A DNA stretch of 38,635 nucleotides. It comes from Acidobacteriota bacterium. GTDB lineage: Bacteria; Acidobacteriota; Vicinamibacteria; Vicinamibacterales; CAVVIG01. The translations under genes and the position numbers were made by a program. Positions 1 to 38,635 of the stretch are shown piece by piece. Location: NCBI GenBank assembly GCA_028876655.1, contig JAGWRA010000119.1, forward strand, positions 1-38,635, in the 5' to 3' direction. The first letter of the stretch is position 1, and every line of letters begins with the position of its first letter. The notes beneath the pieces were generated by a model. It did no database searches. It saw nothing but the letters and a program-made list of their open reading frames with translations, and was not told the DNA's origin.

Positions 1-1574
1 ATTTGAACCGTCCACTGAGGGTGGCCGTTGTTGACGTCAGTGCCATTCTGGTGGGTGAGGTCCTTCGCCGAGACTGGGAGATGGCAACCCGGCGTGCGCT
101 TGGCGCAACTGAGTGGCAGCTGGCTCGTCAGCTGATGGCTGAGGGCCTGCTCGTGGCGCTGCTCTCCGCAGGCTGTGGAATTCTGCTTGCGACATCCGCC
201 ATGCCGATTATCGCCGCGATGTTGCCGCGCGTGATGTCGTTCGAGGCGCTCAGTGCAGTGGCTGTCAACTGGAGGGCGGGCGGCCTCGCGGCGATTGTGG
301 CGGGCGTTGCAGGACTGCTATTGGCGGTAGCTCCGTTGATGCAGGCGCGGTTGGGTAGCTTGCTGCCGGCGCTGGCGCGTGCCGGGCATACGCGGGGGAG
401 CGTTGGTCGAGTGCGCGCATGTCTGCTGGCAGGCGAACTGGGCATCTCTGTTGTGGTGCTTGTCACGGCTGGCTTGCTGGCCAGGAGCTTCATCCACGTC
501 TTGCGTACCGAGACGGGATATGACACGTCTCGAGTGGCGAAGCTCTCATTGTATCTACAGCCCGGACACGTTCCAGATTCGAAGGACCGACTGCGTGTAC
601 TTGACGCGGCTAGGCGACAAGCCCTACTTGCACCGGGAGTGGTACAGGCGAGCATCTCCGACGGTCTGCCTCCACAGACGGGTGTTGGATTCGGCAGGCT
701 CGAGGTGCCTTCGCTTGGACTTGTGTCTGGCCCTGTCTACATCAGCGAAACGTCGATCGACGAACACTTCTTTTCAGCCATTGGCGTTCCAGTTCTGAGA
801 GGACGGAACTTTGGGCCCAATGACTTCACGGGCTCATCGCAACCTGTGATTGTGAGCCGATCCCTTGCGAACAGCTTGTCGGCGGCGGGTGAGGTTCTTG
901 GACTTCATTTTCACTGGGCCGCGCATGCGCCGTGGCTCTCGGTCATTGGCGTGGTCCCCGACGTCAAGAACGGGCCGGCAGTCAGTGGCTTCGGTACGCT
1001 GGCTGTGTATCTACCCTTGAAGATGGGGACCCGGCAGTCAGCGATATTGGTCGTGCGGACGCACAGGCGGGCCGAGAACGCGATCGCGGCTGTAGAGCGA
1101 AGCCTGGCGGAGAATAGTCCGGAGGTGGCGGTGGGGACTGCAGAAGCGGCGTCACAGGTCGTCGCGGACGTTCAAGTTCAGCCACGCTTCGCCACCCAAG
1201 TGATGGCGGGTCTTGCGGTGATGGTGCTGCTGCTGACCTTCTCAGGGTTGTACGGTGTATTTGTGACTTTGGCCCTGCAGAGAAGACGCGAGATTGGGAT
1301 CAAAATGGCTCTTGGAGCGACAGAAGCCGCCATCGTGAAGATGATGCTCCGCGAGGCACTTGGCTTGCTGGTGGCGGGAATCGCCGCAGGGCTGGGTATC
1401 GCAATGGTAGCGAGTCAGTTGCTGCGGAGTCTGCTGTACGGAGTGTCTCCACTCGATCCACCGACCTTTGCCGTTGTGTCTCTGGCGCTGGGAATCGCTG
1501 CCGTCGGAGCGATTACGATGGGTGTGCGCAGTGCCATCAAGCTGCGCCCGATGGACGCGCTGCGAACCGATTGA
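1..1574 (+). CDS. ADOP-family ABC transporter permease (MacB/FtsX type), 5'-truncated by window edge
   Basis: Inner-membrane permease of the FtsX/MacB superfamily. About 523 residues are visible and the frame is open to the left edge, so the N-terminus lies outside. In order: the end of a first FtsX domain containing EMATRRALGA, membrane segments, an extracytoplasmic MacB_PCD-like region (about residues 165-390), then a second FtsX domain with REIGIKMALGA and three hydrophobic segments, ending PMDALRTD. Two FtsX halves with the paired 'RRALGA/KMALGA' motifs are typical of acidobacterial duplicated orphan permeases (ADOP), whose exact substrates are mostly unknown. No ATPase gene is visible here. 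Base use differs from its neighbours: three rows I counted gave 52-57% GC against roughly 70-80% elsewhere, suggesting a different history or recent acquisition. The family call is firm; the transported substrate is unknown. Confidence 0.88.
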   Translation, partial: LNRPLRVAVVDVSAILVGEVLRRDWEMATRRALGATEWQLARQLMAEGLLVALLSAGCGILLATSAMPIIAAMLPRVMSFEALSAVAVNWRAGGLAAIVAGVAGLLLAVAPLMQARLGSLLPALARAGHTRGSVGRVRACLLAGELGISVVVLVTAGLLARSFIHVLRTETGYDTSRVAKLSLYLQPGHVPDSKDRLRVLDAARRQALLAPGVVQASISDGLPPQTGVGFGRLEVPSLGLVSGPVYISETSIDEHFFSAIGVPVLRGRNFGPNDFTGSSQPVIVSRSLANSLSAAGEVLGLHFHWAAHAPWLSVIGVVPDVKNGPAVSGFGTLAVYLPLKMGTRQSAILVVRTHRRAENAIAAVERSLAENSPEVAVGTAEAASQVVADVQVQPRFATQVMAGLAVMVLLLTFSGLYGVFVTLALQRRREIGIKMALGATEAAIVKMMLREALGLLVAGIAAGLGIAMVASQLLRSLLYGVSPLDPPTFAVVSLALGIAAVGAITMGVRSAIKLRPMDALRTD

Positions 1575-1719
1575 CTGCTGTGGTGGGCTCCGGCTGATCT
1601 CACAGCGGTGTCCGACGCAGGAGCGGTTTCGTTGCGAGGCGGCTCACCGGATCAGCCAGCGCGGCAATGGTCAAAGGCGTTTCACCGCCTCATGGGCTCC
1701 CTTCCTCTTCAGGCGCTAG

Positions 1720-2373
1720 CTAGCGGACCGCCAGGAAGTCCTCGATGAGCGCCAGCAGCTTCGGGCCCTGCGGCGTCGCGAAGATGTTCTGTGCGTGTGC
1801 GTTCCCATCGAGCAGTTCGATCTGTTTCGGTTCGGGCGCGCGCGCGAACTGCGCCTGCACCGCCGGCGCCAGCTGCTCGTCCCGGCTCGCGACGTACATG
1901 ATCCGGCGCGCGTGCATCGCCTCCGGATGGGGGACCGGCACCGGTGAGAGCAGGAAGAGATGGTCGATCTCGCCCGGCCGGGCCTCCGCGGCGGCGCGGG
2001 CCGAGGCGCCGCCGCCCATGCTCGCCCCGACGACATCGACCCGGGTGGCGCCGTGGGCGTGCAGGTACCGGACGGCGGCGAGCACGTCCTGGTCGTACGC
2101 CCGCGGCTCGCGGCCCGGCGTGGACGCCCCGTACCCGCGGAAATCGATCGCCAGCACCCGGTGTCCACCGGCGACGAGCGCCTGCGCCACCGTGGCCCAG
2201 CTCTCCTTGTTGAACACGGCACCGTGCGCGAGCACCACGCCGTCGGCGCCGCTGCCGTACAGGTCGGCGACGATGTGGGCGCCGTCAGCGGTCTCGAACG
2301 AGACGTGCTGCGGCGGCGCGGGCGCCGCCAGCATCAGGCTCAGAAGGGTCGTCAGCAGCATGGGGATGCGCAT
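1720..2373 (-). CDS. exported alpha/beta hydrolase
   Basis: A 217-residue alpha/beta-hydrolase fold protein with a probable signal peptide (residues 1-20, hydrophobic core LLTTLLSLMLAAPAP). The nucleophile elbow reads G-A-S118-M-G, an oxyanion-type LAHGAVFNKESW follows the third strand (about residues 48-59), and the likely catalytic partners are D165 in SRDEQ and H193 in GNAHAQ. The length is short but normal for serine esterase or dienelactone-hydrolase-like members; the substrate cannot be told. It is the last of three minus-strand genes after the E1 and beta-propeller genes, 84 bp behind the latter. An AGAGG lies directly against the chosen ATG, so the ATG at codon 5 (12 nt downstream of it) is an alternative start. 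Confidence 0.85.
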   Translation of the reverse strand: MRIPMLLTTLLSLMLAAPAPPQHVSFETADGAHIVADLYGSGADGVVLAHGAVFNKESWATVAQALVAGGHRVLAIDFRGYGASTPGREPRAYDQDVLAAVRYLHAHGATRVDVVGASMGGGASARAAAEARPGEIDHLFLLSPVPVPHPEAMHARRIMYVASRDEQLAPAVQAQFARAPEPKQIELLDGNAHAQNIFATPQGPKLLALIEDFLAVR

Positions 2374-2457
2374 CCTCTGCGGTCCGGGGCGTCGGACCGG
2401 GCCGGAAGCGTAGCATGCTTCCCCCGGCGGTGCGAGGGCTGGAGCGCGGCCGCGCCG

Positions 2458-3498
2458 TCACGGCGCGAAGATCCAGCAGCCCGGCGTCACCAGCAGGCGC
2501 CCCTGCGGGTCGAAGAAGAGGCTGGTCGGCGCCAGCGGTCCCGCCGGCGTCTGCAGCTGCACGACACGGATCTTGTCGCCCGCCGGATCGTAGACGTAGA
2601 CGTACGGCACCACCAGCGCGACCCACAGGTTGCCCGCCCGGTCGATTGCCGCCGTCCGCACGATCGGATGGGCGACCGGGAACTCATCGCTGCCGGGCGC
2701 CCGCTTCGGCCACTCGGTCGGCAGCCGCGCCACGAGACTGTCGATCTCCGGCCCCTCGATGTGCCGCTCGAACAGCAGGTGCCCGTCGTGGTCGTACCGG
2801 CGGAAGAGCGGGACGCCGGCCTGGAAGACGAAGTCGTAGCCCCCCTGCGGATTGAAGAGCGGCAGGCCCGTGTTCAGCACCACCTGCAGATCGGGATCCG
2901 TCTGGCCAGTCTCGCGCGGGCGGCCGAACGACCGCTCCGGATCGCCATACGGCGAGTACTGGGTGATGAGCGATCCCGTCGCCGGCTCGCTGATCAGGAT
3001 CGAGTGGCCGTCGTACTGCAGCGACCCGACGCCGCCGAGCACCAGTCCGTCCAGCACCACCTGGAAGCGGCTCGCGCCGGACGGAAAGAAGCCGCCAATC
3101 GGCGTGCCCTGGTCGGCGAACACCTGGATCCGCTCCCGCTCGGGGGCGTCGGCGACCACGAACGTCCCGTCCGGCTCGCTGGCGAACGCCGTCGGCTGCA
3201 GCAGCCGCCCGGGCTCGGTGCCGATCGAGACGATGCGCGTGGCCTTCGTCATGGCGGGATCGATGCGGTACACGGAGTGACCGCGCTCGTCGAACACGTA
3301 GAACCACCCGTCGGCGGTGCGCTGGAAGGCGAGCGGCGTGCGGAACTGTCCGGACAGGAACGGCGGCAGGCTGGCGGTGGCGTGCAGCGTGTCGCGCTGG
3401 ATCGCCGCGCGCGGCGTGAGGCTCCAGAGGGCGCAGAGCAGGGAGGTGGCGAGCAGGAGGGGAACGGGGCGTCGAACCGCGGGGCAGCGATCGGCCAC
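2458..3498 (-). CDS. exported NHL/6-bladed beta-propeller protein
   Basis: A protein of about 346 residues starting at a GTG. I chose this start because it gives a basic N-region followed by a hydrophobic stretch (LLLATSLLCALWSL), a plausible signal peptide. No clear ribosome site supports it, so the start is uncertain. The rest is built of repeated beta-propeller-like blades with patterns such as 'G-x-F/L-x-V-A-D-x-x-x-x-R-I-x-V-F' (about residues 80-115, 'TFVVADAPERERIQVF') and 'AIDRAGNLWVALVV' near the C-terminus, as in NHL and 6-bladed propeller proteins. It contains no enzymatic motif I recognise. It lies 65 bp downstream of the E1 gene on the same strand, with a GC-rich inverted repeat between them, so it may share that transcript. 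Confidence 0.75.
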   Translation of the reverse strand: MADRCPAVRRPVPLLLATSLLCALWSLTPRAAIQRDTLHATASLPPFLSGQFRTPLAFQRTADGWFYVFDERGHSVYRIDPAMTKATRIVSIGTEPGRLLQPTAFASEPDGTFVVADAPERERIQVFADQGTPIGGFFPSGASRFQVVLDGLVLGGVGSLQYDGHSILISEPATGSLITQYSPYGDPERSFGRPRETGQTDPDLQVVLNTGLPLFNPQGGYDFVFQAGVPLFRRYDHDGHLLFERHIEGPEIDSLVARLPTEWPKRAPGSDEFPVAHPIVRTAAIDRAGNLWVALVVPYVYVYDPAGDKIRVVQLQTPAGPLAPTSLFFDPQGRLLVTPGCWIFAP

Positions 3499-3510
3499 GG
3501 GGGTGGAACA

Positions 3511-3548
3511 GGAGACCGGGCGCCCGGCGGGCCGGTGGCCCGATCTCC
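3511..3548 (-). other. intercistronic hairpin between E1 and propeller genes
   Basis: The RNA of the minus strand can form an 11-bp stem: GGAGA-U-CGGGC pairs with GCCCG-G-UCUCC, with one U-G wobble and a GC-rich loop of about 16 nt. On the plus strand the same position would be a C-A mismatch, so the structure favours the transcribed strand. No U-tract follows. It could be an mRNA processing or stabilising element; a terminator role is less likely. Confidence 0.35.
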
Positions 3549-3563
3549 CGTGAACGCGGCGTG

Positions 3564-5717
3564 TCAGTAGGCCGCGAGGTCCTGGATCCCGGCGAGCACG
3601 GTGTTCCACGTCGGGAGGATGGCCTCCTCGAGGTCCGGGCAGTAGGCCACCGGGCAGTCGAGGGCGCCAATCCGCTTCACCGGTGCGTCGAGGTACTCGA
3701 ACAGCTCGTCGGCGATGCGTGCGGCGAGCTCGGCGCCGAAGCCGCACGTCAGCGCGTCCTCGTGCGCCACGATCACGCGGCTGGTCTTCTTCACCTGCTC
3801 GGCGATCGCCTCGAAGTCGAACGGCATGATCGTCCGCAGGTCGAGCACCGCGACGCTGATCCCGTCCTTCTCGGCCTGCTGGGCGGCGAGCAGCGACCGC
3901 TGCACGAGCGCGCCCCAGGTGACGACCACCATGTCCGTCCCCTCGCGCCGCAGCGCCGCCTTGCCGAACGGAATCATGTACTCGCTGCCCGGGTACTCGC
4001 CCTTGTTGTAGGTCTGGCGGTACAGGTGCTTGTGCTCGAGGAACATCACCGGGTCGTCGCAGCGGATCGCCGTCCGCAGCAGCCCGGCGGCGTCCTGCGC
4101 GTTCGACGGGAACGCGATGCGGATGCCGGGGCAGTGCGCGAAGATGCTCTCGCCCGACTGGCTGTGGTACGGGCCGCCGCCGCGCAGGTAGCCGCCGATC
4201 GGCACGCGCACGACCATCGGGCAGGCGAAGTTGTTGCCCGAGCGGTACCGCATCATGGCCATCTCGTTGCGCAGCTGCATCATCGCCGGCCAGATGTAGT
4301 CGAAGAACTGGATCTCGACGAGCGGCTTGATGCCGCGCGTCGCCATCCCGATCCCGCGGCCGATGATCCCGGCCTCGGCCAGCGGCGAGTTGAACACGCG
4401 GTCGCCGCCGTAGGCGCGCTGCAGGCCGGCCGTCAGCTTGAAGACGCCGCCCTTGCCCGTCACTTCCTTCAGCGCCTCTTCGTGGCTCGCGTCCGCCACG
4501 TCCTCGCCGAAGACGACGATGCGCGCATCCCGCGCCATTTCTTCCTTCATCGTCCGGTTGATGGCGGCCACCATCGTGTCGGGCTTGCCCTCGGGGACCA
4601 GCGGCGTGTCGAAGTCGCTCGACGTCGGATCGACGTCCGGCGAGTAGACCCACTGCGTGGCGGTCTCCTTCGCCGGCTTGGCCGCCGCGAGTGCCTGTGC
4701 GGCCGCCTCGTTCACCTGCGCCTCGACCTCCTTGGTGAGCGCGGCCAGGTCGGCGTCGGTGGCCAGCCCTTCGGCCTTCAGGAACTCGCCCATCTTCCGG
4801 ATCGGGTCGCGCTGCGCTTCCTCCTCGCGCTCGGCCTTCGTCTTGTACAGCCGCTCGTCGTCGGAGAGCGAGTGCGAGTAGGGGCGCACGACCGTCGCCC
4901 GGACGAACGCCGGTCCCTTGCGGGCGCGCGCGTAGGCCACCGCCTCGCGCATCGTCCGCAGGCTCTGGAGGAAGTCGGTGCCGTCCACCGAGGCGACGTG
5001 CAGGCCGGGATAGCCGCTGACCAGTTTCGAGACGTCGCCGCCGGCCGTCTGCACGGAGACCGGGACCGAGATCGCGTAGCCGTTGTCCTCGATGAGGAAG
5101 ACCATCGGCAGCTTGCGGACGCAGGCGACGTTCATCGCCTCCCAGAACTCGCCCTCGCTGGTGGCGCCGTCGCCGATCGACATGTAGACGACTTCGTCCT
5201 GCTTGAACCGGCTCTCGCGGTCGGGAATTCCCGGGATCCGCTCGAACAGCATGCCGGCCTCGGCGCAGCCGACCGACTGGAGGCACTGCGTGCCGGTCGG
5301 GCTCGACTGCGAGACGATGTTGAGCCCCTTGTGGCCGAAGTGCGACGGCATCTGGCGGCCGCCCGAGTTCGGGTCGTCCTGGCCGCCGACGCCCTCGAGC
5401 AGCATCTCGTAGGGGGTCATGCCGAGCTGGAGGCAGAGCGCGCGGTCGCGGTAGTAGGGGTAGAACCAGTCGTAGGCGGGCTTCAGGGCCAGGCCGGCCG
5501 CGACCAGGATCGCCTCGTGGCCGGCCCCGCTGATCTGGAAGAAGATCTGGCTCTGGTTCTTGAGCTGAATCTCCTTGTCGTCCAGCTTCCGCGAGAGCAC
5601 CATCTGGCGGTAGGCCTGCAGCAGTTCGTCGCGCGTCAGCCCCTCGTACTTCGAGGCGCCCGCGCCGCGGGTCCTGGTCTTCGTCTCGGCGCCATTGGTA
5701 TCCGCTACAGCCTTCAT
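3564..5717 (-). CDS. 2-oxoacid dehydrogenase E1, fused alpha-beta subunits
   Basis: A 717-residue thiamine-diphosphate enzyme that joins the E1-alpha and E1-beta chains of a branched-chain 2-oxoacid/pyruvate/acetoin-type dehydrogenase. It decarboxylates a 2-oxoacid and passes the acyl group to an E2 lipoyl domain. E1-alpha spans roughly residues 25-330, with the TPP/Mg motif G182-D-G184 followed by E210-D-N212-G-Y (usual form GDG-x26-NN, here DN). A linker rich in Ala/Glu/Lys (about 300-375) leads to E1-beta (about 378-717), with [28 protein letters not shown] and a C-terminal transketolase domain. The start at 5717 is chosen over an upstream ATG at 5738 because GAGG lies 7 nt before it. No E2 or E3 gene is in the window, so the substrate is not resolved. 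Transcription probably starts from the divergent promoter at 5793-5821. Confidence 0.92.
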
Positions 5718-5792
5718 GCCGCTTCCTCGGGGCAGCACCCGGAGGACGTGCGGGTCTGCCGGAAAAATGAGTCCGTGCTCATCGAACAGGTG

Positions 5793-5821
5793 ATTATAGC
5801 ATCCGTACCCCGATGATATAA
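5793..5821 (-). promoter_or_regulatory. sigma70-like promoter for the E1 gene (minus strand)
   Basis: Read on the minus strand: TTATAT (5821-5816), a 17-bp spacer, then a perfect TATAAT (5798-5793). The predicted transcript starts near 5786 and gives a leader of about 70 nt before the E1 ATG. It overlaps the plus-strand promoter almost completely. The -10 is perfect; the -35 matches TTGACA only partly. Confidence 0.6.
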
Positions 5822-5822
5822 T
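5794..5822 (+). promoter_or_regulatory. sigma70-like promoter for the cupin gene (plus strand)
   Basis: TTATAG (5794-5799), 17-bp spacer, TATAAT (5817-5822). The predicted start near 5829 leaves a leader of about 90 nt before the cupin ATG. Each -35 lies within or beside the -10 of the opposite promoter, so RNA polymerase cannot occupy both at once. Confidence 0.6.
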
Positions 5823-5920
5823 GCGGCAGCTTCGACGGAATCGCCGCGGAAAATCGCGGTCCGCAGCCAGCCCCGATGTTCGCGCGGAGCGAACAGCATC
5901 CGATCCGGAATCGAACCATC

Positions 5921-6283
5921 ATGGCCACGCAGACTGTCCGCCTCCATCGCTGGGACGAGATCGCGCTCGAGAAGGTCACCGAAATGATTTCCCGCAAGGT
6001 CGTCACCGGCGAGCGGGAGATGGTCGCGCAGATCTACCTGAAGCGCGGCGTGCTGGTGCCGGCGCACAAGCACGAGAGCGAGCAGATGACCTACGTCCTC
6101 CAGGGCGCGCTGAAGTTCCTGATCAACGGCGAGGAGATCACCGTCCGCGAAGGGGAGATCCTCCACATCCCGTCCTGGGTCGAGCACCAGGCCGAGGCGC
6201 TCGAGGACACCTTCGAGCTGGACTTCTTCAGTCCCATCCGCCAGGACTGGCTCGACGGGACCGACGACTACTTCCATCGCTGA
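5921..6283 (+). CDS. small cupin-domain protein
   Basis: A 120-residue single-domain cupin (beta-barrel). Cupin motif 1 is visible as G-VLVPA-H-K-H-ESEQ-MTYVLQG, giving the usual metal-binding HxH and a downstream E/Q, and motif 2 as GEILHIPSWVEHQAE with P, G-equivalent turn and H. Such proteins bind a divalent metal and act as sugar-modifying enzymes, dioxygenases or small-molecule sensors; which applies here cannot be told. I start at the ATG giving MATQTVRLH because the 15 residues upstream look non-coding, although no good ribosome site supports either choice. It is the first gene after the divergent promoter and may be co-transcribed with the SDR gene, 168 bp downstream. Confidence 0.85.
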   Translation: MATQTVRLHRWDEIALEKVTEMISRKVVTGEREMVAQIYLKRGVLVPAHKHESEQMTYVLQGALKFLINGEEITVREGEILHIPSWVEHQAEALEDTFELDFFSPIRQDWLDGTDDYFHR

Positions 6284-6394
6284 GCGCCTGCGGCCATGCC
6301 GAGCCGAGGACACGCGAATCCGAGGCGAGGCATCGGCGTCAGCTCGCGCCGGGGCGCAGGATGCCACTGAAAGCGGCAACGGCGCTGCCGGCAG

Positions 6395-6442
6395 GATCCG
6401 GAGCGTCAGCGACGGCAACGCGTGGGGGTGGGGCCCCACGCG
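6395..6442. repeat. dispersed 48-bp palindromic repeat, copy A
   Basis: The copy begins GATCCGGAGCG and ends in a perfect hairpin: CGCGTGGGG (6419-6427), 6-nt loop, CCCCACGCG (6434-6442). It matches copy B at 37939-37986 at 43 of 48 positions by eye. The two differences inside the stem compensate each other, so base pairing is kept. The hairpin ends 9 nt before the SDR start codon, where it could limit ribosome access. It resembles REP/BIME-type repeats in size and form. Confidence 0.7.
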
Positions 6443-6451
6443 GACCAAATA

Positions 6452-7243
6452 ATGCAGACTGATCTCGACGGCAAGGTCGCGCTGGTCTGTGCCGCGAGCA
6501 AGGGGCTCGGGCGCGCCGCCGCCCGGTCGCTCGCCGGTGAGGGCTGCCGTGTGGCCGTCTGCGCCCGCCACGCCGACGAGCTGGCGCGCGCGGCCGCCGC
6601 GATCGCGGCCGAGACCGGCGCCGAGGTGCTGCCGGTCGCCGCCGACGTCTCCGAGCGCGCCGACGTGGCGCGGCTGGTCGAGACGACGGTCCGGCACTTC
6701 GGCGGCCTCGACATCCTCGTCACCAACGCGGGCGGCCCGAAGTCGGGCGTCTTCGACACGCTCGGCGAGGACGACTGGCGCGCCGCGGTGAACCTCACGT
6801 TCCTCAGCGTCGTCCTCCTCTGTATGGAGGCGGTGCCCCACCTGCGCCGGCGCGGCGGCGGCCGCATCATCAACATCACGTCCGTGTCGGTGAAGCAGCC
6901 GATCGACGGGCTGATGCTGTCCAACGCCCTGCGGGCGGCGGTCGCCGGTTTCTCGAAGACGCTGGCCACCGAGCTGGGCCCCGACGGCATCCTGGTCAAC
7001 TGCGTCGCGCCGGGCTACACGCGCACCGACCGGGTCACCGAGATCGCCGAGGCGACGGCCGCCCGCGAGGGGATCGCGGCGGCCGAGGTCGAGGCGCGGC
7101 TGGTGCGGCACGTGCCGCTCGGCCGGCTCGGCGAGCCGCGCGAGCTGGGCGATCTGGTCGCCTTCCTCGCCTCCGCCCGCGGCAGCTACATCACGGGAAC
7201 GACGATTCCGGTAGATGGCGGGTTCGTGAAGGGGTTGCTGTAG
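6452..7243 (+). CDS. atypical SDR-family oxidoreductase (FabG-like, catalytic tetrad altered)
   Basis: A 263-residue Rossmann-fold short-chain dehydrogenase/reductase. The N-terminal nucleotide loop reads AASKGLGRAAA (about residues 14-24), the NAG motif is TNAGGPKSG, and the C-terminus has the usual GPDGILVNCVAPGYTRT and ITGTTIPVDGGFVKG. The active site is unusual: after S144 the place of the canonical YxxxK reads S157-N-A-L-R161, so both Tyr and Lys are missing. A known SDR subgroup resembling beta-ketoacyl-ACP reductase (with APE0912 of Aeropyrum) also lacks a perfect tetrad, and this protein fits that description. Reaction and substrate are unknown. The start at ATG 6452 puts the gene just after the palindromic repeat; a GTG at 6422 lies inside that repeat and is less likely. 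LemA follows after 22 bp. Confidence 0.85.
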   Translation: MQTDLDGKVALVCAASKGLGRAAARSLAGEGCRVAVCARHADELARAAAAIAAETGAEVLPVAADVSERADVARLVETTVRHFGGLDILVTNAGGPKSGVFDTLGEDDWRAAVNLTFLSVVLLCMEAVPHLRRRGGGRIINITSVSVKQPIDGLMLSNALRAAVAGFSKTLATELGPDGILVNCVAPGYTRTDRVTEIAEATAAREGIAAAEVEARLVRHVPLGRLGEPRELGDLVAFLASARGSYITGTTIPVDGGFVKGLL

Positions 7244-7265
7244 CCGTCAACGTCAAGGAGTCCGC

Positions 7266-7829
7266 ATGGCGCTCTACATCCTCGTCGGCGTCGTCGTCGT
7301 CCTGATCCTGTGGGCCATCGCGACCTACAACCGGCTCGTGGGGCTCCGCAATCAGACGCAGAACGGCTGGAAGCAGATCGACGTGCAGCTGAAGCGGCGG
7401 CACGACCTCATCCCGAACCTGGTCAACACCGTCAAGGGCGAGATGGAGTTCGAGCGCGACACGCTCACGCAGGTCGTCGAGGCGCGCGCGAAGGCCGTCA
7501 CCGCCACCGGGCCGGCCGACGCCGCCGTCAAGGAAGGCGAGCTGTCGCAGGCCCTGGGCCGGCTGTTCGCGCTCGCCGAGAACTACCCGACGTTGAAGGC
7601 GAACGAGAACGTGAAGGCGCTGCAGGAAGAGCTGACGTCGACGGAGAACAAGATCGGCTTCGCCCGGCAGTTCTACAACGACATCGCGACGAAGTTCAAC
7701 ACCGCGCAGCAGGTCTTCCCGGCGAACCTCATCGCCGGCTCGTTCGGCTTCACGCCGGCCGAGCTCTTCGAGATCACCGCGCCGGCCGAGCGGGAAGTGC
7801 CCCAGGTCGACCTGTCGATCAAGAAGTAA
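7266..7829 (+). CDS. lemA: LemA family protein
   Basis: A 187-residue LemA protein: one N-terminal membrane anchor (about residues 3-19, ILVGVVVVLILWAIATY) followed by a helical, extracytoplasmic or cytoplasmic domain with the family hallmarks YNRLVGLRNQ, WKQIDVQLKRRHDLIPNLV and the C-terminal FNTAQQVFPANLIAG. The length is normal. The start is supported by AAGGAG five bases before the ATG. Its precise role is not known in most bacteria. It is followed after 54 bp by an M48 protease gene, a very common pairing, which suggests that the two act together in membrane or envelope quality control. The 54-bp gap is a GC-rich inverted repeat. Confidence 0.93.
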   Translation: MALYILVGVVVVLILWAIATYNRLVGLRNQTQNGWKQIDVQLKRRHDLIPNLVNTVKGEMEFERDTLTQVVEARAKAVTATGPADAAVKEGELSQALGRLFALAENYPTLKANENVKALQEELTSTENKIGFARQFYNDIATKFNTAQQVFPANLIAGSFGFTPAELFEITAPAEREVPQVDLSIKK

Positions 7830-7883
7830 GGTCCAGGCGGCCGGCCGCGGCACGCGCCGCCGGCCGGCTGCCGCGACGCCGCC

Positions 7884-8864
7884 ATGAACCTGCTCGAACA
7901 GCAAACGGCCAACCGGCGGCGGACCTGGCTGGTGATGCTCGTCTTCATCGCCTTCCTCGTCCTGCTCGGCGCCGGCTTCGATCGCTTCTACCTCGGCCTG
8001 CCCCTCGACGCCTTCCCCGTCGGCGCGCTGTTCGCCCTCGCGCTCGGCAGCGGCTCAGCCGCCTTCAGCTACTTCGGCGGCGACCAGGTCGTGCTGCTGT
8101 CGACCCACGCCGTCTCCCTCGAGGAGGCGCGCGCCGCGGCGCAGACCGACGCCGACCGCCTCAAGCTCCAGCAGCTCGACAACGTGGTCGACGAGATGGC
8201 GATTGCCGCCGGCCTGCCGCGGCCGAAGGTGTACATCGTCCCGGACCCGGACCCGAACGCATTCGCCACCGGCCGCGACCCGGCGCACGCGTCGCTGGCC
8301 GTCACGCGCGGCCTGCTCGACAAGCTGGATCGGGAGGAGCTGCAGGGGGTCGTGGCCCACGAGATGAGCCACGTCCGGAACTACGACATCCGGCTGATGA
8401 TGATCATCGCCGCGCTGGTCGGGGCCGTCATCCTGCTCTCCGACTTCGCGTCGCGCTGGCTGTGGTGGGGCGGCGGGCGGCGCCGCAATCGCGACGATGG
8501 GGGCGGCGGCGCGGCGGCGGCGATCCTGTTCGCCGTCTGGCTGATCGGCATCATCCTCGCGCCGATCATCGGCCAGCTGCTGGCCATGATGGTGTCACGG
8601 CAGCGCGAGTACCTCGCCGACGCGTCGGGCGCCGAGCTCACGCGGAACCCGCTCGCGCTCGCCCGCGCGCTGCAGGACATCGACAACGCCCCGGAGCCGA
8701 CGCGGATGATCAGCCGCGGCACCGCCCACCTGTGCATCGCCGACCCGCTGGGCCGCGCCATCGGCGACAAGGAGCACCGGGCCGCCGACCTCTTCGCGAC
8801 GCACCCGCCGATCGCCCAGCGCATCGCCCGCCTCAAGGAGATGGCGTTCCAGAAGGATCAGTGA
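7884..8864 (+). CDS. htpX: HtpX-like M48 family membrane zinc metalloprotease
   Basis: A 326-residue membrane protease. Two N-terminal membrane segments (about residues 14-55) precede the zinc site H159-E-M-S-H163, with the third ligand E242 in QREYLADASG. Two more hydrophobic stretches (about 173-190 and 210-235) lie between them, as in HtpX. It probably degrades damaged or misfolded membrane proteins. It is slightly longer than typical HtpX (about 290), mainly through a Gly/Arg/Asp-rich loop near residues 195-210 (GGGRRRNRDDGGGG). It lies directly after lemA. Its stop codon overlaps the end of the convergent rhomboid gene by 7 bp. Confidence 0.92.
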   Translation: MNLLEQQTANRRRTWLVMLVFIAFLVLLGAGFDRFYLGLPLDAFPVGALFALALGSGSAAFSYFGGDQVVLLSTHAVSLEEARAAAQTDADRLKLQQLDNVVDEMAIAAGLPRPKVYIVPDPDPNAFATGRDPAHASLAVTRGLLDKLDREELQGVVAHEMSHVRNYDIRLMMIIAALVGAVILLSDFASRWLWWGGGRRRNRDDGGGGAAAAILFAVWLIGIILAPIIGQLLAMMVSRQREYLADASGAELTRNPLALARALQDIDNAPEPTRMISRGTAHLCIADPLGRAIGDKEHRAADLFATHPPIAQRIARLKEMAFQKDQ

Positions 8865-9610
8865 ATCCTGCGGTCCCAGTCGTCCGTGCGCCCGCCCGGA
8901 TGGACGTCGAACTTCCGGCGCACGCGGCCGATCTTCCACTTCAGGTAGCGGTACTTGATCTCGGACAGCGGATGGAGGCCGCCGCCGCGGAGGAACGAGA
9001 GGTACAGGTACCCGACCGCGAGCCCGCCCAGGTGCGCGAAGTGCGCGACCCCCTGGCCCGCGCCCGAGAACGACGAGAAGAACTCGATCCCCCCGATGAT
9101 GAGGATGAAGTACTTCATCGGGATCGGGAACAGGAAGTACATGTAGACCGGCTGGTCGGGGAAGTACAGCGCGTAGGCGACCAGCAGGCCGTAGATCGCC
9201 CCGGACGCGCCGATCGTGTTGGTCAGCGGGCTGATCAGGTTGAGCGGCGGCAGCGCAAAGAGGATCGTCGCGGCGGCCGCGCCGATCCCGCAGATGAAGT
9301 AGTACTTCAGGAAGAACCGCGTCCCCCACATCCGCTCCAGCGTCACGCCGAACATCCACAGCACGAGCATGTTGAAGATGATGTGGAAGAAGCCGCCGTG
9401 GATGAAGAGGTAGGTGACCGGCTGCCAGAGGAAGTAACGGTCCAGGAACAGGGCCGGCACCAGGCCCAGGTACGGCTGCAGCACCGGGAACAGCACGTAC
9501 GTGAGGACGAACATCACGACGTTCGCCCAGATCAGCCACTTGACGCCGGGCGACATGGGGCCCGGGCCGAACGCGAAGGACGAGGAGGACGATGAATAGC
9601 TGCGGCGCAT
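8858..9610 (-). CDS. rhomboid family intramembrane serine protease
   Basis: About 250 residues. A short serine-rich N-terminal tail is followed by at least six membrane helices. Rhomboid signatures are all present: H71-x4-H76-x3-N80 in HGGFFHIIFN, the catalytic G-A-S136-G, and the partner histidine H193 in FAHLGG. Rhomboids cut transmembrane substrates within the bilayer; natural bacterial substrates are mostly unknown. I start at the ATG giving MRRSYSSSS. A GTG 60 bases upstream is possible, and neither has a good ribosome site. The C-terminal 50 residues form a basic cytoplasmic tail. It converges on the HtpX-like gene with a 7-bp overlap, making a three-gene neighbourhood of membrane proteolysis genes. 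Confidence 0.93.
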   Translation of the reverse strand: MRRSYSSSSSSFAFGPGPMSPGVKWLIWANVVMFVLTYVLFPVLQPYLGLVPALFLDRYFLWQPVTYLFIHGGFFHIIFNMLVLWMFGVTLERMWGTRFFLKYYFICGIGAAAATILFALPPLNLISPLTNTIGASGAIYGLLVAYALYFPDQPVYMYFLFPIPMKYFILIIGGIEFFSSFSGAGQGVAHFAHLGGLAVGYLYLSFLRGGGLHPLSEIKYRYLKWKIGRVRRKFDVHPGGRTDDWDRRIH

Positions 9611-9701
9611 GAGCGTGCCGGTGGATGTCGGGACCCGCGGCCGCGCGGTCCGGCCCCGATCGTACCACACCCCGGCCGGGCGGCATGGCCCGGCCGCCGG
9701 T

Positions 9702-10892
9702 TCAGGCCGGGACGGCTTCGCCGCCGGCCGGCGCCGGCGTCCCGCCGAAGCCGCGCGGCAGCGTGAGCGCCAGCAGCACGGCTGCCGGCAGCACGACGGT
9801 CACCATCGTCAGCGTGGGAGCGATCCCGATCCGGTCGGCCAGGAAGCCGACCAGCGGCACGAGCAACCCGCCCGTGCCCCAGGCGAAGCCCATCATCAGC
9901 GACGACACCGTCGCGGCGCGGACCGGCGCCAGCGACTGGCCGAAGGTGACCGTCACCGGCAGGGTCGACTGCAGCAGGAATCCCGCCAGCGCGAGCGCCA
10001 CGAAGAAGCTCCAGCCGGTCGCGCGCGGCAGCAGCAGGAGGAAGGGCAGCGCCATCACCAGCGTGCCGATGATGACGGGCTTCGGCCCGTGCCGGTCGGC
10101 GATCACGCCGCCGAAGAAGCCGCCGATTCCCGCCGAGGCCAGGAACAGCGCAATCGTCACCCCGGCCAGGCCGACCGATTCCCCGCGCGCGGTGAGCAGC
10201 ACCGGGAGGAAGGTCAGGAAGCTGAGCCAGACCAGCGTCCGCAGCGCGATGATCACGTAGAGCCGGCCGAGCGGGCTCGCGTACGGCCGCAGGACGGCCA
10301 GCCCGCTGCCGCCGGAGCGCTCGTGGCCCGGATCGATGCGGGGAACGCGCGGGATGAGCAGCGCCGCGAGGCAGAGGGACGGCACCGCCAGGATCGGCGT
10401 CCAGGCCAGCCCGAGCCGGCCGATGAGCGGAGCGGCCAGCAGCGGCCCGAACGCGATGCCCGTGGAACCGGCCGAGATGTGCAGCGCCATGCCGAGGCCC
10501 CGGCGCTCGCCGCTCAGCCGGTGGACCATGGCGGCCGTGGGCGGGTGGAACGCCGCACCGCCGAGCCCGCCGACGACCAGGATGCCCGCCAGCATCAGCG
10601 TCGACGTCGACAGGCCGATCAGGCTCAGGACGACGATCGCGACCAGCGGCCCGCCGACGACGAGGACACGCGGCTTCCAGTGATCCGCCAGGTGCCCGAA
10701 GCCGAGCTGGGACATCGACGCCGCGATCTGGTAGCACATCGTCAGCGTCCCGGCGATCGCGAGCGAGAAGTGCAGGCGCGGGATGAGCAGCGGCAGCAGC
10801 GGCGCGTAGATATTGCCGTAGCTGTCGACGAGGAAGTGCAGGCCGGCCAGGACGAAGATCGTCCGGTTCAGCCGGGCGAGCGCGTTCGTCAT
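9702..10892 (-). CDS. MFS transporter, fosmidomycin-resistance (Fsr)-like
   Basis: A 396-residue protein with about 12 hydrophobic segments in two halves, each opening with an MFS-type loop: GFGHLADHWKPR near residue 70 and GGVIADRHGPKP near residue 255. HFLVDSYGNIYAPLLP at the N-terminus and AFHPPTAAMVHRL in the first half are typical of the Fsr/YfnC-like branch of the major facilitator superfamily, which exports fosmidomycin and probably other small molecules. The true substrate here is unknown. Its ATG overlaps the murJ stop codon by 4 bp (ATGA), so it is translationally coupled to the lipid II flippase gene. This pairing is unusual but does not prove a cell-wall role. Confidence 0.87.
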   Translation of the reverse strand: MTNALARLNRTIFVLAGLHFLVDSYGNIYAPLLPLLIPRLHFSLAIAGTLTMCYQIAASMSQLGFGHLADHWKPRVLVVGGPLVAIVVLSLIGLSTSTLMLAGILVVGGLGGAAFHPPTAAMVHRLSGERRGLGMALHISAGSTGIAFGPLLAAPLIGRLGLAWTPILAVPSLCLAALLIPRVPRIDPGHERSGGSGLAVLRPYASPLGRLYVIIALRTLVWLSFLTFLPVLLTARGESVGLAGVTIALFLASAGIGGFFGGVIADRHGPKPVIIGTLVMALPFLLLLPRATGWSFFVALALAGFLLQSTLPVTVTFGQSLAPVRAATVSSLMMGFAWGTGGLLVPLVGFLADRIGIAPTLTMVTVVLPAAVLLALTLPRGFGGTPAPAGGEAVPA

Positions 10893-12592
10893 CCGGCGTT
10901 CGCTCCCGTCCGGCCGAGGCGCGCCCGCACGAGCGCCATGGCCTGGTCGAACTCGTGGATCCGCAGGGTCCTCACCGCCGCGATCAGCACGACGAGCCCG
11001 ACGCCGATCGACCCGCCGACCTGCAGGAGGCGCGCGCCGAAATGCGTGACGGCGGTCGTCGAGGCCAGCCAGCGGCTCGTGGCCAGCGCCGCGGCGCCCA
11101 TGAGGGCCGAGGCGAACACGATCCGGACGAGCGTGCCGGCCAGCCGGCGACCCTCGAGTCCGTCGAGCTGCCGGGACAGGATCCAGACCAGCGTGCTGGC
11201 GTTGGCGAGCGCGGCCAGCGACGGGCCGAGGGCCAGGCCGCGATAGCCGAGCCACGGCAGCAGCGCCACGCACAGCGTCAGGTTCAGCGCGATCGCGCCG
11301 ATGCTGACGGCCACCGGGATCCGGCTGCGGTGCAGCGCGTAGAAGGTCGGCGAGACGATGCGGACGGTGGAATAGCCGACCAGGCCGATCGCGTAGAACC
11401 GCAGGGCGGCCGCGGTGGCAGCCGTGTCGGCCGCCGTGAAGTGTCCGCGCTGGAAGATCAGCGCGACGATCGGCGTCGCCAGCACGATCAGGCCGAACGT
11501 GGCCGGAATGTTCAGCATGAACATCAGGCCCAGCCCGTCGGCCACCGTCCGGCGCACCCCCGGCAGGTGATCGTGCGCCGCGTGCCGAGACACGGCCGGC
11601 AGCACGGCCGTGGCGATCGAGACGCCGAACAGCCCGATCGGCAGGTGCGCCAGCCGGAAGCTGTAGTAGAGCCACGAGACGGCGCCGGTCCCCTGGGTCG
11701 TCGCCAGCAGCGTCGTCACGAAGAGGTTCACCTGCAGCGCCGCGAGGCCGATCGTGCCCGGCCCCATGAGGATCAGCACCTGGCGCAGGCCGGGATCGCG
11801 CACCTCCAGCCGCGGGCGGTAGCGGTAGCCCTCGCGACGCAGCGCCGGCCATTGCAGCGCCATCTGGCCCAGGCCGCCGACCAGCGCGCCGATGGCCACG
11901 GCCATGACGCGCGGCTCGCCAAGCGACGGCATCAGCGGCACGAGGCCGATCGCGCACGCGATCAGGGCGACGTTGTACATCGCCGGCGAGAGCGCCGGGA
12001 TGAAGTAGTGATGCAGCGAGTTGAGCATCCCCATCATCGCCGCCGCGAGGGCCACGAAGACGAGGAACGGCAGCGTGACGCGCGCCAGCTTCGTCGTCAG
12101 CGCGATCTTGCCGGGCACGCTCGCGAAGTCGCCCGCCAGCGCCAGCACGATCGGGTGCGCGAAGACGATCCCGAGCACGACGAGCGTGCCGGTGGCCAGG
12201 ATGAGGCCGTTGACGACGTTGTTGCCGAGCCGCCAGGCGTCTTCGCGGCCGCGTCGCGTGAGGTAGCTCGTGAAGGTCGGGACGAACGCGGCGCTCATCG
12301 CGCCCTCCGCGAACAGATCGCGGACGAGGTTCGGGATGCGGAGCGCGACGAACAGCGCGTCCATCTCGTTGCCCGCGCCGAAGAGCGCGGCCAGCACCTG
12401 GTCGCGCACCAGGCCGAGCAGGCGGCTCGTCAGCGTGGCGAGGCCCGTCACGCCCGCCGAGCGCGCCAGGCGCGGACCGGGCGGGATGGCGGGGGACGGC
12501 GTGTCGGGCATCGGATGGCCGGTCGGAGGAGGGCCGTCGGACGCCGGCCCGGCCGCACATGGCGCAGGCGGGCGGGGATCGGCTGGATCCAT
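10889..12592 (-). CDS. murJ: lipid II flippase MurJ (MviN family)
   Basis: A 567-residue multi-helix membrane protein of the MurJ/MviN branch of the MOP superfamily, which moves lipid-linked peptidoglycan precursors across the inner membrane. Family hallmarks are TLTSRLLGLVRDQVLAALFG, MDALFVALRIPNLVRDLFAEGAM, AFVPTF and the LPA-x(4)-H region; about 14 hydrophobic segments are visible. The first 30 or so residues are proline-rich and not family-like, so the true start may be the ATG at 12511 (MPDTPSP); neither site has a good ribosome signal. A rho-independent terminator for the upstream gene ends only 31 bp before this start, leaving little room for a promoter. It is followed by the coupled MFS gene. 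Confidence 0.95.
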   Translation of the reverse strand: MDPADPRPPAPCAAGPASDGPPPTGHPMPDTPSPAIPPGPRLARSAGVTGLATLTSRLLGLVRDQVLAALFGAGNEMDALFVALRIPNLVRDLFAEGAMSAAFVPTFTSYLTRRGREDAWRLGNNVVNGLILATGTLVVLGIVFAHPIVLALAGDFASVPGKIALTTKLARVTLPFLVFVALAAAMMGMLNSLHHYFIPALSPAMYNVALIACAIGLVPLMPSLGEPRVMAVAIGALVGGLGQMALQWPALRREGYRYRPRLEVRDPGLRQVLILMGPGTIGLAALQVNLFVTTLLATTQGTGAVSWLYYSFRLAHLPIGLFGVSIATAVLPAVSRHAAHDHLPGVRRTVADGLGLMFMLNIPATFGLIVLATPIVALIFQRGHFTAADTAATAAALRFYAIGLVGYSTVRIVSPTFYALHRSRIPVAVSIGAIALNLTLCVALLPWLGYRGLALGPSLAALANASTLVWILSRQLDGLEGRRLAGTLVRIVFASALMGAAALATSRWLASTTAVTHFGARLLQVGGSIGVGLVVLIAAVRTLRIHEFDQAMALVRARLGRTGANAG

Positions 12593-12622
12593 GCTCAGCT
12601 GCGCCAGCGTAGCACAGCGGCC

Positions 12623-12652
12623 AAAAAAATGGCCCTCGCGTGGGCGAGGGCC
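12623..12652 (-). terminator. rho-independent terminator after the GatB/YqeY gene
   Basis: On the minus strand GGCCCTCGC, a 4-nt loop and GCGAGGGCC form a perfect 9-bp stem, followed by A then seven T. It lies 88 bp beyond the GatB/YqeY stop codon and only 31 bp before the murJ start on the same strand, so it could also act as an attenuator for murJ. Confidence 0.88.
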
Positions 12653-12739
12653 AGAGGAGGATGGATGAGAGGCCTCAGCTGCCGTCTCACAGGATTAGAC
12701 GCGCGAGGCCGCTCGAAAGTTTAGTCGGACGCCGGCGCC

Positions 12740-13195
12740 TCATTTCCCGCTCGACAGTTGCCGGCGGACCGCCTCGTTCACGGCCTTGCCGTCGGCGGAT
12801 TTCCCCGCCAGCCGTGCCAGCGCGGCCTTCATGACCTTGCCGATGTCCTTCGGCCCGCTCGCACCGGTCTCCCGGATCGCGGCGGCCACCGCCCCGTCGA
12901 TCTCCTCCGCGCCCGCCGCCGGCGGCAGGTACCGCTCCAGCACCTCGATCTCGCGCGCTTCCTTGTCGGCCAGATCGTGCCGCCCGGCGCCGCGGAACTG
13001 CTCGATCGAATCCCGGCGCTGCTTCACCAGGCTGGCGACGACCTGCAGCGCTTCCGCCTCGTCGAGCGTCCGCCCCTTCTCGACGGCCCGGTTGACGAGC
13101 GCCGTCTTCAGCATCCGCAACGGCGCCAGCAGCGCCTGATCCTGCGCCTTCATCGCCGCCGTCAGGGCGCGGTTCACCTCATCGGCCAATCCCAT
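12740..13195 (-). CDS. GatB/YqeY domain-containing protein
   Basis: A 151-residue protein matching the YqeY family, which resembles the tRNA-binding tail of the amidotransferase subunit GatB. Visible family features are the N-terminal helix with AMKAQDQALLAPLRMLKTA, the central EIEVLERYLPP and the C-terminal DIGKVMKAALARLAGKSADG with a short VNEAVRRQL. Length is standard (about 150). The function is not established; a tRNA-linked role is inferred from the domain. It lies 118 bp downstream of the STN-domain gene on the same strand, separated by a nested inverted repeat (13214-13247), and is followed by a strong terminator. Confidence 0.92.
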   Translation of the reverse strand: MGLADEVNRALTAAMKAQDQALLAPLRMLKTALVNRAVEKGRTLDEAEALQVVASLVKQRRDSIEQFRGAGRHDLADKEAREIEVLERYLPPAAGAEEIDGAVAAAIRETGASGPKDIGKVMKAALARLAGKSADGKAVNEAVRRQLSSGK

Positions 13196-13213
13196 GCGGG
13201 TTCTCCACGACGG

Positions 13214-13247
13214 GGCGCAGCGGCGGGTCCCGACCCGTGACTGCGCC
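13214..13247. repeat. nested inverted repeat between STN and YqeY genes
   Basis: Outer arms GGCGCAG (13214-13220) and CTGCGCC (13241-13247) enclose an inner pair CGGGT/ACCCG. No T-tract is present on either strand, so it is not a classical terminator. It may mark mRNA processing between the two minus-strand genes. Confidence 0.35.
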
Positions 13248-13313
13248 GCGCGACTGAATCCAGAAACGGCGGTTCGGACGAGAAGATCGGGTCAGCTGGC
13301 GGTGGCACCGGGC

Positions 13314-13961
13314 CTACTGGCCGATGCCGCCGCCCGGCTTCTTCTCGGTCTTGGGTGGCTGGACAATGACGCCAGGCATGGGGGTGACGATGGGAGCCGT
13401 GATGGTCGGGTTCCCCACCGATCCGCCCCCCTCCTCGTTGTTCGAGTCGCCGGACTGATCGCCCTCCTCCGAGGGATTCTGACCGTTCGGCGTCGGCATG
13501 CGCGGCCGGAAGAACCGGATCGGTCCGCGCTCGGGCATCCCTTCCATGCCGGGCGGATAGGCGATCGACGGCCGATCCTCGGCCGCCGGCCGGGCCGGCA
13601 CGACGGGAGCGGTGCTGCTCGCCAGGATGTACACGCGATCGAAGACCGAGGCGCCCGCCAAGTACGAGGCACGCGGCGCGGCCATGTAGCCGGCCGCCGA
13701 GCGCAGCACCAGATCCAGCGCCTGCCGTTCGGGCACGTTCTGCAGCTGGAGCGTCAGCGGCGCACTCACCACCTTGTCGGCGTTGATCACCTTCGTGTGG
13801 CCGACCTTCTCCCACGCCTCCATGATCTGGCGCGGAGTCGCGCCCTTCGCGTCCAGCGTCGCCAGCCCGTCGTGCAGCGTCAGCGACACCGTCTGCGCAC
13901 CGGCGCGCGGAGCGGCCAGCGCGAGTGCGACGCCGAGCAGAAAGGCGGCCGGTTTCTTCAT
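13314..13961 (-). CDS. exported STN (secretin/TonB short N-terminal)-like domain protein
   Basis: A 215-residue protein with a clear signal peptide (residues 1-22, KKPAAFLLGVALALAAPRAGA). Residues about 23-110 look like an STN fold: a short beta strand SLTLHDG, a helix 'TPRQIMEAWEKVGH', then 'VSAPLTLQLQNVPERQALDLVLRSAAGY', the pattern by which secretins and TonB-dependent receptors begin. Nothing like a secretin barrel or TonB receptor follows. Instead there is a Pro/Gly/Glu/Asn-rich, probably disordered tail with PPGMEGMPERGP and an acidic run near residue 170. The neighbouring genes do not explain it. Similar solitary STN proteins may assist assembly of an outer-membrane complex; the role here is unknown. 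A TATACT lies upstream (13987-13992, minus) without a clear -35. Confidence 0.8.
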   Translation of the reverse strand: MKKPAAFLLGVALALAAPRAGAQTVSLTLHDGLATLDAKGATPRQIMEAWEKVGHTKVINADKVVSAPLTLQLQNVPERQALDLVLRSAAGYMAAPRASYLAGASVFDRVYILASSTAPVVPARPAAEDRPSIAYPPGMEGMPERGPIRFFRPRMPTPNGQNPSEEGDQSGDSNNEEGGGSVGNPTITAPIVTPMPGVIVQPPKTEKKPGGGIGQ

Positions 13962-14094
13962 GGCGTGGTGGAATCCCTTCCCCTCCAGTATACGCCCCTC
14001 CTTCAGGCAGCGTCCCGGCCGGCCGATCGCGACGCGTGTTGCCCGCGCCCACCGCAGCCTCTGTAACGTGCAGAAAACAGGAGGGATGTCTGGA

Positions 14095-14961
14095 TCACCG
14101 CCGCCCTTCCGTGCGCAGGGCGGCGATCTGTTCGGACACGAGGCCGAACAGGAAGATGACGACCGACAGCAGGATGAGCAGCACCGACGTGTTGGTCAGG
14201 TGCGACTGTGTCAGGACCGTCCAGAGGCCGTACGAGGCGCCACCGGCGAACATCAGCAGGCTGATCGGCACGAAGATCCGGAGCGGGCTGTAAATCGTGA
14301 CGATCTTCAGGAGGATGAGGAAGAACTTGAAGCCGTCCGGGCCGAGCCGGATCTTCGACCGGCCCGTGCGCGCCTCGGCCTCGATCGCCTCGAAGCCGAC
14401 GCTGTAGCCCGCCTTGATGAAGCTCAACGTCGTCGTGGTCGGCGTGGAGAAGCCGTTCGGCAGCAGGTGCAGGCACTCGAGCAGGCCGTCGCGGCGCGCG
14501 CCCCGGAAGCCCGAGGTGAGATCGGGAATGGGCCGGCCGGTGAGGTATCCGGCGAGCCGGTTCAGGAGGGCGTTGCCCAGCCGACGCGCCGGCGACGCCT
14601 GCGTGCCGGCCGTGCGCGCCCCGATCACCAGGTCGAAGTCGCCCAGGCGCGCGGCGATCCGCGTCGCGTCGGCCGGCCGGTGCTGGCCGTCGGCGTCGAC
14701 GATGAGGACGTAATCGCCCGACGCGCGCCGGATGCCGCTCTTCACGGCCGCGCCGTTGCCCATCCGGTAGGGATGCGTGATGACCTGCGCGCCGGCCGCG
14801 CGCGCCGCCTCGCCCGTCCCGTCGGTCGAGCCGTCGTCCACGACCAGGATCTCGCGCCAGCGAGCGGCCGCCCGCAGTCCGGCGACGACGCGGCCGACGG
14901 CCTCCGCCTCGTTGTGCGCGGGAACGACGATCGAAATCGCGCCGGGTTCGGCCATAGGCAT
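14095..14961 (-). CDS. family 2 glycosyltransferase (DPM1/GtrB-like) with two C-terminal membrane helices
   Basis: A 288-residue GT-A-fold enzyme. Motifs: SIVVPAHNEAEAVGRVV (residues 10-26), VVDDGSTDGTG (40-50), the metal-binding D89-A-D91 with GQHRP, and DLTSGFRGARRDGLL near residue 145, typical of polyprenyl-phosphate sugar synthases. Two hydrophobic helices (about 225-245 and 255-280) at the C-terminus anchor it in the membrane, as in GtrB-type proteins. It most likely transfers a sugar from an NDP-sugar to undecaprenyl phosphate or a similar lipid; the sugar cannot be read from sequence. It lies 39 bp after ychF on the same strand. Two ATGs, at 14961 and 14955, are possible and neither has a ribosome site. 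Confidence 0.9.
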   Translation of the reverse strand: MPMAEPGAISIVVPAHNEAEAVGRVVAGLRAAARWREILVVDDGSTDGTGEAARAAGAQVITHPYRMGNGAAVKSGIRRASGDYVLIVDADGQHRPADATRIAARLGDFDLVIGARTAGTQASPARRLGNALLNRLAGYLTGRPIPDLTSGFRGARRDGLLECLHLLPNGFSTPTTTTLSFIKAGYSVGFEAIEAEARTGRSKIRLGPDGFKFFLILLKIVTIYSPLRIFVPISLLMFAGGASYGLWTVLTQSHLTNTSVLLILLSVVIFLFGLVSEQIAALRTEGRR

Positions 14962-15000
14962 TTGCGAACGGAGCGGAGCGAGTCGCGACGGGCGAGCGGA

Positions 15001-16110
15001 CTATGTCGCGAAGCGGAAGTTGACGACGTCGCCGTCCTGGACGACGTACTCCTTGCCTTCGAGCCGGACCTCGCCGTGATCGCGGCACGCCGCCATCGAC
15101 CCGCGCGAGACGAGCGCGTCGTAGCTGACGACCTCGGCACGGATGAAGCCGCGCGCGATGTCGCTGTGGATCTCGCCGGCCGCCAGTTGCGCCGTCGTCC
15201 CCTGGGGGATCGACCAGGCCCGGCACTCGTCCTCGCCGACGGTGAAGAACGAGATGTAGCCGAGCAGCTCGTAGCTGGCGCGGATCACCCGGTCGAGTCC
15301 CGACTCCGTCAGGCCGAGATCGGCGAGGAACGCCGCGGCGTCGGCCGGATCGAGCTGCGCGATCTCGAGCTCGATCTTCGCGCAGACCGCCACCGCCGCC
15401 GTGGCGGCCTGGGAGAGGAACGACGACAGGCCGGCGCGTTCGATCGCGGCGGCGAGCCCCTCGGTCCCGCCCGATGCCGCCGTCAGATCGGCTTCGTCGA
15501 GGTTCAGCACGACGAGCAGCGGCTTGGCCGACAGCAGCTGGAAGCCGCGCAGCCGCTTCAGGTCGTCGCCCGCCAGGTTCAGCGCGCGCAGCGGCCGCCC
15601 GTCCTCGAGCGCCCCGCGGCAGAGGACGAGGACGTCACGCTCGCGCTCGAGCTCGGCCGACCGGCTCTTCTTCAGATCGCGTTCGAGGCGTTCCAGGCGG
15701 CGCTCGACGACACCGAGATCCGCCAGGATCAGTTCGTCCTCCATGGCCTGCGCGTCGCGCCCGGGATCGATGGCACCCGACGGATGCGGCACCGACGGAT
15801 CGCGGAAGGCGCGGACGACGTGGACGAGCGCATCGGCGTTCTTGTAGGCCGCGACGTCGACCAGGGCGCGTGCGCCGCCACCCTGCGCGGGTGCGGCGAT
15901 GTCGCCGAACTCAACGGTGGCCGGCACGCGCTTGCGCGGGTTGTACATCACCGTCAGGCGATCCAGCCGCACGTCGGGCACCTTCGAGATCCCGATCGAG
16001 GCCTCGCCGCGGCCGTGGGCCGCGCGTGGCGCGTCGTGGCCGCTCGTCATCAACTGGAACAGGGTGGTCTTGCCCGTCGATCCGAATCCGATCAAGGCCG
16101 CACGTAACAT
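15001..16110 (-). CDS. ychF: YchF/Obg-like ATPase
   Basis: A 369-residue P-loop protein of the Obg/HflX superfamily, YchF branch. The P-loop reads G8-FGST-G13-K14-T15-T, which differs from the common YchF loop GLPNVGKST. The base-specificity motif is N203-L-D-E206, the NxxE form that makes YchF bind ATP rather than GTP. A helical coiled region (about residues 115-160) and a C-terminal TGS domain (about 285-368, with AWSIPQGTTAQLAAGEIHSD and DGDVVNFRF) complete the family layout. YchF proteins associate with ribosomes and affect stress responses. The gene is divergent from the dcw operon: its ATG is about 200 bp from the mraZ promoter, with the promoter region between. Confidence 0.93.
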   Translation of the reverse strand: MLRAALIGFGSTGKTTLFQLMTSGHDAPRAAHGRGEASIGISKVPDVRLDRLTVMYNPRKRVPATVEFGDIAAPAQGGGARALVDVAAYKNADALVHVVRAFRDPSVPHPSGAIDPGRDAQAMEDELILADLGVVERRLERLERDLKKSRSAELERERDVLVLCRGALEDGRPLRALNLAGDDLKRLRGFQLLSAKPLLVVLNLDEADLTAASGGTEGLAAAIERAGLSSFLSQAATAAVAVCAKIELEIAQLDPADAAAFLADLGLTESGLDRVIRASYELLGYISFFTVGEDECRAWSIPQGTTAQLAAGEIHSDIARGFIRAEVVSYDALVSRGSMAACRDHGEVRLEGKEYVVQDGDVVNFRFAT

Positions 16111-16264
16111 CGAGGCTCCGGTGCCGGCGCCGCCCGGCGGCAGGTCTCCCGCCGGCGCAATCGCGTCGAGGCTAAACCCCGAATCGTAGCACGACCCGCT
16201 CAGCGGAGGCCTGGTTCCGGCCTGATGGGGGCGAAAGTCTGGTCAGGCATCAGGCGGAGAAAGG

Positions 16265-16277
16265 GCGAAAATTTCGC
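16265..16277. promoter_or_regulatory. 13-bp palindrome upstream of the dcw promoter (possible operator)
   Basis: GCGAAA-A-TTTCGC is a perfect inverted repeat in an otherwise GC-rich region, 29 bp upstream of the -35. A second, looser inverted pair CCTGATG/CATCAGG (16221-16227 and 16248-16254) lies further upstream. The regulator is unknown; A/T-rich DNA (16286-16303) next to the -35 could also serve as an UP element. Confidence 0.35.
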
Positions 16278-16306
16278 GTAACTCCCTTTATTACCAGATT
16301 TTGCGG

Positions 16307-16335
16307 TTGACATCGTTCCGGGGCTCTTCTACTAT
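16307..16335 (+). promoter_or_regulatory. strong sigma70 promoter of the dcw cluster
   Basis: A perfect TTGACA (16307-16312), 17-bp spacer and TACTAT (16330-16335, 5 of 6 matches to TATAAT). The predicted start is near 16342, giving a 34-nt leader to the chosen mraZ start. It is the best promoter match in the window and lies in the only A/T-rich stretch between ychF and mraZ. Confidence 0.82.
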
Positions 16336-16340
16336 CCACG

Positions 16341-16365
16341 GTGGATTTTTTTGGAGCAGAGTGGA
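16341..16365 (+). promoter_or_regulatory. three TGGA direct repeats, probable MraZ operator
   Basis: GTGGA, TTGGA and GTGGA begin at 16341, 16351 and 16361, exactly 10 bp apart with 5-bp spacers. In Escherichia coli and Mycoplasma MraZ binds repeated TGGGN boxes with 5-bp spacers at the same place; here the fourth base is A in all three. The boxes sit on the predicted transcription start, and the third supplies the GGAG ribosome site for mraZ, so binding could block both steps. Confidence 0.6.
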
Positions 16366-16375
16366 GCAGCAGGCT

Positions 16376-16816
16376 GTGTTCAGAGGCAACGCCCCCGCCC
16401 GGATCGACGACAAAGGGCGGCTCAAGGTGCCCAACAGCTTCCGCGCCGCCCTCGAGGAGGCGCACGGGCGGGAGCTGTTCGTCACGAGCCTGACGGGCGA
16501 GTACGTCCGCCTCTATCCCCTGCCGGTCTGGGTCGACATCGAGCAGAAGCTCGCCCGGATCCCCTCCACGCATCCGTCGAAGCTGAAGTTCCTCGATCGG
16601 GTGAACTACTTCGGGCAGGTGGCGGAGCTCGACACGCAGGGCCGCGTCCTGATTCCGGCGCGGCTGCGCGACGCGGCGTCGATGGCGGGCGAGGTCGATG
16701 TCTTCGGGCAGTACAACTACCTCGAGGTCTGGAACCACGATCGCTTCGTCGCCAAGCTCCAGCGGGATCCGTATACCGACGACGACGCGCGGGCGCTGGC
16801 CGAATTCGGGATTTGA
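16376..16816 (+). CDS. mraZ: transcriptional regulator MraZ
   Basis: A 146-residue MraZ, the AbrB-fold ring-shaped repressor of the dcw cluster. Two SpoVT/AbrB half-repeats are visible, each with the DxxxR signature: D11-DKG-R15 and D86-TQG-R90 (DTQGRVLIP). I start at GTG 16376, which gives the family-typical beginning FRGNAPARIDDKGR and has GGAG nine bases upstream; a GTG at 16361 in the same frame is the alternative. It is the first gene after the strong promoter, and its own product probably binds the TGGA boxes in the leader. rsmH follows within 30 bp. Confidence 0.93.
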   Translation: MFRGNAPARIDDKGRLKVPNSFRAALEEAHGRELFVTSLTGEYVRLYPLPVWVDIEQKLARIPSTHPSKLKFLDRVNYFGQVAELDTQGRVLIPARLRDAASMAGEVDVFGQYNYLEVWNHDRFVAKLQRDPYTDDDARALAEFGI

Positions 16817-16843
16817 GCCGCCGGCGGAGTGGAGCCGGAGCGC

Positions 16844-17737
16844 GTGACCGACGAGCCGCACCATGAACCGGTGCTGACGGCCGAGGTGCTGCACTACCTG
16901 GCACCCGACCGCGGCGGGCTCTTCGTCGACTGCACGGTCGGCCTCGGCGGCCATGCGCGGGCCATCCTCGAGGCCGGAGCGTCGCGGCTCATCGGCTGCG
17001 ACCGCGACGCCGAGGCGCTGGCGGTCGCCGCGGCCCGGCTGGCGCCGTGGGGCGATCGCGTCGAGCTGGTGCACGCCGACTACCGCGATCTCGACGCGGT
17101 GCTCGACGCGCGCGGGGTGGCGACGATCGAGGGGGCGCTGGTGGATCTCGGCGTCTCGTCGCTGCAGCTCGAGGCGCCGGGGCGGGGGTTCAGCTTCCAG
17201 CGCGACGAGCCGCTGGACATGCGGATGTATCGCGGCGCGGGCGCCACGCTGGCCGAGCGGCTCCGCGAGGTCGAGGCCGGGGAGCTCGCCGACGTGATCT
17301 TCCAGTACGGCGAGGAGCGGTTCTCGCGGCGGATCGCGCGGGCGATCGTGGAGGCCGGGCGGCGGGCGCCGATCGCGACGACGGGCGAGCTGGCCGCGAT
17401 CGTGCGGCGCGCGGTGCCGCACCGCGGCCGCCCGCGGATCGACCCGGCGACGCGCACGTTCCAGGCGCTCCGGATCTGGGTGAACGGCGAGCTGGACCGG
17501 CTGGATCGGTTTCTCGGCACGACGGCCCGGCGGCTGCAGTCCGGCGGGCGGTTCGCGGCGATCACGTTTCACTCGCTCGAGGACCGGATCGTCAAGCACA
17601 CGTTCCGGGCGCTCGCGCACGACGAGCCGGCGGTCGTCCGGATCCTGACGAAGAAACCGGTCGTGCCGGGCGAGACGGAAGTGGCGGCCAACCCGCGGGC
17701 ACGCAGCGCGAAGCTGCGGGCCGTGGAGCGGATCTGA
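16844..17737 (+). CDS. rsmH: 16S rRNA (cytosine-1402-N4)-methyltransferase RsmH
   Basis: A 297-residue methyltransferase (former MraW) that methylates N4 of C1402 in the ribosomal P site. Motifs: HHEPVLTAEVLHYL at the start, SAM-binding DCTVGLGGHARAIL, DLGVSSLQL, a helical insert with RDEPLDMRM, and the C-terminal ITFHSLEDRIVK and NPRARSAKLRAVER. The start is the GTG giving TDEPHHEPV, with GGAG nine bases upstream; a GTG at 16829 would add five residues. Normal length for the family. It is second in the dcw cluster, 10 bp before ftsL. Confidence 0.95.
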   Translation: MTDEPHHEPVLTAEVLHYLAPDRGGLFVDCTVGLGGHARAILEAGASRLIGCDRDAEALAVAAARLAPWGDRVELVHADYRDLDAVLDARGVATIEGALVDLGVSSLQLEAPGRGFSFQRDEPLDMRMYRGAGATLAERLREVEAGELADVIFQYGEERFSRRIARAIVEAGRRAPIATTGELAAIVRRAVPHRGRPRIDPATRTFQALRIWVNGELDRLDRFLGTTARRLQSGGRFAAITFHSLEDRIVKHTFRALAHDEPAVVRILTKKPVVPGETEVAANPRARSAKLRAVERI

Positions 17738-17747
17738 GGGGCATCAG

Positions 17748-18134
17748 ATGGAAGCCTTCGAGTACGCGATCAAGAAGGACGTCCGGAACAACCCCATCGT
17801 GCGCGAGGTCGACCAGGCGCGGCAGCGGGAGTTGTGGCGGTCGGCGGCGATTGCGCTGCTGCTGGTGGCGGTGGTGCTCTTCTCCGCGTGGCAGCACTTC
17901 GAGCTCCTGCGCCACGGCTACCGGATCGAGAAGCTGCAGCAGGACTACGCGAGCCAGCAGGAGCTGAACCGCCGGCTCCGGCTCGAGATCGAGACCCTGC
18001 GCTCGCCGGCCCGGATCGAACGGCTGGCGACCGACCGGCTGCATATGGTGGCGCCCGGCCTCGGCGACGCGACGGTGATCCAGCGTGTCGTGCCGCCGGC
18101 GGCTCCGCCGAAGTCGATCGTCGCGTCGCGGTAG
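17748..18134 (+). CDS. ftsL: cell division protein FtsL-like
   Basis: A 128-residue bitopic membrane protein. A cytoplasmic N-terminus of about 32 residues is followed by one helix (AAIALLLVAVVLFSAW, about 33-48) and a periplasmic coiled coil (LQQDYASQQELNRRLRLEIE, about 62-85), ending with a Pro-rich tail. The RLATDRLHMVAPG near residue 90 is the usual FtsL/DivIC-type end of the coil. FtsL joins FtsB and FtsQ and activates FtsW/FtsI at the septum. Sequence identity in this family is low, so the call rests on architecture and position between rsmH and ftsI. GAGGGG lies six bases before the ATG. A small hairpin (18156-18170) follows it. Confidence 0.85.
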   Translation: MEAFEYAIKKDVRNNPIVREVDQARQRELWRSAAIALLLVAVVLFSAWQHFELLRHGYRIEKLQQDYASQQELNRRLRLEIETLRSPARIERLATDRLHMVAPGLGDATVIQRVVPPAAPPKSIVASR

Positions 18135-18155
18135 GCGCTGCGCGGACCTGCTCCA

Positions 18156-18170
18156 CCCGGCCGCGCCGGG
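18156..18170 (+). other. small hairpin between ftsL and ftsI
   Basis: CCCGGC, a 3-nt loop and GCCGGG form a perfect 6-bp stem in the 60-bp gap. No T-run follows, so termination is unlikely. It is 25 bp before the TTG start of ftsI and might influence expression of that gene relative to ftsL. Confidence 0.3.
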
Positions 18171-18194
18171 CGGGGTCTTCGAAGGGACGGACTG

Positions 18195-20219
18195 TTGGCC
18201 GAGCAGAAGCGCACAGACTGGCGACAGACCTTGAGGCGCCGGATCCTGCTCCTGGCCGCCGGCTTCGCACTCTGGGCGGTCGGCATCGAGGTGCGTCTCG
18301 TCGTGCTGCAGGTGGTGGAGCACGCCGACCTGCAGGCCCGTGCCGAGCGCCAGCAGATGCGGACGCTGCCCGCGCCGGCCGAGCGGGGCGACATCCTCGA
18401 CCGCAACGGCCGCATCCTCGCCTGCAGCGTCGCGGCCGACTCCATCTACGCGGTCCCCACCGAAATCACCGACGCGACCCGCGTGGTCGGCGAGCTGTGC
18501 CGGGCGCTCGGCGACTGCACGCCCGCCGAGCGGACGTCGCTCGTCGACCGGCTGCAGCAGCCAAGGGCCTTCACCTACATCCGCCGCCAGGTCTCGCCCG
18601 AGGACGTCCGGCGCGTCGAGGCGCTGAATCTCGAGGGGATCGGCTTCCTGAAGGAGAGCCGGCGCTTCTACCCGAACCGGGACCTCGCGGCGCACGTCCT
18701 CGGGTACGTCGGCGTCGACAACAACGGCCTGGCCGGCATCGAGGCGGTCTACAACCGGCAGATCAGCGGCAAGCCCGGCATGGTCCTGATCCAGACCGAC
18801 GCGCGCCGCCACGCGTTCAGCCGGATCGAGCGCCCGCCGACGAGCGGATCGACCGTCGAGCTGACCATCGACGAGTACCTGCAGTACGTCGCCCAGCGCG
18901 AGCTCGATCGCGGCGTCGAGGAGAACCACGCGGTCGGCGGCACGGCCATCGTCATGAATCCCTGGACGGGGGAGATCCTGGCGCTCGCCAACGACCCGAC
19001 GTTCAATCCGAACACCTTCCAGGACTCGACGGCGATCGACCGCCGCGACCGCGCCGTCCAGGACGTCTACGAGCCGGGATCGACCTTCAAGATCGTCACG
19101 GCCTCGGCCGCGCTCCAGGACAAGGTCTGGTCGGTCAACGACACGATCGACGCGCGCGGCGGCACGGTGCGGGTCGGCAACCGCATCATCCACGACACCG
19201 AAGATCACGGCATCGTCACCTTCCCGCAGTTCCTGATCGAGTCCAGCAACGTCGCGGCCGTGAAGATCGCCATGAAAGTCGGCGCCCAGCGGCTCGGCGA
19301 CTACGTGCACCGCTACGGCTTCGGACAGGAGCTGTCGCCCGACTTCCTCGGCCAGAGCAGCGGCATCGTCTGGAACCCCGACAACTGGACCGACAGCGCG
19401 CTGGCGTCGGTGTCCTTCGGCTACCAGGTCAGCGTCACGCCGCTGCAGATGATCACGGCGATGAGCGTCGTCGCCAACGGCGGCCACCTGATGGAACCGC
19501 GGGTCGTGCGTGCCTTCTACGCCGACGGCCGCCGGATCGCCGTGCCCCACACGGTCGTGCGGCGCGTGATCTCCGAGCACGTCGCGCACGAACTCGCCGG
19601 CATCCTGCAGGGCGTCGTCGAGGACCCGCAGGGGACCGCCTACCGGACGACGCGGATCCCGGGATACACGATTGCGGGCAAGACCGGCACGGCCGCGAAG
19701 CTCGTCGACGGACGGTATTCGAAGTCCGACTACAACGCGTCGTTCGTCGGCTTCCTGCCCGCCGACCATCCCGCCCTCGCCATCCTGGTCGTGATCGACT
19801 CGCCGCACGGCCCCAACGGGTACTACGGCGGATCGGTGTCGGGCCCGGTGTTCAAGCGGATCGCGGAAGCGGCCGTGCAGTACCTCGGGATCCCGTCGGC
19901 GATCAACCCGGTGCCGCCCGTGCTCGTGACCAAGGCCGCCCTCTCGCGGCCGGAGGACGGCGGCCAGGCACCCGGCCGGATCGTGCGGGTGGCGAACATG
20001 GGCGAGTCGCCGTCGGCCGTCCCCGACCTGCGCGGGTTGAGCGCGCGCGATGCGCTGCAGGAGCTGTCGCGCATCGGGATGACGGCGGCGCTCTCCGGCA
20101 ATGGCGTGGTCGTCGATCAGGACCCCGCCCCGGGCGCGCCGCCCGAGCCGGGGCAGGCGTGTCACCTGGTGCTGAAGCGGGTCGATCCCGCGGCGGCCGC
20201 CTCGGGAGGGCAGCCATGA
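18195..20219 (+). CDS. ftsI: peptidoglycan transpeptidase FtsI/PBP3 with C-terminal PASTA domain
   Basis: A 674-residue class B penicillin-binding protein that cross-links septal peptidoglycan. An N-terminal membrane anchor (about residues 16-38) is followed by the PBP dimerisation domain with RGDILDRNGRILA (about 64-76), then the transpeptidase domain: S296-T-F-K299 (active serine), S350-S-N352 and K496-T-G-T499. Residues about 607-667 form one PASTA domain beginning VPDLRGLSARDALQEL; such domains are usual in Gram-positive PBP2x/SpoVD and less so in Gram-negative FtsI. The start codon is TTG, chosen because AAGGGA lies seven bases upstream and the resulting N-terminus is family-like. The stop overlaps the murE ATG (ATGA), so the two are translationally coupled. 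Confidence 0.95.
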   Translation: MAEQKRTDWRQTLRRRILLLAAGFALWAVGIEVRLVVLQVVEHADLQARAERQQMRTLPAPAERGDILDRNGRILACSVAADSIYAVPTEITDATRVVGELCRALGDCTPAERTSLVDRLQQPRAFTYIRRQVSPEDVRRVEALNLEGIGFLKESRRFYPNRDLAAHVLGYVGVDNNGLAGIEAVYNRQISGKPGMVLIQTDARRHAFSRIERPPTSGSTVELTIDEYLQYVAQRELDRGVEENHAVGGTAIVMNPWTGEILALANDPTFNPNTFQDSTAIDRRDRAVQDVYEPGSTFKIVTASAALQDKVWSVNDTIDARGGTVRVGNRIIHDTEDHGIVTFPQFLIESSNVAAVKIAMKVGAQRLGDYVHRYGFGQELSPDFLGQSSGIVWNPDNWTDSALASVSFGYQVSVTPLQMITAMSVVANGGHLMEPRVVRAFYADGRRIAVPHTVVRRVISEHVAHELAGILQGVVEDPQGTAYRTTRIPGYTIAGKTGTAAKLVDGRYSKSDYNASFVGFLPADHPALAILVVIDSPHGPNGYYGGSVSGPVFKRIAEAAVQYLGIPSAINPVPPVLVTKAALSRPEDGGQAPGRIVRVANMGESPSAVPDLRGLSARDALQELSRIGMTAALSGNGVVVDQDPAPGAPPEPGQACHLVLKRVDPAAAASGGQP

Positions 20220-21739
20220 CGCTCGAGGACCTGCGTCGGCTGCTCGAGCGGGCCGGACCGGTGCCGGCCGTGGAGGACTGGCCGGCGGATGCGGCGTCGC
20301 GGCCGCTGTCGGGCGTGGCGTACGACTCCCGTCACGTCACCCCGGGCAAGGCGTTCTTCGGGCTCCGCGGGCAGCAGGCCGATGGCGCGGGGTTCGCCGC
20401 ACAGGCGGTGGCGGCCGGTGCGGCCGTCGTCGTGGCCGAGACGGCGCGCCCCGCGAGGGTGACCGCGCCCTGGATCGTCGTCGCGAACGCCCGCCGGGCG
20501 CTCGCGATCGCCGCCGACGCCTGGTACCGGCATCCGAGCCGCGACATGCAGGTCGTCGGGATCACCGGCACGAACGGCAAGACGACGACCGCGTACCTGC
20601 TGTCGGCGATCTTCGAGGCTGCCGGCATCCCGTGCGGCATTCTCGGCACGGTCGTCTACCGGATCGGCAGCGAAGATCGCGAGGCGACGCGCACGACACC
20701 CGAGGCACCGGACGTGCAGCGCCTGCTGCGCGAGATGGCCGACCGCGGATCGGGGGCGTGTGCGATGGAGGTGTCGTCCCACGCGCTCGCACTCCACCGC
20801 GTGGACGGCATGCGCTTCGCGGCGGCCATCTTCACGAACCTGACGCGGGATCACCTCGACTTCCATGGCGACATGGAGTCGTACTTCGCTGCGAAACGGC
20901 GGCTCTTCGAGCTGCTCGAGGGTGATGCGCCGGCGGTCATCAACCTCGACGATCCGCGCGGGGCCACGCTGGCCGGTCTCGTGCGGCGTCCCGTCACCTA
21001 CGGGATCCGCCAGCCGGCCGACGTCACGCCCGGTCCGCTGTCGGTCGGACTCGACGGCCTGGCCTTCGACCTCCGCACGCCGCAGGGGCGGATCCGGATC
21101 GAGTCGCCGCTGGTCGGGCGGCCGAACGCCTACAACATCCTGGCGGCGGCGGGCGCCGCCGCGGCCCTGGGGCTGCCCTTCGACGCGATCGAGCGCGGGG
21201 TCCGTGCCCTGGATCGGGTGCCGGGCCGCTTCCAGGTCGTCTCGAATGCCGCCGACGAGCTGACCGTGGTCGTCGACTACGCGCATACGGACGATGCGCT
21301 GCGGAACCTGCTGGAGACGGCCCGGCCGCTCGCGCAGGGACGGCTCATCACCGTGTTCGGGTGCGGCGGCGACCGCGACCGCACGAAGCGCCCGCTGATG
21401 GGCGCCGTGGCCGCGCGGCTGAGCGACCTCGTGATCGTGACGTCGGACAACCCGCGCTCGGAGGACCCGGTCCGGATCATCCGTGAGATCCAGCGGGGCC
21501 TCACGCCGGACACGACGCGCGACACCGGCCGGTCGGCGCCGCAGTGCCTCGAGATCGTCGACCGCAAGGCGGCGATCGAGAAGGCGATCGCGCTGGCACG
21601 GCCGGGCGACCTGGTGCTGATCGCCGGGAAGGGACACGAGCGCTACCAGATCATCGGCGAGCGCGTGCTGCCGTTCGACGACGTCGCCGTGGCGCGCGAC
21701 GCGCTGGCCCGGCGCCGCACGAAGTCGGGTGTCAGGTAG
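20216..21739 (+). CDS. murE: UDP-MurNAc-L-Ala-D-Glu:2,6-diaminopimelate ligase MurE
   Basis: A 507-residue Mur ligase that adds the third amino acid to the peptidoglycan stem peptide in the cytoplasm. ATP loop GITGTNGKTTTAYL (about residues 117-130), central-domain EVSSHALALHRVDG and NLTRDHLDFHG, and C-terminal VDYAHTDDALRNLL. The DNPR motif in TSDNPRSEDP marks the meso-diaminopimelate type rather than lysine, so the wall is expected to be of the DAP type. The ATG overlaps the ftsI stop by four bases and GGGAGGG lies just upstream. The length is normal for the family. Confidence 0.96.
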   Translation: MTLEDLRRLLERAGPVPAVEDWPADAASRPLSGVAYDSRHVTPGKAFFGLRGQQADGAGFAAQAVAAGAAVVVAETARPARVTAPWIVVANARRALAIAADAWYRHPSRDMQVVGITGTNGKTTTAYLLSAIFEAAGIPCGILGTVVYRIGSEDREATRTTPEAPDVQRLLREMADRGSGACAMEVSSHALALHRVDGMRFAAAIFTNLTRDHLDFHGDMESYFAAKRRLFELLEGDAPAVINLDDPRGATLAGLVRRPVTYGIRQPADVTPGPLSVGLDGLAFDLRTPQGRIRIESPLVGRPNAYNILAAAGAAAALGLPFDAIERGVRALDRVPGRFQVVSNAADELTVVVDYAHTDDALRNLLETARPLAQGRLITVFGCGGDRDRTKRPLMGAVAARLSDLVIVTSDNPRSEDPVRIIREIQRGLTPDTTRDTGRSAPQCLEIVDRKAAIEKAIALARPGDLVLIAGKGHERYQIIGERVLPFDDVAVARDALARRRTKSGVR

Positions 21740-21743
21740 CCAC

Positions 21744-23156
21744 GTGGCCGATCGGGACGTGGTGGTGACCGCGGAGCTGGTCGCGCGGGTGACCGGCGGG
21801 CGTCTGGTGTCGGGCGATCCGGCCGAGCGGATCGACGGGTTCTCGATCGACACGCGGACGATCGCCGGCGGCGACCTGTTCTTCGCGATCCGCGGCGAAC
21901 GGTTCGACGGCGCCGCGTTCGCGCAGGCGGCACTCGACGCCGGCGCGTGCGGGCTGGTCGTCGCAGGACAGCCGGCCGTCAGCCGCAGGGACGGGCGGCC
22001 ACCGATCGTCATCGTCGTGGACGACGCGATTGCCGCGCTCCAGGCGCTCGGCGCCCACGTCCGCCGCGCCTCCGGCGCGCGGGTGGTGGCCATCACCGGC
22101 AGCGCGGGGAAGACGACGACGAAGGAAGCGACGGCGGAAGTGCTGTCGGCGCGGTACCGGGTGTTCCGGACCAGGGGCAACCTGAACAACCACATCGGCC
22201 TGCCCCTGTCGTTGCTGGAGCTCAGGCACCGCCCGGAGATCGCAGTGCTCGAACTGGCGATGAACCACGCGGGAGAGATCAGGACGCTCGTCGGGCTCGC
22301 CGAGCCGGACGTCCGCGTGTGGACGAACGTGGGTGACGCGCACATCGGCTTCTTCGCCTCCGTCGAGGCGCTGGCCGACGCGAAGGCGGAAATCCTGGAG
22401 GGCGCCTCGCCTGACACCGTGCTCGTCGCCAACGCCGACGATCCGCGCGTGATGGCGCGCGCCGCCGGCTTCGCCGGACGGACGCTGACCTTCGGCATCG
22501 ATCGGCCGGCCGACGTGTCGGCGACCGGCGTGCGCGACCTCGGGCTCGACGGGACGGCGGCGATGGTGCGGGCCGGCGGCGCGGAGGCGGCGGTCCACGT
22601 GGCGCTGCCGGGCCGCGGCAACCTCTCGAACGCCCTGGCGGCCCTGACGGTCGGCCTGCACTTCGAGGTGCCGCTGGCGGAGATGGCGGCGCGGTTGGCG
22701 GCGCTGCGTGCCGCGCCGCACCGCGGGCAGGTGCTGCGCCTGGCGGGGGGCGTGACGATCGTCGACGACAGCTACAACGCGAGCCCGTCGGCCGTGCGCC
22801 AGGCGCTGGCGGCGGTGGCCCACGAGACGCGGTGCGCGCGGCGCCTGGCGGTGCTGGGGGAGATGCTCGAACTGGGGGAGCAGGCGATCGCGCTGCACGA
22901 GGCGTGCGGCCGGGCCGCGGCGGCGGCCGGTCTCGATCGGCTCGTGACCGTCGGGGGGGCGCCGGCCCGCGCCCTGGCCGGGGCGGCCGTCGCGGCGGGC
23001 CTGCCGGCGTCCGCCGTGCAGTGGGTGCCGGACAGCGCGGCGGCGATTGACGCCGTGCTGCAGATGGCCCGACCCGGCGACCTCGTGCTGGTCAAGGGAT
23101 CGCGCGGCATCGGCACCGACCGGGTGGTCGCCCGGCTCCAGGCGGAGTTCGCCTGA
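21744..23156 (+). CDS. murF: UDP-MurNAc-tripeptide D-Ala-D-Ala ligase MurF
   Basis: A 470-residue Mur ligase that attaches the D-Ala-D-Ala dipeptide to complete UDP-MurNAc-pentapeptide. ATP loop [14 protein letters not shown], central [15 protein letters not shown] (typical of MurF), [10 protein letters not shown], and C-terminal [15 protein letters not shown] and [14 protein letters not shown] start at GTG 21744, four bases after the murE stop with AGG nine bases upstream; an in-frame GTG at 21729 would overlap murE by 11 bp. Its stop shares a base with the mraY ATG (TGATG). No ddl gene for making the dipeptide is in the window. Confidence 0.95.
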
Positions 23157-24241
23157 TGCTGTATGCGCTGCTCTACCGGTTCCACGACGCCGTCGGGTTG
23201 CTCAACGTCGTCCGCTACATCACGTTCCGGACGGCGGCGGCGAGCCTTACGGCGCTGGCGATCAGCCTGGCGCTCGGGCCGTGGCTGATCCGGAAGCTGC
23301 GCGAGTTCCAGATCGGGCAGGTGATCCGGCACGAGGGGCCGGCGACCCACCGCCCGAAGGCGGGCACGCCGACGATGGGCGGGCTGCTCATCCTGGCGGC
23401 GGCCCTGGTGCCGACGCTGCTCTGGGCGGACCTGACGAACGTGGACGTATGGATAGCCGTGCTGACCACCGCTGCCTTCGGCGCGATCGGCTTCGCCGAC
23501 GACTACCTGAAGATCGTCCGGCGATCGCATCACGGCCTGCGGCCCCGCTACAAGCTGGCGGCGCAGGTCGCGGTGGCCGTCGCGGTCGGCGTCGTCCTGC
23601 TCGTGCTGGCGCACGACAACCAGTACAACACGCGGCTCATCTTCCCGTTCTTCAAGCGGCTGATCCCGGACCTGGGGTGGTGGTACCTGCCGTTCGCCGT
23701 GCTGGTGCTCGTCGGCGCCTCGAACGCCGTGAACCTGACCGATGGTCTGGACGGCCTGGCGATCAGCACGTTCGCCATTGCCGCGGCGGCCTTCACGGGG
23801 CTGGCCTACGTGACCGGGCACCGCGTGCTCGCCGAGTACCTGCTGCTGGTGCGGTTCCCGGCGGCGGCCGAACTGACGGTGTTCTGCGGGTCGCTGGTCG
23901 GTGCCGCCCTGGGATTCCTCTGGTACAACTCGTACCCGGCGGACATCTTCATGGGCGACGTCGGATCGCTCGCCCTCGGCGCCGCGCTGGGCACGGTGGC
24001 GATCCTGATCAAGCAGGAGCTGCTGCTGCTGATCGTCGGCGGCGTCTTCGTCATCGAAGCGCTCTCCGTGATCATCCAGGTCGTGTCGTTCAAGCTGACC
24101 GGCCAGCGGGTGTTCCGGATGGCGCCGCTCCACCATCACTTCGAGCTGGTCGGCTGGAGCGAGCCGAAGGTGATCACCCGGTTCGTGATCGTCGGCATCA
24201 TCTTCGCGCTCTTCAGCCTGACGACGCTGAAGCTGCGGTGA
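23156..24241 (+). CDS. mraY: phospho-MurNAc-pentapeptide translocase MraY
   Basis: A 361-residue integral membrane enzyme with about ten helices that transfers phospho-MurNAc-pentapeptide to undecaprenyl phosphate, forming lipid I. Signatures: [12 protein letters not shown] (about residues 64-75), the catalytic [33 protein letters not shown] and the conserved [10 protein letters not shown] loop. Length matches the family exactly. Its ATG overlaps the murF stop by one base, consistent with translational coupling. murD follows after 32 bp. Confidence 0.97.
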
Positions 24242-24273
24242 GGTGACACGGACCGCCGGCGCGGGATGCGGGC

Positions 24274-25638
24274 ATGAGCGAGTTCAGCGTGGCGGGACGG
24301 CGGGTGACGGTCGTCGGCGCCGCCCGCAGCGGCATCGCGGCCGCCGAGCTGCTGCGGGCGCGCGGCGCCCGGGTGACGCTCACCGACCTGCGGCCGGCGA
24401 TCGACGAGGGCGCCCGGCTCGAGCGCCTCGGCGTGACGCTGGCGCTCGGCGGCCATCCGGCGGGGCTGTTCGACCGGTCGGACCTGATCGTGCTCAGCCC
24501 GGGCGTGCCGGGCGATCGGCCCGACCTGGCGCGCGCGCGCGCCGCCGGCGTGCCGGTGATCGGGGAGCTGGAACTGGCGTCGCGCTGGCTGCAGGGACGC
24601 GTGATTGCCGTCACCGGCACGAAGGGCAAGTCGACGACGACCGCCCTCATCGGCCGGATCCTGCAGGCGGGTGGGCGCGCGGCGGTGGTCGGCGGCAACA
24701 TCGGCGTTCCGCTGAGCGCGCAGGTGGCGGGTTCGACGGCGTCGACGATCCACGTGGTCGAGACGAGCAGCTTCCAGCTCGAGGAGACCGAGACGTTCCA
24801 CCCGTGGATCGCGGTGCTGCTGAACTTCTCGACGGACCACCTCGATCGGCACGGCACGGTCGAGGCGTACGCGGCGGCGAAGCGCCGGATCTTCGCGAAC
24901 CAGACCCCCGCCGACTGGGCGGTGGTGAACGCGGATGACCCGGCGGTGCTGGCGATGGCGGCGGGCGGGCGGGCGCCGGTCGTGCGGTTCGCGCTGGACG
25001 CGCCGCTCGCCGACGGGTTCGTCGTCGGGGATGGGTGGATCGTGCGGGTCGAGCGAGACGCGGCGACGCCGCTCGTGCCGCTCTCGGCGATCCACCTGAT
25101 CGGCCGGCACCTGGTGAACGACGTGCTGGCTGCCGTGGCCGTCGGGACGATCGCGGGCGTGCCGGCCGCGGCGATGACGGCGGCGATCGACGGGTTCGCC
25201 GGTCTCGAGCACGCGATGGAGCGGGCGGGAACGGTCGGCCGCGTCCGGTTCGTGAACGACTCGAAGGCGACGAACATCGAGGCCGCGCGGCGGGCGATCG
25301 AGAGCGTCGAGCGCGGGCTGGTGCCGATCCTGGGCGGGCGCTTCAAGGGCGGCGACTTCCGCGGGCTGCGGGACGCGCTGGCCGGGCGGGCGCGGGCGGT
25401 GGTGGCGATCGGCGAGGCGGCGCCGCTCGTGCGCGAGGCCCTCGGCGATCTGCTGCCGGTGCACGACGCGGGATCGATGGACGAGGCCGTGCGGGTGGCG
25501 TTCGAGGCGGCCGGGCCGGAGGGGACGGTCCTGCTCGCGCCGGCCTGCGCCAGCTTCGACATGTTCAGGGATTACGCGGAGCGGGGACGGCGGTTCAAGG
25601 AGGCGGTGGCACGGCTCGCGGACCCGGCCGGTCCGTGA
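24274..25638 (+). CDS. murD: UDP-MurNAc-L-alanine:D-glutamate ligase MurD
   Basis: A 454-residue Mur ligase adding D-glutamate to UDP-MurNAc-L-Ala. N-terminal UDP-binding domain with VVGAARSGIAAAELL, ATP loop AVTGTKGKSTTTAL (about residues 111-124), central VETSSFQLEE and NFSTDHLDRHG, and C-terminal FVNDSKATNIEAARRA and LAPACASFDMFRDYAERG. This is a standard set for MurD. The stop codon lies inside the first heptamer of a repeat array, so the last codons border a probable inserted repeat element, but the C-terminus has normal family length. Confidence 0.96.
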   Translation: MSEFSVAGRRVTVVGAARSGIAAAELLRARGARVTLTDLRPAIDEGARLERLGVTLALGGHPAGLFDRSDLIVLSPGVPGDRPDLARARAAGVPVIGELELASRWLQGRVIAVTGTKGKSTTTALIGRILQAGGRAAVVGGNIGVPLSAQVAGSTASTIHVVETSSFQLEETETFHPWIAVLLNFSTDHLDRHGTVEAYAAAKRRIFANQTPADWAVVNADDPAVLAMAAGGRAPVVRFALDAPLADGFVVGDGWIVRVERDAATPLVPLSAIHLIGRHLVNDVLAAVAVGTIAGVPAAAMTAAIDGFAGLEHAMERAGTVGRVRFVNDSKATNIEAARRAIESVERGLVPILGGRFKGGDFRGLRDALAGRARAVVAIGEAAPLVREALGDLLPVHDAGSMDEAVRVAFEAAGPEGTVLLAPACASFDMFRDYAERGRRFKEAVARLADPAGP

Positions 25639-25662
25639 GCGGTGAGCAGTCGTCAGTCGGCC
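25635..25662. repeat. heptamer repeat array, left arm of inverted pair
   Basis: Four contiguous 7-bp units: GTGAGCG, GTGAGCA, GTCGTCA, GTCGGCC. The murD stop codon TGA is part of the first unit. The array is inverted relative to the right arm at 25733-25760. It resembles the short tandemly repeated (STRR) heptamers known from several bacterial phyla. Confidence 0.7.
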
Positions 25663-25886
25663 TGTCGCGGTGAAGAGCTCGCTGCTGGGAACGCAGGCTG
25701 CCCCGGCCTGCGAAGCGGGTGTCTCCACCCCGGGCTGACTGATGACTGCTGACTGCTCACGGCTGCACGCCCCGGCAGCGGTCGCCGCACGGCGCCGCCT
25801 CCGGCGCGTGACGGCGCACGGTCCGGGACGCAGACCATGTTTCGGGTGCAGGGACCCGGGGCTTTAGGCCCGGGACGCGGGAACCT
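25639..25886. other. non-coding gap murD-ftsW filled with repeats
   Basis: A 248-bp break in an otherwise tightly packed operon. Between the heptamer arms lie two further hairpins, CGCAGGC/GCCTGCG and GGGTG/CACCC. To the right of the arms the stretch just before ftsW holds CCCGGG/CCCGGG around GGGCTTTAGG. No gene, clear promoter or T-tract terminator is seen. The whole arrangement looks like an inserted non-coding mobile or repeat element. Confidence 0.6.
25733..25760. repeat. heptamer repeat array, right arm of inverted pair
   Basis: Four contiguous units GGCTGAC, TGATGAC, TGCTGAC, TGCTCAC. The reverse complement reads GTGAGCA GTCAGCA GTCATCA GTCAGCC, matching the left arm in phase. The arms enclose 70 bp. 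Confidence 0.7.
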
Positions 25887-26984
25887 ATGGCGCGCAAACT
25901 GAAGTCCGACAAGATCCTGTTCATGGCGACGCTGCTGCTCATCTGCGTCAGCGTGGTCATGGTCTACAGCGCGTCGGCCGTGTACGCGATGGACAAGTAC
26001 GGCGAGCCGTACTTCTTCCTCGTGCGGCAGGCCATGTGGGCGGCGCTCGGCATGGCCATGCTCGGGATCGTGATGCGGGTCGACTACCGGCTCTACAAGC
26101 AGCCCGTGGTGATCTGGACCGCGCTCGGCGTGGTCGCCCTCGCGCTGGTGGCCGTCCTCTTCAGCGCGCCGATCAACAGCGCCCGCCGCTGGTTCGGCTT
26201 CGGCGGCATCGGCGTCCAGCCGTCGGAGCTGGCGAAGCTGGCCGCGATCCTCTTCATCGCCGCGCTGCTCGAGCGCCGGATGCACCGGATCGACGAGATC
26301 TCCTACTCGCTGCTGCCGATCGGCGTCGTCCTCCTGGTGCTGGTGGTGCTGATCCTGCTGGAGCCGGACTTCGGCACGGCGATGTCGCTGGCGATCATCG
26401 CGGCCGTCATGGTCTTCGCCGCGGGGCTGAACTACCGCTACATCTTCGGCACGCTGCTCGCCAGCCTGCCCATCATCTATATCGTGCTGATGGGGGCGGC
26501 GTACCGGCGGCGCCGGCTGCTGGCCTTCCTCAACCCGTGGGGCGACCCGCTCGGCGACGGGTTCCAGATCATCCAGTCGCTCATCGCCGTCGGCACCGGC
26601 GGCGTCTTCGGCCGCGGGCTGATGGGCGGCGTGCAGAAGCTGTTCTACCTGCCGGAGCCCCACACCGACTTCATCTATGCGGTGGTCGGCGAGGAGCTCG
26701 GCCTGGTCGGCGCCACCGCCGTCCTGATCTGCTTCTGCGTGATCGCCTGGCGCGGCCTCCGGGTCGCCCTGCGCGCGCCGGATGCGTTCGGCTCGCTGCT
26801 GGCGCTCGGCCTGACGACGATGATGGCGGTGCAGGCGTTCGTGAACATCAGCGTCGTGATCGGGCTGATGCCGACCAAGGGGATCCCGCTGCCCTTCGTG
26901 AGCGCCGGGGGATCGTCGCTCGTGATCAACCTCGTCGGCATGGGCATCCTGCTGAACGTGTCGCAGCAGGCCACCGGGACGTGA
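25887..26984 (+). CDS. ftsW: septal peptidoglycan glycosyltransferase FtsW
   Basis: A 365-residue SEDS-family membrane protein that polymerises lipid II at the division site together with FtsI. About ten hydrophobic helices are visible. Signatures: VMVYSASAVYA in helix 1, GVQPSELAKLA, LEPDFGTAM, the large periplasmic loop with FYLPEPHTDFIYAVVGEELG (holding the likely catalytic Asp) and the C-terminal GLMPTKGIPLPFVSAGGSS. Length is normal. The ribosome site before the ATG is weak (GGGA). It is separated from murD by a repeat-filled gap, so its link to the upstream transcript may be altered; murG follows after 43 bp. Confidence 0.96.
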   Translation: MARKLKSDKILFMATLLLICVSVVMVYSASAVYAMDKYGEPYFFLVRQAMWAALGMAMLGIVMRVDYRLYKQPVVIWTALGVVALALVAVLFSAPINSARRWFGFGGIGVQPSELAKLAAILFIAALLERRMHRIDEISYSLLPIGVVLLVLVVLILLEPDFGTAMSLAIIAAVMVFAAGLNYRYIFGTLLASLPIIYIVLMGAAYRRRRLLAFLNPWGDPLGDGFQIIQSLIAVGTGGVFGRGLMGGVQKLFYLPEPHTDFIYAVVGEELGLVGATAVLICFCVIAWRGLRVALRAPDAFGSLLALGLTTMMAVQAFVNISVVIGLMPTKGIPLPFVSAGGSSLVINLVGMGILLNVSQQATGT

Positions 26985-27027
26985 GCCGCGCGGGTGAGCA
27001 TGCGGGAGCCGTGGCGGATGGAAGGCG

Positions 27028-28149
27028 ATGAACACGAGCGGACGCGCAGCGCTGCGGGTGATCGTGGCCGGCGGCGGCACGGGCGGCCATCTGTACCCCG
27101 GCATCGCCGTGGCGCGCGAACTGCTGCGCCGCGAGCCGGACGCGCAGGTGAGCTTCGCCGGCACGGCGCGGGGCCTCGAGGCGCGGGTGATCCCGCGCGA
27201 AGGCCTGGCGCTCGACCTCATCCGGAGCGGCGGGCTGAAGGGGAAGTCGATCGGCGCCCGCCTGCGCGGCCTGGCGCTGCTGCCGGCGAGCGCGATCGAC
27301 GCGGCGCGGCTGCTGGCACGGCGCCGGCCCCACCTCGTGGTGGGCGTCGGCGGGTACAGCTCGGGTCCGGTCGTGCTGCTCGCGGCGCTGCGCGGCATCC
27401 CGACGCTGCTGCTGGAACAGAACGCGGTCCCCGGCCTGACCAACCGGCTGCTGGCCCGCGTCGTCGACGCGGCCGCGGTGACCTACGACTCGTCGTTGCC
27501 GTACTTCGGCGCGAAGGGGTTCGTCAGCGGCAATCCGGTGCGCGCCGGCTTCTTCGCGCAGGAGGACGGACACGCGCATGACGAGCGGCCGGGGCAGCCG
27601 GCGAGGGTGCTGATTCTTGGGGGCTCCCAGGGGGCGCACGCGATCAACCTGGCCGTGGTGGCGGCGGCGCCGCGCCTGGCGGCCGCCGGGCCGTCCCTCG
27701 CGCTCACGCACCAGACGGGTGCGGCGGATCTGGAGCTGGTCCGCGAGGGCGTCGGGCGCGCCGGCCTGGTCGCCCGCGTGGAGCCGTTCCTGCACGACAT
27801 GGAGCGGGAGATGGGGAGCGCCGATCTCGTCGTGAGCCGCGCCGGTGCGACGACGCTCGCGGAGATCACCGCGGCGGGCCGTCCGTCGATCCTGGTGCCG
27901 CTGCCGACCGCGACCGACGACCACCAGCGGAAGAACGCGGAGGTGCTGCAGCAGGCCGGGGCCGCCGAACTGCTGCCCCAGCGGGAGATGACCGGAAAGG
28001 TGCTCGCCGACCGCGTGCTCGCGCTTGCGGCCGATCCGGCGCGGCGCCGGCGGATGGGACGGGCGGCGGCCGGACTCGCGCGGCCCGACGCAGCCCGGCT
28101 GATCGCCGATCGCGCGATCGCGCTGGCGGCCGGCCGCCGGGAGCGGTAA
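27028..28149 (+). CDS. murG: lipid II synthase, GlcNAc transferase MurG
   Basis: A 373-residue GT-B enzyme adding GlcNAc to lipid I at the inner face of the membrane. Signatures: the glycine loop VAGGGTGGHLYPGIAVA (residues 13-29), VGVGGYSSGP, LEQNAVPGLTNRLLA, the second glycine loop LILGGSQGAHAIN and VSRAGATTLAEI for nucleotide-sugar binding. The length is usual. GGAAGG lies just before the ATG. It ends two bases before the murC start codon. Confidence 0.96.
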   Translation: MNTSGRAALRVIVAGGGTGGHLYPGIAVARELLRREPDAQVSFAGTARGLEARVIPREGLALDLIRSGGLKGKSIGARLRGLALLPASAIDAARLLARRRPHLVVGVGGYSSGPVVLLAALRGIPTLLLEQNAVPGLTNRLLARVVDAAAVTYDSSLPYFGAKGFVSGNPVRAGFFAQEDGHAHDERPGQPARVLILGGSQGAHAINLAVVAAAPRLAAAGPSLALTHQTGAADLELVREGVGRAGLVARVEPFLHDMEREMGSADLVVSRAGATTLAEITAAGRPSILVPLPTATDDHQRKNAEVLQQAGAAELLPQREMTGKVLADRVLALAADPARRRRMGRAAAGLARPDAARLIADRAIALAAGRRER

Positions 28150-28151
28150 CG

Positions 28152-29558
28152 GTGCTGGGACGGACGCGGCGCGTGCACTTCGTCGGGATCGGCGGATCGG
28201 GAATGAGCGGCATCGCCGAGCTGCTGGCGAACCTGGGCTACGTGGTGAGCGGCTCGGACGCGAAGCGGACGGCGGTCACCGAGCGCCTGGGCCGGCTGGG
28301 CGTGCAGGTGTTCGAGGGGCACGCGGCGGCGCAGGTCGGCGACGCGGACGTCGTGGTGGTGTCGTCGGCGGTCCGTGCCTCGAACCCGGAGGTCGTCGAG
28401 GCCGGACGCCGGCAGATTCCGGTGATTCCGCGGGCGGAGATGCTCGCGGAGCTGATGCGCCTGCGGTTCGCCGTCGCGGTGGCCGGCGCGCACGGAAAGA
28501 CGACCACGACGTCGATGATCGCGCTGGCGCTCGAGCACGCCGGACTCGATCCGACGGCGGTGATCGGCGGGCGGCTCAGCAGCTTCGGCGGGCCCGCGCG
28601 GCTCGGCGGCGGTGAGCTGATGGTCGCCGAGGCCGACGAGAGCGATCGGTCGTTCCTGAAGCTCTATCCGACGATCGCGGTCATCACCAACGTCGACCGC
28701 GAGCACCTCGAGAGCTACGGGAGCTACGAGGACCTGCAGCGGGCGTTCGCGGACTTCGCGAACAAGGTGCCGTTCTACGGCGCCGTCGTGGCGTGTGCCG
28801 ACGATCCTGGGCTGCAGCCCGTGCGGCCGCTGGTGACCCGGCGGCTCGTGACCTACGGCCTGACGTCGGGGGATGCCGACCTGGCGGGCGCCGACGTCGT
28901 GCTGGAGGCGGAGGGTAGCCGGTGCGCCGTGCTGCGGCGATCGCGCGGCGCCGCGGGGGAGGTCCGGCGGCTCGGGACGCTGCGGCTGGGCGTCCCCGGC
29001 CGGCACAACGTGCTGAACGCGCTGGCGGCGGTGGCCGTCGGCCTCGAGCTGGATGTGCCGTTCGAGCGGATGGCCGCCGGGCTCGCGGAGTTCCGGGGCG
29101 TCGAGCGCCGGTTCGAGCGGCGCGGCGAGGCGGCCGGCGTCCTGGTGATCGACGACTACGGCCATCACCCGGCCGAGATCGCCGCCGTGCTGGCGACCGC
29201 GCGGGCGCTGGGCCGGCGGATCGTGGTGGTGTTCCAGCCGCACCGCTACACGCGGACGGCGCGGCTGCTGGACGAGTTCGGGCCCGCGTTCACCGGCGCC
29301 GACGCCGTCGTGCTGACCGACATCTACGGGGCCGGCGAGGATCCGTTGCCCGGGGTGACGGTCGACGCGCTGGCGGGCGCGGTCCGGCGGGTGGTCCGGG
29401 TGCCGGTGGACGTGGTGCCGAGGGTCGAGGACGTCGCCGCGGCGGTCGCGGGCCGCGTGCGGCCGGGCGATCTGGTGATCACGCTCGGCGCGGGATCGAT
29501 TGCCGGCGTGGCCGACCAGGTGCTGGCGGCGCTCGCCGGCCGGAAAGAGATGCCGTGA
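28152..29558 (+). CDS. murC: UDP-MurNAc:L-alanine ligase MurC
   Basis: A 468-residue Mur ligase adding the first stem-peptide residue, L-alanine. The N-terminal Rossmann domain has VHFVGIGGSGMSGIAELL, the ATP loop is AGAHGKTTTTSM (about residues 113-124), followed by EADESDRSFL and TNVDREHLESYG; the C-terminal domain has DDYGHHPAEIAAVL and FQPHRYTRTARLL. GTG start, two bases after the murG stop. Usually murB and ddl follow here in dcw clusters; in this genome ftsQ comes next. Confidence 0.96.
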   Translation: MLGRTRRVHFVGIGGSGMSGIAELLANLGYVVSGSDAKRTAVTERLGRLGVQVFEGHAAAQVGDADVVVVSSAVRASNPEVVEAGRRQIPVIPRAEMLAELMRLRFAVAVAGAHGKTTTTSMIALALEHAGLDPTAVIGGRLSSFGGPARLGGGELMVAEADESDRSFLKLYPTIAVITNVDREHLESYGSYEDLQRAFADFANKVPFYGAVVACADDPGLQPVRPLVTRRLVTYGLTSGDADLAGADVVLEAEGSRCAVLRRSRGAAGEVRRLGTLRLGVPGRHNVLNALAAVAVGLELDVPFERMAAGLAEFRGVERRFERRGEAAGVLVIDDYGHHPAEIAAVLATARALGRRIVVVFQPHRYTRTARLLDEFGPAFTGADAVVLTDIYGAGEDPLPGVTVDALAGAVRRVVRVPVDVVPRVEDVAAAVAGRVRPGDLVITLGAGSIAGVADQVLAALAGRKEMP

Positions 29559-29601
29559 GCGATCGACAGCGATGGACGCGCGGGGCGGCCGGGGACGGGC
29601 C

Positions 29602-30450
29602 ATGCCGGTAGCCGTCCAGGCCGACAAGCGCTTCCACCGCGCGCGGACGCGGCCGGTGCGGCGGCGCCTGTGGCAGCGGCCGTGGGCGCGCGTCCTGCGC
29701 GACGTCACCGTCGGGATCGCGGTGCTCTACCTGGGCTATCGCGGCGTGACGGCGGCGACGCATACGCCGCTGCTGTCGATCCGGCGGATCGTCGTCCAGG
29801 GGAACGAGCGGCTGTCGACCGGCGAGGTGGACACGATCCTGGCCGGACTGGAGGGGCGGAACATCCTGGACGCCGACCTCTCGACCTGGCGGCGCCGGTT
29901 GCTCGATTCGGCGTGGGTCCAGGACGCGACGCTGCGGCGGGCCCTGCCGTCCACCGTGGAGGTGCAGATCGTCGAGCGGCAGCCGATCGGGATCGCGCGG
30001 CTCGGCGACGACCTGTACCTCGTGGACGCCGACGGCACGATCATCGATGCCTACGGGCCCAACTACGGCGATCTGGATCTGCCGATCATCGACGGGCTCG
30101 GCGGGACGGCGGAGGAGGGGAGCGTGGACGCGTCGCGTGCGGCGCTGGCGGCCGATCTGCTGGCGGCCGTGCGGTCGCGGCCCGAGCTGGCGCGGCGCAT
30201 CTCTCAGATCGACGTCAGCGACGTCCGGGACGCGGTGGTGATCCTGTCGGGCGACCCGGCGCGGCTCGAGCTCGGCGAACGGGACTTCCTGCAGCGCCTG
30301 CAGTCGTACCTGGAGATGGCGCCGACGCTGAAGGGGCAGGTGGGGGCGATCGACTACGTGGACCTGCGGTTCGCGCCGCGGATCTACGTGCGGCCGGTCG
30401 CGGCACCGAAGGGATCGAAGGCTCGCACGGCAGACGGGCCGCGCCCGTAG
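29602..30450 (+). CDS. ftsQ: cell division protein FtsQ
   Basis: About 282 residues. A basic cytoplasmic N-terminus (ADKRFHRARTRPVRRRLWQR) precedes one membrane helix (VTVGIAVLYLGYRGV, about residues 36-50) and a POTRA domain (about 58-130: LSIRRIVVQGNERLSTGEV ... RRALPSTVEVQIVERQPIG), then the FtsQ/DivIB beta domain. FtsQ links the FtsL/FtsB pair to the divisome. The start at ATG 29602 is chosen for GGGGA six bases upstream; an in-frame ATG at 29572 would add ten residues. It is followed by ftsA after 70 bp. Confidence 0.93.
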   Translation: MPVAVQADKRFHRARTRPVRRRLWQRPWARVLRDVTVGIAVLYLGYRGVTAATHTPLLSIRRIVVQGNERLSTGEVDTILAGLEGRNILDADLSTWRRRLLDSAWVQDATLRRALPSTVEVQIVERQPIGIARLGDDLYLVDADGTIIDAYGPNYGDLDLPIIDGLGGTAEEGSVDASRAALAADLLAAVRSRPELARRISQIDVSDVRDAVVILSGDPARLELGERDFLQRLQSYLEMAPTLKGQVGAIDYVDLRFAPRIYVRPVAAPKGSKARTADGPRP

Positions 30451-30520
30451 CGGGCCGGCGGGGAGCGAACCAGGGGACCGGCTGGCGCAGGGGCGCCGGC
30501 CGCTGAACGCCGGAGGCACC

Positions 30521-31759
30521 GTGACACGCAAGGAACGGTATCTGGTCGGGCTCGACGTCGGCACGTCGAAGATCGCCGCAATCGTGGGCGAGATGCTCGA
30601 GGGCGAGGGTGTGGACATCGTCGGCATCGGGGTCGCCGAATCCCGCGGCATCCGGCGCGGCGTGGTCGTGAACCTCGAGGCGGCGGTCGACTCGATCAAG
30701 AAGGCGATCGAGGAGGCCGAGCTGATGGCGGGCATCGAGATCGACTCGGTGCACCTCGGCATCGCCGGCCCGCAGCTGAAGGGCTTCAACAGCCGCGGCG
30801 TCATCGCGGTGGCCGGCAAGAACCGCGAGATCTCCCGCGACGACGTCCGGCGGGCGATCGATGCGGCGAAGGCGGTGTCGCTGCCGAGCGGCCGGGAGAT
30901 CCTGCACGTGCTGCCGCAGGACTTCGTCGTCGACGAGCAGGACGGGATCGGCGCCCCGGTCGGCATGACCGGCGCGCGGCTCGAGGTGAACGTCCACATC
31001 GTGACCGGCAGCCAGACCTCCACGCAGAACATCGTGGCCTGCGTGAACCGGGCCGGCGTGAACGTGCTGGAGACGGTCACCGAGCAGCTGGCGGCGAGCG
31101 AGGCGGTGCTGACCGACGACGAGAAGGAGCTCGGTGTGGCGCTGGTCGACATCGGCGGCGGCACGACCGACATCGCGATCTTCGAGCACGGGAGCCTGTG
31201 GCACACGGCGGTGGTGGGCGTCGGCGGCGATCACTTCACCAACGACATCGCCGTCGGCCTGCGCACGCCGATTCCCGACGCGGAGAAGGTGAAGCGGAAG
31301 AGCGGGTGCGCGCTGTCGGCGATGGTCGACGAGGACGAGACGATCGAGGTCGCCAGCGTCGGCGGCCGCAAGCCGCGCGTGATGGCGCGTCGCATCCTGT
31401 CCGAGATCCTGCAGCCGCGCGCCGAGGAGATCTTCCATCTCGTCTGGGACGAGATCCGGCGCGCCGGGTACGAGCGGTCGCTGAACTCCGGCATCGTGCT
31501 GACCGGTGGTGGCGCGATTCTCGAGGGGATGCCGGAAATCGCGGAGCAGATCTTCGATCTGCCGATCCGGCGCGGCTGCCCGGTCGGCGTGGGCGGGCTG
31601 GCGGACCACGTGAACAGTCCGGCGTTCGCCAGCGGCGTGGGACTGGTGCTCTACGGCTATCGGAATCTCATCGGGGAAGCGGCGCGCACCCCGGTGGGCG
31701 TGGGCGCGCTCGGCCGCGTGGCCGGGCGGCTGCGCGGCCTGTTCAAGGAATTCTTCTGA
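30521..31759 (+). CDS. ftsA: cell division protein FtsA
   Basis: A 412-residue actin-like ATPase that tethers FtsZ to the membrane. Phosphate-1 loop LVGLDVGTSKIAAIVGE (residues 8-24), SHS2-type 1C domain (about 85-165), phosphate-2 VDIGGGTTDIAIFEHG and adenosine-binding LTGGGAILEGM. The C-terminal VAGRLRGLFKEFF is the amphipathic membrane-targeting helix, kept at the very end as expected. GTG start with GGAGG four bases upstream. ftsZ follows 28 bp later. Confidence 0.97.
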   Translation: MTRKERYLVGLDVGTSKIAAIVGEMLEGEGVDIVGIGVAESRGIRRGVVVNLEAAVDSIKKAIEEAELMAGIEIDSVHLGIAGPQLKGFNSRGVIAVAGKNREISRDDVRRAIDAAKAVSLPSGREILHVLPQDFVVDEQDGIGAPVGMTGARLEVNVHIVTGSQTSTQNIVACVNRAGVNVLETVTEQLAASEAVLTDDEKELGVALVDIGGGTTDIAIFEHGSLWHTAVVGVGGDHFTNDIAVGLRTPIPDAEKVKRKSGCALSAMVDEDETIEVASVGGRKPRVMARRILSEILQPRAEEIFHLVWDEIRRAGYERSLNSGIVLTGGGAILEGMPEIAEQIFDLPIRRGCPVGVGGLADHVNSPAFASGVGLVLYGYRNLIGEAARTPVGVGALGRVAGRLRGLFKEFF

Positions 31760-31787
31760 TCGCATCGGAACGGCAGGGAGGCACTGA

Positions 31788-33080
31788 ATGGCGGATCCGC
31801 ACGACGACACACGGGCGGCTGAGGAGCGCAGGCGCGAGGCCCTCAGACTGAAGCTGGAGGAGGAGGGGAGCGCCGGCGCGCGGATCAAGGTGGTCGGCGT
31901 CGGCGGGGGCGGGTCGAACGCCGTGAACCGCATGGTGCAGGTCGGCCTGGACGGCGTGGAGTTCCTCGTCGCCAACACCGACACGCAGGCACTGCACATC
32001 AACCGGGCACCGGTCCGGCTGCAGATCGGCAGCAAGCTGACGAAGGGGCTCGGCGCCGGGGCCGATCCGAACGTCGGCCGCCAGGCCGCGCTCGAGGATA
32101 CCGACAAGCTGATTCAGGCGCTCGACGGGGCCGACATGGTGTTCGTGACCGCCGGCCTGGGCGGCGGCACCGGCACCGGCGCGGCACCCGTGATCGCCAG
32201 CCTCGCCAGCGAGCTCGGCGCCCTGACGATTGCGGTCGTCACCAAGCCCTTCAAGTTCGAAGGCAGGAAGCGGCTGCTCCAGGCCGAACGCGGGCTGGAG
32301 GCCCTGCGCGACTGCGTCGACACGGTGATCACGATCCCGAACGAGCGGCTGCTGACGATCATCGACCGGACCACCCCGCTCACCGACGCGTTCGCCACCG
32401 CCGATGACGTGCTGCGCCAGGCCATCCAGGGGATCTCCGACCTGATCCTCGTGCCGGGCCTGATCAACCTCGACTTCGCCGACGTGAAGACCATCATGGC
32501 CGGCATGGGCGTCGCCATGATGGGCACGGGGATCGCCGAAGGCGAGGAGAAGGCGGTGGACGCCGCGCGCAAGGCGATCTCGAGCCCGCTGCTCGAAGGC
32601 GCGTCGGTGCAGGGCGCCCGCGGGGTGATCATCAACGTGACCGGTGGCCCGGACCTGTCGCTGCTGGAGGTGAGCGAGGCCTCGTCGATCGTGCAGGAAG
32701 CCGCCGACGAAGACGCCAACATCATCTTCGGTGCCGTCGTCGATCCGTCGCTGAAGGGGCGCGTGAAGATCACGGTGATCGCCACCGGCTTCGCCGACGG
32801 CCGCCCGGCGAGCCGCCCGTCGGCGTCCGCCCTGCAGACGCCGATCGACCTGCAGAACTACGCCGATCACGCGCGGATGCGCGCCGAGGCGCCCGACGCG
32901 GCCGCGGCCACGCCGCGACTGTCGATCTCGCGCCGCCCGCCGATCGAACTGCCGCTGGCCGCCGCCGCCAACGGCGGGCCCGGTCCGGAGTTCGCTCCGG
33001 TCGAGCCGGTCGAGGGCGACCTCGATCTGCGGTCGCCCTTCGACGTGCCGGCCTTCCTGCGCCGGCCGAATGAGTCCTGA
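31788..33080 (+). CDS. ftsZ: cell division GTPase FtsZ
   Basis: A 430-residue tubulin homologue forming the Z ring. N-terminal extension rich in Arg/Glu (1-24), then [17 protein letters not shown], the tubulin signature [15 protein letters not shown], the T7 loop [14 protein letters not shown], and a variable linker (about 345-410). The C-terminal peptide DVPAFLRRP, which binds FtsA and other partners, is intact. GGAGG lies six bases upstream of the ATG. It is the last gene of the dcw cluster; a terminator-like hairpin follows 15 bp after the stop. Confidence 0.98.
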
Positions 33081-33094
33081 GCCGCCCGGGCCAC

Positions 33095-33119
33095 GGGGAG
33101 CGTCGCGCCGGCGCTCCCC
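33095..33119 (+). terminator. terminator-like hairpin after ftsZ
   Basis: GGGGAGCG, a 9-nt loop and CGCTCCCC form an 8-bp stem 15 bp after the ftsZ stop. No T-tract follows, so it may act with Rho or only stabilise the 3' end. Confidence 0.45.
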
Positions 33120-33205
33120 CGCCGCGGTCGCCGCACCCCCGTGCCGCCCCTGGTCCGCCACCGCGCGTGATAGAGTAGAAAGATCCACGGCACACGCGAT
33201 CGACG

Positions 33206-33241
33206 CCGCCGGAGGCTGAGTTCGACCGTCAGCCTCGGCGG
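33206..33241 (+). promoter_or_regulatory. leader hairpin before the radical SAM gene
   Basis: GAGGCTGA (33212-33219) pairs with TCAGCCTC (33229-33236), and skipping one G extends the stem by CCGCC/GGCGG to 13 bp with a 9-nt loop. It lies 24 bp before the start codon and encloses the only GGAGG nearby. A TAGAGT resembling a -10 (33172-33177) is upstream but no good -35 is seen. Confidence 0.4.
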
Positions 33242-33264
33242 ATCGGTGCGGCCGGCAGCAACCC

Positions 33265-35019
33265 ATGGCAGGCAAGCAGCACTGGCAGCAACGGGAGCGC
33301 GCACGGGACATCCTTTCCCGCGAGGTCGGCTTCGTGCAGAAGCCGCACGGCGGCCGCCTGCGCGTGGCGCTGGCGTTTCCCAATACCTATTACGTCGGGA
33401 TGTCGAACCTCGGCTTCCAGACGGTCTACCGCCTGTTCAATGCCGACCCGGACGTCGTCTGCGAGCGGGTGTTCCTGCCGCCCAAGCAGGAACTGGCCGC
33501 GATCGCCGCCTCGGGCACGCCGCTCGTCACGCTGGAATCGCAGACGCCGGTCGCCGACTTCGATATCCTGGCCTTCTCCGTCTCGTTCGAGTGGGACTAC
33601 ACCAACGTCCTGACGCTGCTCCGGCTGGCGGGCCTGCCGTGGCGGGCCGCCGAGCGGGGCGAGCACCATCCGCTGGTCGTCGTCGGCGGTGCCGTGACCT
33701 TCGTGAACCCGGAACCGCTCGCGCCGTTCGCCGACGTGATCGCCGCCGGCGAGGGCGAGGTGCTGATTCCGGCCCTGCACCGGGCGATGGCCGCCGCCGC
33801 CGACCGGGCCGACCTGCTGCACCGGCTGGCCGCGGAGCCGGGCTTCTACGTGCCGTCGTTCTACGACGTCCAGTGGAATCCCGACGGGACGATCGCCGCG
33901 TTCGTCCCGCGGCCGGGCACCGGCGCGCCGCTGCCCGTCCGGAAGGCGGCTTTGAAGGCCACCGAGAGCTGCGAGCCGCCGTCGACCACCATCTTCACGC
34001 CCGACACCGAGTTCGGCTCGCGGCTGCTCATCGAGGTGGTGCGCGGGTGCGCGAACCTGTGCCGGTTCTGCTGGGCCGGCTACAACTACCTGCCCGTGAG
34101 ACCGTTCCCCGCCAGCCGGATCCTGGAACTGGCCCGGGCGGCACGCGGACACGCCACGCGCGTCGGCCTGGTGTCGATCGCCCTCTGCGACCATCCGGAG
34201 ATCGAGCACATCCTGTCCGGCCTGCACGACCTCGGGTACTCGATCAGCCCGGCCTCGCTGCGGCTCGACGACCTCACCGAGCCGATCGTCCGGCTGCTGC
34301 GCGCCAGCGGCGAGCGGACGATTACCATCGCCCCCGAGACCGGGTCGGATCGCCTCCGCCGCGTGATCAACAAGACGGTGACGAACGACGAGATCCTCGA
34401 CCGCGCCGACCTGATCTTCGCGAACGGCATCGAGAACCTGAAGCTCTACTTCATGATCGGCCTGCCGACGGAGACCGACGAGGATCTGGTGGCCATCCGC
34501 GACCTGACGCGGCAGATCCGCGACCGGATGCTGCGCCACGCCCGCCCGCGCGGCGCGATCGGCCGGATCGTGGGCAGCGTGAACCCCCTGGTCCCCAAAC
34601 CGGGCACCGCATACCAGTGGCTGCCGATGGCCTCGCCGGCCGAGATCGATCAGAAGATCAAGCGGCTGCGCGAGCTGACGGCCGATCTCGACAACGTCTA
34701 CTTCAACATCAAGTCCGAGCGACACTCGTACTACCAGGCGCTGCTGTCGCTCGGCGACCGCCGCGTGGCGCCCGTCATCGAGGCCGCAGAGCGCAACGGC
34801 GGCCAGTGGCGCGCCGCCGCCGCCGAGGTGGCTGTCGACGGCGACTTCTACGTGTTCCGCGACCGGAGCCACGACCGTGTGCTGCCGTGGGACATCATCG
34901 ACGGCGGCATGAAGGCCTCCTTCTTCCGGGCGGAGTTCGACAAGAGCACCCGCGCCGAATGGACACTGCCGCCCAAGCGCCAGCGCGAGAATGCGCGGCA
35001 CCTGCCGACGCTCGGCTGA
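33265..35019 (+). CDS. B12-binding-type radical SAM protein (TIGR03960-like)
   Basis: A 584-residue protein. The N-terminal half (about 1-240) resembles a cobalamin-binding-like domain with RVALAFPNTYYVGMSNLGFQ, SFEWDYTNVLTLL and VVVGGAVTFVNPEPLAPFAD. The radical SAM domain holds C262-ANL-C266-RF-C269, which binds the [4Fe-4S] cluster, then SLRLDDLTEPIVRLL, TIAPETGSDRLRRVINK and KLYFMIGLPTETDEDL. This layout matches the TIGR03960 family, often encoded near ribonuclease E/G or cell-wall genes, whose reaction is unknown; the usual DUF2344-like partner is not seen here. Methylthiolation or another RNA or protein modification is a guess. It follows ftsZ after 184 bp and converges on the SpoVG-like gene. 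Confidence 0.92.
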   Translation: MAGKQHWQQRERARDILSREVGFVQKPHGGRLRVALAFPNTYYVGMSNLGFQTVYRLFNADPDVVCERVFLPPKQELAAIAASGTPLVTLESQTPVADFDILAFSVSFEWDYTNVLTLLRLAGLPWRAAERGEHHPLVVVGGAVTFVNPEPLAPFADVIAAGEGEVLIPALHRAMAAAADRADLLHRLAAEPGFYVPSFYDVQWNPDGTIAAFVPRPGTGAPLPVRKAALKATESCEPPSTTIFTPDTEFGSRLLIEVVRGCANLCRFCWAGYNYLPVRPFPASRILELARAARGHATRVGLVSIALCDHPEIEHILSGLHDLGYSISPASLRLDDLTEPIVRLLRASGERTITIAPETGSDRLRRVINKTVTNDEILDRADLIFANGIENLKLYFMIGLPTETDEDLVAIRDLTRQIRDRMLRHARPRGAIGRIVGSVNPLVPKPGTAYQWLPMASPAEIDQKIKRLRELTADLDNVYFNIKSERHSYYQALLSLGDRRVAPVIEAAERNGGQWRAAAAEVAVDGDFYVFRDRSHDRVLPWDIIDGGMKASFFRAEFDKSTRAEWTLPPKRQRENARHLPTLG

Positions 35020-35079
35020 CGCGGCGACACCGGCGCCGTTTGGGCCCGGGTTCCGATCCGGCCGCCACCGGCGCGCCGA

Positions 35080-35382
35080 TCACCCCGCGACGGATGCCCG
35101 CTCTTCGTACTCCTGATACGCCTCCAGCACGACCTGCCGGATGCGCTCCTGCGCCGTCGCGTCGGAGACGGGGCGCAGCAGGGCGAAGCTGCGGCGCTCG
35201 CCGTTCACGGAGTACTGGCGCGCGGGAAACGTGACGTTGCGGCCGCCGCCGCCGCGCCGCTCCCAGATGCCGAAGCCGACGAGCTTGAGTCCGCCCAGCG
35301 GACCCTCGGTGAAGTGCAGTTCGGCGTCCGCCAGCTTGCCGGGCGGGTTGCCGGACAGGTTGGGCACGATCGTGACCGTCAT
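35080..35382 (-). CDS. small protein with SpoVG-like pattern, unknown function
   Basis: A 100-residue protein with a strong ribosome site (AGGAGG six bases before the ATG), so it is very probably real. The pattern 'ADAELHF...GGLKLVGFGIWE...GRNVTFPARQ...SFALLRPVS...RIRQVVLEAYQEYEE' resembles the SpoVG fold, where a strand pair with VAMPS-type sequence, a DIAHPI-type strand and a C-terminal helix follow each other. The N-terminal 15 residues differ from SpoVG. Identity is low, so this is a structural guess; SpoVG proteins bind RNA or DNA and affect division and envelope genes. It is a single minus-strand gene between the radical SAM gene and pgeF, divergent from pgeF. Confidence 0.75.
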   Translation of the reverse strand: MTVTIVPNLSGNPPGKLADAELHFTEGPLGGLKLVGFGIWERRGGGGRNVTFPARQYSVNGERRSFALLRPVSDATAQERIRQVVLEAYQEYEERASVAG

Positions 35383-35535
35383 GGTTGCCTCCTGCGGTTG
35401 CACCGATCTGGAAGGCAAGCGACGTGCCCTCCACGCCCGAACGGCACCAGGGCGGCAACTCTCTGACCGTGAGCGGGTTCGGGGCGACACGACCGGGCGG
35501 TCGCCCGTTCCGCGGGCCGCGGTCCGCTGCGGTGT

Positions 35536-35547
35536 CAACCGGGGTTG
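35536..35547. promoter_or_regulatory. 12-bp palindrome between divergent spoVG-like and pgeF genes
   Basis: CAACC-GG-GGTTG is a perfect inverted repeat near the middle of the 297-bp gap 35383-35679. Other short inverted pairs such as CGGGCG-GT-CGCCCG occur there, as expected by chance in such GC-rich DNA. No convincing promoter is seen on either strand, so an operator role is only a possibility. Confidence 0.25.
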
Positions 35548-35679
35548 CGGCCTGGCGTGCCGGAAGTGGACGCGCGAGGCCCCGAGGGCCGGAATCGGGC
35601 CGGGTTCCCGGGTGACGTGCCGGCCCGGCGCCGCAACGGTGGTTGCCCGCGCGGGGGCATGATGGAAACGGGAGTTGTC

Positions 35680-36516
35680 ATGGCCATGCCAACGTTGCCG
35701 GAGGCAGCGGACGGGTTCGAGTGGCGGGAAGTGTCGTGGGGCGCCGCCCTGCGGTGCGAGCCGCTGGCGCGCGGCGCCGATCACCTCTTCACCACGCGGC
35801 CGCTGGCGCTCCCGGCCGACCCTGCGGCCTGGGCGTCGCTGGCCGAGGCGCTCGGGCTTCCCACGAGCGCACTCGTCCGCCTGCAGCAGGTGCATGGCGC
35901 CGACGTGTTCATCCGGCGCCGTGGCGATGTCCGGGCCCCGGACACCCCTTGCGCCGACATCGTGATCAGCGACGACCCCGAGCTGGTGCTCGTCGTTCAG
36001 GCGGCCGACTGCGTCCCGCTGCTGCTGGCCGACCGGCAGGGCCGGGCGGTGGCGGCCGCGCATGCCGGCTGGCGTGGTGCCGCCGCCGGCGTGCCGGCGG
36101 TGGCGGTCCACGCACTGGCCGGAGCATTCGGCGTGCCGGCGTCGGACCTGGTCGCTGCGATCGGCCCGAGCATCGGTCCGTGCTGTTATCAGGTGGGGCC
36201 CGAGGTGCGTGCCGCCTTCCTGGCGGCGGGCCACGCCCCGGCGGCGGTGGCGCGCTGGTTCGTCTCGCGCGGGGCGGCGGGGTCGCCGGCTCCGGGCCTG
36301 CACGCCCAACCTGACGGCCCCGATCGGTGGCAGCTCGACCTGCAGCGGGCGGTCTTCGATCAGCTCGTGGCGACGGGTGTCCCTGCGGCGGCGGTGCACA
36401 CCGCGGGGCTCTGCACCGCGCACCACGACCGGTGGCTTTGTTCGTACCGGCGGGACGGGGCGGCGGCCGGGCGCATGGCCGGGGCCATCCGGGCCGGGAG
36501 AACCAGGGGAGCGTGA
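35680..36516 (+). CDS. pgeF: peptidoglycan editing factor PgeF (YfiH family)
   Basis: A 278-residue protein of the YfiH/multicopper polyphenol oxidase family. Metal/catalytic motifs are present: LQQVHGADV, QAADCVPLLL and AHAGWRGAAAGV, with IGPSIGPCCYQVG downstream and the terminal AGLCTAHH...CSYRRDG. PgeF removes wrongly inserted serine from UDP-MurNAc-peptide in Escherichia coli, and related proteins act on purine nucleosides. The gene often lies close to ftsZ, as here. The start at ATG 35680 has GGGAG five bases upstream; earlier in-frame ATGs (35659, 35662) lack one. It ends 13 bp from the convergent RNase HI gene. Confidence 0.93.
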   Translation: MAMPTLPEAADGFEWREVSWGAALRCEPLARGADHLFTTRPLALPADPAAWASLAEALGLPTSALVRLQQVHGADVFIRRRGDVRAPDTPCADIVISDDPELVLVVQAADCVPLLLADRQGRAVAAAHAGWRGAAAGVPAVAVHALAGAFGVPASDLVAAIGPSIGPCCYQVGPEVRAAFLAAGHAPAAVARWFVSRGAAGSPAPGLHAQPDGPDRWQLDLQRAVFDQLVATGVPAAAVHTAGLCTAHHDRWLCSYRRDGAAAGRMAGAIRAGRTRGA

Positions 36517-36529
36517 GGGCCGGCGGGGG

Positions 36530-36952
36530 TCAGCGCGCGCCGGCGGCGCCGTTGGTGGCGGCCTGATCCATGGCGAGGTTGGCCAGCCGGTCGGCGTCGC
36601 GGTTCTTCGTGCGCGGCACGTGCTCGAAGACGACGCGGCCGATCCGATGGACGAGCATCCGCGCCTCGCCGTGCAGGGGCGCCAGCCCGGCGTTCTTCAC
36701 GCGGTACTCCCCGCGCATCTGCTTCACCAGCAGCTCGGAGTCGGACCGGATGCGCAGGGTGCCGGTTCCGTGCTCGAGAGCCCACTGCAGCGCGGCCAGC
36801 AGCCCGCGGTACTCGGCGACGTTGTTGGTGGCGATGCCGACCGACGCGTGGAACTCCTCGACGAGCGCACCGTCCGCATCCTCGATCCGCACGCCGTAAC
36901 CCGCCGGTCCTGGATTCCCGCGCGACCCGCCGTCGATGTACGCCGTGATCAC
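36530..36952 (-). CDS. ribonuclease HI family protein
   Basis: A 140-residue RNase H-fold protein. The four catalytic acidic residues are in place: D7 in YIDGGSRGNPGPAG, E47 in NNVAEYRGLL, D71 in RSDSELLVKQM and D121 in KNRDADRLAN. It lacks the basic protrusion of E. coli RnhA and resembles the RVT_3/archaeal-type branch, so it probably cuts RNA in RNA-DNA hybrids, but this branch is less studied. GTG start overlapping the stop of the upstream zinc-ribbon gene by four bases (GTGA), so the two are translationally coupled, a common pairing in bacteria. It faces pgeF end to end. Confidence 0.92.
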   Translation of the reverse strand: MITAYIDGGSRGNPGPAGYGVRIEDADGALVEEFHASVGIATNNVAEYRGLLAALQWALEHGTGTLRIRSDSELLVKQMRGEYRVKNAGLAPLHGEARMLVHRIGRVVFEHVPRTKNRDADRLANLAMDQAATNGAAGAR

Positions 36953-37686
36953 TGCACGGCCTCGTTCGCCACCGCGTCGGTGACGCCGGCGAAGTACAGG
37001 ATGCGCCGGCAGCTGTCGCACTGGATGATGGCGTCGTTGCGGCGGATGGAGTTGAACACCTGCGGGCGCATGCGGACGTGGCAGATCGTGCAGATGCCGT
37101 CGCGCGCCTCGGCCACGGCAATCCCCTTGCGCTGGCGGGCCAGCTGCTCGAAGGTGGCGACCAGCCGGGCGTCGATCCCGCGGACCAGCTCTTCGCGCGC
37201 GGCCGAGGCCTTCGCCAGTTCGGCCTCCCAGGCGGCCACTTCCTCGTCCAGCACGCGGCGCTCGGCCTTCACGGCCTGCTGCTCGGCGGCCAGCGCGCGT
37301 TCGGCCTCCTTGACCGTCGCATTCAGCTGGTCGGCCTCGAGCATCAGCTCGAGGATCCGGTCCTCCATCGCTTTCACTTCGGTCTCGGCGACCTCGATCT
37401 CCTTCTGCATCGCCTGGTACTCGCGGTTGGTCTTCACCTCCATCAGCTGTCCCTTGAACTTCGACAGCCGTCCCTGGATGACCGCCATCTCCTTCTCCAC
37501 CTCGCGTCGCGCCTGCTGGCTGGCCGCCAGGAGGCCCTTCGCGGCATCGAGGGCCCCCTGGGCCTGGTCGATGCGGCTCTGCAGGGCCTGCGCCCGTTCG
37601 GGCTGCTCGGCGATCCGCCGGCGGTCGGCGTCGGCGGTGGATTCGAGTTGCTGGAGGCGGATGAGGCGTTCGAGGTCAGGGAGCAT
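36949..37686 (-). CDS. coiled-coil protein with C4-type zinc ribbon (zf-RING_7)
   Basis: A 245-residue protein. Residues about 5-185 form a long antiparallel coiled coil rich in Glu, Ala, Arg and Gln. The C-terminus carries a zinc ribbon C199-x2-C202 and C223-x2-C226 (CTIC ... CDSC), followed by RRILYF, as in the PF02591 family. The function is not established; a nucleic-acid or ribosome-linked role is inferred from the ribbon and the coupled RNase HI gene. The start codon is nine bases after the T-run of a terminator hairpin, and no ribosome site is visible. Confidence 0.92.
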   Translation of the reverse strand: MLPDLERLIRLQQLESTADADRRRIAEQPERAQALQSRIDQAQGALDAAKGLLAASQQARREVEKEMAVIQGRLSKFKGQLMEVKTNREYQAMQKEIEVAETEVKAMEDRILELMLEADQLNATVKEAERALAAEQQAVKAERRVLDEEVAAWEAELAKASAAREELVRGIDARLVATFEQLARQRKGIAVAEARDGICTICHVRMRPQVFNSIRRNDAIIQCDSCRRILYFAGVTDAVANEAVQ

Positions 37687-37694
37687 GGTGATGG

Positions 37695-37727
37695 CTCAAA
37701 CAGAAAGGGCCCCGCGCAGCGGGGCCC
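37695..37727 (-). terminator. rho-independent terminator immediately before the zinc-ribbon gene
   Basis: On the minus strand GGGCCCCGC, a 3-nt loop and GCGGGGCCC form a perfect 9-bp stem, followed by TTTCTGTTTG. It probably ends transcripts from rpoD and the tRNA gene, but it also lies within the space where the leader of the zinc-ribbon mRNA should be. Confidence 0.75.
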
Positions 37728-37828
37728 TGGGATGGCAACGGAACCGGTGATCCGGCATGCGTGCGGGGGAGAGGTCGTGCGACATGGAACTGCGACACAT
37801 TGTCGATGGCGGAGCGGCGCCGCGTCAA

Positions 37829-37916
37829 CCCGCCTTCGCGCCGCTGATACCCGGGCGCTTCGGCGAGGCAGGCCCGCCTTCGCGCCGCTGATACCCGGGC
37901 GCTTCGGCGGGGCGGG
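37829..37916. repeat. 44-bp direct tandem repeat (two units plus decayed third)
   Basis: Units at 37829-37872 and 37873-37916 differ at only 2 of 44 positions and begin CCCGCCTTCGCGCCGCTGAT. A third copy starts at 37917 with CCCGCC and GCCGCTG, then decays into the palindromic repeat. No spacers, so it is not a CRISPR. Confidence 0.85.
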
Positions 37917-37938
37917 CCCGCCCGGTCGCCGCTGGCCC

Positions 37939-37986
37939 GATCCGGAGCGTGAGCGACGGCAGCGCATGGGGGCGGGGCCCCATGCG
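37939..37986. repeat. dispersed 48-bp palindromic repeat, copy B
   Basis: Begins GATCCGGAGCG and ends in a perfect hairpin: CGCATGGGG (37963-37971), 6-nt loop, CCCCATGCG (37978-37986). Against copy A the stem has A-T where copy A has G-C, so pairing is preserved. It follows directly on the 44-bp tandem repeat. Confidence 0.7.
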
Positions 37987-38003
37987 CGCGGACGTGTTCC
38001 GCA

Positions 38004-38028
38004 GGAAACGCGCCACTGGCGCGTTTCC
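38004..38028. repeat. 11-bp inverted repeat with 3-nt loop
   Basis: GGAAACGCGCC, ACT, GGCGCGTTTCC: a perfect stem that would form on either strand. No T-tract. It may help end or protect the tRNA transcript on the minus strand, or be part of the repeat element. Confidence 0.55.
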
Positions 38029-38031
38029 ATG

Positions 38032-38070
38032 CGCACTTGACCGTCGCTGGCACACGCTCGGTCAAGTGCG
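38032..38070. repeat. 12-bp inverted repeat downstream of tRNA
   Basis: CGCACTTGACCG (38032-38043) and CGGTCAAGTGCG (38059-38070) are perfect inverted arms around a 15-nt loop. It lies 12 bp past the tRNA 3' end on the minus strand. Confidence 0.55.
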
Positions 38071-38081
38071 AAGCGGAAGCT

Positions 38082-38157
38082 TGGTGGGCCCACCAGGATT
38101 CGAACCTGGGACAGGCCGGTTATGAGCCGGCGGCTCTGACCGCTGAGCTATGGGCCC
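38082..38157 (-). tRNA. tRNA-Ile2 (CAU anticodon, probably lysidine-modified)
   Basis: A complete 76-nt cloverleaf including an encoded CCA. Acceptor stem GGGCCCA/TGGGCCC with discriminator A, D arm AGCTCAGCGGTCAGAGC, anticodon stem GCCGG/CCGGC around loop CTCATAA (anticodon CAT), and T arm with GGTTCGAATCC. CAT could mean Met or Ile2. The acceptor pairs C4-G69 and C5-G68 are the ones that TilS prefers in tRNA-Ile2 over elongator tRNA-Met, so I favour Ile2 reading AUA after lysidine modification. An initiator is excluded because position 1-72 is a normal G-C pair. It begins 9 bp after the rpoD stop on the same strand. Confidence 0.9.
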
Positions 38158-38166
38158 GGGGTTGCC

Positions 38167-38635
<469 letters not shown>

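Follow-up and report, generated by a model that had tools for sequence, protein, structure and literature searches.

A modular hairpin repeat family of the Vicinamibacterales, probably mobile, with one class placed in sense at gene starts

Results and Discussion

Analysis of a 38,635-nucleotide stretch of DNA (the window, taken at its full length) from a soil acidobacterium identified a structured repeat family, of which one class, class A, is most likely a non-autonomous mobile element that may double as a portable translation leader. The reading as a whole, in which a structured non-autonomous family would be mobilised in trans and would supply a leader that replaces the start region of the gene behind it, is one we regard as fairly probable. 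The host belongs to the Vicinamibacterales (Acidobacteriota), an order known here almost solely from uncultured (MAG) genomes, and its genome assembly comprises 4.19 Mb in 281 contigs at 97% completeness.

Two copies in the window and the anatomy of the element

The initial annotation described two 48-nt copies at 6395-6442 (copy A) and 37939-37986 (copy B), and both its count and its reading of the differences were borne out: 43 of the 48 positions match, and two of the five that differ form a paired G-C to A-T swap in the hairpin (CGCGTGGGG/CCCCACGCG vs CGCATGGGG/CCCCATGCG). A search of the window with the two-copy consensus, allowing up to 3 mismatches, returned just these two sites, with 0.00 expected from 100 shuffles. 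The unit is longer than the interval 6395-6442, which takes in its core and hairpin alone; the covariance model spans 6359-6454 at copy A. The features are as follows.

6284..6452 or 6283..6451, + strand: insert of 169 nt (one-base ambiguity), missing from the orthologous site of the same-genus genome G001 by empty-site comparison
6284..6358, + strand: B-type 5' module (GCGCCTGCGGCCATGCCGAGCC...), truncated and without its own hairpin, directly 5' of copy A, as seen in the sequence
6359..6454, + strand: full A-type element, copy A (model R1, 104.8 bits)
6395..6415, + strand: near-invariant core GATCCGGAGCGTCAGCGACGG, with a predicted small hairpin CCG-GA-GC-GTCA-GC-GA-CGG
6419..6442, + strand: 3' hairpin, a 9-bp stem with compensatory changes and the loop GTGGGG
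6443..6451, + strand: A-rich unpaired tail GACCAAATA (family consensus RAYTGAANA)
6452..7243, + strand: SDR-family gene, its ATG directly against the tail
37939..37986, + strand: copy B, core and hairpin only (58.4 bits over 37903-37998)

The 9-base gap between the copy A hairpin and the SDR ATG at 6452 had also been given correctly, and class-wide position counts show that this place at a start codon is typical of class A. At copy B the standard tail and 5' module are unrecognisable, and there is no sense gene downstream. The full class A unit measures about 96 nt and consists of a 36-nt 5' module, the core GATCCGGAGCGTVAGCGACGG, the 9-bp hairpin and the tail RAYTGAANA, followed by ATG; family conservation ends at ATG or ATGCY. 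A second repeat family (CCGCCTTCGCGCC...GGCGCTTCGGCGAG) lies in tandem at window positions 37829-37916. Fusions of this second repeat to class A copies occur at loci such as L003, L005, L015, L023, L047, L055 and L062, with the junction repeatedly at almost the same point within the hairpin top.

Family size and distribution

With up to 2 mismatches allowed, 84 sites in the genome matched the 21-nt core (0 for the reversed control), and the exact hairpin top GGGGGTGGGGCCCC occurred in 131 copies, again with 0 for the reversed pattern. The initial annotation had proposed a genome-wide covariance-model search as a check, and this recovered many intergenic copies with stem covariation: the model, built on 47 copies, gave 139 genome matches at E <= 0.01. 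Of 51 full-length copies the underlying alignment (A1) holds 47, the other four being left out for want of a recognisable 5' module; ten copies with the hairpin and without a tail match had been excluded beforehand.

The core at 2 mismatches was found in 17 of 60 genomes, the host genome counted, and the covariance model matched 35 of 149 genomes of the order Vicinamibacterales. Of 396 genomes sampled from the phylum, four matched the core at 1 mismatch, all of them within Vicinamibacterales. A search of 84,980 species genomes returned 56 matching stretches, 55 of them titled Acidobacteria or Vicinamibacterales, while the remaining one is proteobacterial, lies inside a gene call and lacks the hairpin. 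The viral contigs, phages and plasmids searched contained no family match. As far as seen, the family is confined to the order Vicinamibacterales, and a literature search over a limited set of sources and terms returned nothing on such a hairpin family in Acidobacteria.

Covariation and the REP/BIME alternative

Covariation in the stem of the 3' hairpin (helix 3) is real. It is backed by RNAalifold and by a pair count in which 97% of cells are paired across the 47 copies, with G-C 24/A-U 17 at one pair and U-A 34/C-G 11 at another. In 124 distinct copies (the exact 14-mer in the loci retrieved, from 131 in the genome), the five lower-stem pairs had 593 of 620 cells paired, against a shuffle mean of 378 and maximum of 431. 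Across the whole structure the 47 copies contained 42 double-changed cells, against 15.9 in shuffles; in this test the cell-based measures alone exceed shuffles, as the number of pair types and the number of double-changed pairs were reached by 299 and 63 of 500 shuffles respectively. The core hairpin CCG-GA-GC-loop-GC-GA-CGG is predicted, and as the core is near-invariant it has no covariation support; with a single exception among 133 copies, its loop reads GTGA, GTCA or GTAA. Helix 1, the stem of the 5' module, is weak (66% of cells paired), and an all-pairs scan gave no covariation signal for long-range pairing between 5' module and core. The class A core is interrupted at L185 (301-438) and L066 (near 1500) by a MITE-like insert that has inverted ends, reading CCTTCGAC/GTCGAAGG in L066, and a flanking GCGAC duplication.

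High-copy, dispersed, intergenic palindromes with compensatory stem changes are what would be expected of REP/BIME elements moved by a RAYT, an IS200/IS605-like tyrosine transposase, and Y1_Tnp genes were found, one or two each, in 9 of 12 relatives carrying the model. Against this, Y1_Tnp had 0 matches in the host genome, which is 97% complete (the control matches in E. coli), and was absent from the other three of the 12 relatives, which have copies (G032, G047 and G099). PMC2817692 describes RAYT genes as being flanked by REPs in every case; none of the 11 Y1 loci in the nine relatives had a credible copy nearby, the best (E 0.059) being without hairpin. The consensus, read by eye, has no GTAG tag and the unit is about 96 nt as against 20-40 nt; CGTC does occur in the core when the reverse strand is read, but a few bases separate it from the stem and it was counted as no tag. 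Absence of an own Y1, of flanked Y1 genes in relatives and of a GTAG tag largely rules out REP/RAYT identity, and we give this explanation very little credence. The initial annotation, which had suggested a structured mobile family such as REP/BIME, was therefore upheld for the family, with its many intergenic covarying copies, and not for REP/BIME membership.

Modules and arrays

The family is modular, with one common 3' hairpin and A-rich tail and exchangeable 5' modules. Weaker-scoring matches carried the common hairpin and tail behind different 5' modules, namely module B (GGCCATGCCGAGCC...GAGGCATCGGCGTCAG), module C (GCGAGGCGGAGCCGAGCCGC) and a further one, here called D (GCGGATCGCTGGTGG...). 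By script, the 124 distinct exact-hairpin copies comprise 58 of class A, 33 of class B, 8 of class C and 25 unclassified. Some copies form head-to-tail arrays that repeat every 75-83 nt; as a rule the last copy alone has the full right arm and tail.

The common 3' end with its exchangeable 5' modules provides a starting point in the search for the mobilising enzyme. In one-ended transposition a fixed 3' end is combined with variable 5' parts, and the common 3' hairpin and short tail of the family resemble this pattern. Conservation, moreover, ends at ATG or ATGCY. Both observations speak for another single-strand or rolling-circle transposase (IS91/Helitron-like or a HUH enzyme) for which the hairpin, lying some 12 nt short of the 3' end, would be the terminus, with no role for the host gene. 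A Y2_Tnp search gave no match, its control likewise matching nowhere. Taken alone, a purely selfish reading gives no reason to expect class A to be biased 41:3 towards sense, as described below. We consider this explanation unlikely, if the strongest of the three alternatives weighed here.

Two candidate mobilisers were rejected. L217 (contig C251 of the host genome) encodes, at its positions 1369-3156, a lone retron-like reverse transcriptase, so judged by eye, with a C-terminal extension, and is the only RVT_1 match of the genome; there is no element copy in its 3.7-kb locus. The gene at L246 lies beside a hairpin that has none of the known 5' modules, and its product resembles an ordinary transporter.

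Filled and empty sites

Comparison of the copy A insert with the empty site of G001, a genome of the same genus whose SDR gene is 82% identical, shows mobility. In G001 the TGA of a cupin-like upstream gene overlaps the SDR ATG (TGATG), and the window has 169 extra bases between stop and SDR start with a duplication of at most 1 nt. Other filled/empty pairs were found at trmD (L036) and at L257 (module D), where both inserts end at the start codon, and L004 is a similar case. Several other gaps in the list were uninformative, either not being element insertions or having diverged flanks. Some copies are older, because G001 has a related element at the place orthologous to L183.

These sites bear on a second alternative, a conserved cis-regulatory RNA (a riboswitch-like leader or attenuator) that is inherited vertically and kept by selection in front of its genes. 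Sense orientation, the place at starts, the near-invariant core with its GTVA-type loop and the covarying hairpin would all fit such an RNA. It is at odds with the empty site and with the core count, 84 in the host genome and 0 in G001, as well as with the head-to-tail arrays, the unrelated downstream genes (translations judged by eye) and the fact that classes B and C are not tied to starts. An Rfam search of the window returned only tRNA at the gathering threshold, six loci searched at E <= 1 gave 0 matches, and we judge the explanation improbable.

Orientation and position relative to genes

Class A copies of the host genome are mostly found between same-strand genes, where they are in sense in 41 cases and opposite in 3 (p = 1.6e-9). 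In 65 copies from named genomes, mostly of one other Vicinamibacterales family, the ratio was 46:2 (p = 8e-12); an ORF of the gene caller crosses 9 of the 65, and the full set of 65 includes the proteobacterial coding match without hairpin. Class B copies in same-strand pairs were in sense in 13 cases vs 8 opposite (A vs B, p = 0.003). A leader function cannot be general to the family, since class B and C copies are not clearly oriented and are found in convergent positions too. The class A bias could reflect selection against antisense copies rather than insertion.

With gene starts taken from a codon-usage script, 39 of 58 class A copies have a sense start no more than 60 nt away, and in 19 the script chose the tail ATG itself, 11-16 nt past the hairpin top. 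Of 14 class B copies without a sense gene downstream, 12 carry the tail ATG, which thus belongs to the element or to a target preference and is not a selected start. The host start at trmD is a GTG, yet the tail in front of it still has AATAAT, which favours the element as the probable source of at least the AT.

Genes downstream include housekeeping types (trmD, ispG, nuoH, rplR and argG; translations judged by eye). In two genera of one family (g60 and g62, loci L206 and L209) class A precedes apparently orthologous efflux-pump genes, one of them behind a triple in tandem, which is either a conserved position or repeated insertion. At L205 (about 1001-1100, genome G014) a class A copy directly adjoins an apparent tRNA-Ser gene, not a protein start.

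The start region and a proposed mechanism

Starts at the element tail had an unpaired probability of 0.68 (n=19) vs 0.42 for ordinary starts (n=166; p = 1.3e-9). SD-like matches of 4 or more were present at 6 of 19 tail-ATG starts, at 89 of 206 ordinary starts, and at 11 of 14 starts located 22-40 nt beyond the hairpin. There was no sign of an intrinsic terminator, as TTTT followed within 12 nt in 0 of 124 copies and a terminator scan also returned none, and no sigma-70-like site was found at copy A. Control of the SDR gene by the element is plausible from its placement. We infer that the hairpin may insulate and that the A-rich tail may offer a landing site, and that genes would thus tolerate insertion between stop and start.

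Our preferred reading, that of a trans-mobilised family providing leaders, can be set out as follows. A putative enzyme acting in trans would recognise the common 3' end of the unit, and insertion would occur next to an ATG. The hairpin would then insulate and the A-rich tail would keep the start codon open, such that the element would stand in for the displaced ribosome-binding region and the gene would stay translated; the same would hold inside operons with overlapping stop and start. No mobiliser of the hairpin family was found, which counts against this best explanation.

A more specific form of the idea is that of a mobile translation-start cassette: an RNA-structured element inserting in sense at start codons, including operon stop-start overlaps, and bringing a start region that is insulated and has no clear Shine-Dalgarno sequence, with different 5' modules joined to one mobilised 3' end. 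We advance this form tentatively and think it rather less probable than not. If true, start regions of housekeeping genes in operons would have been repeatedly taken over, and the family would naturally give rise to new translation start regions and to the uncoupling of operons.

Comparison with known systems

Bacterial MITEs such as Correia, ERIC and RUP are small, non-autonomous and dispersed, can fold as RNA and affect the neighbouring gene. The present family is alike in being small, non-autonomous and RNA-foldable, as copy A illustrates with 169 nt, no gene and an empty site in G001. It differs in having no terminal inverted repeats (its ends differ), a target duplication of at most 1 nt at the empty site, and a common 3' end with exchangeable 5' modules. 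Mobile promoters, or mobile 5' regions, are mobile pieces lying in sense upstream of genes, a placement that the family shares; it departs from them in that copy A has no sigma-70-like site, many copies lie between same-strand genes and the characteristic feature is at the translation start. The putative cassette may also be likened to SINEs by its common 3' end. The hairpin element works like a small non-autonomous mobile repeat, without assignment to a named family.

According to PMC3733652 and PMC2817692, REPs measure 20-40 nt and carry GTAG or CGTC tags, and the GTAG REPs flank linked RAYT genes. Like the present family, GTAG and CGTC REPs are described there as high-copy intergenic hairpins with compensatory stem changes, and CGTC REPs are likewise without a dedicated transposase. 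REPs, which are the best known of the small repeats in bacteria, are described as occurring mainly downstream of genes or in convergent gaps, whereas class A lies upstream of starts; and in contrast to the REP/RAYT systems so described, the Vicinamibacterales family is a modular unit of about 96 nt with no GTAG tag and no flanked Y1.
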